A stretch of 64,000 bases of DNA from Candidatus Saccharimonadota bacterium (GTDB lineage: Bacteria; Patescibacteriota; Saccharimonadia; Saccharimonadales; Saccharimonadaceae): assembly GCA_016286785.1 (NCBI GenBank), contig JAEEUB010000001.1, positions 45,788 through 109,787 on the forward strand, read 5' to 3'. Under the pieces are notes generated by a model. The model ran no database searches. It was given only the letters and a program-made list of their open reading frames with translations, and was not told where the DNA came from. The position numbers and the translations under genes are program-made. This document shows positions 1 through 64,000 of the stretch, one piece after another; within the stretch, counting starts at the first letter, position 1, and the number at the start of each line of letters is the position of its first letter.

Positions 1-23
1 CCCATATGCTATAATTATAAACA

Positions 24-1766
24 ATGGAAAAAAATAAATCAATTGATGGACTACGTCCTCGTCGTGTCTCAAAAAATACGGCCACCCCTAATAGTTCTGT
101 AAAAAAGGTCGTAAAAAAATCCTCGCCTAGTAAAAAAACCACCGTTAAAACTGCACTAAAAACCAAGAGTTCTGCAAAAACTACAAAACCCCGCAAAACC
201 ACATCAATCAAAGTTCAGTCCAAAACTCCTAAGTCAACTAAAACTAAACCAGAAGAATCAACTAATTTAATCGAGACCGAATCTTTAAATACTATAAAAG
301 AATCAGAAGCCGTAGAAGATTTTTTAAAACCAGTACAAGCATTTGACTTTAATAGCGAAAACGGCAAACTAGAAGTCGCCGAAAATAATCCAAAAAACAA
401 TCTGGTCCAGAAAAAACAACTAGAAAAAAATAAAAAACAGAAAAAACCTATGTCTAAAAAACGTAAAATTACCCTTTCGATCATCCTAATTATTCTACTC
501 CTAGTCCTTGGCGCCGGCATCGCGTTTATCATTTGGGGTAACGATATTATCGCTAAAATCACTGGCGGCCAAGGCAATATCCTAGATTTAGTCTTCCAGG
601 AAGAAAAATACGAACCCCTAAAAACCGACGAAAACGGCCGCACCAATATTCTAGCATTTGGTACAAGCGGCTATAATATGGACGGCGAAGAAGGTAACGG
701 CACCCATGACGGAGCCCAACTTACCGACTCCATTATGGTAATCAGTCTAGATCAAGAAACTGGCGATCTCGCCATGCTTTCCCTTCCCCGCGATCTTAAA
801 GCTTCCCCCACTTGCACCGCTACTGGCAAAATCAACGAAGTTTACTGGTGTAATAATATGAATAACGACAACGAACAAGCCGGCGCCGAAGCTCTCATGG
901 AAGAAGTAAGCCGAATCTTAGGAATCGATTTCCAATATTACGCTCACCTTAACTGGGGTGCTCTCGTACAAATCGTAAACACACTAGGCGGCATTAATGT
1001 TACTCTAGACGAAGACATCGCTGACTACGGTTGGACAAATGCCGTATTCGAAGCCGGCAAAGAATACACAATCGACGGAGAACAAGCCCTTGGTCTTGCC
1101 CGTGCTCGCCACGGAACCGCTTCTGGCGATTTTACCCGTGGTGCCTCTCAGCAAAAAATTCTCATTGGTATCAAAGACAAGATTTTCGAAAATGGCCTCG
1201 CTATTACCGATATTATTAATTTAGCCGGCACTCTAGGTGACAATCTACGCACCAACTTTTCTCTTGATGAAATGAGGACCCTTGCACACCTTATGTCGGA
1301 TTTTGATTTTGATTCCGCCCGCCAAGTTTCTCTTATCGAACCAGAAATGCTCATGACGACCGGTACAATCAATGGTATTTCTTACGTCCTACCTGCTGGC
1401 GGTGCCAACTATTATACAAGGATTCAAAATCATGTTGCCAAAATGTTTAGTAGCAATCCAAGAGATTACGAAGATTATTCTATTCTAGTTCTTAACGCAA
1501 CCGAAACTCCTGGTCTTGCTACAGCCGAAAAGAACAACCTAGAAGAAGACGAATACCAAAACATCTATATAGACGACGCCCCAGAAGGTGAATACGAAGG
1601 CGACTATATATTATATATGGTTAAAGACACTGCCCCAGGCGTCAAAAAACTCCTCGAACAAAAATATAACACCACCGCCAAATCACTCGAAGAGCTTCCG
1701 ACTAACATCAGTCAAGATTATCATTTCGTAATTATCATCAATAAAACAGAATCTGAAGCCAAATAA
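24..1766 (+). CDS. LytR-CpsA-Psr (LCP) family cell-envelope ligase with long Lys/Thr-rich N-terminal tail and one TM
   Basis: LCP motifs (TDSIMVISLD, MLSLPRDLK, GLARARH..GDFTRGASQQKIL); TM segment after KKRK. Confidence 0.9.
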   Translation: MEKNKSIDGLRPRRVSKNTATPNSSVKKVVKKSSPSKKTTVKTALKTKSSAKTTKPRKTTSIKVQSKTPKSTKTKPEESTNLIETESLNTIKESEAVEDFLKPVQAFDFNSENGKLEVAENNPKNNLVQKKQLEKNKKQKKPMSKKRKITLSIILIILLLVLGAGIAFIIWGNDIIAKITGGQGNILDLVFQEEKYEPLKTDENGRTNILAFGTSGYNMDGEEGNGTHDGAQLTDSIMVISLDQETGDLAMLSLPRDLKASPTCTATGKINEVYWCNNMNNDNEQAGAEALMEEVSRILGIDFQYYAHLNWGALVQIVNTLGGINVTLDEDIADYGWTNAVFEAGKEYTIDGEQALGLARARHGTASGDFTRGASQQKILIGIKDKIFENGLAITDIINLAGTLGDNLRTNFSLDEMRTLAHLMSDFDFDSARQVSLIEPEMLMTTGTINGISYVLPAGGANYYTRIQNHVAKMFSSNPRDYEDYSILVLNATETPGLATAEKNNLEEDEYQNIYIDDAPEGEYEGDYILYMVKDTAPGVKKLLEQKYNTTAKSLEELPTNISQDYHFVIIINKTESEAK

Positions 1767-1829
1767 AATATATTTAACCAGCAATAAAACCCCATTCATT
1801 ATAATTGAATTTCAATAAAGAAGTAGAAC

Positions 1830-1888
1830 AATACTTTTTGGAACCATAAGCTTGGCCGAACGGCCTTGAGTGTGTTCCAAAAAGTATT
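1830..1888. repeat. Inverted-arm element: 15-bp perfect arms around a 29-bp core CATAAGCTTGGCCGAACGGCCTTGAGTGT
   Basis: AATACTTTTTGGAAC ... GTTCCAAAAAGTATT; core recurs identically at 30096-30124. Confidence 0.9.
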
Positions 1889-1899
1889 ATTTACTTCGC

Positions 1900-2364
1900 T
1901 TATTCAACATCCACCTTACTAATAATAAGCTTTCTTTCTCTTCCCTCCCCTTCCGAATGAGTCTCAATATCCGAATAATCCTGTGCTACCTTATGTACAA
2001 TCCTTCTATCCGCCGCATTAAGATCGAGTATCATATTTTCACCGGTCTTACGTACTTTCGCAATCCACCCTTCTGCTTTTTCCGCAATCCTGTCAGCCCT
2101 CTGCTTCTTGTAGTTTGCTACATCTACATTTACCCTCGTAATCTCAGCTTCTTTCGATACTAAAGCCATCGAAACAATATGCTGCAACGCTCTTAGATTA
2201 TCCGCATTTCGCCCAATTAAGAGCGAATTAAGCGATGTAGACGGTACCGACAGTTGAATCACCTCATCGTCAATCGTAGAATACACTGCTACATTAATCC
2301 CAAAGAAACTAAGCAGGTCCTCCAGGTATTTTGCTGCAAATCTAATTGATTCGTCTTTATTCAT
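1900..2364 (-). CDS. jag: Jag/SpoIIIJ-associated KH-R3H RNA-binding protein
   Basis: Position next to yidC; KH-like LIGRNADNLRALQHIV and R3H-like ADRRIVHKVAQDYSDIETHSEGEGRERKLII. Confidence 0.85.
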   Translation of the reverse strand: MNKDESIRFAAKYLEDLLSFFGINVAVYSTIDDEVIQLSVPSTSLNSLLIGRNADNLRALQHIVSMALVSKEAEITRVNVDVANYKKQRADRIAEKAEGWIAKVRKTGENMILDLNAADRRIVHKVAQDYSDIETHSEGEGRERKLIISKVDVE

Positions 2365-2367
2365 TTG

Positions 2368-3468
2368 TTATCTCCTTTTCTTTTTAATATCTTTTGCGGA
2401 GATTCTAGTTATTTTTGTTCCTGTTTTTTTATTTTCCACCACTTCAGCTTCTTGAATTTTTCTAAGCTCTTTTAATACAGCCTTATCAGTCATATCATCG
2501 ATCTCTTTATCGATGCTCTTTAAAATAATTCTCTGTTGCACTACAGTAATTATATTACTAAGGAAATAATAAAAAGCCAGAGCCCCATTTAGATTAAACA
2601 TGATTACAAACATCATTATTGGCATCATCATAGACATTTGTCCGGTAGCCATACTACTAATGTCCGAATCATCAATCTCTTTTCCATCTTTAGCTTCTTT
2701 TAAGAGTTCACGGAATTTCTTTTTCTTTTCCGACTTACCAGATGGCATTTGTTGTTTTGTGGCTATATATTGTATTACAGATGCCAGGATGGCACATACT
2801 AGTATAAATAGAGCACTCCACGAAAACTTACCAGTTAAAACATCGCTCGCTTTCACATCTAGATTAATTACACCTAGCAGTTGCGGGTGAAAATCGTAGG
2901 CTATCTTATCTTCTTTTGCAACTTCGTCATTAACTAAATCAGCAAGATAAACTTCTTGTTTTTCTTCTAATGCCCTAATTTCTGAACCTTCATAAGCTAC
3001 AATATCATATGCACGGTTCATTAGGTTATCAGTCGGAAGTGGTGTTGCTATCACCCGAATAGCCGAAAAAATTGCAATAAATATAGGTAATTGTATTAAT
3101 ATAGTCAATATCGAAGCAAAAGGCTTTACATTGTATCTCTTATAAAGATCCATGGTTTGCAAAGATTCTAACTGCTTATTTCCTTTACAATTCTTTTTTA
3201 TCTCCGTTAATTGTGGCTGCAGCTTGCGCAGTAGTTTAGTTTGATTTAGTTGTTTTCTAGAAAGTGGCCACATGCAAAGCTTTACAATTAAAGTAAAGAT
3301 TATAATAGCAAGCCCAAAATCATGCACCAGATTAAAGATTACAAACAGTATATTTACAATTGGTCTTACCACTATCAAATCAATAAAATTAAATGGCCCG
3401 CCAGTAATGATTGAGCCTACTACAAAAGCCACAAACAACGACCAGTAGATAAACTTTTTCACACTCAT
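2368..3468 (-). CDS. yidC: YidC/Oxa1 membrane protein insertase
   Basis: Typical N-terminal half (NILFVIFNLVHDFGLAIIIFTLIVKLCMWPLSRKQ), C-terminal TM block; synteny. Confidence 0.92.
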   Translation of the reverse strand: MSVKKFIYWSLFVAFVVGSIITGGPFNFIDLIVVRPIVNILFVIFNLVHDFGLAIIIFTLIVKLCMWPLSRKQLNQTKLLRKLQPQLTEIKKNCKGNKQLESLQTMDLYKRYNVKPFASILTILIQLPIFIAIFSAIRVIATPLPTDNLMNRAYDIVAYEGSEIRALEEKQEVYLADLVNDEVAKEDKIAYDFHPQLLGVINLDVKASDVLTGKFSWSALFILVCAILASVIQYIATKQQMPSGKSEKKKKFRELLKEAKDGKEIDDSDISSMATGQMSMMMPIMMFVIMFNLNGALAFYYFLSNIITVVQQRIILKSIDKEIDDMTDKAVLKELRKIQEAEVVENKKTGTKITRISAKDIKKKRR

Positions 3469-3484
3469 AATTAATCTAATTATA

Positions 3485-3823
3485 TCACAACTTACTCTGC
3501 TCTACTAGTAACCCCAATGTTTCCTCGAGTTCATTAAAAGGTATTTTGGCAAGTTTTTTCGAATAAACCACAAAAACATAGTCCGTCTTTTTAGGAAACT
3601 TATCGAAATTGAGCCTTACTGCTTCATAAATTCTTCGCCTAATTCTATTTCTACCTACCGCAGTTTTCTCCACTTTTTTTGACACTACGACACCCACCCT
3701 AGTAAAACCTCTTTCATTTTTCACAAAAACTAGAGACATCCTAGGCGTCCTTACTGTCTTTCCCTTTTGGTATACATACCTCACTCCCCCACGCGAATGA
3801 AACCGATACTTCTTACTCAGCAT
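3485..3823 (-). CDS. rnpA: Ribonuclease P protein component
   Basis: RnpA signature KKVEKTAVGRNRIRRRIYEAVR; synteny with rpmH/yidC. Confidence 0.93.
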   Translation of the reverse strand: MLSKKYRFHSRGGVRYVYQKGKTVRTPRMSLVFVKNERGFTRVGVVVSKKVEKTAVGRNRIRRRIYEAVRLNFDKFPKKTDYVFVVYSKKLAKIPFNELEETLGLLVEQSKL

Positions 3824-3857
3824 ATTATATATTATACATCAAAATAGAAAGTACATC

Positions 3858-5780
3858 TTAAGTACCGGCCGTACACCTAATACTGGAGCCGAGGTACTTA
3901 TAGCCGCCACTGGTACCTGGGTACACGCTGGAACTACCCAGGTACAGGTAGTAGCTAGTGTCGCTATCGCTCGCAGTCGCAGTAGACGACCAATAGTCGC
4001 CGTAGCTACCTCTACCGCGGGCGGACGACGTAGTGAAGCTGCCGGAATAGAGGAAATTATTAGGATAAGCTCTTATAGCTTTAGACATATCAGAAGCTTC
4101 AGGAGAACCAGTATAGTAAGGTTGAGTACTACTTCCATAATTAGCTGGATTTGTTCCCCCATTAATTCCAGTAACTACTAGTGACCAGAAATCATTATTG
4201 GCTTCATTGGATTTATCACCTCCTTTTGGTAAGTACCAACCAGCTGGACAAAGTGAAGTATTTGATACACTACTATTATTGGTGCCATTGTAGGTGAGAT
4301 CTGCTATGGCTGCGTGCCAGGTGTAGTAGTTGCCATAACTATACATACCTACCGTAGTGTTATTGTTTGTAAATGTATTGCTAGTAGGGTTCTGTGGTCT
4401 ATTACTAGCATTAGCAGGAGTATTAAGGTTATTATAACGTGGTATACGATCACCTGGATTATTTGATGTGCCGATGTTTATACTAGCAGTACCTGACTGA
4501 GTACCACTGTAATAGAGGGAGTTAGCGGTGGTGGAGTAGGTGAAGTTAGCTGATTCTGCATCAGCGAGACCGGAGAAGTTGCCATAAGTAGTACTAGTAC
4601 CATAGCCTTGGGCTAGAGCAATATCTTCTGCACTAGTGGTGTCGTCTGCTTCTAGCCTTAAGTTTTCTATCATCCAGCATTTATCATCAGCTAGTTTAGC
4701 GATAGCATAGGTTTCATTGTCTCTGCTATCGGTTAAAGCAGATACAGATGCTAGATTTGCAGTACCATTAGTAGGAGCAGTGGTTAGGCTTCCGGCACCA
4801 GTACCACAAAGCTGTGCTACTTTAGTAGAATCTTGTAAGCTACCTTGTGATTTAATCCATACAGCATATAGGCTAAGTCCATTAGTAGTAGTTCCAGTAG
4901 GTACAGTAATGGTTTCTTGTGGACCATAAAAATGAGCATTCTGGTTGGTAGCATAATCAAAAGCATCAGACCATCCTGCAAAGCCATAACCTTCCCTACT
5001 GAAGTTGGAGGCAAGGAGAACTATATCATTACCATCAGACGCAGACTGACAGCCCATAGTACCTAGTACATTAGAGCCATTCGGGAAGTAGTTGATGCAT
5101 CCTGCTGTAGCTGGTTGTGGCTGTAGTGGTGTTTCATTTGCTGGATGTACTAGTGTGTATTTAACTTTACCTTCATATGTATCAGCAGGTTGGGTTCTGG
5201 ATACATAAGCTGCATATGTAGTAGTAAGAGTTGAGCCTTCTGCATTAGTTCCTATATCAGTACCAGAATCTCTATGTGCTACTTTAGTATAAGTAGATGG
5301 TACTATACTATAGCTTCCATAGCCATTGTCTAGTGTAATAGGATATGTTGGTGTTGGAGATGATACTGCCGTTAGTTTCATAGCCCAGTTAGATGTGTCA
5401 GGATTTCCTGCAGATGTAGCTGTTCCTGTAACTATAGTATTACTAGTACTTTGTCCTATTAGTGTAGTAGTACCATATGTATCATCAGTGTATCCTATAG
5501 TATATATAGAAAAACCATTACTATCATTACAATAAGCTTTAAGTGTGGTAGTACCTATATCTGCAGTATATGTACCATTAGTAATTTCTGCAGTATGTGA
5601 GTTCATGCCAGTGCCGGTCATAGTACAAGATTCTGGCACATTGATGGTCACTTGGTCTACTATGGAGTCGTCAGCAGAGACGTTACTAGAATTAAGTATG
5701 ATTCCGGAAAGAAATGTAAAGCTAATTAAGACCACAAAAATATATAATGAAAAGTTAGTTTTACTGTATGACTTTAGCAT
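3858..5780 (-). CDS. Secreted surface protein with InlB-like repeat region and C-terminal FISUMP-like domain
   Basis: Signal peptide; INYFPNGSNVLGTMGC...YGFAGWS...LSLYAVW; KLADDKCWMIENLRLEA ... NLCPAGWYLPKGGD. Confidence 0.75.
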   Translation of the reverse strand: MLKSYSKTNFSLYIFVVLISFTFLSGIILNSSNVSADDSIVDQVTINVPESCTMTGTGMNSHTAEITNGTYTADIGTTTLKAYCNDSNGFSIYTIGYTDDTYGTTTLIGQSTSNTIVTGTATSAGNPDTSNWAMKLTAVSSPTPTYPITLDNGYGSYSIVPSTYTKVAHRDSGTDIGTNAEGSTLTTTYAAYVSRTQPADTYEGKVKYTLVHPANETPLQPQPATAGCINYFPNGSNVLGTMGCQSASDGNDIVLLASNFSREGYGFAGWSDAFDYATNQNAHFYGPQETITVPTGTTTNGLSLYAVWIKSQGSLQDSTKVAQLCGTGAGSLTTAPTNGTANLASVSALTDSRDNETYAIAKLADDKCWMIENLRLEADDTTSAEDIALAQGYGTSTTYGNFSGLADAESANFTYSTTANSLYYSGTQSGTASINIGTSNNPGDRIPRYNNLNTPANASNRPQNPTSNTFTNNNTTVGMYSYGNYYTWHAAIADLTYNGTNNSSVSNTSLCPAGWYLPKGGDKSNEANNDFWSLVVTGINGGTNPANYGSSTQPYYTGSPEASDMSKAIRAYPNNFLYSGSFTTSSARGRGSYGDYWSSTATASDSDTSYYLYLGSSSVYPGTSGGYKYLGSSIRCTAGT

Positions 5781-5855
5781 AAGCTAATTATATATAATAT
5801 ATTGTGGATGGTCAAGAAACTTTAATGGCATTGAAAAATATGAAAAATCATTATT

Positions 5856-5993
5856 TTACGCAGTAAGTCTCGCGCGTCCCTTAATGCGGCGACGTGCTAA
5901 TACCTTGCGACCACTTTTAGTCGCATTTCTTTTCATAAAACCATGTTCAACTTTACGTTGCTTTTTGTGGGGTTGGTATGTTCGCTTTGGCAT
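5856..5993 (-). CDS. rpmH: 50S ribosomal protein L34 (45 aa; below the ORF track cutoff)
   Basis: Translated by eye: [45 protein letters not shown]. Confidence 0.96.
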
Positions 5994-6219
5994 ATTATTC
6001 CTTAAATTTTAACTTATTTCAAAAACTTATTATAGTATACTCCATTTTTCCACATTTTTCAATATCTTTTCCACACCTTTTATAGATATATATCAGTTTC
6101 TGTGGAAAACACTAACCTGTTTTATTAAAACCATATTTCAACATATTTTTCCAAAATAAAACCTGTGGAAAACTTCATTTTTTCATGCTATACTGTTTGC
6201 AGTAAGGAGGTTTATATCA
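5994..6219. other. Probable oriC (DnaA-box cluster, AT-rich)
   Basis: TTTTCCACA at 6046-6054 and 6067-6075; reverse complement TGTGGAAAA at 6101-6109 and 6164-6172; between rpmH and dnaA. Confidence 0.85.
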
Positions 6220-7575
6220 ATGTTTGACGTCTGGAAGAACGTTTTAGCTGAGATCGAACAGCAAATATCCCCAGCAAATTTTGCCACTTGGTTCCAAGAT
6301 ACTTCGCTTGTTACCACTAAAGACGGCCATGTTATCGTCGGTGTTAAAAATTCCTTCTATGTCAAACAATTACGCGCCCGTTATTACGATCTAATCGAAA
6401 AATCCCTCAAAAATAATGGCGTAGATGTAAAGGATATAGATTTTGAAGTTGTCTGTAAAACTAAAAACAGAGTCCGCTCCCGTGAAGTCACAACACCAAA
6501 ACCAATCAAAGAACAAATTAGGACCATTCGTGATAAAACCGAAACCAAGTCAAGAAGTGATGGCTTAAATCCAAAATACACTCTAGATAACTTTGTTGTG
6601 GGTTCCAACAATGAACTTGCCGTTGCAGCGGCTCGTAGTATTATCAGCTCTCCAGGTACCAGATACAATCCATTTTTCCTTTATGGCGGCCCAGGTCTTG
6701 GTAAAACCCACCTGGTTCAAGCCATCGGCAATGCCCTTCTAAAAGACAATCCAAATTACAAAATTTTTTACACTCCAATTTCCCACTTTTATTCTGACTT
6801 TATCGACGCCATTCAAAAAGGCAAAGGTAAAGAATTTAATCTTCGCTTCCAAAAATTAGACTGCCTCATAATCGATGATTTTCAATTCATCGTTAATAAG
6901 GAAAAATCCCAAGAAGAATTCTTTAATATTTTTAACGACCTCTACCAGCTTAATAAACAAATCATCATTACCTCAGATCGTCTGCCCTCCCAAATTAAAA
7001 CCGTTGATGAACGTCTTGCTTCGCGCCTCACATGGGCCGGAGCCTTCGACCTTCAACTTCCAAAGTTCGAAGACAAATGCGCTATCCTTCGCGCCAAAGC
7101 CGAACTCATCGGTGCCGAAATCGAACCAGAAGCAATTGAATATATCGCCGAAAATGTTAACACAAATATTCGTGACCTAGAGGGTGAATTTTCTACTCTT
7201 CTTTTAATGTCCGAAGTTCGCGGGCTCACCCCATTACAGCTTATCGAAAACGGTTCCGTATCGGTTAATAAAACCTCAAAACATCGTCCCACCTCTCCTA
7301 AACAAGTCGTAGATAAAATTGCAAAGTATTATCAACTTACTAGCAAAGAATTATGTAGCAAATCTCGTGTGTCCAACATCAAAAACGCTCGCCAAGTTGC
7401 CATGTTCATTCTATCCGAAGAGCTAAACCTAAGCACCAATAAAATCGCCGCCGAAGTCGGAGTAAAAGATCACACCACAGTTATGCATGGAATAAAAAAG
7501 ATCAAAAACGACCTCAAGCTCAACTTCCTCTTAAGGGAGCAAATCGATGAAATCAAGGAGAAAATTTATGGCTAA
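6220..7575 (+). CDS. dnaA: Chromosomal replication initiator DnaA
   Basis: Walker A GGPGLGKTHL, IIDDFQF, C-terminal DHTTVMHGIKKI; SD AAGGAGG. Confidence 0.97.
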   Translation: MFDVWKNVLAEIEQQISPANFATWFQDTSLVTTKDGHVIVGVKNSFYVKQLRARYYDLIEKSLKNNGVDVKDIDFEVVCKTKNRVRSREVTTPKPIKEQIRTIRDKTETKSRSDGLNPKYTLDNFVVGSNNELAVAAARSIISSPGTRYNPFFLYGGPGLGKTHLVQAIGNALLKDNPNYKIFYTPISHFYSDFIDAIQKGKGKEFNLRFQKLDCLIIDDFQFIVNKEKSQEEFFNIFNDLYQLNKQIIITSDRLPSQIKTVDERLASRLTWAGAFDLQLPKFEDKCAILRAKAELIGAEIEPEAIEYIAENVNTNIRDLEGEFSTLLLMSEVRGLTPLQLIENGSVSVNKTSKHRPTSPKQVVDKIAKYYQLTSKELCSKSRVSNIKNARQVAMFILSEELNLSTNKIAAEVGVKDHTTVMHGIKKIKNDLKLNFLLREQIDEIKEKIYG

Positions 7576-7832
7576 AAAAAGAATAAAAAATGTGAACAAC
7601 CTGTGTAAAAAGGTGTTAAAATCTTCGTGTAATATTAAAGCAAAACTTAGTGCAAAAAAAATATCACCAAAATATTTAGTGCAAAACTATAGTTTTCTAC
7701 AAACTTTTTCAACATTTTCCACCCCGTTTCCCACCATTAGTCGCCCCCTGTTCTCTACCTTATTTTTCCACTATTCCACAGACCCTACTACTAATACAAC
7801 TATAAATAATTTAATAGAAAGGAGGAAGAAAA
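7576..7832. other. dnaA-dnaN intergenic region, possible second oriC half
   Basis: C/T-rich tract TTTTTCAACATTTTCCACCCCGTTTCCC, degenerate TTCCACA motifs, repeated TTAGTGCAAAA. Confidence 0.4.
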
Positions 7833-8933
7833 ATGAAAATTAAAGTTACACAAGAAAAACTTAGTAAAGCCCTAAATAATATTAGTAGGATAGCAATTAG
7901 CAAAGTTACTCTTCCAATATTAAACAACGTACTAATAAGAGTAGACCAAAAGAAAGTATCTCTAACCACCACTAATCTTGATATGGCTATAGTTGATTAT
8001 TTACCAGTATCTAGTTCCGAAGATGGCGTAATCACTGTACCAGCTAAGCTATTAGCGGAATTTGTCTCTAATCTTCCAAAAGGCGAAAATACAGAAATTA
8101 GTTTAAAAAATAACAAAGTAACCATTAAAGCTGGTGATTATTCTTCTATTATCAATGGTACTCCAGCCGATGACTTTCCAGAACTCCCAGAAATAGACGA
8201 GAAAAAAGCCGTTGTTTATAAAGTTGGAGTAGACGAATTTAAGACGAGTCTTGCTGAGGTAATCATTGCTACCTCAAACGACCTCACTCGCCCTGCCCTT
8301 ACCGGAGTTTATTTTAATACAAGTGATAATATTTTAAGAATTGCTGCTACGGATGGTTACCGACTAGCCGAAAAAAAGCTAATCGATAAAGTAGAAAGTG
8401 AAGTCCAGGCCGTAGTTCCGGCTAGTTCCCTACAAGAGGTTCTTCGTTCAATAAGTGATGATGTGGAGGAAGTAGAAATATCTTTTAATGAAGATTTAGT
8501 TAGGTTCCGTCTTGGCGAAGTCGAGATAATCTCTAAATTAATTGACGCTAGCTTCCCTGATTATCAAAGATTAATTCCTAAAGATCCAGAAATCAAAATT
8601 AAACTAAGTCGCGAAGAGCTGGTCCGTGTTACGAAACTCGCAGCCCTCTTTTCTAAGTCTGTTGGCGGCTCCATTGTATGTGAAGCCATAGAACCAGATA
8701 CTTTCTCTGTTAAATCAATCGCAAACGAATTCGGCGAAAACGACTCTAAGATTAATACCAAGGTAGAAAAAAGCGGTAAAGTTAATCTAAACTCTAGATT
8801 TTTACTTGACGCCTTGAACGCCCTAGAAGAACCAACCATTAGTTTTGAGTTCTCTGGTCATGTTGCGCCAATTTTACTTAAAAACCAGAAGAAAAATAAT
8901 TATATTCACATTGTAATGCCCCTAAATTCATGA
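7833..8933 (+). CDS. dnaN: DNA polymerase III beta subunit (sliding clamp)
   Basis: DnaN-like throughout, ends HIVMPL; synteny; SD GAAAGGAGG. Confidence 0.96.
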   Translation: MKIKVTQEKLSKALNNISRIAISKVTLPILNNVLIRVDQKKVSLTTTNLDMAIVDYLPVSSSEDGVITVPAKLLAEFVSNLPKGENTEISLKNNKVTIKAGDYSSIINGTPADDFPELPEIDEKKAVVYKVGVDEFKTSLAEVIIATSNDLTRPALTGVYFNTSDNILRIAATDGYRLAEKKLIDKVESEVQAVVPASSLQEVLRSISDDVEEVEISFNEDLVRFRLGEVEIISKLIDASFPDYQRLIPKDPEIKIKLSREELVRVTKLAALFSKSVGGSIVCEAIEPDTFSVKSIANEFGENDSKINTKVEKSGKVNLNSRFLLDALNALEEPTISFEFSGHVAPILLKNQKKNNYIHIVMPLNS

Positions 8934-9916
8934 TTATAAAATCAATCGAACTCACTAATTTTCGTAATCATTCCGATTATAATTTGGAATGTAATGATGA
9001 AACTACCCTTATTATCGGTAAAAACGGCTACGGTAAAACATCTGTCCTAGAAGCTATTTATATTTTAACTAGAGGTAAAAGCTTTCGCGCTACAGATAAA
9101 GAAATCATAAAAAGAGGAACATCGTTCTATCGTATCAAGTTAGATTTTATTGATGGTAAGACGAATGTTGCTACGTACGATAATAAAACTAAGACTTTTA
9201 TTATTAATGAGAAAAAGAGCAAACGCCTCCCAGTTAAGAATAAATATCCCGTAGTTCTTTTCTTGCCATCCGATCTTAATCTAATCAGTAGTTCACCAAC
9301 TCGTAGACGAGACTATTTTGACCGTATTTTTAGCGAATTTAATGAAAAATACCATCAATCTCTCCTTAAATACAATAAAGCTCTAAAACAACGAAATGAA
9401 ATCCTAAAAAAAGATAATATTTCAAAGGATATGATTTTCTCTTGGAATCTAATTCTTGCCAAATATGGAGTAGAGCTATATAGTTACCGTTCTAGCTATA
9501 TTGACGAAATTAATCAAAGCTACAGCGACCTCTATTATTCGATTACAAATCATAGGGATGATATTGTGATTAATTATAAAACAGATTTAGCTCATACCTC
9601 AACCGAAGAATATTTACGTAATTTAGAGCAAAACTTTACCAGGGATTCTTATCTGGGGCATACGAGTTTTGGCGTTCATCGTGATGACTATATTTTTATG
9701 TTTAATAACAAAATAGCCGATGGCTCGGCCTCACGTGGAGAATCTCGTTCTATGATTTTAGCCTTAAAATTTATCGAAGCAAGCCTTATAGAACAAAAAT
9801 TAAATCTAAAACCAATCATCTTGCTTGATGATGTTTTTTCTGAATTGGACGAGATGCATCGCGAAAGCCTAGTTAAAAATTTTAAAGACCACCAAATTAT
9901 TATTACGAGCGTATGA
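8930..9916 (+). CDS. recF: DNA replication/repair protein RecF
   Basis: LTNFRNH, GKNGYGKTSVLEAIY, LLDDVFSELDEMHR. Confidence 0.93.
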   Translation: MIIKSIELTNFRNHSDYNLECNDETTLIIGKNGYGKTSVLEAIYILTRGKSFRATDKEIIKRGTSFYRIKLDFIDGKTNVATYDNKTKTFIINEKKSKRLPVKNKYPVVLFLPSDLNLISSSPTRRRDYFDRIFSEFNEKYHQSLLKYNKALKQRNEILKKDNISKDMIFSWNLILAKYGVELYSYRSSYIDEINQSYSDLYYSITNHRDDIVINYKTDLAHTSTEEYLRNLEQNFTRDSYLGHTSFGVHRDDYIFMFNNKIADGSASRGESRSMILALKFIEASLIEQKLNLKPIILLDDVFSELDEMHRESLVKNFKDHQIIITSV

Positions 9917-9928
9917 TATAATCACAGA

Positions 9929-11167
9929 GTGATAAAAATAGAGAAAATTATACCAGGCGGACAAGCTCTTGGCACCATGGATAATGGACTAAAGGCTTTT
10001 TTTTGGAATGCTCTTCCTGGCGAAATAGTTACAGAATTCGAAATCACCAAAAAGAAATCTCATTATATAGAAGCAATAGCTACAAAAATAGATCAAAGTT
10101 CTAGATATCGCATTAAGCCAAAAGATGATTGTTTTCTCTCTACATCGCCTTGGCAAATTATAGATTGGCAGTATGAAAATCAATTAAAAGCAGAGTTGGT
10201 AACCGAAATCTTTCGCGAACATCAAATTACGATTCCCTGTCCTCCCATTATTACAGATAATAAAGAATACTTCTATCGCAATAAAATGGAGTATGCTCTT
10301 TATTGGGATAACGAAGAATCAATTATCAAGCTAGCATTTCATAGTCGTGGCTCGCACCGTAAAATACCTGTTAATAGTTCTTCTATTGAGCGCCCAGAAA
10401 TCTTTTCTGCGGCTAAAAATATCATATATGAGTTAAACAATGCGCATGATGAAGCTCGTAAGTATCAATCATTACTGTTACGATGTAACCGAAATGGTGA
10501 AGTTTCTGGTGGTCTCTACAAAAACAAAAAGCCTCATCCTCGCTTTAAAAATCTCAAAGATGATATATTAGGGTGCATGTATTCTTATTCACCTAATGGC
10601 TTTTTCCAAATAAATTTGCCAGTTTACGAATTAGCCTTAAAGGAGATTAAAAAACATATCAATACTAATAATATTCTTGATCTCTATGCTGGTGTTGGTA
10701 CTATAGGCCTCTCCGTCGCTAGCTCTAGTAATCTCACTTTGGTTGAATGTGATAAATTCGCTTTTTCTGAATTATCTAAAAATTGCAATGCGAATGGTTT
10801 TGAGGGGATCCAGAGCTACGGCGAGGATGAGTACGGCGGCCCCGCAGCTACAGGAGCTGTCGACGCGCCCCGAACAAAGCATCCGCGAGCAATCTTAGCT
10901 AAATCAGAAGAAGTAACTGATTATATTCAACCAGATCAAACCGTCATTTTAGATCCCCCTCGCGCTGGCTGCGATAAGAAACTAATAGAAAAGCTTCTAG
11001 AAACTCAACCAGAATCAATCATCTATCTCTCGTGCAATCCCGCTACTCAAGCCCGAGATGTTAAAAATTTGCTAGAAAAATACTCGCTTATAGATATTAA
11101 AACCTTTAATTTCTTCCCCCGGACACCACATATCGAAAATCTAGTAATTTTAAAAAAATCATGCTAG
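9929..11167 (+). CDS. RlmD/RumA-like 23S rRNA (uracil-5-)-methyltransferase (GTG start)
   Basis: ILDLYAGVGTIGLSVA, VILDPPRAGCDKKLIE, IIYLSCNPATQARD. Confidence 0.85.
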   Translation: MIKIEKIIPGGQALGTMDNGLKAFFWNALPGEIVTEFEITKKKSHYIEAIATKIDQSSRYRIKPKDDCFLSTSPWQIIDWQYENQLKAELVTEIFREHQITIPCPPIITDNKEYFYRNKMEYALYWDNEESIIKLAFHSRGSHRKIPVNSSSIERPEIFSAAKNIIYELNNAHDEARKYQSLLLRCNRNGEVSGGLYKNKKPHPRFKNLKDDILGCMYSYSPNGFFQINLPVYELALKEIKKHINTNNILDLYAGVGTIGLSVASSSNLTLVECDKFAFSELSKNCNANGFEGIQSYGEDEYGGPAATGAVDAPRTKHPRAILAKSEEVTDYIQPDQTVILDPPRAGCDKKLIEKLLETQPESIIYLSCNPATQARDVKNLLEKYSLIDIKTFNFFPRTPHIENLVILKKSC

Positions 11168-11181
11168 AATGAATCAAAGAC

Positions 11182-11271
11182 GGAAGTGTGGCCGAGTGGT
11201 TGAAGGCGCACGCTTGGAAAGCGTGTAACGGTTTGCGCCGTTCGCAGGTTCGAATCCTGTCGCTTCCGCCA
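11182..11271 (+). tRNA. tRNA-Ser (GGA)
   Basis: Acceptor GGAAGTG/CGCTTCC-G-CCA; anticodon loop TTGGAAA; long variable arm. Confidence 0.95.
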
Positions 11272-11315
11272 TAAAATAGACATAGAAGAGCTTGCTCTTC
11301 TAGGGCTATTTTCAA

Positions 11316-11351
11316 GGAAGCAAGGGGATGAATATCCTGTCGCTTCCGCCA
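11316..11351 (+). repeat. tRNA-Ser(GGA) 3'-end copy as minihelix
   Basis: GGAAGCAAGGGGATGAATATCCTGTCGCTTCCGCCA shares ATCCTGTCGCTTCCGCCATAA with the tRNA 3' end and folds GGAAGC/GCTTCC plus GGAT/ATCC. Confidence 0.8.
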
Positions 11352-11380
11352 TAATAGATGTAAACACTTATGGAGAAAAG

Positions 11381-12136
11381 GTGGAAGAAAACTTAATCGA
11401 ACTAAAGGGTTTGACTAAAAGCTACGGCTATGGCGACGCCAAATATTTCGCTTTGAAAGATTTCGATCTCTCAATCAAGCGCGGCGAGTTCATCATGATT
11501 ATGGGCCCATCCGGCTGCGGCAAAACTACCCTTCTAAATATTATTGGTCTATTAGACCGTGCCACAAGAGGCGAATATCTCTTAAACGGCGAAAATGTTA
11601 TTAGTATTTCATCAAGGCGTCAGGCAAAACTGCGGGCCAAAAAAATTGGCTTTATCTTTCAAAATTTTAATCTTATAGAAGATTTGCCTGTAATCGAAAA
11701 CGTTGCTCTTCCCCTTGTATATACTGGATATTCTAAAACCGCGCAGCTAAAAAACGCTTCATCAATTCTAAAACGATTCCATTTGCAAGAAAGAGAATAT
11801 TATCTCCCCTATCAGTTATCCGGTGGTCAACAACAGCGTGTTGCGATAGCTCGCGCAATTGTTGGCGATCCAGAAATCATCCTAGCAGATGAGCCAACCG
11901 GTAACCTTGATTCACGCTCTTCCCGAATTGTTATGGAAGAACTAAAAGCTATTCACGAAGAAGGCAATACTATCATTATGGTTACCCACAACCCGGCTCT
12001 AACCGTTTATGCTACCCGTGTAATTAATATGCTTGATGGCCAAATCGATACCGACGTCAAAACTGTTGCAGATCAAAACTTACCTCAGCCAGTAAATGTC
12101 AAAATTAAAAAACGCAAGAAAGCTCGGAGGAAATAA
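11381..12136 (+). CDS. ABC transporter ATP-binding protein (MacB/LolD type)
   Basis: [36 protein letters not shown]. Confidence 0.92.
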
Positions 12137-12138
12137 TC

Positions 12139-13371
12139 GTGGCTTCATTATTAAGAACAAATCTTAGATTGGCTCGCATATCTATCAAAGAAAACCGTAC
12201 GCGTTCATTCCTAACATGTCTAGGCATAGCAATAGGTGTAGCGAGTATCGTTTTAATTTTATCCCTAATGGGCGGTATTTCTAACCTAGTAAAAAACGAA
12301 GTAAACGAAATAGGCTCAGATCTTATTGTGGTTAGACCAAACTCTAGTAAAGATTCTGTAACGAGTGTAATAGAAGAATTAACTTCGTCTAATTCATTCC
12401 AAAACAGTAGCTTAAATGTTTCAGATGTAGAAGCTATTTCAAAAATTGAAGGTGTAAATGCCGTTGCTCCAATTGCAATTTCAAGAAACATGATTAACTC
12501 AGAAAAAAACAACTTACCTTCGACTCAGATTCTCGGCACAAACTTAGACTTTATTAAAATTGAACCCTTAGCGATGCACTACGGTTCATTTTTAAGTGAA
12601 AACAATGAAGAGAAATCAGTCGTTCTTGGCCGCACATTATCTCTTGCTTTATTTAATACAATCAATAGTACGATTGGTAAAACCATTGAGATAATGGGCG
12701 AAAAGTTTATGATAGTTGGTGTGTTAGAAGAAGTTGATAAATCAATTAACTTCGATAATGTTGATTTTGATAACGCTGTCATTATGGATATTAAAAGCCT
12801 AAGCAAGATTACGGATTCTGTTCAAATTCAGCAGATTAATATTAAAGCTGCTAACACCGATGTTTTAGGTCAAGTTTCAAACGAAATATCGGATGCTTTA
12901 GTAAAACAAAAATTAGGAGACCGAAATTTTACAGTTTCCTACGGCGATCAAATTTCGCATCCGGCTAGTTCACTCTTTACGATTATTTCTGGTATGCTTA
13001 CCTTAGTGGCGGCCATTTCCTTAGTAGTTGGAGGCATTGGAGTTATGAATATTATGCTAGTTTCGGTAGCCGAACGTTCTCACGAAATAGGCGTTAGAAA
13101 GGCTGTGGGCGCATCGTCTCGCAATATCTTAATGCAATTCTTATTTGAAGCACTGATTCTTTCAATCTTGGGCGGATTATTTGGCCTAATATTAGGATAT
13201 ATTCTAGCATTTATAATCTCCACGATTACTCCATTTGCTCCATATATTAGCTGGTCTATTATTGCGCTGACTTTTTTAACTACACTAGCTGTCGGTATTA
13301 TCTTTGGTATTTATCCAGCCCTTAAAGCCGCCTCCAAAAACCCTATCGATTCCCTCAAACATTACAGATAG
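12139..13371 (+). CDS. ABC transporter permease (MacB/FtsX family)
   Basis: GVMNIMLVSVAERSHEIGVRKAVGAS; periplasmic insert between TM1 and TM2. Confidence 0.9.
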   Translation: MASLLRTNLRLARISIKENRTRSFLTCLGIAIGVASIVLILSLMGGISNLVKNEVNEIGSDLIVVRPNSSKDSVTSVIEELTSSNSFQNSSLNVSDVEAISKIEGVNAVAPIAISRNMINSEKNNLPSTQILGTNLDFIKIEPLAMHYGSFLSENNEEKSVVLGRTLSLALFNTINSTIGKTIEIMGEKFMIVGVLEEVDKSINFDNVDFDNAVIMDIKSLSKITDSVQIQQINIKAANTDVLGQVSNEISDALVKQKLGDRNFTVSYGDQISHPASSLFTIISGMLTLVAAISLVVGGIGVMNIMLVSVAERSHEIGVRKAVGASSRNILMQFLFEALILSILGGLFGLILGYILAFIISTITPFAPYISWSIIALTFLTTLAVGIIFGIYPALKAASKNPIDSLKHYR

Positions 13372-13412
13372 AACTTTTTAGAACAGTTCGCTAGCGTGCT
13401 ATAATATTTGAT

Positions 13413-14654
13413 ATGAAGAAATTACTACAGAAATTACCTTTTTATAATAAACTTGTTCTTCCCTACCACTTTAGTCAATCGGTAGCAGCAAATATTAAAT
13501 ATCGTTCACCTAGCAAGAATTTACATATTATTGGTGTTACTGGCACTAACGGCAAAACAACTACTTGTTTCATGATTTGGCATATGCTAAATCAAGCCGG
13601 CATTAAAACCGGCCTTATGACTACCGTAGCTTGGGGCGTAGATAAGCTTACGCCAGAGTTAAACCACATGACTACCGTCGATGCTTTTACCCTTAATGAG
13701 CGTATTTCTAAAATCAAAAACCAAGGCGCAACTTACCTGGTTTTAGAAGTCACCTCTCATGCACTTGCCGAATATCGTACTCGCGGTATAAAATTTGATA
13801 TTGCAGTTTTCACTAATCTTACTCACGACCACCTAGATTACCATAAAACTATGGAAAACTACCGCGCTGCTAAAGGTAAACTCTTTAAAAAAGCCAAGTT
13901 TTCTATTTTTAATGCAGACGACTCGGCTACTACTTATTACAAGAAACTTTCCCAAAAATATACCACATATGGTATAAAACGTGGAGAAAACCGCGCAAAA
14001 AACATAAAACTCTCAACTTGTGGCGTAAAATATTCGTATGATGATATAAATATTGAAACAAGAATCCCAGGCGAATTTAATGTTTATAATTCCCTGGCTG
14101 CTGCAGTTGTAGGCAAAAAGCTAGGCTTATCAAAAAAGCAAATAGAAGAAGGTATAAAAAGTCTCGATTCTGTTGAAGGTCGTATGAATATAATAGACGA
14201 GGGACAGCCTTTTACTGTTATTGTAGATTATGCTCATGCCCCAGACGCTATAGAAAAAGTCTTTGATTCTGTAAAAAACCACAAAGGCAGAGTGATATCT
14301 GTCCACGGTGGTGCTGGTCGCCGCGACCCATCAACGCGTTCTATTCGTGGCGAAATCCTAGCTAAAAACTCCGATATTGTGATTATTACCGAGGATGATT
14401 CTCGTGACGAAGATCCAGAAATTATCGCCTCCGAATTTATTAAGGGCGCAATTAAAGGTGGTAAAAAACTAGATAAGGACTTATTTAAAGAACTAGATCG
14501 AGAAAAAGCGATTAAGTTTGCCATCGATACGGCAAAAAAAGGCGACCTTGTATTAATACTAGGCAAAGGTCACGAGAAAACCATTCTTCGTGCCGACGGC
14601 CCTCACGAGTTTGAAGATATTAAAGTTGCAAGAAGAATTCTTAAATCTAAATAA
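13413..14654 (+). CDS. MurE-like UDP-N-acetylmuramyl peptide ligase
   Basis: GVTGTNGKTTTCFMIWHML; VDYAHAPDAIEKV; HGGAGRRDPSTRS; LGKGHEKTI. Confidence 0.88.
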   Translation: MKKLLQKLPFYNKLVLPYHFSQSVAANIKYRSPSKNLHIIGVTGTNGKTTTCFMIWHMLNQAGIKTGLMTTVAWGVDKLTPELNHMTTVDAFTLNERISKIKNQGATYLVLEVTSHALAEYRTRGIKFDIAVFTNLTHDHLDYHKTMENYRAAKGKLFKKAKFSIFNADDSATTYYKKLSQKYTTYGIKRGENRAKNIKLSTCGVKYSYDDINIETRIPGEFNVYNSLAAAVVGKKLGLSKKQIEEGIKSLDSVEGRMNIIDEGQPFTVIVDYAHAPDAIEKVFDSVKNHKGRVISVHGGAGRRDPSTRSIRGEILAKNSDIVIITEDDSRDEDPEIIASEFIKGAIKGGKKLDKDLFKELDREKAIKFAIDTAKKGDLVLILGKGHEKTILRADGPHEFEDIKVARRILKSK

Positions 14655-14661
14655 TTTCTAG

Positions 14662-15399
14662 CTACTCTGGCATATATTCAGCAATACCGTCAACAATCTT
14701 ATCGTTTTTAATTCCAAGTGAAGCAGCTATCGCCGCGGCGCAAGCCATGTAGGATACTGCAGTTTCCCCTGGAATAAATGTAGCCACGTTAACCACCTCA
14801 GACATAACAGAAAGCTTGGCTTCCGCACCTTTGTTATATAGCTTAGAACTTAAGATTTTAACGTCATTACTTGCTTGTCCAAAAGTAATAGTCTTTTCTT
14901 TTCCCTTAAACTCTGTAAAAGTATCGTAATTTGCATCATCCTGATTAAGTATAACGATTTTGGGGTTCATATCAAAGAGGGTTTTTTCGTTATCAAGGTA
15001 TTCTTTTGGCTCCATATCGTTTAAACCGGTAGTTAGAAAATTAGTCATGGCCGCTACAGTGACGGGAAGTCCATAAAACACATTATCTCTTAAACTTTCT
15101 GCCGGAACAGTTAACACTATATAATTAGCGCCAGCTTTCCATGCATCACTTAAAAATTTATGGAGCATTCCAACTTTAAAAGGTTTATCCGAAGCAAGTA
15201 CCGCTACTTTTTCATTAGCGGCGCGCAGTATCTCATGCACATAGTGTGCCACTGTTGTTTTGCCAGTCGTCCCTGTAACGGCAATCAACTTCATATCGCG
15301 CATTGGATTGCCGTAGTAAGTTTTAAGTATCTTTGCGTGTAGTTTTTGTCGTTTTGCTTTTAGCCCACCGTTCTTCTTTGATAATTCCCTCTTTTCCAT
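14662..15399 (-). CDS. Short Mur ligase-like protein lacking the C-terminal domain
   Basis: AVTGTTGKTTVAHYVHEIL; ends after the central domain (245 aa). Confidence 0.75.
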   Translation of the reverse strand: MEKRELSKKNGGLKAKRQKLHAKILKTYYGNPMRDMKLIAVTGTTGKTTVAHYVHEILRAANEKVAVLASDKPFKVGMLHKFLSDAWKAGANYIVLTVPAESLRDNVFYGLPVTVAAMTNFLTTGLNDMEPKEYLDNEKTLFDMNPKIVILNQDDANYDTFTEFKGKEKTITFGQASNDVKILSSKLYNKGAEAKLSVMSEVVNVATFIPGETAVSYMACAAAIAASLGIKNDKIVDGIAEYMPE

Positions 15400-15436
15400 A
15401 GCTTAATTCTATCACCTTTCCTTAATTTTAAAAACA

Positions 15437-16480
15437 TTACTCAAGAAGCTTACAGACCAAGCTTACGATTAAATCTTTTTCTTTTGGCTCGCTCTCTGCA
15501 ATTAAAAGCGCAATAGCTGTTAAAGCTTGGTCCGAAATCTTAGTTTCTCCATTAGAAGTTAAATGATAGTTATTTAACGTCAAAAAAAGCACAAAAAGTA
15601 GCGCCCCAATTCTCTTATTTCCATCGTAGAACGGATGATCTTTAATAATGAAATATAAAAGATTGGCTGCCTTTTGCGGAATGTTTGGATAAAGTTCCTT
15701 CCCGTCAAAACTCTGAAAAATCGCCGTCAAACTTCCGTCAAAAATCTCACCCCTCTTCTTACCAAACAACTCACCCCCCTTAACGCTAGTTTTTAATTGT
15801 TCTACCGCTGATGCACAGTATTCAATCGTTAATTCCTTAATTCCCTTTTCTTTATTTAAAAAACTTAAATCAATCCGCCGACTATCAAATTCTTCTAGTG
15901 TTTCAAAACTTCCAGCATATCTAGAAATTACCTCTAGTACACCAGTTGCCTCTCCTGCATTTAGTACGTTTTGCATGGTTAACCTGCGCACAATTGCCAT
16001 CATATTTTCTACATCATGTAGCTTCTTTAGTTCTTTCCTTTCGCGCATTGCCTCCAGTCGGGGCCGATTTATTGCCACACCGTCAGTTACATACCTCTTT
16101 AAAACGGAGGTAGCCCAAATTCTAAAATTAGTTGCTTTTTTAGAATTCACACGGTAACCAACAGAGATAATCATGTCTAGATTATAAACTTTTACTTTAC
16201 GTGAAATACTCCGACCGCCCTCGTTTTGCACCTGCACTATCTCTTTGCAAGTTGTATTTTGAACTCGTGCATTTTTTACACTAGTTGCTCGCAATACTTC
16301 TTTTAATTCGCCCTCAGCATAAATATTTCGTATATGTCTAGAGACAACAGTCCTGTCGACTTCAAAAAGTTTAGCCATCTGCGCCTGAGTAGCCCAAATT
16401 GTTTCTTCTTCCGTATCTATATCAAAAATCACTTCGCCAGTTAGTCCTTTATATATCTCGATACTCTTCTTCTCGCTCAT
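15437..16480 (-). CDS. RhuM-family protein fused to a Fic/Doc-like domain
   Basis: RhuM-like ATQAQMAKLFEVDRTVVSRHIRNIYAEGEL, YNLDMIISVGYRVNSKKATNFRIWAT; Fic/Doc motif HPFYDGNKRIGALLF. Confidence 0.88.
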   Translation of the reverse strand: MSEKKSIEIYKGLTGEVIFDIDTEEETIWATQAQMAKLFEVDRTVVSRHIRNIYAEGELKEVLRATSVKNARVQNTTCKEIVQVQNEGGRSISRKVKVYNLDMIISVGYRVNSKKATNFRIWATSVLKRYVTDGVAINRPRLEAMRERKELKKLHDVENMMAIVRRLTMQNVLNAGEATGVLEVISRYAGSFETLEEFDSRRIDLSFLNKEKGIKELTIEYCASAVEQLKTSVKGGELFGKKRGEIFDGSLTAIFQSFDGKELYPNIPQKAANLLYFIIKDHPFYDGNKRIGALLFVLFLTLNNYHLTSNGETKISDQALTAIALLIAESEPKEKDLIVSLVCKLLE

Positions 16481-16527
16481 TACCTCTCCTATAGCTTTAT
16501 TATATCAAAGATTTAAAGAGAAAAATA

Positions 16528-16556
16528 TTGTACTTCCCTTTAGGAAATGCTAAAAT
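16528..16556 (+). promoter_or_regulatory. Sigma70-type promoter of the 16625 orphan gene
   Basis: TTGTAC - 17 nt - TAAAAT. Confidence 0.65.
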
Positions 16557-16624
16557 CTCAACAAGTGGAGCACGTTAAGAAAGGAGCAAATAGTTTGTTG
16601 GCCAATTCCTGCTAAGGAGGAAAA

Positions 16625-17413
16625 ATGTCAATTGTAAGACTCAGTAACCCTGGAGCAAAACAAGAGGTACATAGTATCTTCCACGACCTAGACAGTATTA
16701 AGTCTCAACACCAAAAGGTTCGAACCCTTAATGGCTCTGTAGAAAACCGTTTGCATATCGACAACGGCAGTCAATCGGTTGACTATTGTTGCGATGGCGA
16801 AACTCCTGAAGAAAAAGCTAAGGAGATAATTCAGGCGATTCCATGGTTCATTGGCGACCTTATCGGTCGTCCAATTAAATTAACCGTCGAAAAAGAATCC
16901 GAGTTTATCATCGTGGAGAAACCTGAACACGCCAGCGTAGCAGCTTTCCTGCTCTCGGAGTTTCTGGAGGAAGGCTATTATTCCCCAAGCAATAAGGATG
17001 GAGAAACTGTGCAGGCCTTCAAGTTGCCAAATCCCAACCTCGAGAAGTACCAAGCAATAGACATAGAAAAGAAGCATCCCAACTTCTTTTCATATGCTAC
17101 TCGCATTCTGGAGCAACTTGATACCGAGAAGCCTTGCCTAGCTTACGACTGGAGCTGGAATTCGGAGGGGATTCTGTTTCGAAATTTGGGATATCAATTA
17201 CAAATCCCGCTCATTTTTAATATGAGCCTTGCTATTCAGAAAGAACCACCGAACAACGCTATCTGCTATCTAGACTACCAGCAGGAAGGTAGTCCTTATT
17301 CGTTCATCAATAGCATGTATGGCTACCGCATGTATATGCTACCAGATCCAGGTAAAATCATTTCCTGGGACCATCTAATGGAATGCGTTCAAGGGGCTAG
17401 TAACCTTGAGTAG
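16625..17413 (+). CDS. Hypothetical protein (262 aa), no recognised domain
   Basis: Full ORF with SD TAAGGAGG; followed by strong hairpin AAGTCCCCACAGTTTATCTGTGGGGACTT. Confidence 0.8.
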   Translation: MSIVRLSNPGAKQEVHSIFHDLDSIKSQHQKVRTLNGSVENRLHIDNGSQSVDYCCDGETPEEKAKEIIQAIPWFIGDLIGRPIKLTVEKESEFIIVEKPEHASVAAFLLSEFLEEGYYSPSNKDGETVQAFKLPNPNLEKYQAIDIEKKHPNFFSYATRILEQLDTEKPCLAYDWSWNSEGILFRNLGYQLQIPLIFNMSLAIQKEPPNNAICYLDYQQEGSPYSFINSMYGYRMYMLPDPGKIISWDHLMECVQGASNLE

Positions 17414-17637
17414 TTCGCCGATGTCGTAGTTTCACTAGTACCTTAAGTCCCCACAGTTTATCTGTGGGGACTTACCGTTCTTTAGAAAGGTAGGTAGAAC
17501 TAGAGACCGGCGTAAAAGTTCCCGAAATAAAACTCGGGAAAAACGAAAGAATAGAGATTGCGGATAGACCTTGGTGGATTAAGGAATACCTACAGTACGT
17601 TATGGCGCTTTAGTAGCCACCGCTATTGCGCCCCCAC

Positions 17638-17663
17638 AAAACCACCCCGCAAGGGGTGGTTTT
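17638..17663. terminator. Bidirectional hairpin terminator AAAACCACCCCGCAAGGGGTGGTTTT
   Basis: 11-bp perfect stem flanked by A/T runs; would end the minus-strand tRNA-Ser(CGA) transcript. Confidence 0.8.
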
Positions 17664-17674
17664 CAAATGCAACT

Positions 17675-17839
17675 TGGCGGAAGAGAGAGGATTCGCACCA
17701 AAGGTCCGAATCCGTATACTTTTTTCAAATGAAATTTGGCGGAAGAGAGAGGACTCGCACCGAAGGTCCGAATCCGTATCTTTTTCATCTTGTTATATCT
17801 AGCGGAAGAGAGAGGATTCGCACCAAAGGTCCGAATCCG
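17675..17839 (-). repeat. Three tandem tRNA-Ser(CGA) 3'-end copies (17675-17714, 17737-17776, 17800-17839)
   Basis: Each reads (minus strand) CGGATTCGGACCTTTGGTGCGAATCCTCTCTCTTCCGCCA or near variant; 62-63 bp period in register with the tRNA at 17863. Confidence 0.9.
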
Positions 17840-17862
17840 TACTTTTTTCATCTTGTTATATC

Positions 17863-17953
17863 TGGCGGAAGAGAGAGGATTCGAACCTCCGAACGGGTCA
17901 ACCCCGTCACACGATTTCGAGTCGTGCGCCTTCAACCACTCGGCCACTCTTCC
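17863..17953 (-). tRNA. tRNA-Ser (CGA)
   Basis: Acceptor GGAAGAG/CTCTTCC-G-CCA; anticodon loop CTCGAAA; long variable arm. Confidence 0.95.
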
Positions 17954-18058
17954 ATACCTAATTCTAGCATAATCTACCCCTTTCTTCAACTTCACTCCTT
18001 TAAGTAAGAAATAATTATACTGAGTATTTTAACAAGCCATCAATGATATAATCTAACT

Positions 18059-18790
18059 ATGCTAATAAATTTTGAAACTATTAAAACACGAGTCATTCAT
18101 CCACCAAAGGATAGTATTACAGATATTCTTGATAATTTAAAAATAAAAGACGGCGACATTATTTTTATTACTTCTAAAATCTTAGGCATCGCAGAAGGGC
18201 GCACCGCAAAAATAAATGAAACGACCAAAGAATCACTTATAAAACAAGAGGCAGAGCGCCATCTTCCCTATGTTAATAAGGCTGGTGATTTTCACGTTAA
18301 TCTTACAGTGACTCAGAATGTTCTTATTCCTGCAGCCGGGATTGATGAATCGAACGCCAATGGTTATTACGTGATGTGGCCTAAAAACCCAGACGAATCT
18401 TGCCGCAGAATTCGTGAGTATCTTATTAATAAACACCGTATTGCAAATCTCGGTGTCGTTGCTACAGATTCGCATACTACACCTCTTCGCTGGGGCGTTA
18501 CAGGCATCACTATTGGGCTTGCCGGAATAAAACCACTAAAAGATATTCGTGGCGAACCAGATTTATTTGGCCGCAAAATACATATTACTAAGGTCAATCT
18601 AATCGACCCACTCGCTTCGATGGCAGTCCTTCTAATGGGGGAAAGCAACGAATGCACTCCGATAGCGATTTTACATAATTACAAAGGAATTATTTTCTCA
18701 GATAAATCATCTATGGAAGATTTTAAAATCCCATTTAAAAAAGATATCTATCAGCCATTAATCGAAGTTATCCCACCCAAAAATCAGTAA
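18059..18790 (+). CDS. CofE-like (coenzyme F420:L-glutamate ligase-like) protein
   Basis: LKIKDGDIIFITSKILGIAEGRTAKI; TDSHTTPLRWGVTGITIGLAGIKPLKDIRGEPDLFGR. Confidence 0.75.
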   Translation: MLINFETIKTRVIHPPKDSITDILDNLKIKDGDIIFITSKILGIAEGRTAKINETTKESLIKQEAERHLPYVNKAGDFHVNLTVTQNVLIPAAGIDESNANGYYVMWPKNPDESCRRIREYLINKHRIANLGVVATDSHTTPLRWGVTGITIGLAGIKPLKDIRGEPDLFGRKIHITKVNLIDPLASMAVLLMGESNECTPIAILHNYKGIIFSDKSSMEDFKIPFKKDIYQPLIEVIPPKNQ

Positions 18791-18921
18791 AGATAGTAAA
18801 AATTACAACAACTATTCAAAAATATGGTATAATAGTAAAGTCACCCTCTTGGGTGATGCTCATTTAATTTCTAGGTGGATGCATAAAATCCTGTTTTAAA
18901 TGGATTAAAACATCCACATAT

Positions 18922-18998
18922 GCGCCCGTAGCTCAGCTGGATAGAGCGTTTGCTTGCGGAGCAAAAGGTCGTAGGTTCAAATCCTGTCGGGCGTACCA
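18922..18998 (+). tRNA. tRNA-Arg (GCG)
   Basis: Acceptor GCGCCCG/CGGGCGT-A-CCA; stem TTTGC-TTGCGGA-GCAAA gives anticodon GCG; A20 in D-loop. Confidence 0.92.
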
Positions 18999-19006
18999 TA
19001 TAAAAA

Positions 19007-19033
19007 GAAGGTCCATCGGACCTTGTTTTTTTT
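19007..19033 (+). terminator. Intrinsic terminator after tRNA-Arg
   Basis: AAGGTCCATCGGACCTT then T-run. Confidence 0.85.
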
Positions 19034-19090
19034 GAATAATACCGTCTAGATAAACTGCCAAATTTATCTAGATTCTGTTATAATAAAATT

Positions 19091-19573
19091 ATGCAGTGGG
19101 AATTAATTACAAATATCATATTAATATTATCTTTTATTGTCTTGGGCGTTTTTTTCGTCCTCGCCATCTATCAATGGGTTACGCGTAAATCTTTCAAAAA
19201 AATCGACCGCAAACTACGCTGGATGCCGTTACCGTTATTACTAATGGCGATAACTTACTTTGTGTTTGATAAACTAATAGTTTTAAATACTAGACCCAAT
19301 GGTTCTGGCGAACCATCGTTCCCTTCTACCCATGTCATGATTGTAGCGACAATCTTTTTCATTACAATTCTAGCCTTACCAAAATACATCAAAAAGCGCT
19401 GGATTTGCGTAATTCTAGATATTGTTATGCTTGCTTTGATCTCTCTAGTTGGTACTGGGCGAGTCCTCTCTGGCATGCATTGGCCACTTGATGTTTTTGG
19501 CGCACTAGGCTTTGCACTAATCTTTAGCGAAATCTATTTAATTGCAACAAAATGCAAAAGGAAAAAGAAATGA
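19091..19573 (+). CDS. PAP2-family phosphatase-like membrane protein
   Basis: RPNGSGEPSFPSTHVM and GTGRVLSGMHWPLDVFGA. Confidence 0.85.
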   Translation: MQWELITNIILILSFIVLGVFFVLAIYQWVTRKSFKKIDRKLRWMPLPLLLMAITYFVFDKLIVLNTRPNGSGEPSFPSTHVMIVATIFFITILALPKYIKKRWICVILDIVMLALISLVGTGRVLSGMHWPLDVFGALGFALIFSEIYLIATKCKRKKK

Positions 19574-19953
19574 GTAGTATTTTTACTAAAATCATTAATG
19601 GAGAAATACCCTGTTATAAAATATATGAAGACGAAAAAACTTTTGCTTTTCTAGATATTCACCCAGAAACAAGAGGTCACACCTTAGTAGTTCCAAAAGT
19701 TGAAGTCGATAAAATCTATGAACTAGACGACGAAAATTATCAGGCGCTGATGGCGACCGTTAAAAAACTCTCCGCGCACCTAGAAAAAGTCACTGGCAAA
19801 AGAACTTTATGGAAAGTAGTAGGCACTGATGTTCCCCACGCCCACGTTCACCTCGAACCATTCGATGGTACCTGGTTCCACGGTCGCGACTTAGGTTTTA
19901 CTCCAGAAGAATTCGAAACCATCCGTAAAGAACTCGAATACAAACAGATATGA
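19552..19953 (+). CDS. HIT family protein
   Basis: FTKIINGEIPCYKIYEDEKTFAFLDIHPETRGHTLVVPK; HAHVHLEP. Confidence 0.92.
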   Translation: MQKEKEMSSIFTKIINGEIPCYKIYEDEKTFAFLDIHPETRGHTLVVPKVEVDKIYELDDENYQALMATVKKLSAHLEKVTGKRTLWKVVGTDVPHAHVHLEPFDGTWFHGRDLGFTPEEFETIRKELEYKQI

Positions 19954-19966
19954 TATAATTAAAGAT

Positions 19967-22591
19967 ATGAAATTTTCAAAGAGCTACGAACCGGGAGAAT
20001 ACGAAGCTGATATTTATGCAGCTTGGGAAGCAAGCGGAATTTTTAATCCTAAACTCGCTACAAAACCTACGGATAATAATAGTGATGGTATTGATGACCG
20101 TACTAGAAATATAGAAAAAACTTATTCTATAGTAATGCCGCCCCCTAACGCCAATGGTAATCTTCATATTGGTCATGGTCTTACTATCGCCCTAGAAGAT
20201 TCCCTCACTCGTTATCATCGTTTAAAAGGTGATTCCACCTGGTATATTCCGGGAGCCGATCATGCCGGATTCGAAACCTGGGTTGTTTATGAGCGTGAGC
20301 TAGAAAAGAAAGGCCACACTCGTTTTGAATATGATCGCGACGAACTCTACTCTAGAGTTTGGGATTTTGTCGCCGACCAACGTGGCAATATGGAGTTGCA
20401 GCTCCGTGCTCTTGGCGCATCTTGTGCTTGGGACGACCTTACTTTTACTCTTGATGAAAACGTAATTGACCGAGTCTACACCACATTCGAAAAAATGTGG
20501 AACGACGGCATGATTTATAGGGGCAAAAAATTAGTCAACTATTGCACAAAACATCGCACTGCCTTTGCTGATATCGAAGTAGATTATAAAGAGGAAAAAA
20601 CGCCACTCTACTACATTAAATATGGCCCATTCACTCTTGCAACAACCCGCCCAGAAACTAAATTTGGTGATACTGCGGTTGCTGTAAACCCAAATGATGA
20701 GCGCTATCAAGAATGGATCGGTAAAACAATTACCGTAGAAGGAGTTAATGGCCCATTCCAGGTAGAAGTTATAGCTGATGAGATGGTAGATATGGAATTT
20801 GGTACAGGTGTAGTAAAGATTACACCCGCCCATGATTTTAACGACTGGGAAGCTGGGCAAAGACATAATCTTCGCGTAGTCCAAGTTATAGATGAAACCG
20901 GACACCTCACCGAAGTCGCCGGGCGATTTGCTGGTATGACCGTAGAAGAAGGCCGCAAAGCCGTCGTTAAAGAGATGGAAAAGATGGGGTTAATTATTAA
21001 AGTTGACAATAATTACGTCAATAAAGTCCCTCACTGCTACAAATGCGGTACAGTTATTGAACCAATGCTAAAAGAACAATGGTTTATCGATGTCAAAAAA
21101 CTTGCTGATGTCGCAATTTCTCATCTAGAAAATAATGAAATTAATTTCCATCCGACAAACAAAAAAACCGTTCTAATCAACTATCTTAAAAACCTTAAAG
21201 ACTGGAACATTTCCCGTCAGATTCCTTGGGGTATCGCAATTCCAATGTTTAAAAAAGCCGACGATTCTGCCACCGACGAACCGGATTGGATTTTTGACCG
21301 TCGTACCAACCTTAAAGAAATCGAAAAAGCCGGTGTCAAATATGTTCGCGATGAAGACACCTTTGATACCTGGTTCTCTAGTTCTCATTGGCCCATTGTG
21401 TGTACGGACTGGACCGAAGAAAACTTCAACCCGTATTATCCATTAAACGTTATGGAAACCGGAGCCGACATTCTCTTTGCGTGGGTGGCTCGCATGATTA
21501 TGATGGGATTATATGTAACTGGAGAAGTCCCATTTAAAGATGTTTACTTGCATGGGCTCGTCTTGGACGCTCAAGGTAAAAAGATGAGTAAATCAAAAGG
21601 CAATGTAATTAATCCTATGGATCTTGTTACAAAATATGGCTCCGATGCCTTTAGAATTGGCATTTTGAAGGGCCGTTCAGCTGGTATGAATCAAGCCTTT
21701 TCCGAAAACTCTGTTATTGCCGGCCGTAATCTCTGTAATAAGCTTTGGAATATTTCTCGCCTTGTCCAATCAATCGTAGATGAAGGTGAATTCATGGGTG
21801 CCACGAGCTCGCCCTATACCACAGATAATATGGGCGAAGATTGGATCTGTCGCGAAATTAACGATTGTATTAGTAAGGTTGAAGCTGATATAGAAAATTA
21901 CCGTTTTGCCGAAGCCACCGAAACCCTATATCAAACCATCTGGGATAAATATGCGGATTGGTTTTTGGAAAGCCAAAAAATCTATAAAAATTATAGTTTA
22001 CTCAAAATTACACTAGAATCTCTCCTTATAGCATTACATCCTTTTGCTCCATTTGTTACTGAAGCAATCTGGCAAAACTTATCATGGACCGAGGGTTTTA
22101 TTGCTACCACTAATTGGCCTTCCAGCCTCAAATTTGACCCAATTTCGGCCGAAGAATTTGAAAACATAAGAAATATCGTATCCGAAGCCAGAACCACGTT
22201 AGCGAGCCTTCCAGGCACTAATAACGCGAAAAAATATGGCCTGCTATACGACAATGACAGCCTAATTGAAGAAAACCAGCTATTAATTAAAGCACTTTCT
22301 AAAGTACCGACAATTAATAATCTTAACGGTTCCCCGCGCGGTTTAAGGCTCGCCTTAGCTAATCACGAGCTGTACTTGGACGTCCCAGAAAAAGTTGTTA
22401 AGGATTATAAGGATGCTCTTACAGATAAAATTCTAGCAGTCGGACGTGAGCTTGATGCCCTTAATGCTCGTTTAATGAACCCAAATTATGTAGATAAGGC
22501 GCCGGCCCACTTAGTTAAAGAAACTAGAGACGGAGTAAAAGAAAAAGAGGCCCTTATTTCTCGCCTCAAAAACCAACTAGAACTAATCTAA
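19967..22591 (+). CDS. valS: Valyl-tRNA synthetase
   Basis: PPPNANGNLHIGHGL, KMSKSKGNVINP, C-terminal coiled coil. Confidence 0.95.
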   Translation: MKFSKSYEPGEYEADIYAAWEASGIFNPKLATKPTDNNSDGIDDRTRNIEKTYSIVMPPPNANGNLHIGHGLTIALEDSLTRYHRLKGDSTWYIPGADHAGFETWVVYERELEKKGHTRFEYDRDELYSRVWDFVADQRGNMELQLRALGASCAWDDLTFTLDENVIDRVYTTFEKMWNDGMIYRGKKLVNYCTKHRTAFADIEVDYKEEKTPLYYIKYGPFTLATTRPETKFGDTAVAVNPNDERYQEWIGKTITVEGVNGPFQVEVIADEMVDMEFGTGVVKITPAHDFNDWEAGQRHNLRVVQVIDETGHLTEVAGRFAGMTVEEGRKAVVKEMEKMGLIIKVDNNYVNKVPHCYKCGTVIEPMLKEQWFIDVKKLADVAISHLENNEINFHPTNKKTVLINYLKNLKDWNISRQIPWGIAIPMFKKADDSATDEPDWIFDRRTNLKEIEKAGVKYVRDEDTFDTWFSSSHWPIVCTDWTEENFNPYYPLNVMETGADILFAWVARMIMMGLYVTGEVPFKDVYLHGLVLDAQGKKMSKSKGNVINPMDLVTKYGSDAFRIGILKGRSAGMNQAFSENSVIAGRNLCNKLWNISRLVQSIVDEGEFMGATSSPYTTDNMGEDWICREINDCISKVEADIENYRFAEATETLYQTIWDKYADWFLESQKIYKNYSLLKITLESLLIALHPFAPFVTEAIWQNLSWTEGFIATTNWPSSLKFDPISAEEFENIRNIVSEARTTLASLPGTNNAKKYGLLYDNDSLIEENQLLIKALSKVPTINNLNGSPRGLRLALANHELYLDVPEKVVKDYKDALTDKILAVGRELDALNARLMNPNYVDKAPAHLVKETRDGVKEKEALISRLKNQLELI

Positions 22592-22592
22592 A

Positions 22593-22799
22593 TTACTTCT
22601 TAACATATTTATTTAGATCAAATAATGGCTTTTTGTCGCCATCAATAATTCCCTGCGCTTTTTGTAGCAGTTTTTTTAGAGCTGTCTCAGAAGAAGCAGA
22701 ACCAACATGAATAGTTTTAGTGACTCTTCCCTGTTCCTTGTAGCAGACCTGTACGCCAGTCGCACCGGAAGTAGTTTTAAATTTCCTTATATAGGCCAT
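22593..22799 (-). CDS. 68-aa protein resembling the N-terminus of IS1634-type transposases; remnant or domesticated
   Basis: MAYIRKFKTTSGATGVQVCYKEQGRVTKTIHVGSASSETALKKLLQKAQ; no catalytic domain downstream. Confidence 0.5.
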   Translation of the reverse strand: MAYIRKFKTTSGATGVQVCYKEQGRVTKTIHVGSASSETALKKLLQKAQGIIDGDKKPLFDLNKYVKK

Positions 22800-23144
22800 A
22801 TTTTAATTGTAGCATACTAAAAGCGCGGAAAGTTTACACAAGAAACCCCCAGGTTTATCCACAAAAACACAAGCGCATTTATTTTTATTTCCCTTATATC
22901 TAGCAACCTTAGCTCCTGGCAACCCGGGTTGACAAAACAAAACACGAGCGCTAAAATAACCCCAACAACTTTCGCGAGTGGGCAAAAGTTGGAAGGTAGC
23001 TTTAGCAACCGCAAAAACATCGAATTGCTAAAGCAAGTTTGTTTAAACGGCCAGGGAAGACCAGAGTCGAATATTTTGAATGCAATAAAATATAAACCAT
23101 AAGCAGTCAAAAAAGAACACGTGCTAATGTGATATAATTACGTC

Positions 23145-24080
23145 ATGGATATACCTATAACTCAGAGTAGGGAATGGCAAAACTTACAAGAAGCCCTTGG
23201 TGAGCAAAGCTTCTTGGAAAAAGGGGAAGATTTTCAATACTTAGCTATAAGAAAAACTGCAAAAATGGCAAACTATCTGTATTTGCCATACGGTCCAGTC
23301 TTTAGTAATAAAAAGGGATTTGATAGCGCCCTAGAATCGCTAAAAAAACTTGCAAATACCAAAAACATATCCTTTATTAGAATTGAGCCATTAATTGAGG
23401 AGGCGGTAGAATTTCTTCCTAGTAACACAGTAAAATCCGTCGATCTAAATCCTAAAGAAACCTGGATTCTTGATTTAAAGGGAGAAGAGAAAGAATTATA
23501 TGATAAACTCCCATCTCGTCTCTTAAGATATTATAAGAATGCGCAAAAAAAAGGCATTAAGATAGAAAAATCTCATAATCCAAAAGATATTAAATATTTA
23601 ATAACTCTACAGAGTGAGTTGGCAAAAGAAAAGGGCATCAATACTTTTTCCGAAAAATACTTAAAAACAGAGTTGGCCCAACCATTTTCAACCCTATACT
23701 ATTTAAAGTATAAGGATCAAGAAACAGGGAAAGAAAGCATCATTGCCGCCGGATTAGTCTTTGATGACAAAACCACTCGCTACAACCTTCAAGGCGCCCA
23801 AAGCGAACTCGGTCGAAAGCTTCATGCGACAGGAATATTAACCATCCAGCTTATAATGGACGCTAAAGAAAAGGACTTAAAAAACTTTGATTTTTGGGGA
23901 ATTGCCCCAGAAGGTGCGCCTAAAAATCATCCCTGGGCAGGGTTTACCAATTTTAAAAAGACATTTAAGGGTAAAGAAGTGAGACATGCCGGCACTTACG
24001 ATATTGTATTGGAGCCTACAAGGTATAGGTTATATAAAACACTACGCAGACTTAACCGGTTTATAAGGAGGAACTCATGA
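23145..24080 (+). CDS. FemAB-family aminoacyltransferase (peptidoglycan bridge)
   Basis: LPSRLLRYYKNAQKKGI..., FWGIAPEGAPKNHPWAGFTNFKKTFKG. Confidence 0.88.
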   Translation: MDIPITQSREWQNLQEALGEQSFLEKGEDFQYLAIRKTAKMANYLYLPYGPVFSNKKGFDSALESLKKLANTKNISFIRIEPLIEEAVEFLPSNTVKSVDLNPKETWILDLKGEEKELYDKLPSRLLRYYKNAQKKGIKIEKSHNPKDIKYLITLQSELAKEKGINTFSEKYLKTELAQPFSTLYYLKYKDQETGKESIIAAGLVFDDKTTRYNLQGAQSELGRKLHATGILTIQLIMDAKEKDLKNFDFWGIAPEGAPKNHPWAGFTNFKKTFKGKEVRHAGTYDIVLEPTRYRLYKTLRRLNRFIRRNS

Positions 24081-25174
24081 ATTTTATTCTATTAAAACCG
24101 GCAGAATTCACTAAATTTGCTAATAATTCTCCCTATAAATCGTTCCTTCAGACTACAGAAATCGCCACCTTAAGAGAAAAAAATGGCTGGACAAGCTACT
24201 ATTTTGGCGTAGAAGAAAATAAAAGAATAATCGCCGCAGCCATGGCGGTCGCAAAACCCACCTTTCTGGGCAAATCAATCTTCTCTGTTCCTGGTGGCCC
24301 ATTAATGGATTACGAAAATAAGGAACTAGTAAACTTCTTTTTTAAGAATCTCAAGAATTATACTAAGTCCCATAATGGTTATTTGCTTCATATCGAACCA
24401 TACTACAAGCTCATAGAAAGAGATAAAAACGGAGAAATAGAAAAAAACGGGTTTAACCATAAAAGGACCCAAAAATACTTAAAAGAAATCGGATTTTTAG
24501 AGGTGGAGCCAGAAAACCCCAAATATCATTTTGTATTAAACCTCAAAAATCTAAACGAAAAAGAGCTGTTTTTAAGTTTTAAACAGAACACCCGTAATCT
24601 GATTAATCGCACGGCCAAAAAAGATGTTAAAGTGCGCGAATTAAAGAGGGAAGAACTGACTTCTTTTAAAAATATCACCGAATCCACATCCGAGCGTCGT
24701 CATTTTTCCGATAAGACATTATACTATTATGAAACTATGTATGACCTATTTTCTAAAAAAAATCAGGTTAAATTTATTGTTGCGGAAATTCCAGGTCAAA
24801 AACCAAATAAAAAAACACCTATCGCGGCCGCCATGTTTATGACCTACGGAGACGAAGTAATTTATCTCTTCTCTGGTAGTGACGAAAAATATATGAAAGA
24901 ATATAATGCTCAATATGCCATACAATGGTACATGATTAAATATGCCATCAATAATAAATTTCAGACGTATAATTTCTACGGTATCCAAGGTCTCCCAGAT
25001 CCCAAAAAACCAGGATATGGCATCTACAGATTTAAAAAAGGCTTTGGTGCTAAATACGGAAAAGTTGTAGAACTGATTGGCGCCTACGAATTACCCGTCA
25101 ACCTCTTCTTTTATAGTTTACATCAGTTGTTGTCTAAATTTAAAAATATTAAGAAAGGAAAATATGTCCAGTAA
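24077..25174 (+). CDS. FemAB-family aminoacyltransferase, second paralogue
   Basis: SFKQNTRNLINRTAKKDVKV; YNFYGIQGLPDPKKPGYGIYRFKKGFGAKYGK. Confidence 0.88.
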   Translation: MNFILLKPAEFTKFANNSPYKSFLQTTEIATLREKNGWTSYYFGVEENKRIIAAAMAVAKPTFLGKSIFSVPGGPLMDYENKELVNFFFKNLKNYTKSHNGYLLHIEPYYKLIERDKNGEIEKNGFNHKRTQKYLKEIGFLEVEPENPKYHFVLNLKNLNEKELFLSFKQNTRNLINRTAKKDVKVRELKREELTSFKNITESTSERRHFSDKTLYYYETMYDLFSKKNQVKFIVAEIPGQKPNKKTPIAAAMFMTYGDEVIYLFSGSDEKYMKEYNAQYAIQWYMIKYAINNKFQTYNFYGIQGLPDPKKPGYGIYRFKKGFGAKYGKVVELIGAYELPVNLFFYSLHQLLSKFKNIKKGKYVQ

Positions 25175-26048
25175 AGTATACTTTACAAGAGTAATTAATT
25201 CAGAAAATTTAATCAAAATCTACGAGGCACTAGGAATTAAACTAACGGGGAAAGTTGGTGTTAAGGTTAGCACCGGTGAAGCTGGAGCCAAAGGTTACCT
25301 AAAAGCAGATCTAATTGGTCCACTAGTAAAAAAACTAAATGGTACTATTATTGAGTGTAATACGGCCTATCCCGGAAAAAGAAACAACGAAAAAGACCAT
25401 CTAGAGGTAGCAAAGGAGCACGGATTTACTGAGTTTGCAGACGTTGATATTATGGACGCCGAGGGTGACTTTGAAATCCCCGTTAAAAACGGAAAACATC
25501 TAAAATATGATCTAGTGGGTAAAAATTTTGCATCATATGATTCAATTTTAAATCTTGCCCACGGTAAAGGTCACGCCATGGGGGGATTTGGGGCAAATCT
25601 AAAAAACCAATCAATCGGTATCGCATCAAGGGACGGCAAAGCATATATTCATTCCTGCGGCAAAACAAAGAATCCGACTCTTTGTTGGGTTTCCAAACAC
25701 GAACAGATAGATTTTATTGAATCAATGGCCGAAGCAGCTACTGCTGTTGCGGACTATTTAAAAGAAAACAATAAGCCAATTGCCTATATTACAATCATGA
25801 ACGCTCTTTCGGTAGATTGTGACTGCGATAAGAATCAAGGCGACCCAGTCATGGGCGATTTGGGTATCGTAGCGTCATTAGATCCAGTTGCAAACGACCA
25901 AGCCTTTATCGATTTAATATGGGGCTCCAAAGATCCCGGTGCAGAAGAACTAAAAGAACGTATCGACTCGCGTGAGGGTCGCGCAATTCTGCCGTATGCC
26001 GAGTCGCTCGGTCTTGGCTCCACCGACTACGAATTAATAGAGATATAA
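25164..26048 (+). CDS. DUF362-like protein (start moved from 25077 to ATG 25164)
   Basis: MSSKVYFTRV...VGVKVSTGEAG...; SD AAGAAAGGA upstream of 25164. Confidence 0.75.
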   Translation: MSSKVYFTRVINSENLIKIYEALGIKLTGKVGVKVSTGEAGAKGYLKADLIGPLVKKLNGTIIECNTAYPGKRNNEKDHLEVAKEHGFTEFADVDIMDAEGDFEIPVKNGKHLKYDLVGKNFASYDSILNLAHGKGHAMGGFGANLKNQSIGIASRDGKAYIHSCGKTKNPTLCWVSKHEQIDFIESMAEAATAVADYLKENNKPIAYITIMNALSVDCDCDKNQGDPVMGDLGIVASLDPVANDQAFIDLIWGSKDPGAEELKERIDSREGRAILPYAESLGLGSTDYELIEI

Positions 26049-26085
26049 GACTCTCTTTTCGATTCGAGTATGCTAAAATAGCTAT

Positions 26086-28416
26086 ATGAATCTCGAGGGT
26101 CTTACAACTAAGCAAGTTCAATTTAAAAAAAGACAGGGAAGGGTTAATTTAGCACCCCAAAAAAATAGTAATTCGATTAAAAAAATAATCATTACTAATA
26201 CTTTCACTATTTTTAATTTTGTTAACTTAATCCTTGCTCTTATGATTATTTCTGTTGGGGCTTACAAAAATCTCCTCTTTATCTTAGTTGCGGTCGCAAA
26301 TACCATGATTAGTATAGTAAATGGTATTCGTGCTAAGCTAACCATCGATAAAATGAGGCTTCGCACTGAGCAGAAACCGACCGTCATTAGAAATGGCAAA
26401 CCAACGCAAATTGCTCAAAGCGAAATCGTTGACGGTGATCTTTTGGTCTATAGTTTAGGTGACCAAATTATCGTGGATAGCAGAATAGAACAGGGGACCG
26501 TAGAAGTAAACGAAGCGTTCATTACTGGCGAACAAGACAACATCATTAAACATCCGGGTGACCAACTAATATCTGGAAGTTTTGTAGTTTCTGGTACCTG
26601 CAAGGCCACAGCCACCGCAGTCGGTTCGGAGAACTTTATTAATAAACTAGAACATAGTGCCCACACAATTAAGACTGCCGACTCAAAACTTTTTCACCTT
26701 ATCAATAACATAGTAAAATATATTTCATTTGCTTTAATTCCAATCGGTATTTTGCTTTTATGGGCTAGATTTAGGGTGCCAGATACTACCGCAGAAGTCT
26801 CAGTCACTTCAACCGTTGCTGGACTCATCAGTATGATCCCGGAAGGGCTGGTGCTTCTCACATCATCCGTTCTCGCCCTAGCTACCATTCGCCTCTCTGG
26901 TAAGAAAGTATTAGTCCAGGATCTCTATTCAATCGAAACATTAGCTAGGGTAGATTGTATAGCCCTAGATAAGACCGGTACGCTTACTACTGGCAAAATG
27001 ACAGTTAAAGATATAATCCCTGGGAGTGGAAGCGATAAGACGACTCTTGAAAAAATCTTAAGGCTTATCCTAACTAATCAAGAAACAGACAATGCAACAT
27101 CAAAAGCTCTAAAGAAAAAACTGCTCAAAGGCTATAAGTATAAAACTAGAGACAAAATTAAAGAAGTAATTCCGTTTTCATCAGATCGCAAGTATTCTGG
27201 CGTAGTAACGAGTGATGCTACCTATCTTATGGGCGCTCCAGAATATTTAACATCCAAAACACCAGATTATCCAGCCAGTTGTCGTATTCTTGTCGTTGTA
27301 AAACTACCCACTAAAAAAGAAATGTTAGACTTTAAACCTTCAGAAACCGAACTAATTGGCTATGTTTTACTCGAAGATGAATTAAGAAAAGACGCAAAAA
27401 AAATTATAAATTACTTTTACGAAAACGACGTAGATGTAAAGATTATTTCTGGCGATAATCTTAGAACGGTTCAAAATATTGCGAGCCTAACAGGGGTAAG
27501 AAATTGCAACGGCGTTGATTTATCAAGCATTGAAGGCGACATTAACTACGAAAAGTTAGCTAGAACCTACAACATTTTTACTCGTGTTAAACCAGCTCAA
27601 AAGAAATCTCTAATCATGGCCTTTAAAAAACTTGGAAAAACAGTTGCTATGACTGGAGATGGGGTAAACGATATTCTCGCCATGAAAGAAGCGGACTGCT
27701 CTATCGCCATAGGAGAAGGTTCAGATGCTGCCAGAAAATCAGCCAAACTTGTACTACTAAAAAGTGATTTCTCAGCCGTCCCAAGCATTATCGATGAGGG
27801 TCGCCAATCTATTAATAATCTCGAACGTTCTGCTACTCTTTTTCTTTCCAAAAATATCTACGCTGCCATACTGGCAATTATCTTTATTGTTATTCCACTA
27901 GAATATCCATATGCGCCGCTAGAGATGTCATTACTAAACTTTGCCTGTATTGGATTTCCGGGTATAGTCTTAGCGCTTGAAAAAAATACCGAGCGCATCA
28001 AAAACAAATTTATTAACAATATTCTTGGATTTTCCATTCCTACCGGAATTGCCGTCGCTGTGTCCATGTTAATTCTCTCAGTTATTGCAAACGCCTCCGA
28101 CTTTAATCGCTCAGAGCTAATCACGGCATCCGCCATTATTACCTTTGCTATAGATTTTCTCCAGATCTACAGTATCTCCCGCCCTCTCAACTTCTTGCGT
28201 TCCACGCTCCTTGCAATAATTCTCAGCATTATTACTCTAGCCATCTATATTCCAATTGTCAGAAATTTTCTTGATTTTACTCTCCTTGGCTTAGATAAAC
28301 TAGTAATCGTTGCCACTCTTATAGCTGCCGCCTATTTTGTTTTTATTTTGGCTCGCCAAATCATGCATCACCTTACTCCAAAAATCCTCAAAAATCATCC
28401 AAAACTCAGCATTTAG
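26086..28416 (+). CDS. Cation-translocating P-type ATPase
   Basis: DKTGTLTTGKM, TGDGVNDILAMKEADCSIAIGEGSDAAR. Confidence 0.95.
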   Translation: MNLEGLTTKQVQFKKRQGRVNLAPQKNSNSIKKIIITNTFTIFNFVNLILALMIISVGAYKNLLFILVAVANTMISIVNGIRAKLTIDKMRLRTEQKPTVIRNGKPTQIAQSEIVDGDLLVYSLGDQIIVDSRIEQGTVEVNEAFITGEQDNIIKHPGDQLISGSFVVSGTCKATATAVGSENFINKLEHSAHTIKTADSKLFHLINNIVKYISFALIPIGILLLWARFRVPDTTAEVSVTSTVAGLISMIPEGLVLLTSSVLALATIRLSGKKVLVQDLYSIETLARVDCIALDKTGTLTTGKMTVKDIIPGSGSDKTTLEKILRLILTNQETDNATSKALKKKLLKGYKYKTRDKIKEVIPFSSDRKYSGVVTSDATYLMGAPEYLTSKTPDYPASCRILVVVKLPTKKEMLDFKPSETELIGYVLLEDELRKDAKKIINYFYENDVDVKIISGDNLRTVQNIASLTGVRNCNGVDLSSIEGDINYEKLARTYNIFTRVKPAQKKSLIMAFKKLGKTVAMTGDGVNDILAMKEADCSIAIGEGSDAARKSAKLVLLKSDFSAVPSIIDEGRQSINNLERSATLFLSKNIYAAILAIIFIVIPLEYPYAPLEMSLLNFACIGFPGIVLALEKNTERIKNKFINNILGFSIPTGIAVAVSMLILSVIANASDFNRSELITASAIITFAIDFLQIYSISRPLNFLRSTLLAIILSIITLAIYIPIVRNFLDFTLLGLDKLVIVATLIAAAYFVFILARQIMHHLTPKILKNHPKLSI

Positions 28417-28463
28417 TTTTATAGCTTATGATATAATCAAACTAATTAAAGTGAGAATTTTTT

Positions 28464-29378
28464 ATGGAACCAAATAAAATACAAGAAAACACTGACAAAT
28501 TAATTCCAGAAAACAATGCCACCCTCCATTTGCCTAAAAATACTGAACCTAAGAATAATAAGGCTTTGCTCTGGTGTTTAGGCATTTTGGCGATTCTCGG
28601 TATCGCTACTACGATTACTTTCGCGACTCTATATTTTGTTAATCCCGCTACCTTAACCTCGACTTCAACCGGGGCAACCACTAGCGAAACAACTACAGAA
28701 CCCAACACTAAAGAATCTACGCCTGCACCAGCTACAACAGAAATAACAAAACTCCTTGAAGAAAAATATTATTTTAAAGAAAGAGATAGTTATTTTTGTA
28801 TAGGCGCACGAAATTTGGTCTGTGGCATCAATAACTTTGATATGGATAAAAAAATACAATTTATTATCGGTCATGCTCCAGAAGATTTATACAACGAAGA
28901 AATACGTAGTAGACATATGAATAATCCTTTGTCTTACATTCAAAACATTAGTTACGACGATCTTAATGATTTATTCCATAGTTACTTCGGTTCTTTCAAT
29001 GATATCGCTAAAGAAAGTCATGCTTTTGAGAATTCTTTTTTAATTAAAATGGAATATCTCCCAGAGAGTGATAGCTTTGATATTTATTTTAAAGATGGCC
29101 TTGGTGGCACAACAACCGTAAGCGTATTTAATAAAGTTGTAGAAGTAAACAATAATGAAGATGGCATTGTCGCGACTATTATATCGGTCACCATCAACAA
29201 CGTAATCAGTTCTACCAATGAACCAAATTCGTGGAATAAAATAGAAGGTAAAACAGTATACGAGATGGGTATTCCACTCGAAGACGTAAATAAAATCCAA
29301 GAAAGCCTATCTGCATACCATTTTAATTTTGTTAGCGAAAACAATGAATATAAACTAGTTTCTATTGAAAAGCTCTAA
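28464..29378 (+). CDS. Membrane-anchored hypothetical protein
   Basis: Single N-terminal TM followed by Thr/Ser-rich linker; long ORF. Confidence 0.7.
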   Translation: MEPNKIQENTDKLIPENNATLHLPKNTEPKNNKALLWCLGILAILGIATTITFATLYFVNPATLTSTSTGATTSETTTEPNTKESTPAPATTEITKLLEEKYYFKERDSYFCIGARNLVCGINNFDMDKKIQFIIGHAPEDLYNEEIRSRHMNNPLSYIQNISYDDLNDLFHSYFGSFNDIAKESHAFENSFLIKMEYLPESDSFDIYFKDGLGGTTTVSVFNKVVEVNNNEDGIVATIISVTINNVISSTNEPNSWNKIEGKTVYEMGIPLEDVNKIQESLSAYHFNFVSENNEYKLVSIEKL

Positions 29379-30523
29379 TCCTGAATCGATATTCTCGGAT
29401 AAATATTCAGTTTATAAGGGTTAACGGGGTTTACTCCAGACAAAATCTCAAAATAGCACGCCGCCGCTACCATCGCTCCGTTGTCTCCAGAAAGAAAAGT
29501 AGCAGGGAAATAAGCCTCTGGCAATGCTTCACGTAGAGCCTGGTTTGCCGAAACGCCACCAGCGATTACTACGGATTTAGTTTCGGGGTATTCTCTCTTT
29601 GCCATTTCCAGTTTTTCAACCAAAATTTCTACCGCTGTTTTTTGGAAAGAAGCCGCAAAATCGCAAACCTGTTCAGCACTCAGTAATTCTTTTAGCTTAT
29701 GCGAGGGGTAAGAGATCGGTACCCCTAACTCTTTCTGAACAGCTCTCAGTACGGCGGTTTTCAAACCCGAAAAAGAAAAATCTAAACCCTCAACTTTTGG
29801 ATGAGGCAACTTATACTTATCCGAGTCACCTGGCCTAGTTGCGCCTTCTATCTCACCCCTAGCCGCCCTGGTAATACTCGGCCCCCCAGGATATGGTAAG
29901 CCTAGTATTTTGGCAACCTTATCAAAACACTCACCTATTGCATCATCATGCGTAGTACCAATAATTTCAAATTTATTATGCCCAGGCATATAAAGAATTT
30001 GTGTATGCCCTCCACTAACTACTAGTGCCAATAAGGGAAAATTAGGTGTAGCAAACAGATTAGAAGACGAATCTAAGGCTGAATCATCTGAGGACCATAA
30101 GCTTGGCCGAACGGCCTTGAGTGTGTCCGAAGATGATTCAGCTTTGGATTTGGTAACCTCTAACCAATTTGCGTATACATGCGACTTTAGATGATGTACG
30201 GCATAAAGGGGCTTATTATGTAAAATCGCAAGGGTTCGCGCCGTTAATGTCCCAATTAGCAGCGAACCAAGCAATCCAGGTGCATGAGTCACAGCAATCG
30301 CATCAATATCATTCCAGGTGCATGATGCATCAAGTAGCGCTTTCTTAACTACCGGCATCATAGCTTCAAGGTGTGATCTTGCGGCTACCTCTGGTATTAC
30401 GCCACCGTATTCGGCAAAAATATCAATTTGAGACACCACGACATTAGAGAGAATTCGCACGCCATCTTCCACGACCGCTGCCGCAGTTTCATCACAACTT
30501 GTCTCGATTCCTAATATTTTCAT
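29375..30523 (-). CDS. tsaD: tRNA N6-adenosine threonylcarbamoyltransferase TsaD, with in-frame element insertion
   Basis: MKILGIETSCDETAAAVV, VVSGGHTQILY, VIAGGVSANQALRE. Confidence 0.95.
   Translation of the reverse strand: MKILGIETSCDETAAAVVEDGVRILSNVVVSQIDIFAEYGGVIPEVAARSHLEAMMPVVKKALLDASCTWNDIDAIAVTHAPGLLGSLLIGTLTARTLAILHNKPLYAVHHLKSHVYANWLEVTKSKAESSSDTLKAVRPSLWSSDDSALDSSSNLFATPNFPLLALVVSGGHTQILYMPGHNKFEIIGTTHDDAIGECFDKVAKILGLPYPGGPSITRAARGEIEGATRPGDSDKYKLPHPKVEGLDFSFSGLKTAVLRAVQKELGVPISYPSHKLKELLSAEQVCDFAASFQKTAVEILVEKLEMAKREYPETKSVVIAGGVSANQALREALPEAYFPATFLSGDNGAMVAAACYFEILSGVNPVNPYKLNIYPRISIQD
30078..30142. repeat. Second copy of the inverted-arm element, inside tsaD
   Basis: GCTGAATCATCTGAGGAC / GTCCGAAGATGATTCAGC arms (16/18 paired) around the identical 29-bp core 30096-30124. 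Confidence 0.9.
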
Positions 30524-30564
30524 CTCTTAATTATATCATGAAATGCATTTTTAATCTAAAGTTT

Positions 30565-30996
30565 TTACACGTGATGATATGGACCGCCCGCCGCAATTTG
30601 CGCTGCACGATATATTTGTTCTGCTACTATCAGCCTAGAAATCATATGCGGAAACACTAGTTTAGAAAAACTCCAAACAAAATCTGCTTTTTCACGGATT
30701 TCTGAGGTGAAACCGTATGCTCCACCAATCAAAAACACCACTTCGCGCCCGTCCAAAAAAGCCTTTTCTAGTTTCTTAGAAAATTCGGGTGATGATATAT
30801 TTTCCCCACGCTCATCGCAGCATATTACAAATTCACGCGCAGTAAATGGCCACTTTTCTAAATTTTTTAAAAGTTTTTCTTCCTCTATAAATTGCCATGA
30901 AATATCATATGGCTTCCTCAGTCTTTTCTCGTATTCTAAACACGCCTCCGTGCACCAGGCCTCACTTTTCTTTCCGCCAGCAATAATTTTTATCAT
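30565..30996 (-). CDS. rlmH: RlmH 23S rRNA pseudouridine-1915 N3-methyltransferase (start moved to 30996)
   Basis: VVFLIGGAYGFTSEIREKAD, SKLVFPHMISRLIVAEQIYRAAQIAAGGPYHHV. Confidence 0.92.
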   Translation of the reverse strand: MIKIIAGGKKSEAWCTEACLEYEKRLRKPYDISWQFIEEEKLLKNLEKWPFTAREFVICCDERGENISSPEFSKKLEKAFLDGREVVFLIGGAYGFTSEIREKADFVWSFSKLVFPHMISRLIVAEQIYRAAQIAAGGPYHHV

Positions 30997-31033
30997 CACA
31001 ATGATTATACCATAGAGATATTTCAAAAAATAC

Positions 31034-31062
31034 TTGACAAAAATGCAAAAGTATGCTATCAT
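31034..31062 (+). promoter_or_regulatory. Consensus promoter of the 31232 orphan gene
   Basis: TTGACA - 17 nt - TATCAT, followed by direct repeats ATTAATCA. Confidence 0.8.
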
Positions 31063-31119
31063 AATCATAGATTAATCATACACGATTAATCAGCAAATTA
31101 AGAACGCCTATCTATACAC

Positions 31120-31231
31120 TTTTCAGCGTATTCTGCGGTTTAGCCTGGTTGCGTCTACAACTAGACTAAACCGCGGAATAACCCGCGGTAGAGACTGCCG
31201 GCGGGCAAAAAAACGCAGAAAGGAGCCAGAA
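31120..31231 (+). promoter_or_regulatory. Structured 5' leader with mutually exclusive pairings
   Basis: GCGGTTTAG/CTAAACCGC stem; CCGCGGAATAACCCGCGG; TTCTGCG also complementary to CGCAGAA next to the SD. Confidence 0.6.
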
Positions 31232-31612
31232 ATGGCCGAGCTGAATTTGACCGACATCCTGCAAAACGTCGATGATCCGGTTATCACCGGATTGTTTACT
31301 TTCCTCTACTTTCAGATCGAGTTCGAGGTGAGTGGTGATGAAAGTCGTCTTCACGCCCTACTCATCGCCGACCCGATCGCGCGTGCCCTTTTGATGGAGC
31401 TCTGTCTAAGGGTAACCCGAGAAACCCGTAAGGTCACATTCGCCATCCCGACGGACGCGGCAGCGTCTAGCGTTAAGCTCTTTCGAGACGCCTTCGCTGT
31501 CATGAAGGACTATCCAGACACAACCCAGGTGGGAGCCGCTGGCTCCAGCTATCATGTGGTTGTGTTCTCGGATGAATCGTCAGTCTACGCGAATGTCTGG
31601 CTTCTGCCCTAG
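31232..31612 (+). CDS. Hypothetical protein (126 aa), GC-richer than neighbours
   Basis: Full ORF, SD AAAGGAG, own promoter and downstream hairpin. Confidence 0.75.
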   Translation: MAELNLTDILQNVDDPVITGLFTFLYFQIEFEVSGDESRLHALLIADPIARALLMELCLRVTRETRKVTFAIPTDAAASSVKLFRDAFAVMKDYPDTTQVGAAGSSYHVVVFSDESSVYANVWLLP

Positions 31613-31747
31613 GCTTCCTCGTAGATAGGCGATAAACCAGCCCCGATTCTAGCGCTACAAAGCGCAAAGAGTCGGGGGCTTTCGCCATCTTAAAATAATT
31701 TCACTATTCTTGCTTATTATACTAAAACACAAAAAAAGGAGTAAATA

Positions 31748-31849
31748 ATGAAGAATCTTTTTAAAAGAGTAACAACATCAATTTTAATATCATCAATTAT
31801 TGCCTTTATAATCTTAAGGAATCAAAGCAATCAAACTAAAACAAGCTAA
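31748..31849 (+). CDS. 33-aa hydrophobic small membrane peptide
   Basis: MKNLFKRVTTSILISSIIAFIILRNQSNQTKTS*; SD AAAAAGGAG; followed by intrinsic terminator. Confidence 0.6.
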   Translation: MKNLFKRVTTSILISSIIAFIILRNQSNQTKTS

Positions 31850-31880
31850 ACGGGGCTAAGTAAAGAATAGCCCCGTTTTT
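31850..31880 (+). terminator. Intrinsic terminator
   Basis: ACGGGGCTAAGTAAAGAATAGCCCCGTTTTT. Confidence 0.85.
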
Positions 31881-31895
31881 GCTATAATTAGAAAA

Positions 31896-33539
31896 ATGAA
31901 CGCAGATAACTTAAATCTACATTTTGGAGCCACCCCACTTTATCAAGATGCCAGTTTTCACCTAGAGGCACGAGATAAAGTTGGCATCGTTGGGGTAAAT
32001 GGTGCTGGAAAAAGCACTTTATTTAAAGTGATTTTAGGTATCGAAAAACTAGACGAGGGCACAATTACAATCCCAGCGCTTCGTATCGGCTTTTTACCTC
32101 AAGAAATCAAAATTACTCCAGAGCATGAAAATGACACGGTTTGGGAATATATCTCTTCTGCACGGCCAGTCGACGAGTTGCAGGAGAAGCTAAACGCTGA
32201 ATACGAGAAACTCGCCAAATATCCGGAAAGTAAGGCAATTCTAGATCGAATCAATCAGATTCAAGATGATATAGATGCGTGCGATATCGGCAATATGGAT
32301 GTTGAGTTAATTAAAATCATTGAAAAAATGAACCTCCAGGAACTTGTAGATAAAAGACTAGTCGACTTATCCGGTGGTCAAAAATCTAAGGTTGCCTTCG
32401 CTAGAGTACTTTTTGGAAACGCAGGCCTTTTATTGCTCGACGAGCCAACCAATCATCTCGATGTTGAAGCTAAGAGATTTGTTTCTAATTACCTCAGAAA
32501 CTATCGCGGAATGGTACTTGTAATTTCGCACGACGCCGAATTTCTAGATATCGTCACTAATAAAACTCTCTTTATCAATAAAGTCACCCATAAAACTAAG
32601 GTATACAAAGGGAACTATTCAACATTCAGAAAGCAACGTGCAAACGAACTCGCTGAACAAGAAAAACGCATCGGTGAGCAAGAAAAAGAGATTAAACGCA
32701 TGGAAGAATTCGTTATGCGCACAAAAGCTGCTAAGCGCTCAAATACTGCGTTTATTCGCCAAGGTCAGGTTCGCGAGCGGCAACTAGAAAAGAAATACGA
32801 ACGGCTCGAAGTGCGTGAACGTGAGTATCAAAAAGTTCAACTTAATATCAGCCCAAATAAGCAATCGGGTAGAACTCCGTTAGAAGTCCAAAATCTTAGC
32901 TTTGCCTATCCAGGAGGACAAAAGCTTTACGATAAGCTTTCGTTTAGTTTGACTCGCGGGGAGAAATTTCTGGTTGTTGGTGAGAATGGTGCGGGAAAAT
33001 CTACACTTTTAAAACTCATAGTGGGACAACTAACTCCAGATGAAGGTTTTGTGATTTTTAGCCAGAATACCACTATCGCGTATTATGCACAGGAACTCGA
33101 AATCCTAAACGAAAAAGAAAGTATTATAGAAAACGTCAAATCATATGATTATACCGAGACCGAAACACGTTCAATGCTCTCGAACTTTCTCTTTAAAGAC
33201 GAAGAAGTATATAGGCAGGTTGCGGTATTATCACCAGGAGAAAAAGCGCGCGTTGCTCTCTGTAAAATTTTAATGCAGCGCGCAAACCTAATCATCCTCG
33301 ACGAACCAACTAACCATTTCGACCCAGAAACCCAAAAAATAATCGGCAGCAATTTTCAAGATTACGACGGTACCCTCATCATGGTTAGCCATAATCCTAG
33401 TTTTGTTAATGAAATTGGTATCAGTCGCATGCTAATTCTACCCAGCAAAGACGCGCCAGAACCACGCATGGCGATAATCAAAAACTATAGTAGCGAACTC
33501 CTAGATTATTATTACTACTTAAACTCGGAACTAATCTAA
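31896..33539 (+). CDS. ABC-F family ATPase
   Basis: Two ABC domains (GVNGAGKSTLFK, GENGAGKSTLLK), LSGGQKSKVAFAR, interdomain linker. Confidence 0.93.
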   Translation: MNADNLNLHFGATPLYQDASFHLEARDKVGIVGVNGAGKSTLFKVILGIEKLDEGTITIPALRIGFLPQEIKITPEHENDTVWEYISSARPVDELQEKLNAEYEKLAKYPESKAILDRINQIQDDIDACDIGNMDVELIKIIEKMNLQELVDKRLVDLSGGQKSKVAFARVLFGNAGLLLLDEPTNHLDVEAKRFVSNYLRNYRGMVLVISHDAEFLDIVTNKTLFINKVTHKTKVYKGNYSTFRKQRANELAEQEKRIGEQEKEIKRMEEFVMRTKAAKRSNTAFIRQGQVRERQLEKKYERLEVREREYQKVQLNISPNKQSGRTPLEVQNLSFAYPGGQKLYDKLSFSLTRGEKFLVVGENGAGKSTLLKLIVGQLTPDEGFVIFSQNTTIAYYAQELEILNEKESIIENVKSYDYTETETRSMLSNFLFKDEEVYRQVAVLSPGEKARVALCKILMQRANLIILDEPTNHFDPETQKIIGSNFQDYDGTLIMVSHNPSFVNEIGISRMLILPSKDAPEPRMAIIKNYSSELLDYYYYLNSELI

Positions 33540-33548
33540 ATAATTTCC

Positions 33549-33680
33549 TGGCTGGACCGGCAGGTTTGTCATCCAAAACCGGTCGCAGGAAACAAAAAAA
33601 ACGAGAGCAAACTCTCATTTTTTCTTTCCTGGCTGGACCGGCAGGATTCGCTTCGAGCGAAGCAAGAACCGAATTCTCGC
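33549..33680 (-). repeat. tRNA-Gln 3'-end copies, distal module (33549-33589, 33630-33680)
   Basis: Both end ...CCTGCCGGTCCAGCCA on the minus strand; separated by GAGAG/CTCTC hairpin plus T-run. Confidence 0.88.
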
Positions 33681-33738
33681 TTTTTGGTTTTCGTGAAATA
33701 AGAAATAGCTAGACTAAAAAAACATGTTGTGGACTATA

Positions 33739-34044
33739 TCACCTACGCATCAGTTCTATAGACGTATCTTTCACTCTCAACGCTTTCGCATCGTCCATAC
33801 TCTTTATGTCATCATTATTTAAAACTTTCAGCGCTCCAAAACCTCTCACCACCAAAATCTCACTATCCTTCACTACAAGTACAGTCGGAAAACCTGAAAC
33901 AATTACTTTGCCTTCACTATTTGCGATAACATAAACAACCGCTCCATCATCTAATACTCTCACCTTTTTAATCGCGTCCCACATTCCACCTTCCTTCACG
34001 AATTCATTGTTTTTCGCCCACTCTAAAACTTCTTCTTCCGTCAT
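33739..34044 (-). CDS. Hypothetical 101-aa protein lying between tRNA-Gln 3'-end modules
   Basis: ORF preceded by GGAGGATAAAAAATG; no recognised domain. Confidence 0.7.
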   Translation of the reverse strand: MTEEEVLEWAKNNEFVKEGGMWDAIKKVRVLDDGAVVYVIANSEGKVIVSGFPTVLVVKDSEILVVRGFGALKVLNNDDIKSMDDAKALRVKDTSIELMRR

Positions 34045-34088
34045 TTTTTATCCTCCATTATTTTATTTAAATTGTATCACAAACCTTG

Positions 34089-34214
34089 TGGCTGGACCGG
34101 CAGGATTGTCATCCAAGACCGGTCGCAGGAAACAAAAAACGAGAGCAAGCTCTCATTTTTCTTTCCTGGCTGGACCGGCAGGATTCGCTTGGAACGAAGT
34201 GACAAACGAATCTG
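34089..34214 (-). repeat. tRNA-Gln 3'-end copies, proximal module (34089-34129, 34167-34214)
   Basis: Near-duplicate of 33549-33680 about 540 bp away. Confidence 0.88.
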
Positions 34215-34242
34215 CTTTTTTGTGCGATACCTTTAGGTATCG

Positions 34243-34317
34243 TGGCTGGACCGGCAGGATTCGAACCTGCGAATGCTGGGACCAAAACCCAGTGCCTTAC
34301 CGCTTGGCGACGGTCCA
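34243..34317 (-). tRNA. tRNA-Gln (TTG)
   Basis: Acceptor TGGACCG/CGGTCCA-G-CCA; anticodon loop TTTTGGT. Confidence 0.95.
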
Positions 34318-34427
34318 ATAAGAGTAATTCTATCACAATTGACCAAATACGTCAAAACGTAGACATTGTTTATGCCACCTCTTCATTCCACTTGTGTTTT
34401 AATCAAAACTGTGCTATAACAATAGAT

Positions 34428-36617
34428 ATGGCAAGCAGAAAACGAAAATCAACCAGAAAGTCCTCTAGAAAAAGAACAAAAAAAGAAGCACCAGTAGAAT
34501 ATGAACTTCCTGGCGGATTCTGGCGTCAAATCATTGCAATTCTTATGATTGCAGTGGCACTGTTCTGCGTGGTTACATGGTTTGGCCAAGGTGGAGACGT
34601 TCTAAATACTATCCACGCATTTACTTACGATCTTCTTGGCTTTGCTTCGTATTTCATCCCAATTCTTCTTGTTTATCTTGCAGTTAAAAAGCTACGTGCC
34701 GACGATAACCGTCTTGCTGTACCAGTTTATTTTGCTGGTCTTTTTATGATTCTTTGGATCTCAGGAATTGCCGCCATCTGGAAAAACGGTGGTTTTGTTG
34801 GTGATTGGCTTAACTCCATCTCCTTAAATTTTCTAAGCCAAGGCGTTGTAATATTTATTTACATCATATTGATTTTTATTACTACAGCTTTTCTGCTTCA
34901 GCTTTCACCGGTTACATTCTTTAAAGGAACCAAAAACCTAGTTAAAACAGATAAAAAACCATCCGAATCAGCAGAAAAAAACAACAAGAAGTTTGGTCAA
35001 CTCGAGATTAAGGTCAATTCCGGGATTGGAGCTATAGATACTGGTCCCAAAAAACCTCTAAACGTCAAGGCGCCCGCGAAAGTCGAACCCGCAAAACCCG
35101 AAGAAAAAGCTCTTGTCTCTGTTTCCGACCCAGACTGGAAAATGCCAGCCACCAGTTTCCTCTCCAAAGAACAATCCCCGGCAGATGCTGGTAATGTGCA
35201 ACAAAATGCCTACATCATTAAGAATACTTTTGCCGAATTTGGCATTGACGTTGAAATGGAGGGTGCCAACATCGGTCCACGTGTTACTCAGTACACCCTT
35301 AAGGCTCCTGGTGGTGTCAACCTTGCTAAAATTGCTGCACGCGATAAAGAGCTAGCCTATAAGCTTTCTGCCACCACTATTCGTATCGAGGCTCCAATCC
35401 CAGGGACTCAATTAATTGGTGTCGAAGTTCCAAACATCCGTGCTGAAGGCGTATCACTTAGAAGCTTAATCGAATCAGAACAATGGCGCAAAAGTACTGG
35501 TCCTCTTACCTTTGCAGTGGGCAAAAACATTTCCGGCAAACCAATCGTTGCTGACCTATCCGACATGCGCCATCTCCTCATTGCTGGTACCACTGGTTCT
35601 GGTAAATCCGTAATGACCAACACTCTCATTATGTCCTTGCTATATCGCAACTCGCCAGCCGATATGAGACTCATCATCGTAGACCCTAAAAAAGTCGAAA
35701 TGCGCGCCTATAACGATATTCCGCATCTGCTCACTCCAATTATTACCGATACAACCAAGGCACTCTCCGCCATGAAATGGGCAGCCAGCGAAATGGATCG
35801 TCGTTATGATTTGATGGCTGAGGAAAGGGTTAAGACAATTTCTAGCTACAATAAAAAAATGGAACAAAAATCCACTAGTGCTTCTAAAGAGGAAAGCGAT
35901 GACAAAAATGGTAAAATGCCATATATCGTAATTGTTATTGACGAAATGTCCGACCTCATGATGCAAGCAGGTAAGGAACTAGAGCCTCTCATTGTGCGTA
36001 TTGCACAGCTTGGTCGCGCTGCCGGTATGCACCTGGTACTCGCCACCCAAAAACCAATTGTTAAAGTTATCACTGGCCTTATTAAAGGTAACATTCCATC
36101 CCGCATCGCTTTTCGTGTCCTTACTTCAATGGAATCTCGCATCATTCTCGATTTTTCTGGCGCCGAAAAACTACTGGGCAAAGGTGATATGTTACTTTCT
36201 ACCGAAGGTACAGAAAACGGCCCCGAACGTATCCAAGGCGCTTGGACCCCCGATAAAGACATCGAAAAGGTTACCGATTTCTTACGCTCTCAACGCCCGC
36301 CTCAATATAATGATGATGTTATTGCTCAACAGGTATCGTTAAAAGGTGGTGGTAGTAGTGGTCTCGATGGCCTTGACGGCCTAGGTCGTAAATTTGATCC
36401 CCAAGATCCACTCGTCCGCAAAGCCGTTGAAATCTGCCTAAATAAAGGTAAGTTTTCTACTTCGCTCTTGCAGACCTACCTTAGCAAGTCTCACGGTTTT
36501 GTTTCTGGCCTTGGTGTCTGGCTAGAAGAAATCGGCGTCATCGGTCCCGCCAATGGCAATAAACCACGTGACCTTCTCATCACTACCATGGAAGAATTTG
36601 ATGAATTAGCAAGATAA
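34428..36617 (+). CDS. ftsK: FtsK/SpoIIIE DNA translocase (start moved to 34428)
   Basis: IAGTTGSGKSVMTNTLIMSLLYR, RLIIVDPKKVEM, LATQKPIVKVITGLIKGNIPSRIAF. Confidence 0.95.
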   Translation: MASRKRKSTRKSSRKRTKKEAPVEYELPGGFWRQIIAILMIAVALFCVVTWFGQGGDVLNTIHAFTYDLLGFASYFIPILLVYLAVKKLRADDNRLAVPVYFAGLFMILWISGIAAIWKNGGFVGDWLNSISLNFLSQGVVIFIYIILIFITTAFLLQLSPVTFFKGTKNLVKTDKKPSESAEKNNKKFGQLEIKVNSGIGAIDTGPKKPLNVKAPAKVEPAKPEEKALVSVSDPDWKMPATSFLSKEQSPADAGNVQQNAYIIKNTFAEFGIDVEMEGANIGPRVTQYTLKAPGGVNLAKIAARDKELAYKLSATTIRIEAPIPGTQLIGVEVPNIRAEGVSLRSLIESEQWRKSTGPLTFAVGKNISGKPIVADLSDMRHLLIAGTTGSGKSVMTNTLIMSLLYRNSPADMRLIIVDPKKVEMRAYNDIPHLLTPIITDTTKALSAMKWAASEMDRRYDLMAEERVKTISSYNKKMEQKSTSASKEESDDKNGKMPYIVIVIDEMSDLMMQAGKELEPLIVRIAQLGRAAGMHLVLATQKPIVKVITGLIKGNIPSRIAFRVLTSMESRIILDFSGAEKLLGKGDMLLSTEGTENGPERIQGAWTPDKDIEKVTDFLRSQRPPQYNDDVIAQQVSLKGGGSSGLDGLDGLGRKFDPQDPLVRKAVEICLNKGKFSTSLLQTYLSKSHGFVSGLGVWLEEIGVIGPANGNKPRDLLITTMEEFDELAR

Positions 36618-36662
36618 ACATTTTACTTGCTAAATCAAAACAAATAGATTATACTACTATTA

Positions 36663-37637
36663 ATGAGCGCTAAAAAAGACGATATTTTGAGTGCGAAAGA
36701 TTTGCCCTTGGATATCGACGAACCAGGATCAGGGGATCTTGAAAAGGAAGAAGAACTCTCCGACGAAGAACTGGCCATCACGCCAGAAAATGTTGATGCA
36801 TTTGCCGACGATTCGGTTCGCTTATATCTAAGAGAAATTGGCAAAATTCCGTTGCTCACCCCAGAAGAAGAGGCAGACCTAGCCCAAAGAATTGTTAAAG
36901 GCGATAAAAAAGCCAAAGACAAAATGGTTGAAAGCAACATGAGACTAGTAGTTTCTATTGCTAAACGCTACGGTGGCCGTGGTCTAGATTTTCTTGATTT
37001 AATTCAGGAAGGGAATACTGGATTGCTCCGAGCCGTAGAAAAATTCGACCCAGAGAAAGGTTTCAAATTCTCAACCTATGCCACTTGGTGGGTTCGCCAA
37101 GCCATTACTAGGGCAATTGCCGATCAAGCGCGCACCATTCGTATCCCAGTTCATATGGTAGAAACTATTAATAAAGTCTTAAGGACATCTCGCAAACTAA
37201 CTTCAGAATTAAACCGTGAGCCAACCAACGAAGAAATTGCCGCCGAGCTCGGTCTTGAGCCAGAAAAGATTGATTACGTAATGCGTATCAAACAAGACAT
37301 TGCATCGCTTGACGCTTCTGTGGGTCGCGAGGGTGATGACGAAGATTCTGTACTCGGTGATTTTGTAGAAGACGAAGAGCGTGATAGCCCAGAGGATTCA
37401 GCCGCAAATCAAATCTTAAAAGAACAATTATCCGAAATTATTTCCACCCTTACAGAAAGAGAGCAAAAGATTATTAGGCTAAGATTTGGGATTGGTGGCG
37501 GGCGTTCCCATACACTCGAAGAAGTTGGCGCAGAATTTGATGTAACTAGAGAGCGCATTAGGCAAATCGAAGCAAAGGCTCTTTCTAAACTACGCAAAAA
37601 CAAAGAAACCAAAAAACTACACGAGTATTTAAGATAG
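36663..37637 (+). CDS. rpoD: RNA polymerase sigma factor RpoD/SigA
   Basis: [54 protein letters not shown]. Confidence 0.96.
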
Positions 37638-37644
37638 GAGGCAT

Positions 37645-38040
37645 ATGAGAAAAATACTAACTGCAATCGTCGCACTATTTGTTAGTTTTTTATTAATTCC
37701 TGCCCCTGTTTATGCGGCGAGCGGTCAAGGTAACTGTCCTAATGGTACTGTAGAGATTAAGACAAACATTATTAACAATGGCTATCTTTGCGAAGACGGT
37801 AATGGGTCTAGTGTTATTGTAATTTTAAAGCTGATAGCAAATATTCTAAGTGTTGGTGTCGGATTTTTGGGTATACTCGGAATTACTATTGTAGGCATTC
37901 AATATCTTACCGCTGGAGGAAACGAAGAAAAGACTCGTAAAGCGAAAAAACGTATTTTAGAAATCGTAATCGGTCTTGCAGTATACGCTGCGGCCTACGC
38001 AATTCTTCGATGGTTATCGCCGAGCTTTACTGGAATCTAA
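37645..38040 (+). CDS. Small secreted/2-TM protein, TrbC/VirB2-pilin-like topology
   Basis: Signal peptide, two TM segments, GIQYLTAGGNEEKTRKAKKRI. Confidence 0.6.
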   Translation: MRKILTAIVALFVSFLLIPAPVYAASGQGNCPNGTVEIKTNIINNGYLCEDGNGSSVIVILKLIANILSVGVGFLGILGITIVGIQYLTAGGNEEKTRKAKKRILEIVIGLAVYAAAYAILRWLSPSFTGI

Positions 38041-38041
38041 C

Positions 38042-38950
38042 GTGAAGCGCATTCTAATTGTTTATAACCCTAGATCTTCTCGACATGACAAAGTCAGGCG
38101 AGAAGTTTTAGAAAAAGTCACCAACCTAAAAGGATATTTAGTAGGCAAATACGAAGTAAAAAACACTTCAATGGACGCTAATATAAATGAACTTGCTAAG
38201 GTTCTAAAATCAGATGATCTCGTCGTAACTGCTGGTGGCGACGCCACTAGTGCCATCGCAACAAACGCAATTTTAAAATCAGGGAAAAAAGTCAAGTTAG
38301 CCGTATTACCTTATGGGAATTTTAACGATTTATCTCGTACGCTTGGTGTTAGCCGCTTCGAATCCGTTTTTGCCTCTAATGTTCATTCGCGAACTCTATA
38401 TCCATTAGAAATAAGAATCAATGACCAGCTTGTTAGATATGCCACCTGCTATGTTACTATTGGAATGACGGCCGAATCAGTCAAAATTTACGATGAGCCA
38501 AAAGTTCGTCAAAAACTAAAAACCAATTTTGGACGCAAAATAGGTTCTTATATAGAAATAGCCAAGTGGTATTTTAGTAATCGTAAAACCAAATCCTTCC
38601 TTCCAGTATTTCGTCTAAATGGCCAAAAAGTGCCGCAAGAAACGTCCGATTATATAGCGGTAAACGGGCGATACCTTGCCAGAATAATGCGAGGCGGTAA
38701 AAACTACCTTAATCCCAAATCCTTTAAAAGCAACACCTTTTGCTTAGTAAAATTATGGCAGTTGTTTAAAATGATGATTGTAAGTGTTTTTTATCGTGTG
38801 TCAGGTACGGAAACTCAGTACGATATATTGGAATTTAATAAACCATCAAAAGTCACCCTGCAAGCCGAAGGCGAAAGTATTTCAGCAGAAGATGTTACTA
38901 AAATTGAGATAAGGAAAGCAAAAAAGTATTTAGAAGTAATTGTGCTATAA
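38042..38950 (+). CDS. Diacylglycerol kinase-like lipid kinase family protein (GTG start at 38042)
   Basis: VKRILIVYNPRSSR, DDLVVTAGGDATSAIATNAIL. Confidence 0.75.
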   Translation: MKRILIVYNPRSSRHDKVRREVLEKVTNLKGYLVGKYEVKNTSMDANINELAKVLKSDDLVVTAGGDATSAIATNAILKSGKKVKLAVLPYGNFNDLSRTLGVSRFESVFASNVHSRTLYPLEIRINDQLVRYATCYVTIGMTAESVKIYDEPKVRQKLKTNFGRKIGSYIEIAKWYFSNRKTKSFLPVFRLNGQKVPQETSDYIAVNGRYLARIMRGGKNYLNPKSFKSNTFCLVKLWQLFKMMIVSVFYRVSGTETQYDILEFNKPSKVTLQAEGESISAEDVTKIEIRKAKKYLEVIVL

Positions 38951-38957
38951 TTTCCCT

Positions 38958-39527
38958 ATGGATAATGTAAAAATGTTAGCCATCGTGGGCATGAGCGGAA
39001 GTGGCAAATCCGTAGCAGTAGATTATCTCACCGAAAAAGGCTATCCAAAAATCTATTTTGGTGGAATGATTTATAAGGAGATGGAAAAGCGCGGTATAGA
39101 GCGCACCGAGGACGGAGAATCCGAGAAAAAATTCCGCGAAGAAATCCGCGAAAAAGAAGGTAAAGACTGGGTCGTTCGTCAGGTAATTGCCGAAGCAAAA
39201 GATTTAATTGCTGCTGGTCAAAAGCGTATAATTCTAGATGGAGTTTACTCTTGGACCGAATATAAAACCTTAAAGCATGAGTTTCCAGGTTGTATTACCT
39301 TTTTGGCTATCGTGGTAGATCGCAAAATCAGATATGAGCGTATATCAAAGCGAGCCGACAGAGCGTTTGATGCTCAAGCAGTCCGCGAGCGCGACCGTAG
39401 CGAAATCGAAAATCTTGAAAAAGGTGGCCCAATAGCTGGTGCCGATTATTACATTTTAAACAACGGCTCAATATCGGAACTATATCAAGACATCGATAAA
39501 GTTTTGGAGGAGATAGAATTTGACTGA
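38958..39527 (+). CDS. P-loop kinase (dephospho-CoA kinase-like/AAA)
   Basis: IVGMSGSGKSVAVDYL, ILDGVYSWTEYKTLK. Confidence 0.75.
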   Translation: MDNVKMLAIVGMSGSGKSVAVDYLTEKGYPKIYFGGMIYKEMEKRGIERTEDGESEKKFREEIREKEGKDWVVRQVIAEAKDLIAAGQKRIILDGVYSWTEYKTLKHEFPGCITFLAIVVDRKIRYERISKRADRAFDAQAVRERDRSEIENLEKGGPIAGADYYILNNGSISELYQDIDKVLEEIEFD

Positions 39528-39954
39528 TATAGCTAAACTCTCAAACGTAGCCTATAAAAAAGGCAATCTTATGCGTTATACGCTTTGGGGGTTAGCTGCA
39601 ATTTGTATTGCTATATTAATATATACATTTATTAGTGTAATGAATTGCGAGGTTTCAGCGACCGTGCCAGAGGGATATAAGTTTTCGGTTTCTAGTAGCT
39701 ATAATACAAACGTTCGTACAACATATTACGTTTATGACGACAAAGTAATAGTAGAAAGCGAAGGCTTTAAAGAAGATGTAGTTGATCGGTCACTTATGAT
39801 CTATGGTAGTGTTAACACTTCTTCTCTAGAATTAAATCCAGAAGACACGATGGAGCTCTGCGAATACGGTTCGTGTACCCAAGTTCCAAAAGTGTTCGTC
39901 GTTATAAAAAACTTACTCGTGCACAAAATTGGACGTGAATATATAGGATTATAA
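39520..39954 (+). CDS. Single-TM hypothetical protein
   Basis: ORF translationally coupled between kinase and polA. Confidence 0.65.
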   Translation: MTDIAKLSNVAYKKGNLMRYTLWGLAAICIAILIYTFISVMNCEVSATVPEGYKFSVSSSYNTNVRTTYYVYDDKVIVESEGFKEDVVDRSLMIYGSVNTSSLELNPEDTMELCEYGSCTQVPKVFVVIKNLLVHKIGREYIGL

Positions 39955-39955
39955 A

Positions 39956-42379
39956 ATGAAAAGATTAGTTATTATTGACGGAAAATCAGTTTTCTATAGA
40001 GGGTACTACGCTATGGGTGCTTTGAGTCTAGCAGACGGCACGCCAACTGGCGGTATCTATGGCTTTGCTGCTATCGCTATGGAAATTGTTCACAGACTTG
40101 ACCCCACTAAAGTTGTAGTGGCGTGGGATTCAAAAACCTCAACCAGTAAACGTCGGGCCATGTATCCAGAATATAAGGCTGGCCGCATTAAGCCAGGCGA
40201 AGATTTTTACGCACAAATACCGTTACTAAAAGAATTGGTCCTCAGTCTTGGTTGGAGCTTTGTTGAAATTGATAATTACGAGGCGGATGACATCATTGGT
40301 ACCCTTAGCCTTCAAGCTGATGAATCTGGAGATTACGAAACTTATATTATATCCTCCGATCTGGATATGCTACAAATTGTAGATGAAAACACTTTTATGT
40401 GGAGGATTCTTAAAGGTTTTTCCAAAATCGAAGAAATCAACGTAGCAGAACTCGAAGCAAAATATGGTATCAAAAAAAGCCAATTCCTAGACCTAAAATC
40501 TCTAAAAGGTGATTCTTCCGACAATATTCCTGGAGTCCCCGGTATTGGTGAGAAAACTGCAGCTAAACTCTTAAACGAGTATGGTGATTTGGATAATATA
40601 TATAATCATCTTGAACAAATAACTGGCTCCATCAGGAAAAAACTCGAAGCCGGCAAGGAATCGGCGTACTTATCAAAAAATCTTGCAAAAATCATGTTCG
40701 ATGCTCCAGTTAGTCTCACAAAGCTGCCAGACTTTCGCTTTAATCATGACCAAGTTATTTCTGGTCTTAAAAAACTCGAGTTTAATTCATTAATTCGTAA
40801 AATCAACGCAACGTCACCTGGTAAAACTCCGCCTAGCGATACTTTATCTCTAGAGCTAACTGCTAAAACTCAATCAACTATGAGCCCATCCAAAGAAGAT
40901 GAAAAGCTAAGCGAAGTATTACAAAACCGCAAAACCCCAGCAATAATCAGTTGGGACATCAAAACTCTAATGCATAAAGACAGTAAAATAGCAGAGGAGA
41001 TATTGGACGGTAATTCGTTCTGGGATTTAGGCCAAGCAGACTTTCTCCTAGATCCCCTCAGGCGCGAAAAACCAGATTTGGTAGATTTAACAAATGCTAA
41101 AAACTCATCCGACCTCGAAAGAACCTATAGGGCCCAGCTGAGTAGCATTTCTAAAACACCTAAACTCTTAAACGTATTAGAGACTTTGGATTTGCCTTTA
41201 ATTCCAGTCCTATACAAAATGGAAGTAAAAGGTATGTTGATAGATCAGGATTATTTTGCTAGTCTACGCGATGAGTATGCCGCTAAAATTAGTCAACTAG
41301 AAAAAGAGATCTGGCAGCTCGCGGGTACCGAGTTTAATCTAAACTCACCTATTCAGTTATCGGAAGTTTTGTTTAGTCAATTAAACCTACCTACAAAGGG
41401 TATCAAAAAAACGACCAGAGGCTTCTCGACTGGCGCTAAAGAGCTTGAAAAACTCTACGATACCCATCCTGTCATTCCAAAAATCGTTGAATACCGCGAG
41501 ACTGCCAAATTACTCTCTACTTATATAATCCCCATGCCAGGCCTCGCCGATGAAAATGGTCGTATTCATACTACTTTTACTCAAAACGTTACAGCTACTG
41601 GCCGTCTTAGCTCCAAAGATCCTAATCTCCAAAACATACCCGTTCGCACCGAAGAGGGAAAGAGAATCAGGACCGGTTTTATCGCTCCCGAGGGTAAGGT
41701 TTTAATATCTGCCGATTATTCTCAATTCGAACTTAGGCTTGCAGCTATCCTTTCAAATGACACTAATCTTATTGCGGACTTTAACCAGGGAATAGATATC
41801 CATACTAAGACTGCCTCAGAGGCGTTTAATGTCCCGATGGACCAGGTCACTAAATCAGAGCGCCGTGCCGCTAAAGTTATTAATTTTGGCATTTTGTATG
41901 GCATGAGTGCCAAGGGGCTTTCGGATGCCGCCAAAATGCCAATTAAAGAAGCAAAAGAGTTTATCGATAATTATTTTAAACTTAGAGCCCCCATCAAAAA
42001 TAAGCTCGATTCAATTTTGGAACAAGCCAAAGAAAAAGGCTATGTAGAAACATATTACGGACGTCGCCGTCCTACTCCAGATGTAAAATCCTCAAACTTC
42101 CTAATACGTCAAGCGGCTGAGCGTGCTGCTGAAAATATGCCAATTCAGGGGACCGAAGCTGACCTTATGAAACGTGCCATGATTGCTGCTAACAAGGCCC
42201 TGCCTCAAAACGCAGATTTAATCATGCAGGTCCATGACTCGTTAATCGTAGAGTGCGATAAAAAAATAGCAACTACTGTTGCTGCCACCCTAAAGGAAAT
42301 AATGGAAAACATCGCCCCAGAGCTTAAAATTAAGCTTGCCGTTGAGGTTACCATCGGCAAAAACTGGGGCGAGTTATAG
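39956..42379 (+). CDS. polA: DNA polymerase I
   Basis: 5' nuclease region (GDSSDNIPGVPGIGEKTAAKLL) and polymerase motifs (SADYSQFELRLAAILS, RRAAKVINFGILYGMSAKGL). Confidence 0.95.
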   Translation: MKRLVIIDGKSVFYRGYYAMGALSLADGTPTGGIYGFAAIAMEIVHRLDPTKVVVAWDSKTSTSKRRAMYPEYKAGRIKPGEDFYAQIPLLKELVLSLGWSFVEIDNYEADDIIGTLSLQADESGDYETYIISSDLDMLQIVDENTFMWRILKGFSKIEEINVAELEAKYGIKKSQFLDLKSLKGDSSDNIPGVPGIGEKTAAKLLNEYGDLDNIYNHLEQITGSIRKKLEAGKESAYLSKNLAKIMFDAPVSLTKLPDFRFNHDQVISGLKKLEFNSLIRKINATSPGKTPPSDTLSLELTAKTQSTMSPSKEDEKLSEVLQNRKTPAIISWDIKTLMHKDSKIAEEILDGNSFWDLGQADFLLDPLRREKPDLVDLTNAKNSSDLERTYRAQLSSISKTPKLLNVLETLDLPLIPVLYKMEVKGMLIDQDYFASLRDEYAAKISQLEKEIWQLAGTEFNLNSPIQLSEVLFSQLNLPTKGIKKTTRGFSTGAKELEKLYDTHPVIPKIVEYRETAKLLSTYIIPMPGLADENGRIHTTFTQNVTATGRLSSKDPNLQNIPVRTEEGKRIRTGFIAPEGKVLISADYSQFELRLAAILSNDTNLIADFNQGIDIHTKTASEAFNVPMDQVTKSERRAAKVINFGILYGMSAKGLSDAAKMPIKEAKEFIDNYFKLRAPIKNKLDSILEQAKEKGYVETYYGRRRPTPDVKSSNFLIRQAAERAAENMPIQGTEADLMKRAMIAANKALPQNADLIMQVHDSLIVECDKKIATTVAATLKEIMENIAPELKIKLAVEVTIGKNWGEL

Positions 42380-42380
42380 A

Positions 42381-42818
42381 CTATACTGCGTAAGCGAGGT
42401 TATGCTCCATTGCTTGAGTTTCAAGTGCAACTAATCTCGCAGCGTCATCAATGGCAGAGTTTACAGAGTGTTTAACTCTTGCCGATTCCTCGGCTTTTTT
42501 AGCATCATTCCAACGATCAAGAGTACCAACTAGATATCCAGTAATACGGCGTAGGCGCTCAAACTTGCCCTCATCAAACCATTCATTATGATCATTAAAG
42601 TAACTCTCGGCCGCTTCCTTACCCGATTTTTCTTCTAACAACTTGATACCGGCCTCAACTAAGCATGAAACATGAAGGCAATCATATTGTTCGAAATCCG
42701 CCAAAGCCTCTTTCACGTCTTTTTCCGTTACTTTAGCATAGCGAGAAAGTGATTTTGTAAATCTTTTAATATCAAAATTCTCAATCGCTTCTGGACTTTG
42801 GTAGATGATATTCTTCAT
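42381..42818 (-). CDS. 145-aa protein with similarity to the extreme C-terminus of NrdD
   Basis: RRITGYLVGTLDRWNDAKKAEESARVKH resembles the NrdD C-terminal segment (recognised by eye). Confidence 0.45.
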   Translation of the reverse strand: MKNIIYQSPEAIENFDIKRFTKSLSRYAKVTEKDVKEALADFEQYDCLHVSCLVEAGIKLLEEKSGKEAAESYFNDHNEWFDEGKFERLRRITGYLVGTLDRWNDAKKAEESARVKHSVNSAIDDAARLVALETQAMEHNLAYAV

Positions 42819-42975
42819 GGTTTCCTTTCTGTGATTTTCTATTTCACTTTATATTATAAGCATTACCTGAAATTCATTCTAACCCCACATATAGTGTTTG
42901 TCAAGCATATTTTAACGCTAAATATAGCGTTTTGTTGTGGAAAACTTTACTTCTCTAATATGATAAAATAGACGT

Positions 42976-43887
42976 ATGCCAGAGTTACCAGAAGTCGAAA
43001 CTATCAGGCGTGGGCTAAAGAATTATATTATAAATAAAAAGATCCGCAAGATAAAAGTACTGTGCGAAAAATCCTTTATTAATGCTCCGCCAAAGGGGAT
43101 TATTAAAGGTATCCGTCGCTTTGGTAAAGCTTTAGTAATAGATTTAGATAGTGGCTGGTCGCTCATGGTTCATCTTAGAATGACGGGCCAGTTAATCTAT
43201 GATGGTAAGGAACGCTACGCCGGTGGTCATCCTAGCGATAATTTCATAGATCAACTTCCTAATAGGCAAACCAGAGTAATCGTTGAACTAGAAAATGGTA
43301 CTCTCTATTTTAATGATCAACGCAAATTCGGTTTTATCAAGAGCTTTAAAACCGATCAAGTAGAAAATGATCCATTTATTAAAAAACTTGGACCAGAACC
43401 TTGGCAAATGACTAAAGAGGAATTCTACGAAAAACTCCAAAGACATAAAAATTCACCAATTAAAGCGTTACTTTTAGATCAAACGATTATCTGTGGTCTT
43501 GGTAATATCTATGCTGACGAAACCCTTTTCGCGGCCAAAATTCATCCAAAAACCAAAGCTGGACTAATCACAAAAGCCAAAAGCAACATGATTCTTGGCG
43601 TCGCTGAGAGGGTCATGAATTTATCTATTGCTGCCGGTGGCTCCACCTTAAAGGATTATGTTAAAGCTGATGGCTCAAGAGGTGATTATTTAGATAAATT
43701 CGCCTTGGTGTATAATAAAACAGGTCAAGTTTGTCCAATTTGTGGCAAGGCAAAAATCGAAAAAATACGCGTAGCTGGCCGCGGTACACATATTTGCCCA
43801 AGATGCCAGGTTTTATTGGAGGATAGTACCACTACTAATTTGAAGCAGGCTAGCCAAAATGACAAAAAACAAAGGGAAATCAAATGA
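42976..43887 (+). CDS. mutM: Formamidopyrimidine-DNA glycosylase
   Basis: MPELPEVETIRRGL; C-terminal zinc finger CPICG...CPRCQ. Confidence 0.95.
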   Translation: MPELPEVETIRRGLKNYIINKKIRKIKVLCEKSFINAPPKGIIKGIRRFGKALVIDLDSGWSLMVHLRMTGQLIYDGKERYAGGHPSDNFIDQLPNRQTRVIVELENGTLYFNDQRKFGFIKSFKTDQVENDPFIKKLGPEPWQMTKEEFYEKLQRHKNSPIKALLLDQTIICGLGNIYADETLFAAKIHPKTKAGLITKAKSNMILGVAERVMNLSIAAGGSTLKDYVKADGSRGDYLDKFALVYNKTGQVCPICGKAKIEKIRVAGRGTHICPRCQVLLEDSTTTNLKQASQNDKKQREIK

Positions 43888-44492
43888 TCAAAATCTTTAC
43901 CGGAGACGACCGAATTAGAGCGAAAAAAGCAATCACGGAATTTTTGGGTGACAATTATGAACTTTTCGATGCTATAAGCCTTGAGTCTAGCGACCTAGCT
44001 AATCTTTTTCTTGGCACATCACTTTTTGGCGTAGAGCGCAAAATCCTAATCCGCGATTTAAGCGAAAACAAGCCAATATTCGAAAAGGTAATAGACTATC
44101 TTAATACTCCCCATAAAATTGCTTTGTTCGAAACCAAGCTAGATAAAAGGTCTTCTGTTGTAAAGCAGCTCAAAGACAAAATCGAAATTCACGAATATAC
44201 TCTACCAAAAAACCTAGATTATCGTTTAATTTTTGACATTTATAAAACCGCCAAAGTAGATGGTAAAAAAGCGGTAGCGATGCTCGAAAAAATCAAAATT
44301 AATGAAGACCCAATCAGTTTTGCAGGGCTTTTAAATTCTCAGGCCATCAAAGACTTCGCAGCAAAACCCGGGGCAAAAGAAAAGAAAGCTCTTAAGGAGC
44401 TTTCTCGCCTAGATCTTAATCTTAAAAGCTCTAAGCTTGAGCCTTGGCTTTTGATTGAGTCTTTTTTGCTGCAGTTGTCTTCTTGGCGGTAG
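43884..44492 (+). CDS. DNA polymerase III delta subunit-like protein
   Basis: MIKIFTGDDRIRAKKAI..., SSLFG-like TSLFGVERKILIRDL, HolA-like helical C-terminus. Confidence 0.65.
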   Translation: MIKIFTGDDRIRAKKAITEFLGDNYELFDAISLESSDLANLFLGTSLFGVERKILIRDLSENKPIFEKVIDYLNTPHKIALFETKLDKRSSVVKQLKDKIEIHEYTLPKNLDYRLIFDIYKTAKVDGKKAVAMLEKIKINEDPISFAGLLNSQAIKDFAAKPGAKEKKALKELSRLDLNLKSSKLEPWLLIESFLLQLSSWR

Positions 44493-44817
44493 TTGTCTTA
44501 GTAGCAGTCTTTTTTGCTGCAGGAGCCTTTTCTGTCGCGGTCTTAGCACTTGTTTTTGTAGTTTTGGTCAACTTCACGTCCTCGGCCTTAGCCATAGCGT
44601 AAAGCTTGGCTTTGCGACGGCTGGCGGTGTTTTTCTTAAGTAAATCTTTCTTTACGGCTTTATCGTACTCAGATTGAGCCTTGGCAAGGTTTTCCGCAGT
44701 AGGATTCTTTTTGAAAGTCTTTAAAGCGGCCTTGATTGCCTTTTTGATTTCTACGTTGTGTGCAGTGCGTCTCTCCGCTTGTCTAGCAGCCTTTTTGGCA
44801 GATTTAATAATCGGCAT
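44431..44817 (-). CDS. rpsT: 30S ribosomal protein S20 with a long Lys/Ala/Thr C-terminal extension
   Basis: MPIIKSAKKAARQAERRTAHNVEIKKAIKAALKTF; KTTAKK-rich tail. Confidence 0.9.
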   Translation of the reverse strand: MPIIKSAKKAARQAERRTAHNVEIKKAIKAALKTFKKNPTAENLAKAQSEYDKAVKKDLLKKNTASRRKAKLYAMAKAEDVKLTKTTKTSAKTATEKAPAAKKTATKTTTAKKTTAAKKTQSKAKAQA

Positions 44818-44989
44818 TTTCTTCCTATTACATTAAAAATTAATAACTTTCGGTTATTATAACTCTTTTATCTAAAAATGTAAAGGGGAAAAGGATTTTC
44901 TTTATCTATACTAATGCCGACGACCCCAGTGTGTTATAATCGTCCCAAATGATTTATTTAAAAAACGACCAAAAAGCGGGAGACATAAA

Positions 44990-45565
44990 ATGGCGTGGCA
45001 TAACGACCAAGTTTCTGAAGATGAGACTAAAAAGATCATCGACATTTTAAAAACAACCCTAGAACTAGATGGTGATATCGTTGAGCTGGGTTGTTATAAG
45101 GGCGACACATCCCTAATGCTAGCCGAAGCAATTCGGAGTACGGGTAAAAAACTTTGGATTTATGACTCATTTGAGGGCCTACCTCAAAAATCCATGCAGG
45201 ACGAATCGGCTATTGGGGTAGATTTTAAAGCTGGTGAACTATTCGTAACAAAAAGGGAAGTAAAGCAAAGATTTTTGCGCGCCGGCCTCCCGGTTCCAGT
45301 TATCAAAAAGGCATGGTTTAATGAATTAACCTCGGATGATTTACCACTAAGCATTTGCTTTGCTTTTCTAGATGGTGATTTTTATCAATCCATAAAAGAT
45401 AGCCTAAAGCTCGTAGAATCTAAAATGATAAAGGGTGCCGCCTTGCTAGTGCACGATTATAAAAACGAAGCTTTGCCAGGTGTGGCGAAAGCTGTCGACG
45501 AATGGCTAAAAGGGAAGAATCTAAAAATACTAGAATACCAGAGTCTAGGCATTATAATAATATAG
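44990..45565 (+). CDS. TylF-like class I SAM-dependent methyltransferase
   Basis: IVELGCYKGDTSLMLAEAI, WIYDSFEGLP, FLDGDFYQSIKDSL. Confidence 0.8.
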   Translation: MAWHNDQVSEDETKKIIDILKTTLELDGDIVELGCYKGDTSLMLAEAIRSTGKKLWIYDSFEGLPQKSMQDESAIGVDFKAGELFVTKREVKQRFLRAGLPVPVIKKAWFNELTSDDLPLSICFAFLDGDFYQSIKDSLKLVESKMIKGAALLVHDYKNEALPGVAKAVDEWLKGKNLKILEYQSLGIIII

Positions 45566-45566
45566 G

Positions 45567-46133
45567 ATGAAGAGTGGGCAGATTTTTAGTAGCGCTGGCG
45601 ACCGAAGATTTCGCGGGACAGAGGAAGCAATCTTTAATGTCTTTGCCGACTCAGGCGCAAAGCTAAGTATTAAAATTGTAATAAGGCGAGCTGGTATATC
45701 CAGCTCGACTTTTTATCGTCATCACAAAAGTATCAATAATCTTTTATATGATTACGAACACATGATTATGGAAAACTTTCGTAAGTTCGTACAGGAACCC
45801 GCAGGGCACAACAAAACAAATTTTAGGCAAGTTATTTACCGCATGTTAGTTTTTATTATGTTGAACAAAAAAATAATCAAAGTGGTGGCTAGCCGCGATA
45901 ATTATTTAATTATCTATCGTATGGTCAAAACCCTAAAAAACTGGATTGTTATGGCAAAATACTTAATTAGTGACGAAAATAGAATATTTGACATCTACGT
46001 TTGCGAAGTCTGCGGTGTTATCAAAAACTGGCACGAAGATGATTATCCCGAATGCGTATTAATGAAAATAGAGAACGATATCGTCTATTTAACCCTGACC
46101 ATCGGCGACAGGCTGGGTAAGCTGGCGGGCTGA
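45567..46133 (+). CDS. TetR-like transcriptional regulator
   Basis: N-terminal HTH: AIFNVFADSGAKLSIKIVIRRAGISSSTFYRHHKSI. Confidence 0.65.
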   Translation: MKSGQIFSSAGDRRFRGTEEAIFNVFADSGAKLSIKIVIRRAGISSSTFYRHHKSINNLLYDYEHMIMENFRKFVQEPAGHNKTNFRQVIYRMLVFIMLNKKIIKVVASRDNYLIIYRMVKTLKNWIVMAKYLISDENRIFDIYVCEVCGVIKNWHEDDYPECVLMKIENDIVYLTLTIGDRLGKLAG

Positions 46134-46140
46134 TAAATAA

Positions 46141-46167
46141 TTAGCACTCGGGGGTTTACAGTGCTAA
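46141..46167 (+). promoter_or_regulatory. CIRCE operator (HrcA site) upstream of groESL
   Basis: TTAGCACTC-GGGGGTTTA-CAGTGCTAA, one mismatch to TTAGCACTC-N9-GAGTGCTAA; -10 TATAAT at 46177. Confidence 0.92.
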
Positions 46168-46204
46168 TTTTTGTGCTATAATAGGGGTAGAAAAGGAGTA
46201 AAAC

Positions 46205-46459
46205 ATGACACTAAAACCATTGAAAGATAGAGTAGTAGCGATAGTAGAAAAACCGCTAGAGAAGACCAAATCTGGGATACTCCTAGGTGAGGCCAAAGAA
46301 AAACCAGCCTATGCCGTAGTGGAATCCGTAGGGCCAGAGGTATCTTCGGTAAAAAAAGGCGACAAAATTGTATATAAAGAATATTCAACCACAAACATCA
46401 AAATCGATGATATCGATTATATTATCTTAAAAGAAGAAGATGTTTTAGCTACAATGTAG
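46205..46459 (+). CDS. groES: Co-chaperonin GroES
   Basis: LKPLKDRVVAIVEKPLEKTKSGILL. Confidence 0.95.
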   Translation: MTLKPLKDRVVAIVEKPLEKTKSGILLGEAKEKPAYAVVESVGPEVSSVKKGDKIVYKEYSTTNIKIDDIDYIILKEEDVLATM

Positions 46460-46499
46460 CACCTGTGGAAAACTTGTGGAAAAGTAATAAGGAGAAAAA

Positions 46500-48116
46500 A
46501 TGGCAAAGAAAATTTATTATGAATCAGAAGCCCGCGAAAAGGTGCTTTCTGGCGCAAAACAGTTATACGACGCAGTCAAAGTAACATTTGGTCCCAAGGG
46601 CAAAAACGTCATTATTGAAAAAGAATACGGTGCCCCAGTTATTACCCATGATGGTGTAACCGTGGCCGAGGCCGTGGAACTTCCAAATAAAGAGGAATCG
46701 TTAGGTGAAGCCGTTGGTGCAAAACTCATTAAGACTGCAGCACAAAAACTAAACAAGGTTGCAGGTGATGGTACTACTACTGTTACAGTTCTTACCTATA
46801 ATATTCTAAACGAAGCCAACAAACTCATCGCTGCTGGCGTTAATCCTATGGAACTTCGTAAAGGTATCGAGAAGGCGGGCGCTGAGATCGTATCCGAAAT
46901 TGACAAAGTTTCGGAAAAAATCGAAGGTGATTCATCTAAAGTTGCAGAAGTCGCCACAATTTCGGCCGGTGATGCCGAAATTGGCAAACTAATCGCAGAA
47001 GTCATTTCTAAGATTGGTAAAGACGGTGTAGTAACCGTAGAGGCCGGTCAAGGCCTAGAAATGGAGCAAGAAATTGTCGAAGGTTTTAGCTACGACAAAG
47101 GCTATGCGTCGCCATTCTTTATTACCGACACTAATCGTCAAGAAGCTATCTTTGAAAAACCTCTAATCTTAATTACCGAGAAAAAAATTACTGCAGCCGG
47201 CGATATTTTACCTCTTTTGGAGCAGGTTGCTCAAAGCGGTAAAAAAGACTTAGTTATCATTGCTGAAGAAGTCAGCGGCGAAGCTTTGTCGCTTCTCGTC
47301 CTAAACAAGCTTAAGGGCGTCTTTAATTCCCTAGTTCTAAAAGCTCCAGCATTTGGCGATCGCCGAAAAGAGGTTATGGAGGACATCGCTATTCTAACCG
47401 ATGCCACTGTAGTCAGCGAAGAAAAAGGCATGAAATTAGAAGAAATCGGCATGGAAGTGCTAGGTTCAGCAGCTAAGATCATTGCAACCAAAGACGAAAC
47501 TACAATCATTAAAGGTGCTGGCGACAAAAAAGCCGTTGCAGACAGAATCGATTTAATCCATTCCTTTGCTAAGAATGCTAAAAGCGACTACGAAAGAGAA
47601 GAATTTGAAAAAAGAGCCGCTGCACTTTCTGGTAAAGTTGCAGTAATCAAGGTTGGTGGCGCTACCGAGACCGAAATCGATGAAAAGAAATTCCGTGTGG
47701 ATGACGCAGTTGCAGCAACCAAAGCCGCTCTAGCCGAAGGTATTGTAACTGGTGGCGGAGTAACTTTAATTAATGTTGCATCAAAACTAGACGATTCCGA
47801 TGCTGGGGTAAGAATTGTTAAAAATGCCCTAGAAACTCCATTTATTCATATCGTAGAAAATGCCGGCCTAAATGCTCAGGCGCTTCTTGCCGAAGTTAAA
47901 TCAGCTAAACCCGGAATGGGTATTAACGTTATGAATCCAGAAAAAGGACTCGTTGACTTAAAGAAGTCTGGCGTTATTGATCCAGCTAAAGTTACAAAAG
48001 AGGCGGTTCAAAATGCCACATCTATCGCCGCTACGGCGATTACCATGGGTGCTCTAATCTGTGAAATCCCAGAAGAAAAGCCAGCAGCTCCAGACATGGG
48101 CGGCGGAATGTATTAA
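46500..48116 (+). CDS. groEL: Chaperonin GroEL
   Basis: VKVTFGPKGKNVIIEK, AGDGTTTVTVL, C-terminal PDMGGGMY. Confidence 0.97.
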   Translation: MAKKIYYESEAREKVLSGAKQLYDAVKVTFGPKGKNVIIEKEYGAPVITHDGVTVAEAVELPNKEESLGEAVGAKLIKTAAQKLNKVAGDGTTTVTVLTYNILNEANKLIAAGVNPMELRKGIEKAGAEIVSEIDKVSEKIEGDSSKVAEVATISAGDAEIGKLIAEVISKIGKDGVVTVEAGQGLEMEQEIVEGFSYDKGYASPFFITDTNRQEAIFEKPLILITEKKITAAGDILPLLEQVAQSGKKDLVIIAEEVSGEALSLLVLNKLKGVFNSLVLKAPAFGDRRKEVMEDIAILTDATVVSEEKGMKLEEIGMEVLGSAAKIIATKDETTIIKGAGDKKAVADRIDLIHSFAKNAKSDYEREEFEKRAAALSGKVAVIKVGGATETEIDEKKFRVDDAVAATKAALAEGIVTGGGVTLINVASKLDDSDAGVRIVKNALETPFIHIVENAGLNAQALLAEVKSAKPGMGINVMNPEKGLVDLKKSGVIDPAKVTKEAVQNATSIAATAITMGALICEIPEEKPAAPDMGGGMY

Positions 48117-48220
48117 TTAGCTTAAGCTCTTGAATTATAACCTAATCCGTGCTATAATCACCTCAATATTAGCTCAGCAGGTGTGTTAGTTGCAGTGCCT
48201 GCTTTAACCAAAGGAGTTTT

Positions 48221-48583
48221 ATGAAAGACTACGAACTCACGGTCTTGATTCATCCTGATCTCGAGATGAATCCTGATCCTGCCATCGACAAGGTGAAAAG
48301 TATCGTCGAATCGTTTGGCGGCAAAATTACCAAAGAGGAAAACGAGGGAAAAAAGCGCCTAGCTTATTCCATCTCTGGTCAAGATTTTGCCCTCTACTAC
48401 TATTTTGACGTTTCTTTGCCAGCCGAAGCGCCAGCCAAAATTTCGTCCGCTTTCAACATCACCGAAGAAGTACTAAGATACCTCTTGGTAAGAGTTGATG
48501 AGCGCAAGGCTAAATTTGCGGCCCGTCGTGCAGAACGCCAAGAAGGCGAAGAAGAGAAAACAATAGTAGAAAAAGGAGAGTAA
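48221..48583 (+). CDS. rpsF: 30S ribosomal protein S6
   Basis: YELTVLIHPDLE...; S6-ssb-S18 order. Confidence 0.92.
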   Translation: MKDYELTVLIHPDLEMNPDPAIDKVKSIVESFGGKITKEENEGKKRLAYSISGQDFALYYYFDVSLPAEAPAKISSAFNITEEVLRYLLVRVDERKAKFAARRAERQEGEEEKTIVEKGE

Positions 48584-48584
48584 A

Positions 48585-49034
48585 ATGCGTGGATTTTCGA
48601 AAGTAGTAATTGCGGGTAACTTAACTCGCGACCCAGAACTTCGTACGACGCCTAGTGGTAGCAGCGTTTGTGGATTCTCGGTGGCGGTAAACCGTGTTTA
48701 TCGCGATTCTAGTGGCGAGCAAAAAGAATCGGTTTCATTCTTTGACTGCTCAGCCTGGAATAAATTAGGAGAAACCATTAACCAATATGCCAAAAGAGGT
48801 ACAGGAGTTTTAATCTCTGGTCGCCTAGAGCAACGCAGCTGGGAAGATAAAACTACTGGACAAAAACGTTCACGTGTAGAAATTGTAGTTGAAGATTTCA
48901 ACTTTATAGGTAATTCGCGCGATAATAACATTGCCGGCGCAAGTAGCGACGATTCAGCAATCGATACATCTGACGCCAGCGTGCCAGACGATATCCCAGA
49001 AGGCGAAATAGATCTCAGCGAAGTGCCATTTTAA
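48585..49034 (+). CDS. ssb: Single-stranded DNA-binding protein
   Basis: KVVIAGNLTRDPELRTTPSGSSVCGFSVAVNR; acidic tail EIDLSEVPF. Confidence 0.95.
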   Translation: MRGFSKVVIAGNLTRDPELRTTPSGSSVCGFSVAVNRVYRDSSGEQKESVSFFDCSAWNKLGETINQYAKRGTGVLISGRLEQRSWEDKTTGQKRSRVEIVVEDFNFIGNSRDNNIAGASSDDSAIDTSDASVPDDIPEGEIDLSEVPF

Positions 49035-49068
49035 TAGCAAGATTAAGGAATAACGAAGGAGAAGAAGA

Positions 49069-49266
49069 ATGAAAAGGATAAAGAGTGATCCAAATCTCTA
49101 TTTCGATTACCGTGATGTCAAGACTCTTCAAAGATACGTTGATATCTACGGACGAATAGAGCCAATTGCTAAGACTGGACTTTCCGCCAAACAGCAACGC
49201 CAATTGGCTGTCGCTGTAAAGCGTGCTCGTCATCTAGCGCTTTTGCCATTTGTTTCTAATAGCTAA
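49069..49266 (+). CDS. rpsR: 30S ribosomal protein S18
   Basis: [50 protein letters not shown]. Confidence 0.95.
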
Positions 49267-49278
49267 AGGAGGGTAACA

Positions 49279-49839
49279 GTGTACGGACCAACAGATCTTA
49301 AGAAAAATACTCTAATTACTTTGGATGGTCAACCATACAAAGTAGTTGAATACTCCCAAAAAGTTATGGGTAGAGGTGGTTCAATCGTGAATGTTAAGGT
49401 TAAAAATCTTATTTCTGGGGCGCTTTTGCCAAAAACCTTTAAAGGCCAGGAAAAGATTGAACCAGCCGAAGTCACTACTAAAAAAGTTCAATATCTTTAT
49501 AAGGATGATGAAAAGTTTTATTTCATGGATCCGGAAAACTTTGAGCAATACGAACTAAGTAATGACTTAGTTGGTGACTCAAAAGACTTCATGAAAGATG
49601 GTGACGAAATGGAAATCCAGTTCTACAATGGCACCCCAATTAATCTTGTTTTACCAAAAAACATTTGGCTAAAAGTTGATTATACCGAGAACGCCGTTAA
49701 GGGCGACACTTCTACATCAGTCATGAAAGATGCTACTCTTGAAACTGGCGTAGTAGTAAAGGTTCCTGCCTTTATTAAAGAAGGTGACATCGTCTCAATC
49801 GATACGGAGACCTACAACTACCGTGAACGAAAGAAATAG
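49279..49839 (+). CDS. efp: Translation elongation factor P
   Basis: YSQKVMGRGGSIVNVKVKNLISG; C-terminal VSIDTETYNYRERKK. Confidence 0.95.
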   Translation: MYGPTDLKKNTLITLDGQPYKVVEYSQKVMGRGGSIVNVKVKNLISGALLPKTFKGQEKIEPAEVTTKKVQYLYKDDEKFYFMDPENFEQYELSNDLVGDSKDFMKDGDEMEIQFYNGTPINLVLPKNIWLKVDYTENAVKGDTSTSVMKDATLETGVVVKVPAFIKEGDIVSIDTETYNYRERKK

Positions 49840-50398
49840 GGGATATTACAAAATTAAAGGCGCCGCATGCGCCTTTAATTTTGATTTTAAAGACAAAACA
49901 GTTTTAGATATTGGCTCGTCGACTGGTGGTTTTACAAAATATGCTCTAGATTCGGGAGCTAAAAAAGTAATTGCAATCGAAAAAGGTAGCAACCAAATGA
50001 TGATTCCGCTTCGCTATGATCCAAGAATAGATTTGCACGAAAAAACGGACATTTTTGATGTTAAAATTGCCCCAGCGGGAATCATTGAAAAAGCTCCAGA
50101 CGTCATCGTGGCGGATGTCTCTTTTATATCACTTAAAAGAGTTTTAAAATACTCTAAATTTCATCTAGCAGACAAAAATACGGATTTTCTGGTAATGATG
50201 AAACCCCAATTCGAAGCGGCTCCAAACCAGCTAAGAAAAGGTGTAGTTAAAAACGAAACCATGCGTCGCGAAATCATCAAGGATTTTGAATATTGGCTAC
50301 GCCAGAACAACTTTAAAATTATTAAAAAACGCGACAACGAGCTAACCGGTAAAACCGGCAATAAAGAACGCTTCTATTTATTAAGGACAATTCGTTGA
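49823..50398 (+). CDS. TlyA/FtsJ-like rRNA methyltransferase (GTG start overlapping efp)
   Basis: KTVLDIGSSTGGFTKYALDSGAKKVIAIEKG, VIVADVSFISLKRVL. Confidence 0.85.
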   Translation: MNERNRGYYKIKGAACAFNFDFKDKTVLDIGSSTGGFTKYALDSGAKKVIAIEKGSNQMMIPLRYDPRIDLHEKTDIFDVKIAPAGIIEKAPDVIVADVSFISLKRVLKYSKFHLADKNTDFLVMMKPQFEAAPNQLRKGVVKNETMRREIIKDFEYWLRQNNFKIIKKRDNELTGKTGNKERFYLLRTIR

Positions 50399-50430
50399 CT
50401 TTTTAAAACCATAAGCATATAATAAAATGT

Positions 50431-51477
50431 ATGAACTTATTACATGGTGTGGGCGATTTCTTTTCCCTCGATATTGGGACAAATTCGATGCGTTTAGTGC
50501 AACTATCTGGCGGCAGTCAGCGTGGCTGGACCTTGCAAAAATTTGCATACGTTCCAATCGACCCAAGACTTACACAAGACTCCTCAGAACTTGGCAAAAA
50601 AAGATTTGGCGAGGCAATCATGGGTGCCGTCGAGCAGGCTGGTATCAAAACTAAAAATGTTGCTCTTGGACTTCCTGCGAGTAAAACCTTTACTTCGATT
50701 GTCGAAACAGAAACCTTGCCAGAGAAAGAACTTCAAAAGTCGTTCAAATACGAGATCGATAAGTACGTTCCTATGCCAATGAGCGATGCTAAAGCGCACT
50801 ATATCATTTTGGGCCCAAGCCCAAACGATCCGGCCAAAACCGAGGTTTTAGTGTCTTCTGTTGCTAAAGATTATGCCGAATCCAGCATGGAGCTAATCGA
50901 AAAAACCGGGCTTAATATCATCGCGATGGAACCAGAGCCATTGGCGGCCGCAAGAGCGTTAGCAGTACCAGGAGCTATTGATGCTAATATGATCGTGGAC
51001 TTTGGTGAGCAGTCAACAGACATCATTGTTGTTTACAAAGACCAGCCAAGGCTAGTTCGTTCTATCCCGGGTGGATTTAGCGTTCTAGTAAAAGGCGTAG
51101 TGAGCGGCTTAAATGTTAGAGAGGATCAAGCGCGCCAGTTTATTCTTAAATTTGGCCTAGATCAAAATCAGTTAGATGGTCAAGTCTTTAGGATTCTCAG
51201 CGCCCATCTCGAAAACTTTTCGTCAGAACTCGCCAAATCTATTAGATTCTTCCAAACCAAATATATTAATGGTAAAGTTGGCGGTATCGTTTTGTCTGGC
51301 TACGGTGGCATGGTTCCTTTGTTTGCAGAATTTATCGAATCTAGACTCAACATCCCAACCATGCGCGGCAACCCATGGCAATTTGTAAGAACCACAGATG
51401 CGCAGCAACAAGCTCTAGCTAGTGTAGCCGGAGAATTTGCGGTAGCAATTGGCTTGTCGGAAAGGAGTAATGAATAA
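50431..51477 (+). CDS. pilM: Type IV pilus assembly protein PilM
   Basis: FSLDIGTNSMRLVQLSGG, actin-like fold motifs. Confidence 0.9.
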   Translation: MNLLHGVGDFFSLDIGTNSMRLVQLSGGSQRGWTLQKFAYVPIDPRLTQDSSELGKKRFGEAIMGAVEQAGIKTKNVALGLPASKTFTSIVETETLPEKELQKSFKYEIDKYVPMPMSDAKAHYIILGPSPNDPAKTEVLVSSVAKDYAESSMELIEKTGLNIIAMEPEPLAAARALAVPGAIDANMIVDFGEQSTDIIVVYKDQPRLVRSIPGGFSVLVKGVVSGLNVREDQARQFILKFGLDQNQLDGQVFRILSAHLENFSSELAKSIRFFQTKYINGKVGGIVLSGYGGMVPLFAEFIESRLNIPTMRGNPWQFVRTTDAQQQALASVAGEFAVAIGLSERSNE

Positions 51478-52628
51478 TGTCGAAAGAAATAAATCTCGTT
51501 CCAGATATTAAAGACGAGATGATTAAAACCCTAAAACTCCGTAATTTTATATTTTTCCTTTGCCTCGTTATTGCCTTAGCCAGTATCGGTGTAACTGCGA
51601 TTTTTGGCCTAATAGCTGGCGGCCAACAACTTGCAATAGAAGGCAAAAAAGATGCGATTGACCAACTTTCCGCTAAACTCAATTCATACAGCGATCTTAA
51701 TGATTTTCTAACCATCAAAGACCAGCTTGGCAATATCTCCACCTTAACCAGCAATAAACAAGTTTTTTCGCGAACATTTGATTTTCTACTCGCTCTAAAA
51801 CCAACTGGAGCCGATACAATCACAATCTCAGAGCTATCGGTAAACCTAGATGCCGAAAAGCCAACTTTTACTTTTGAAGCTCAGGCTAACGCAAATAAAG
51901 AGCCGTTCATCGACTACAATGTTCTAGATGCCTTTAAAAAGAGTATGAAATACATGCGTTATGATTACGGAAATTATGTCACAAGGGAAGGAGAGGTGAT
52001 CCCAGCCTATTGTATGATTGAAAGTGACGAGAACGGCAATGCCTTTAATGATGAATCAAGAGGCTATTACGCCTACTGGACTATTGATGCTGAGGGTTGT
52101 AATAAAACAAAATCCAAGGATTACAGCACCGAAGAATTTAACGGTCAAACTGTAGTTCGGATTTGGCGAACCCCACAGTTTAGTGAATGGTATAAAGAAA
52201 ACCCAGTTGAAGGCCAGCCAAAAATGACCCTAAGTGGCGAAATATCTAATGTACCACATTTTAAGAGTAACTGTATTAAATATACCGGCGATAACCGCGA
52301 ATCTAGCGCTAATCCCAAATGGACACCAGTTAACGATACCTGCTTACTCGTGCCAGACGGCGACGATGGTATAAAAATCACAGAATCTTCCAATGGCCGA
52401 AATGCTAGCGATGAATTAGTGCTTCGTTTTTCCGCAATACTCAGCCTCTCTAAAGAAATCTACAAGTTTTCTAACTCTCATCTAGTCGCAATTCCTCCGT
52501 CAGGCAAACGCAATGTTACCGATTCGTACGTTCAAGTTCAGGCTATGTTCGGCGAAAGAGCCGCAGACTGCGCGGAAGATGACATAGATTGTAAATCTAA
52601 CACTGCAAATGGAGGCAACAATGGCTAA
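51477..52628 (+). CDS. PilN-like pilus assembly protein
   Basis: INLVPDI start, single TM, position after pilM. Confidence 0.75.
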   Translation: MSKEINLVPDIKDEMIKTLKLRNFIFFLCLVIALASIGVTAIFGLIAGGQQLAIEGKKDAIDQLSAKLNSYSDLNDFLTIKDQLGNISTLTSNKQVFSRTFDFLLALKPTGADTITISELSVNLDAEKPTFTFEAQANANKEPFIDYNVLDAFKKSMKYMRYDYGNYVTREGEVIPAYCMIESDENGNAFNDESRGYYAYWTIDAEGCNKTKSKDYSTEEFNGQTVVRIWRTPQFSEWYKENPVEGQPKMTLSGEISNVPHFKSNCIKYTGDNRESSANPKWTPVNDTCLLVPDGDDGIKITESSNGRNASDELVLRFSAILSLSKEIYKFSNSHLVAIPPSGKRNVTDSYVQVQAMFGERAADCAEDDIDCKSNTANGGNNG

Positions 52629-53499
52629 GGAAATTGCAATCGGCAAACGTGCAAAAATTAGTGAAGCTCAGCAATATATGCTTCTGGCTGTACTTGTTGC
52701 TTCGGTCTTTCTTGGAGTAGCCGTCTCACTTGTATCCCATTTTATTAAACAAATATCCTTTAACACGAATGTAATAATGGCAGAGGAGCAATCAATTAAA
52801 TCATACTCCGATATCATCAAATCTGTGGGCGTATGCAAAAAACCTGGTGGAGATGTTTATTCAACCGATGAATTAAAAAAATGCAATCCTGACACAATAG
52901 AATTATCAGAAATACCAAACACGCTGCGTTCCAACATTCTAGAAAAAATGGCCGCAAACGAGGCTCTAAACTCTGTGCCAAAAGAAGATACCTCCGCAGG
53001 ATGCAACGACCCAACATCCGGAAAAAGATATACCTACGAAGAGTTAATGAAGAACTACGAAGAGTCAAAGAATAAAGGTCAAGAAGCCTTAAAGGAAGCA
53101 AGTCAGCGCATCAAGAGTTGCTCAGCTCTTCGCGTTATCCCAGACGCCTTACCCGCCTTTAAAAATGAAGAGGCTCTGATGGCGAGCATTGATATGCTTT
53201 ATCGCGTATCCGACTGGAAGCCTCAAAGTATCCATCCAAATCAGGATTCCAAGACTTCTACCATAGGCAACAATTTAAACGTTAGCTCTATTAATATCTC
53301 GCTCGAGGGCAACACTAAGACGGCAACTAACGTACTACGCAATTTTGAGCGTTCAATACGCGAACTTGATGTTAATCGCGCCACAATTAGCTGGAAAGAT
53401 TCTGATGAATTAACACTCTCAGCGCAAGCTTCTGCGTATTATACATCTGGCTCATCAATCACCGAAACCAAGAAAACCATAAAAGCGGAGGGCAAATAA
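52621..53499 (+). CDS. PilO-like pilus assembly protein
   Basis: Single N-terminal TM plus coiled coil; position in T4P operon. Confidence 0.6.
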   Translation: MAKEIAIGKRAKISEAQQYMLLAVLVASVFLGVAVSLVSHFIKQISFNTNVIMAEEQSIKSYSDIIKSVGVCKKPGGDVYSTDELKKCNPDTIELSEIPNTLRSNILEKMAANEALNSVPKEDTSAGCNDPTSGKRYTYEELMKNYEESKNKGQEALKEASQRIKSCSALRVIPDALPAFKNEEALMASIDMLYRVSDWKPQSIHPNQDSKTSTIGNNLNVSSINISLEGNTKTATNVLRNFERSIRELDVNRATISWKDSDELTLSAQASAYYTSGSSITETKKTIKAEGK

Positions 53500-53736
53500 A
53501 TGAAAACAGATTTAGTTAGTTCTATCGGTGTAGCAATCGCAGGTGTTTTGATAGCTTATTTTGTCTGCAACTTATTTATTGGCCCCATCGAGGATTTTAC
53601 AATTAACAGCGTAACTACCAAAGTTGACTCAACTCTTAGCGACCCCAGCCCAGAAGTCTTTAATTATAAAGCGCTGAATCCTACCGTAGAAGTATATGTT
53701 GGCGACGGCACAGATAACGACCAAGGAAACTCATAA
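53500..53736 (+). CDS. Small T4P operon membrane protein
   Basis: 78-aa ORF coupled to flanking genes. Confidence 0.65.
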   Translation: MKTDLVSSIGVAIAGVLIAYFVCNLFIGPIEDFTINSVTTKVDSTLSDPSPEVFNYKALNPTVEVYVGDGTDNDQGNS

Positions 53737-55496
53737 TGGCTCTCTTAACCAAAGAAGCTGAGGAAAGAATCCTAAACCTCCTCTTAAGTGAGGGGTTGGC
53801 TGATGCTAATTTGGTTTCGCCAATCATGCAACAAAACTACACAGAAGATAAATCTGTATTAAAGGAACTAGTCGAAAAAAGAATCATTAATGACGACATG
53901 GTAGCAAGAGCTACAGCGGCAATCTTGGGCGTACCATATGTTGAACTAAAAAACATCACAATAGATCAAGACATTTTATCACTAATTCCAAGTGAGGCCT
54001 CAACTAGAGTATTAGCTGTTCCGCTAGGAGAAAAAGACGGTATATTGAATGTTGCGATGGTAGATGTCACAAACGTCCAATCTACAGACTACCTCTCTAG
54101 TCTTGTTAATCGCCCGATTCGAGTTTGGATGTCGTCCGAACGTGGCATTCGTGAAGCCCTGGAACAATATCACGGCGATTTTTCCGGTGTTAATGAAGCG
54201 GTCCGCGAAACCAACGAGGAAAACGAAACTGAGCAAAAAGACGTAAAAACCATCGTTCAGGATTCCCCGATTTCTAAAGCTTTAACTACCATTTTAAGTT
54301 ATGCAGCCAAAACCAAAGCTTCAGATATTCATATCGAACCTCTAGAGAATTCCTTGATTATTAGATGTCGCATTGATGGCGTCTTAAGAAGAATCATGGA
54401 ACTTCCTAAGACCGTAGCTCCAGCTTTGGTCTCCCGCATCAAGATCCTTTCTAACCTTAAGATTGACGAGCACCGCATCCCGCAAGATGGTCAGTTTACT
54501 GTAATGGTGGACGACCAAGAGATTGATCTTCGTATCGCTATCTCTCCGGTAACATGGGGCGAACAGGTTGTAATCCGTTTGCTTGATAAAACTGGCGTCT
54601 CAATGGAGATCGAAAAAATGGGTATGACCGGCCGGGCCCTAAGGGATGTCCTTGGGGGGATTAGTCGTCCAAACGGCATGATTCTAACCTCTGGTCCTAC
54701 TGGTTCTGGTAAATCTACAACCCTTTACGCCCTAATCCAGAAGATTAAATCCGAACAGATAAATATTGTAACTTTGGAAGATCCGGTAGAGTACAAAATG
54801 GATGGTATTAATCAGATTCAGGTTAATGTCGATGCTGGACTAACCTTTGCATCGGGTCTAAGGTCAATTTTGCGCCAAGACCCAGACGTCGTAATGGTGG
54901 GCGAGATTCGTGACTCCGAAACCGCATCCTTAGCGGTGCAGGCAGCACTCACCGGGCACCTCGTGTTTTCCACATTGCACACCAACTCAGCTGCAGGCAT
55001 TTTGCCACGTCTCCTAGATATGGGGATAGAGCCATTTCTGTTATCTTCTACCTTGAATGTCGTAATCGGCCAGCGCCTAGTACGCCGAATCACCGAAAAA
55101 CGTGAAACCTATAAATCTTCCGAAATAGAAACCGAAGGCATCAACTCAATCGTGGGCAATCTTTTACCTAAAACTAAAGAAGAAGTTGCAGATATTAGCG
55201 AAGACCTTGGCTATCCTGGTCTCCCAGTTAAAAGTGAAGAACACTACATGCTAGCTCGCGGCGTCAACTCTAAAGAAACACCTGGTGGCTATTCTGGTCG
55301 AACCGGTCTATACGAGTCAATCGTAGTAGACGAAGATATTCAAAAACTAATCATTTCCGAGGCCACTGCAGGCGAAATTATGCGCGTAGCTAAATCCAAA
55401 GGTACAGTCACCATGCGCCAAGATGGAATCTTAAAGACGCTTGCAGGCATCACAACAATAGAGGAGGTAAACCGCGTAGCTAGTGATTTATCATAA
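53736..55496 (+). CDS. pilB: Type IV pilus extension ATPase PilB/GspE
   Basis: GPTGSGKSTTLYALI, VTLEDPVEYKMDGINQIQVN, LRQDPDVVMVGEIRD. Confidence 0.94.
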   Translation: MALLTKEAEERILNLLLSEGLADANLVSPIMQQNYTEDKSVLKELVEKRIINDDMVARATAAILGVPYVELKNITIDQDILSLIPSEASTRVLAVPLGEKDGILNVAMVDVTNVQSTDYLSSLVNRPIRVWMSSERGIREALEQYHGDFSGVNEAVRETNEENETEQKDVKTIVQDSPISKALTTILSYAAKTKASDIHIEPLENSLIIRCRIDGVLRRIMELPKTVAPALVSRIKILSNLKIDEHRIPQDGQFTVMVDDQEIDLRIAISPVTWGEQVVIRLLDKTGVSMEIEKMGMTGRALRDVLGGISRPNGMILTSGPTGSGKSTTLYALIQKIKSEQINIVTLEDPVEYKMDGINQIQVNVDAGLTFASGLRSILRQDPDVVMVGEIRDSETASLAVQAALTGHLVFSTLHTNSAAGILPRLLDMGIEPFLLSSTLNVVIGQRLVRRITEKRETYKSSEIETEGINSIVGNLLPKTKEEVADISEDLGYPGLPVKSEEHYMLARGVNSKETPGGYSGRTGLYESIVVDEDIQKLIISEATAGEIMRVAKSKGTVTMRQDGILKTLAGITTIEEVNRVASDLS

Positions 55497-55517
55497 TGCT
55501 TGTGGTATAATATTATT

Positions 55518-56603
55518 ATGCAAAATAGTGGGCAGACATCAGAAAACATCAGAATAGAAATATTGCTCGAGGAATGTATTCGTCGCAACGCGTCGGATCT
55601 TCATTTGCAGTATGGCTTGCAGCCAATCTTGCGCGTAGACGGAGTGTTAGCCCCAATCGCTAACATGCCCGTTTTAAACGAAGAGGCTGTAAAGAGACTA
55701 ATTTTTGCTACCCTGGACGAAGAACAGCAAAAAATCCTAATCAAAGATAAAGAGTTTGACTATTCTTTTGCTTTTGGCGATATTGCACGTTTTCGCGTTA
55801 ATGCTTTTAATGAAAGAGGTAAGCTTGCTGCGGCCTTTCGTTTAATTCCGAATCAAATCAAGGGAATTAATGACCTAGGTATGCCCACAATTGTTGAGAC
55901 TTTTGCTGAATATCCAAGGGGTTTAGTACTTGTAACCGGCCCTACCGGCTCTGGTAAATCTACTACTCTGGCAGCCCTAATAGATAAGATTAACCGCGAA
56001 AAAGCTTGCCATATTATTACCATCGAAGATCCAATCGAATTTACGCACAAATCTCAACGTGCCGTAATTGCACAACGCGAAGTCCATTACGATACTTTTA
56101 GTTTTGCGGCGGCTCTTCGCTCGGTGCTCCGTGAGGATCCAGACGTAGTCCTAATTGGTGAGATGCGCGACCTAGAAACCATCCAGGCGGCTATTACAAT
56201 TGCAGAAACCGGCCACTTAGTATTTGCTACTTTGCACACTAATTCCGCCGCCCAAAGTATAGACCGTATGATCGATGTTTTCCCGGCCCATCAGCAGCCC
56301 CAGGTCCGTACTCAGCTATCTAATATGCTAATGGCAGTTTGCGCGCAGCGTCTAGTCCCGGCCATCGGCGGTGGGCGAGTAGTAGCAGCCGAAATCATGG
56401 TGGCAAATTCCGCAATCAGAACTTTGATTCGTGACGGCAAAACCCATCAGATTGATACGGCTATTCAGACTGGCGCCGAACAAGGTATGCAGACCATGGA
56501 TAGGACCCTAGCAAAACTCGTGCAAACCGGCGTAATTACCTATGAGTCGGCAAGGGAATTTGCGGTTGACATGTCGGAGCTAGATCGCTTAGTGAGGGGA
56601 TAA
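55518..56603 (+). CDS. pilT: Twitching motility ATPase PilT (start moved to 55518)
   Basis: ASDLHLQYGLQPILRVDG, GPTGSGKSTTLAALID, LREDPDVVLIGEMRDLETI. Confidence 0.94.
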   Translation: MQNSGQTSENIRIEILLEECIRRNASDLHLQYGLQPILRVDGVLAPIANMPVLNEEAVKRLIFATLDEEQQKILIKDKEFDYSFAFGDIARFRVNAFNERGKLAAAFRLIPNQIKGINDLGMPTIVETFAEYPRGLVLVTGPTGSGKSTTLAALIDKINREKACHIITIEDPIEFTHKSQRAVIAQREVHYDTFSFAAALRSVLREDPDVVLIGEMRDLETIQAAITIAETGHLVFATLHTNSAAQSIDRMIDVFPAHQQPQVRTQLSNMLMAVCAQRLVPAIGGGRVVAAEIMVANSAIRTLIRDGKTHQIDTAIQTGAEQGMQTMDRTLAKLVQTGVITYESAREFAVDMSELDRLVRG

Positions 56604-56604
56604 A

Positions 56605-57810
56605 ATGAAGCGCTATAATTATAAAGCCAAAGAAAAAGAAACCGGCAAGATTGTTAAAGGCAGCGTGCAGGCCGAAACCGAAAGCATAGCCGGTCGCCTA
56701 CTTATTGACCAGGGTTATATACCGCAGACCGTAACCGAGGAGGGAACCGGCCTACTTAGTGGCATGAACCGCGTTACAACTAAAGACCGTATCATGTTTA
56801 CTAGGCAACTCTCCACTCTAATTGGGGCTGGATTGCCACTTGCTGTTAGCCTTCGTACCGTCGCCGAACAAACGCAATCCAAAGCCATGAAAAATGTAGT
56901 AGAAGAAATCTTGGCTAGCGTTGAATCCGGCAAAACCCTTTTTGACTCTTTCTCTCAGTACCCAGATTTATTTAATGGTGTTTATTTAGCATTGATTAAA
57001 GCCGGCGAAGTATCCGGTACCTTGGATTTGGCGTTAAAACGCCTAGCCGACCAAGAAGAAAAAGATGCCGCCATGATGAGCAAGATTAGGGGTGCTTTAG
57101 TTTATCCGGCCATTATCTTAGTTGTTATTATTGCGGTTCTTGCATTCATGATGATTATGGTGGTGCCACAGGTGAAAGGGCTATATGAAGACATGGGTGA
57201 AGAACTACCCGAACTAACCCAGCTACTAGTCGGGATTTCTGATTTCTTTGGCAATTTTTGGTGGCTTGTTTTGATTATCGTTGCGGCAACAGTAGGCGGA
57301 CTTTGGTATGCCGTCAAAAAGACACCCACCGGCCGGCATATCGCAGATAACTTTAAATTGCACGTACCAATCTTTGGTGGATTATTCCGCAAACTCTATG
57401 TTTCCCGTTTTGCTCGTACAGCCGAAATGATGTTGGCCACAGGCGTGCCTATGCTAGAATCCGTAAAAATCGCCGTCAATGCAACTAATAATGTAATAGT
57501 AGAAGAAGAATACTCAAAAGCCCTAGAGCCCATCAAAGGCGGTAAGCCTTTATCTGAGTCGCTAAAAGATAAAAATTATATGTTACCGCTTGTGCCACAG
57601 ATGGCATCAATTGGTGAAGAGTCTGGCAAAATTGACGAGATGCTAGGCAAAGCCGCTCAGGTCTACGAAAACGAGCTAGATGAACAAATTAACTCAATCT
57701 CTACCATGATCGAACCAATCCTTATGGTAATAATGGCAGGCTTAATTGGAGTAGTAATCGGCGGAACTCTACTACCAATTTATTCACTGGTGAACTCTGT
57801 AGCAGTCTAA
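56605..57810 (+). CDS. pilC: Type IV pilus inner-membrane protein PilC/GspF
   Basis: TRQLSTLIGAGLPLAVSLRTVAEQ; two GspF domains. Confidence 0.93.
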   Translation: MKRYNYKAKEKETGKIVKGSVQAETESIAGRLLIDQGYIPQTVTEEGTGLLSGMNRVTTKDRIMFTRQLSTLIGAGLPLAVSLRTVAEQTQSKAMKNVVEEILASVESGKTLFDSFSQYPDLFNGVYLALIKAGEVSGTLDLALKRLADQEEKDAAMMSKIRGALVYPAIILVVIIAVLAFMMIMVVPQVKGLYEDMGEELPELTQLLVGISDFFGNFWWLVLIIVAATVGGLWYAVKKTPTGRHIADNFKLHVPIFGGLFRKLYVSRFARTAEMMLATGVPMLESVKIAVNATNNVIVEEEYSKALEPIKGGKPLSESLKDKNYMLPLVPQMASIGEESGKIDEMLGKAAQVYENELDEQINSISTMIEPILMVIMAGLIGVVIGGTLLPIYSLVNSVAV

Positions 57811-57904
57811 GCTCATCTACTGTAGCAAAGCATTAAAAATACTTGCTTTTTATTTGTGATTAAGTTATGATAAGCATAAGAATAAAATCTAGAAAGGATT
57901 TATT

Positions 57905-58531
57905 ATGGCTAAAAATAATACAAACTCTAAAAAAGGCTTCACCATCATCGAAGTCGTGCTCGTGCTTGCTATCGCGGGCCTCATCTTCTTGATGGTCTTC
58001 GTCGCGCTTCCAGCCCTCCAGCGTTCACAGCGTGACACCGCCCGTCGTAACGACTTGGCTCGTGTCGACACTTCTTTGGTACAATACCAAACCAACAACC
58101 AAGGTACAAATGGCGGATCAAATCTTCCATTTGACTCAAAAACGTATATGGGTGGCATCAATTTTGCCTCAACTAATACTGCTCAAATTAACGGTCAAAC
58201 TGTGACCGTCGGTGGTGAATGTGGATCTCGCCCGACAGACAATACGGGCTCGAGTGATGCTATGGCTTGTATCTTTCTTAGGGATTATATGAACACCGGC
58301 GTTGCTGGCACTAGCAAGACAAACGAGTTTCAGGATCCAGCAGGTGTTTACTACGGGATGGACATCGGACAAGGTGCTTATAGTTATAAAGGCACCGATA
58401 TGGACTTCGTAATTCACGTACGAACTGGTGCTAAATGCCAAGGTGAAGTTGCGGTAGCCGATACTGCTCGTCACTTTGCCATTATCTATCGCCTAGAAGG
58501 TGCAGGTACTTACTGTATCGACGATCAGTAG
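57905..58531 (+). CDS. Type IV pilin/pseudopilin
   Basis: Prepilin site KKG-FTIIEVVLVLAIAGLIFLMVFVALP. Confidence 0.9.
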   Translation: MAKNNTNSKKGFTIIEVVLVLAIAGLIFLMVFVALPALQRSQRDTARRNDLARVDTSLVQYQTNNQGTNGGSNLPFDSKTYMGGINFASTNTAQINGQTVTVGGECGSRPTDNTGSSDAMACIFLRDYMNTGVAGTSKTNEFQDPAGVYYGMDIGQGAYSYKGTDMDFVIHVRTGAKCQGEVAVADTARHFAIIYRLEGAGTYCIDDQ

Positions 58532-58545
58532 AATCGCAAAAGAAT

Positions 58546-58576
58546 AAAAAATATCCCCAATTGGGGATATTTTTTT
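58546..58576. terminator. Bidirectional terminator AAAAATATCCCCAATTGGGGATATTTTTT
   Basis: Perfect palindromic stem flanked by A and T runs, between convergent genes. Confidence 0.85.
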
Positions 58577-58621
58577 CATCGCAACAAGAAGCGACAATAT
58601 CTAAATTAAATCAAAATTAAG

Positions 58622-59200
58622 CTAAGTGTTAATGCAATAAAACCCACCAGACTGCAGTGCGTAAAAAGCAGCCAGTTTTCTAAGATTGCTAGATTTAACT
58701 GGCCTCTCATTACTACAAGTTGCGGACGTGAGGATAATTATCGTGTACCTATTAGGAAAGAAAAGATCCTCAGTATTAATATTGCCACATCTTTCTCCAG
58801 CAACATTCGCAGCGCAAACCTGGACGTCAAGCTTGTAATTTTCGCCATCTGGATCCATAAAGTTTTCTTTTAGAAAATCGCGATAAAAGCCTTGCCACGA
58901 CGATGCATCCTCATTCGTAAAATCGCCCCACTCAATAGTAGTGCCGATTTGTCCTACACGCGGTAAAGCCCCACGATTCCTTTGCTGAAATGTCTTAACC
59001 TCGTCAATAAAGAAAATCAAATCCTCACGCCTGTTTGTATCCTTTTGCGAGGCTCTAAACCACGGCAAGGCCACAAACACCATCAAAAAAATCAATCCAG
59101 CAATCGCGATGGCAAGCGAAACTTCAATCATTGTAAAGCCAACTCGCATCTCACCCTTTTTCATATCTAAGATTATAAAGTATTTATGGTAAAATAACAA
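58622..59200 (-). CDS. Second pilin-like protein
   Basis: GEMRVG-FTMIEVSLAIAIAGLIFLMVFVALP. Confidence 0.85.
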   Translation of the reverse strand: MLFYHKYFIILDMKKGEMRVGFTMIEVSLAIAIAGLIFLMVFVALPWFRASQKDTNRREDLIFFIDEVKTFQQRNRGALPRVGQIGTTIEWGDFTNEDASSWQGFYRDFLKENFMDPDGENYKLDVQVCAANVAGERCGNINTEDLFFPNRYTIIILTSATCSNERPVKSSNLRKLAAFYALQSGGFYCINT

Positions 59201-59201
59201 T

Positions 59202-59993
59202 ATGTTAATCCTGTTGTTTGTTCTTGGCGCATGTATTGGTTCTTTCCTTTGTTGTCAGGTTCGCCGTCTGCATCTTAAATCAACGCGCCGTAAGCGCCTA
59301 GGATCCCGCTCGGTTTGCTTAAGCTGTGGTCAAAAACTAAAGTGGTACGACAATTTACCGATTATCTCCTGGCTGATTCTTAGAGGAAAATGCCGAAATT
59401 GCCATCATCGCATTGGCATAGCCGAACTGCTATCAGAGCTAGGCACAGCCTTGGCCTTTTTAAGCATTGGCATAAACTTTAATCCTATGGTTGCAGGTCC
59501 GCTAGACTGGTGTAGATTTATTCTACTGCTCATTTTTGTATCCACAATGTGCTTTTTAGCGATTTACGATGGACTTTACGGGGAATTACCGCTACTATTC
59601 TTAATCATCGCTATTATTCTTTCTGCAGCAGTTCTAGCCTTAAAAGAAATTAATCTTCTTTCGCTAGCCGGCTTTACACCAGAATTAATTACTAAGCCAA
59701 TTTTATCCGTACTAATTTTAGGTGGCTTATATCTTGTCCTCTTTTTAATTTCAAAAGGTAGGTGGGTTGGTGACGGCGACTGGCTCTTAGGTGTAGCAAT
59801 CGGGATAATACTATTCGAACCCTGGCTAGCACTGATCGAACTATTTTTATCAAACACCATCGCTTGTTTTATAATGTTGCCATTTGTGCTAAAAAGACGC
59901 AAGACCAAAATTTATTTTGGCCCATTTTTGGTTGTAGCTATGATTATTATTTTAGCTATTCCAGAATACTTATGTGGATTAATTAATTTTTAA
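59202..59993 (+). CDS. pilD: Prepilin peptidase (A24)
   Basis: CLSCGQKLKWYDNLPIISWLILRGKCRNCHHRI; GDGDWLLGVAIG. Confidence 0.9.
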   Translation: MLILLFVLGACIGSFLCCQVRRLHLKSTRRKRLGSRSVCLSCGQKLKWYDNLPIISWLILRGKCRNCHHRIGIAELLSELGTALAFLSIGINFNPMVAGPLDWCRFILLLIFVSTMCFLAIYDGLYGELPLLFLIIAIILSAAVLALKEINLLSLAGFTPELITKPILSVLILGGLYLVLFLISKGRWVGDGDWLLGVAIGIILFEPWLALIELFLSNTIACFIMLPFVLKRRKTKIYFGPFLVVAMIIILAIPEYLCGLINF

Positions 59994-60077
59994 AAATCCC
60001 CTTGCATTTTTACCACAACCATAATACAATATAAATTATCAAAGGTCATATTATTTAATAAACAGGTGTAGTTTAAA

Positions 60078-63000
60078 GTGCAAAACAAATTCAAAACAAA
60101 ATCAATCCTCGCAGGATTTAGCGTAATAATAGCTAGCTTTTTAGTTTCTAATGCTTTTAATACTGTTTCTGTTTCTGCTTACTCCGCTTCTCTTACCACT
60201 AGTAACGATATCTCTCTTGATGCAGTAATGTCTGAGGATGGTACTTCAATTCATAGTGAATCTATTAATGTCCAAACGGATTGTAGGGCAGGATATAACC
60301 TAACTATAGCTACACCAGAAGGTAGTGATCTATATAAATACGATAATGGTACCCAATCTAGTAATACTGCTTCCTTTACTGCAGTAGATGGTACTTCTGC
60401 TTTAAATAGTAATAACAACACTAATAAGTGGGGATACACTCTAACTACTAATCCATCTGGTTCTACCATCTTCTCACCATTATCTACTACAGAATCTATA
60501 CTAAAGACTGCATCTCAAACTGCATCCCCTACAAGCGATATTAACGATACCTTTAATATTAACTATGGTGTTAAAGTAGATCGTTCTATGGGTATAGGTA
60601 GCTACAAAATGGCTAATAATGGTACTGTTGTTTATTACCTTACTATGGATACAACTTGTTCAGAATATACAGTAGCCTTTAATCCTAATGGTGGTACTGG
60701 AACTATAGCAAATCAAAAAATCCAAACTGGAGAACCAACTAAACTTACTGCAGCAGATGCATTTAAATCTCCTACTGGTTCTTCTTACACAGACGCAGGG
60801 AACAACACTATTACCGGAGAGGCAGGTAAACTCTGGGCTTTTTGGGGTTGGAACACAGCTATAGATGGTACTGGTGATTGGTATAAAGACAGAGAAGAAG
60901 TAGAAGACCTAGTAAGTGCAGGTAGTACTATCACACTATATGCTCAGTGGAAACAAGCTACACTTTCTGACATGACTTCGTCTCCTGCTCCTGGCCCATC
61001 CGATCCTAAACCAATTAATCATGATGAAATGCAGGATATGAGACCAGAAATCTGCTACAACTCTACAGCCTATAGTACAGATACTAGCTCTCCTGCTCAT
61101 ACTCCATATAATGCTTCTACTAATCCAGGCGGTTACCATACTATTACTTTACTAGATTATCGTGGTAAAGTAACAACTGGCTCTTCTCCAGAACAACCAG
61201 AACAATATACTGTATCTAAACTCCCAGACAACCTATGTTGGATGACTAAAGATCTAAACCTAGGTAGAACTAGTGGTGGAGCTAATGGTGATGGCACTAT
61301 TACACTAACTAGCGATGATACAGACCTAGCTAATAACACTACTTTTACTCTTCCAGTTTCTCCAACTACCTATACTACAAGTCATACGACTCCACAAATT
61401 CTTATTAACCACACAGTCTCACAATATACTGTTGATGGAATAAATTATTCACCTACCACCAGCTATTATTCCTGGGCTGCTGCTACTGCTACTAATACAT
61501 CTATTACGGCTAGTGGTAATGTAGCTACATCCATTTGTCCTAGAAACTGGGACTTACCAATTAATACTCAATATACTAATCTAAGAACTAGGGGCTCAAT
61601 TACAACTGCAGCTATCGCTCATGCTGAGCCTTATAACTTTATCTATGGTGGTTATCGTAATGGCGCAAATAGCTACTATAACCAAACATCTACTGGTTAT
61701 TACTGGAACTCAACCAATAATAACTCTAGCTATGCTTACCGAACATACATTAATAGTAACGGTATATATAGTTCAACTGCTACGGGCCAAAAATACTACG
61801 GCAATAAGTTAAGGTGCGTGGCTAGTAGTGGTACTGCTACTGTTGATTACAATGCTAATGGTGGTACTGGTACCATGCCAAGCCAAAACAATGCAGAGCT
61901 TAATTCTACGACCGTTAGTGAAAACTCTTTTACCGCTCCAGCTAACAGTCAGTTTAGGAACTGGAACACTAGAGCTGACGGTACTGGTACTACTGTAACT
62001 CCAGGTACGTCTTTACTAGACGTTGTTTCAGTTGGCGAAACTATCACCCTTTATGCTCAATGGGATGAGCTGTATTATATCGCCTTTAACGCTAACGAAT
62101 CCAGTGTAGGTGCTACTCCTGGCTCTGCTACTGGTACTATGACTAATCAGACCATTATCACAGGTACATCTACCGCCATAAAGACTAGTACCTTTGCGCT
62201 TTCTGGTTATTTGTTCTATGGTTGGAATACAGCTGCTGATGGTACTGGAATAGCTTATGGCGACGAACAAAAGGTTACTAATCTCACCTCTACCGGTAAT
62301 ACCATTACTCTCTACGCTGTTTGGAAAGATGGTGCTTATCTAGACACTGGCTCTACTGTAAACCAAAAACTTAAACGACTAGCCGGGAATAGTTCAGCTA
62401 CTTATTCCACCCAGGATAATACTATTACCGCAATTGTTCGCTCCAATGCTTTACCTAGCGGCTTCACTCCTTCTAATGAAAACACCATCTCAGATAGCAC
62501 TTCACCATTTCCGATTTATGCTTGGTATGACTCAGAGGATACTACTATCTACTATTATTCTGAATCTACTACAATTCTTATGAATAAATATTCTGGCGGC
62601 TTCTTTCGTAATATGCGTGCTTTGTCTAATCTGTCTACTGTTTCTACTTGGGACACAACCAAAGTGACGAATATGTCCGAAATGTTCGAATCTGCCGGTT
62701 ACTCCGCCACTACTTTCACTTTGGACCTCTCCTCCTGGAATACTGCTAGTGTGACGAGTATGTTATATATGTTCGAATCTGCTGGCTACTCCGCCACCAC
62801 CTGGTCTATAGGCGACCTCTCTTCCTGGAATACTGCTAGTGTGACGAGTATGAGTAACATGTTCTCCTCTGCTGGCTACTCCGCCACCACCTGGTCTATA
62901 GGCGACCTCTCTTCCTGGAATACTGCTAGTGTGACGAGTATGTCCTATATGTTCTACCGCGCTGGCTACTCCGCCACCACCTGGTCCATAGGCGACCTTT

Positions 63001-64000
63001 CTTCCTGGAATACTACTAGTGTGACGAATATGATTTACATGTTCTCCAATGCGGGCCGCTCTGCCACCACCTGGTCCATAGGCGACCTTTCTTCCTGGAA
63101 TACTTCTAGCGTAACGGACATGGGCTATATGTTCTCCTATGCTGGCTACCTCACTACCGCCTGGTCCATAGGCGACCTTTCTTCCTGGAATACTTCTAGT
63201 GTGACGAATATGTATCAAATGTTCTCCAATGCTGGCTACTCCGCCACCACTTTCACTTTGGACCTCTCCTCCTGGAATACTTCTAGTGTAACAAATATGG
63301 GTAGTATGTTCTTCGCTGCTGGCCAATCCGCCACCACCTGGTCCATTGGCAATCTCTCTTCCTGGAATACTGCTAACGTGACGACTATGTCCTATATGTT
63401 CTCCTACGCCGGTTACTCTGCCACCACCTGGTCCATAGGCGACCTCTCCTCCTGGAATACTTCTAGTGTAACAAGTATGGGTAGTATGTTTGAATTTGCT
63501 GGCTATTCCGCCACCACCTTCACTTTGGATCTCTCCTCCTGGAATACTTCTAGTGTGACGTATATGGTTGACATGTTCTCCAATGCCGGTTGCTCTGCCA
63601 CTACCTGGTCTATAGGTGATCTCTCCTCCTGGAATACTTCTAGTGTAACGAGAATGTCCGATATGTTCTACCGTGCTGGCTACTCCGCCACTACCTGGTC
63701 TATAGGCGACCTCTCCTCCTGGAATACTTCTAGTGTAACAAGTATGGGTAGTATGTTCTTCGCTGCTGGCTACTCCGCCACCACCTGGTCTATAGGCGAC
63801 CTCTCCTCCTGGAATACTTCTAGTGTGACGTATATGGTTGACATGTTCTCCAATGCCGGTTACTCCGCTACCACCTGGTCTATAGGTGATCTCTCCTCCT
63901 GGAATACTTCTAGTGTAACAGATATGAGTAACATGTTCTCCTACGCCGGTTACTCCGCCACCACCTGGTCTATAGGTGATGCCTCCTCCTGGAATACTTC
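60078..64000 (+). CDS. Very large secreted repeat protein, truncated by window end (GTG start; absent from ORF track)
   Basis: Signal peptide VQNKFKTKSILAGFSVIIASFLVSNAFNTVSVSAYS; InlB-like repeats (VAFNPNGGTGTI..., VDYNANGGTGTMP...); FISUMP-like LPDNLCWMTKDLNL; DUF285/BspA-type repeats; frame checked at 62280. Confidence 0.85.
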   Translation, partial: MQNKFKTKSILAGFSVIIASFLVSNAFNTVSVSAYSASLTTSNDISLDAVMSEDGTSIHSESINVQTDCRAGYNLTIATPEGSDLYKYDNGTQSSNTASFTAVDGTSALNSNNNTNKWGYTLTTNPSGSTIFSPLSTTESILKTASQTASPTSDINDTFNINYGVKVDRSMGIGSYKMANNGTVVYYLTMDTTCSEYTVAFNPNGGTGTIANQKIQTGEPTKLTAADAFKSPTGSSYTDAGNNTITGEAGKLWAFWGWNTAIDGTGDWYKDREEVEDLVSAGSTITLYAQWKQATLSDMTSSPAPGPSDPKPINHDEMQDMRPEICYNSTAYSTDTSSPAHTPYNASTNPGGYHTITLLDYRGKVTTGSSPEQPEQYTVSKLPDNLCWMTKDLNLGRTSGGANGDGTITLTSDDTDLANNTTFTLPVSPTTYTTSHTTPQILINHTVSQYTVDGINYSPTTSYYSWAAATATNTSITASGNVATSICPRNWDLPINTQYTNLRTRGSITTAAIAHAEPYNFIYGGYRNGANSYYNQTSTGYYWNSTNNNSSYAYRTYINSNGIYSSTATGQKYYGNKLRCVASSGTATVDYNANGGTGTMPSQNNAELNSTTVSENSFTAPANSQFRNWNTRADGTGTTVTPGTSLLDVVSVGETITLYAQWDELYYIAFNANESSVGATPGSATGTMTNQTIITGTSTAIKTSTFALSGYLFYGWNTAADGTGIAYGDEQKVTNLTSTGNTITLYAVWKDGAYLDTGSTVNQKLKRLAGNSSATYSTQDNTITAIVRSNALPSGFTPSNENTISDSTSPFPIYAWYDSEDTTIYYYSESTTILMNKYSGGFFRNMRALSNLSTVSTWDTTKVTNMSEMFESAGYSATTFTLDLSSWNTASVTSMLYMFESAGYSATTWSIGDLSSWNTASVTSMSNMFSSAGYSATTWSIGDLSSWNTASVTSMSYMFYRAGYSATTWSIGDLSSWNTTSVTNMIYMFSNAGRSATTWSIGDLSSWNTSSVTDMGYMFSYAGYLTTAWSIGDLSSWNTSSVTNMYQMFSNAGYSATTFTLDLSSWNTSSVTNMGSMFFAAGQSATTWSIGNLSSWNTANVTTMSYMFSYAGYSATTWSIGDLSSWNTSSVTSMGSMFEFAGYSATTFTLDLSSWNTSSVTYMVDMFSNAGCSATTWSIGDLSSWNTSSVTRMSDMFYRAGYSATTWSIGDLSSWNTSSVTSMGSMFFAAGYSATTWSIGDLSSWNTSSVTYMVDMFSNAGYSATTWSIGDLSSWNTSSVTDMSNMFSYAGYSATTWSIGDASSWNT
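62640..64000 (+). repeat. 90-bp (30-aa) near-identical tandem repeats, DUF285/BspA type
   Basis: GDLSSWNTSSVTxMxxMFxxAGYSATTWSI; CTTCCTGGAA recurs at 62821, 62911, 63001 and 63091, exactly 90 bp apart. Confidence 0.92.

What the first reader, a model, noticed from the sequence alone, without database searches (positions are those of the whole stretch)
33549..34317. tRNA-Gln(TTG) with four 3'-end copies arranged as two modules bracketing a 101-aa orphan ORF
Reading the minus strand: tRNA-Gln, copy A (34167-34214), GAGAGC..GCTCTC terminator-like hairpin, copy B (34089-34129), ORF 33739-34044, copy A' (33630-33680), the same hairpin, copy B' (33549-33589). All four copies end CCTGCCGGTCCAGCCA. 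The ORF is thus flanked by ~130-bp direct repeats 540 bp apart, the geometry of a minimal gene cassette integrated at a tRNA 3' end. This resembles tRNA-targeted elements, but with no integrase in the cassette or anywhere in this window.
Basis: partly seen in the sequence, partly recalled or inferred. Interest (0 to 1): 0.85.

Follow-up and report, generated by a model that had tools for sequence, protein, structure and literature searches.

The report
Hairpin copies of tRNA tails
Behind a glutamine tRNA gene, and behind about a third of all tRNA genes in this tiny parasitic bacterium, the last ~20 letters of that same tRNA are repeated inside folded hairpin units that come, go and spread between species; this looks like a genome-wide version of a little-understood repeat known from one E. 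coli tRNA locus.

Summary
The window is a Saccharibacteria (Patescibacteria) genome of 0.77 Mb. Of its 47 tRNA genes, at least 13 are followed on the same strand by 1-4 units ending in a copy of that tRNA's own 3' tail, and 3-4 more by degenerate units (20 downstream hits, 1 upstream, 0 reversed). Each unit has the order [terminator-like palindrome][inverted tail/T-arm][loop or structured core][direct tail ± CCA]. The ~130-nt core class shows massive covariation. Its inverted arm matches the cognate tRNA.

Units differ between species at orthologous tRNAs, sit exactly behind CCA, are exchanged between species (96-98% identical against 73-74% flanks), and prefer tRNAs with T-loop TTCGA. The 101-aa ORF is a passenger without relatives in 118 congeners. 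A second cassette, at tRNA-Val, carries two ORFs. The genome has one Xer-type recombinase and no IS200 transposase or reverse transcriptase, so "integrase cassette" is unproven.

The closest known thing is the E. coli tyrT RtT repeat (RF00391), which shares the architecture; each model detects the other weakly. Most likely origin: template switching between two neighbouring palindromes (T-arm and terminator), then spread by recombination. New variant of a known kind.

The parts
34243..34317 (-). tRNA-Gln(TTG), encoded CCA, T-loop TTCGAAT
   Evidence: ARAGORN
34167..34242 (-). unit A: leader hairpin CGATACC..GGTATCG (34225-34242), then tail hairpin GATTCG..CGAATC; tail copy 34167-34184
   Evidence: fold z -5.1
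34089..34166 (-). unit B: terminator-like palindrome GGAAAG..GTTTCC (34128-34166), then inverted tail - GACA loop - tail copy (34089-34106), an acceptor-like minihelix with GCCA overhang
   Evidence: fold z -5.5
34052..34078 (-). GATACAAT (-10-like, 34071-34078) and Shine-Dalgarno GGAGG (34052-34056) of the ORF
   Evidence: read from sequence; not tested
33739..34044 (-). 101-aa orphan ORF (passenger)
   Evidence: no Pfam, NCBIfam, PHROG or PADLOC family; present in 1 of 119 congeners; none in viral contigs
33630..33690 (-). unit A': tail hairpin ending in tail copy 33630-33647
   Evidence: not more stable than shuffles (z -0.8)
33549..33629 (-). unit B': palindrome (33588-33629) and minihelix ending in tail copy 33549-33564
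   Evidence: fold z -4.6
11182..11351 (+). tRNA-Ser(GGA) 11182-11271 plus one unit 11272-11351 (palindrome + minihelix GGAAGC..GCTTCC GCCA); the syntenic tRNA of genome G004 has no unit
17675..17953 (-). tRNA-Ser(CGA) 17863-17953 plus three tandem units (17800-17862, 17737-17799, 17675-17736), each GGATTCG-GACCTTYGGTG-CGARTCC + tail

Best explanation
The locus is an array of tRNA-tail units of the RtT kind. SHOWN: a unit is [palindromic terminator-like hairpin][inverted copy of the tRNA tail or T-arm][short loop or structured core][direct copy of the tail, often through CCA]. The full order behind a tRNA is therefore tail - T - inverted tail - tail - T', that is duplicate-inverted-duplicate. 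The 101-aa ORF is a passenger between two such unit pairs. INFERRED origin: the two neighbouring palindromes at the end of any tRNA gene, the T-arm (TTCGAA) and the terminator, let a replication strand snap back twice and copy the tail inverted and then direct (a miniature tandem inversion duplication). No integrase is needed, and the tail is automatically that of the host tRNA. Units then multiply by tandem duplication, gain or lose cores and occasional genes, and move between species by homologous recombination, for which Saccharibacteria are equipped (natural competence, PMC10633639). Whether the units also work as RNA, as 3'-trailer hairpins or stable small RNAs as annotated for E. coli RttR, is not shown.
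For: Genome-wide: 20 downstream hits against 1 upstream and 0 reversed; 14 of 33 tRNAs in G064, 7 of 46 in G004 (six with intact tails plus the truncated tRNA-Gln unit), 1 of 34 in G334. The inverted arm is cognate: 80 of 90 units, Wilcoxon p 8e-14; P1 arm 7.18 of 8 pairs against 5.88 non-cognate, max of 1000 shuffles 6.16. The arm resembles the reverse complement of the T-arm (46), not its 5' strand (4). The first palindrome starts right behind CCA (4.6 of 6 nt paired against 2.3 in controls, p 4e-11), and the leader resembles the sequence behind the tail copy in 23 of 87 units against 0 non-cognate. Units prefer G57 T-loops (TTCGA): 31 of 81 against 3 of 44, Fisher p 1e-4. In G235 the tRNA lacks an encoded CCA and so does the copy, so the tail comes from the gene, not the mature tRNA. 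The filled/empty pair at tRNA-Ser(GGA) has its junction exactly at CCA. Units are exchanged between species: 96-98% identical against 73-74% flanks. The own genome lacks Y1 transposase, reverse transcriptase and any non-Xer tyrosine recombinase.
Against: Template switching does not by itself explain the conserved ~55-nt core in the long class, nor its occurrence away from tRNAs (CIRCE elements, intergenic palindromes). Strong covariation implies selection on structure. In class A and C units the inverted acceptor+CCA part is missing (p 0.59). Stratified by isoacceptor, the G57 effect is only OR 3.3, p 0.07. No intermediate was observed, and all comparisons are between species, partly MAGs.
Confidence: 0.45

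Rival explanations
1. Palindromic miniature insertion elements, like YPAL/RU-2 of Yersinia, insert at dyad symmetries (here the T-arm) and duplicate the target; the tail copy is a long, variable target-site duplication.
For: YPAL duplicates 3-26 bp and targets dyad symmetry (PMC2229807). Here copies are 16-27 nt and G57 palindromic T-loops are preferred. Insertion is exact behind CCA. A conserved core is shared by many tRNAs and by non-tRNA sites. Tail-copy acceptors match the local tRNA while the rest of the unit is 98% identical (L125/L210).
Against: The first half of the unit (T palindrome) has no conserved sequence, and the inverted arm is target-derived, which a normal insertion does not give. 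No transposase is known, and no near-identical units were found at different tRNAs.
Confidence: 0.25
2. The units are primarily functional RNA: structured 3' trailers or small RNAs released by tRNA 3'-end processing at the copied tail, as annotated for RttR in E. coli; spread and exchange are secondary.
For: Covariation score 0.453 against 0.166 shuffled (0/500), slid controls at most 0.18. Always the tRNA's own strand. In E. coli the annotated RttR RNA ends exactly at the copied CCA. B units are acceptor-like minihelices with discriminator+CCA overhang.
Against: Most units of classes B and C begin with an intrinsic-terminator-like hairpin, so the rest should be poorly transcribed. Many tRNAs lack units in one species and have them in another. 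Truncated copies are common.
Confidence: 0.3
3. One reading: gene cassettes integrated at tRNA 3' ends by a site-specific recombinase (integron- or tycheposon-like), possibly the resident Xer or one acting in trans.
For: Unit boundaries at CCA; cassette-like arrays with different content per species; ORF cassettes at Gln (window) and Val; junctions re-used by different units (own vs L197; L129 vs L176).
Against: One Xer-type recombinase only. Most units have no gene. The same short units occur behind over 20 isoacceptors with cognate tails, which one integrase would not give. The A1 hairpin pattern is absent from 2.9 million viral contigs, and the class C pattern gives one chance-like hit there.
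Confidence: 0.12
4. Scars of former prophage or plasmid integrations (degenerate att sites).
For: Tail copies 16-27 nt long resemble att cores.
Against: Inverted arms, covariation, tandem arrays and absence of any phage genes; no far copies of tails in the genome.
Confidence: 0.03

Closest known systems
RtT RNA / tyrT repeats of Escherichia coli (Rfam RF00391, gene rttR)
   Same: Units behind a tRNA gene, each ending in the tRNA's tail with CCA and starting with an inverted tail (GGGGAAGGATGAGAA..AGGTTCGA..TAATCCTTCCCCCACCACCA); several in tandem; same deviation GATGAGAA instead of the exact inverted T-loop. The RtT model hits class C end to end at tRNA-Tyr of L205 (24.3 bits, E 0.49). Model R1 finds all four E. 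coli units as its top hits (E 0.006-0.05). Four of six weak RtT hits in relatives lie directly behind tRNAs.
   Different: Known at one tRNA locus in E. coli (the only one of 14 control genomes with RtT). Here it covers about a third of tRNA genes in many short and long classes, with terminator palindromes, gene passengers and exchange between species. Scores are below Rfam's cut-off of 45 bits.
YPAL/RU-2 palindromic elements of Yersinia
   Same: About 168 bp, palindromic, at dyad symmetries, variable 3-26 bp target duplication, empty and filled sites (PMC2229807).
Tandem inversion duplications (Salmonella, Kugelberg 2010, cited in PMC4689423)
   Same: Duplicate-inverted-duplicate order with palindromic junctions.
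   Different: Those are far larger; here the whole event would be about 60-200 bp.
tRNA-targeted integrative elements, integron cassette arrays
   Same: Repeated tRNA 3' ends, ordered units, occasional ORFs.
   Different: No integrase, no attC-type site, most units non-coding.

Membership tests
RtT (RF00391) | covariance-model score above gathering (45 bits) | tested here: not met
   best 24.3 bits, full length, L205 tRNA-Tyr unit; relatives at most 21.6 bits
RtT (RF00391) | repeat behind tRNA containing the tRNA 3' tail paired with an upstream inverted copy | tested here: met
RtT (RF00391) | released RNA with 3' end at the copied tail | not testable with these tools
   needs RNA data; in E. 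coli only the annotation was seen
YPAL-like miniature insertion element | empty/filled sites with target duplication | tested here: met
   tRNA-Ser(GGA), own against G004; but an inverted copy is present too
YPAL-like miniature insertion element | conserved element sequence to both ends | tested here: not met
   only the core is conserved; the T palindrome and arms are locus-specific
Integrase-borne tRNA island / integron cassette | cognate tyrosine recombinase | tested here: not met
   single Xer-type PF00589 hit in the genome
Integrase-borne tRNA island / integron cassette | excised circle | not testable with these tools
   needs PCR or reads
IS200/IS605 or REP/RAYT-type element | Y1 transposase in the genome | tested here: not met
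   none in own genome and 18 congeners
Tandem inversion duplication | duplicate-inverted-duplicate order with palindromic junction | tested here: met
   but the inverted acceptor part is missing in classes A and C
Tandem inversion duplication | formation during replication without recombinase | not testable with these tools
   needs mutation accumulation

The most novel reading that the evidence does not exclude
Saccharibacteria carry a class of mobile palindromes whose arms are copied from whatever sequence they land next to: inverted and direct tRNA tails behind tRNAs, target-matched arms in CIRCE sites, intergenic spacers and even in frame inside tsaD. A target-templating insertion mechanism of this kind, without a known transposase, has not been described to my knowledge.
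Probability: 0.3. Interest if true: 0.9.

Novelty: new variant of a known kind. Interest (0 to 1): 0.72.

Why it matters
RtT repeats have been a curiosity of one E. coli tRNA operon. Finding the same architecture behind over 20 tRNA isoacceptors, with arms that always match the local tRNA, turns them into a class whose origin (template switching, insertion or RNA selection) can be tested by comparison, and gives model organisms (cultured, transformable Saccharibacteria) in which to test it. It also shows that tRNA-tail duplication, usually taken as the footprint of an integrase, can arise without one, which matters for programs that call genomic islands from tRNA-tail repeats.

Tried and rejected
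Chance: rejected (upstream and reversed controls). Class C as an already described Rfam family: no gathering-level hit. Viral origin: one hit without P3 pairing for class C, none for class A, none for the ORF. ORF function: Pfam, NCBIfam, PHROGs and PADLOC all empty. Copying from mature tRNA (retro-copy): G235 copy lacks CCA like its gene. Mobility between different tRNAs: no unit pair of at least 88% identity across isoacceptors, so not shown. Cassettes with cargo further downstream: the listed 0.9-5.9 kb intervals apart from Gln and Val are at chance level (about 13 expected by my estimate). Inverted acceptor part as a general feature: not significant over all units. Literature searches for tRNA-tail repeats in Patescibacteria found nothing relevant; one search failed on syntax.

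Full report
CHECK. The window is G000:C16:45788-109787 of a 766,527-bp, 25-contig, 97%-complete genome. Its relatives in the public contigs that share the long unit class are almost all labelled Candidatus Saccharibacteria, mostly from ruminant gut. Units A, B and B' fold as two hairpins each, far better than shuffled sequence; A' does not stand out. B and B' end in a stem with the four-base overhang GCCA, like an acceptor stem with discriminator and CCA.

GENOME-WIDE. I fetched the whole genome in stretches and scanned all 47 distinct tRNAs. Exact 16-nt tail copies lie within 200 nt downstream for Lys-CTT, Glu-CTC, Arg-CCT (2), Ser-GCT, Trp (2), Gly-GCC, Met, Val-GAC, Arg-TCT, Ser-GGA and Ser-CGA (3, one of them with a mismatch), and for Gln-TTG (4, out to ~700 nt). 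tRNA-Tyr has an array broken across two contig ends. Pro-TGG, Val-TAC, Glu-TTC and Pro-GGG have long units whose tail copy is partly decayed. With 13-mers and at most one mismatch there were 20 hits downstream, 1 upstream and 0 for the reversed tail.

ANATOMY. Three classes share one plan. Class A: inverted T-arm, short loop, T-arm 3' half, acceptor strand, CCA; its T-loop always reads GGTGCGA instead of GGTTCGA in the common subtype. Class B: nearly the full inverted tail, a 4-nt loop, the tail. Class C: inverted T-arm, GTA loop, T-arm 5' half, then a conserved core GTAGGAGCCGAG-hairpin-GAGGCGACGCC and a further hairpin inside what would be the T-loop, then T-arm 3' half and tail. In the loci fetched, 104 core matches in Saccharibacteria include 74 within 320 nt downstream of a tRNA on the same strand, over 25 isoacceptors. 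On 39 aligned class C units the proposed structure has 80% paired cells, 35 of 42 pairs with two-sided changes and covariation score 0.453 (shuffled 0.166, 0/500; slid at most 0.18). The 3'-most hairpin is badly aligned and pairs poorly in that count.

COGNATE TAIL AND ARM. In 55 of 68 class C units the downstream copy matches its own tRNA better than any other isoacceptor's tail. The inverted arm matches its own tail in 80 of 90 units of all classes (p 8e-14), and resembles the reverse complement of the T-arm rather than the T-arm's own 5' strand (46 against 4). Units start with a palindrome directly behind CCA (p 4e-11 against tRNAs without units), and in 23 of 87 units the leader resembles the sequence behind the tail copy (none in non-cognate comparison).

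VARIATION. Genome G004 (same genus) has units at 7 of 46 tRNAs (one truncated), G064 at 14 of 33 sampled, G334 (same family, other genus) at 1 of 34. At syntenic tRNAs own and G004 differ: Ser-GGA filled/empty, Ser-CGA three/none, Arg-GCG none/one; at Ser-GGA the extra 80 bp start right behind CCA and end in tail+CCA (the aligner placed the gap arbitrarily, the boundary is read from the sequences). Behind tRNA-Gln nearly every congener differs.

EXCHANGE. L125 and L210 share a 98% identical 188-bp unit at tRNA-Val although upstream flanks are 74% and downstream 65% identical; L129, L165 and L176 at tRNA-Glu show 96% units with 73-74% flanks. In L125/L210 both the tRNA acceptor and the copied acceptor are CATCACCC in one and CACAACCC in the other. 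The own genome and L197 share a 1.3-kb passenger region with two ORFs (154 and 114 aa) at tRNA-Val, but carry different units at both CCA-type junctions. L129/L176 and L106/L124 are collinear up to the tail copy and diverge exactly there.

T-LOOP. Across own, G004 and G064, 31 of 81 tRNAs with G57 have units against 3 of 44 with A57 (p 1e-4). Four isoacceptors that differ between these genomes (Arg-GCG, Ser-GCT, Thr-CGT, Trp) all have the unit only with G57, but the stratified test over all loci is p 0.07. TTCGAA is a palindrome, TTCAAA is not.

ENZYMES. One PF00589 protein, the Xer type seen in nearly all relatives. No Y1 transposase in the genus sample. No reverse transcriptase in the own genome, though 12 of 18 congeners have one (11 above cut-off). 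Other transposase families were not searched.

KNOWN KIND. The E. coli tyrT locus (sequence) has four RtT units with the same plan, and the annotated RttR RNA ends at a copied CCA. RtT's model finds class C at tRNA-Tyr in L205 end to end but below cut-off. My class C model finds all four E. coli units as its best hits. Two other Patescibacteria families show the plan at tRNA-Arg (L258) and tRNA-Gln (L259). Part of the likeness must come from universal T-arm letters; the shared GATGAGAA, which deviates from an exact inverted T-loop, does not. I treat it as RtT-like, not as an RF00391 member.

MECHANISM. Duplicate-inverted-duplicate order, a palindrome at each turning point, cognate tails and no fitting enzyme are what snap-back template switching would give; the model is known for large tandem inversion duplications. 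A YPAL-like insertion with long target duplication is the main rival. RNA function is compatible with either and is suggested by covariation. None of these steps was observed directly.

Noticed in passing
window 30094-30131 and 1843-1880; L011 ~3686; L080 ~7761: A conserved 33-nt palindromic core (ACACACTCAAGGCCGTTCGGCCAAGCTTATGGT) sits at the tip of perfect inverted repeats of 13-28 nt that differ at each of its four sites, one of them in frame inside tsaD. Most intact tsaD genes read in congeners carry various such insertions at the same loop, others are empty.
   Followed up: partly
L096, L191, L198: The class C core also sits inside or next to CIRCE-type repeats (GAGTGCTAA), which usually precede groE/dnaK genes.
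   Followed up: no
L104, L115, L123, L145, L206, L167, L169: Class C core in larger GC-rich structured intergenic palindromes not near tRNAs, two copies 780 bp apart in L115.
   Followed up: no
L064 ~1624-1750, L069, L138: Another palindromic element (core CATGCTCGCTCGGTCAATAACCGCACTTCGCATGAAG) at the tip of locus-specific inverted repeats beside tRNA units.
   Followed up: no
L054, L060: Behind tRNA-Gln lie sequences that look like diversity-generating retroelement template or variable repeats; reverse transcriptases occur in 12 of 18 congeners.
   Followed up: no
L037 ~5680-7226: Own genome tRNA-Val(TAC): C unit, 1.3 kb with ORFs of 154 and 114 aa (weak phage membrane-protein profile hits), degenerate tail, class A unit.
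   Followed up: partly
window 62649-64000: At least 14 copies of a ~90-bp repeat in register, probably a repetitive surface protein.
   Followed up: no
contig ends, e.g. G000 C22/C8/C25, G020 C13, G036 C39: Assemblies often break at tRNA-unit arrays, so unit numbers are underestimated.
   Followed up: no
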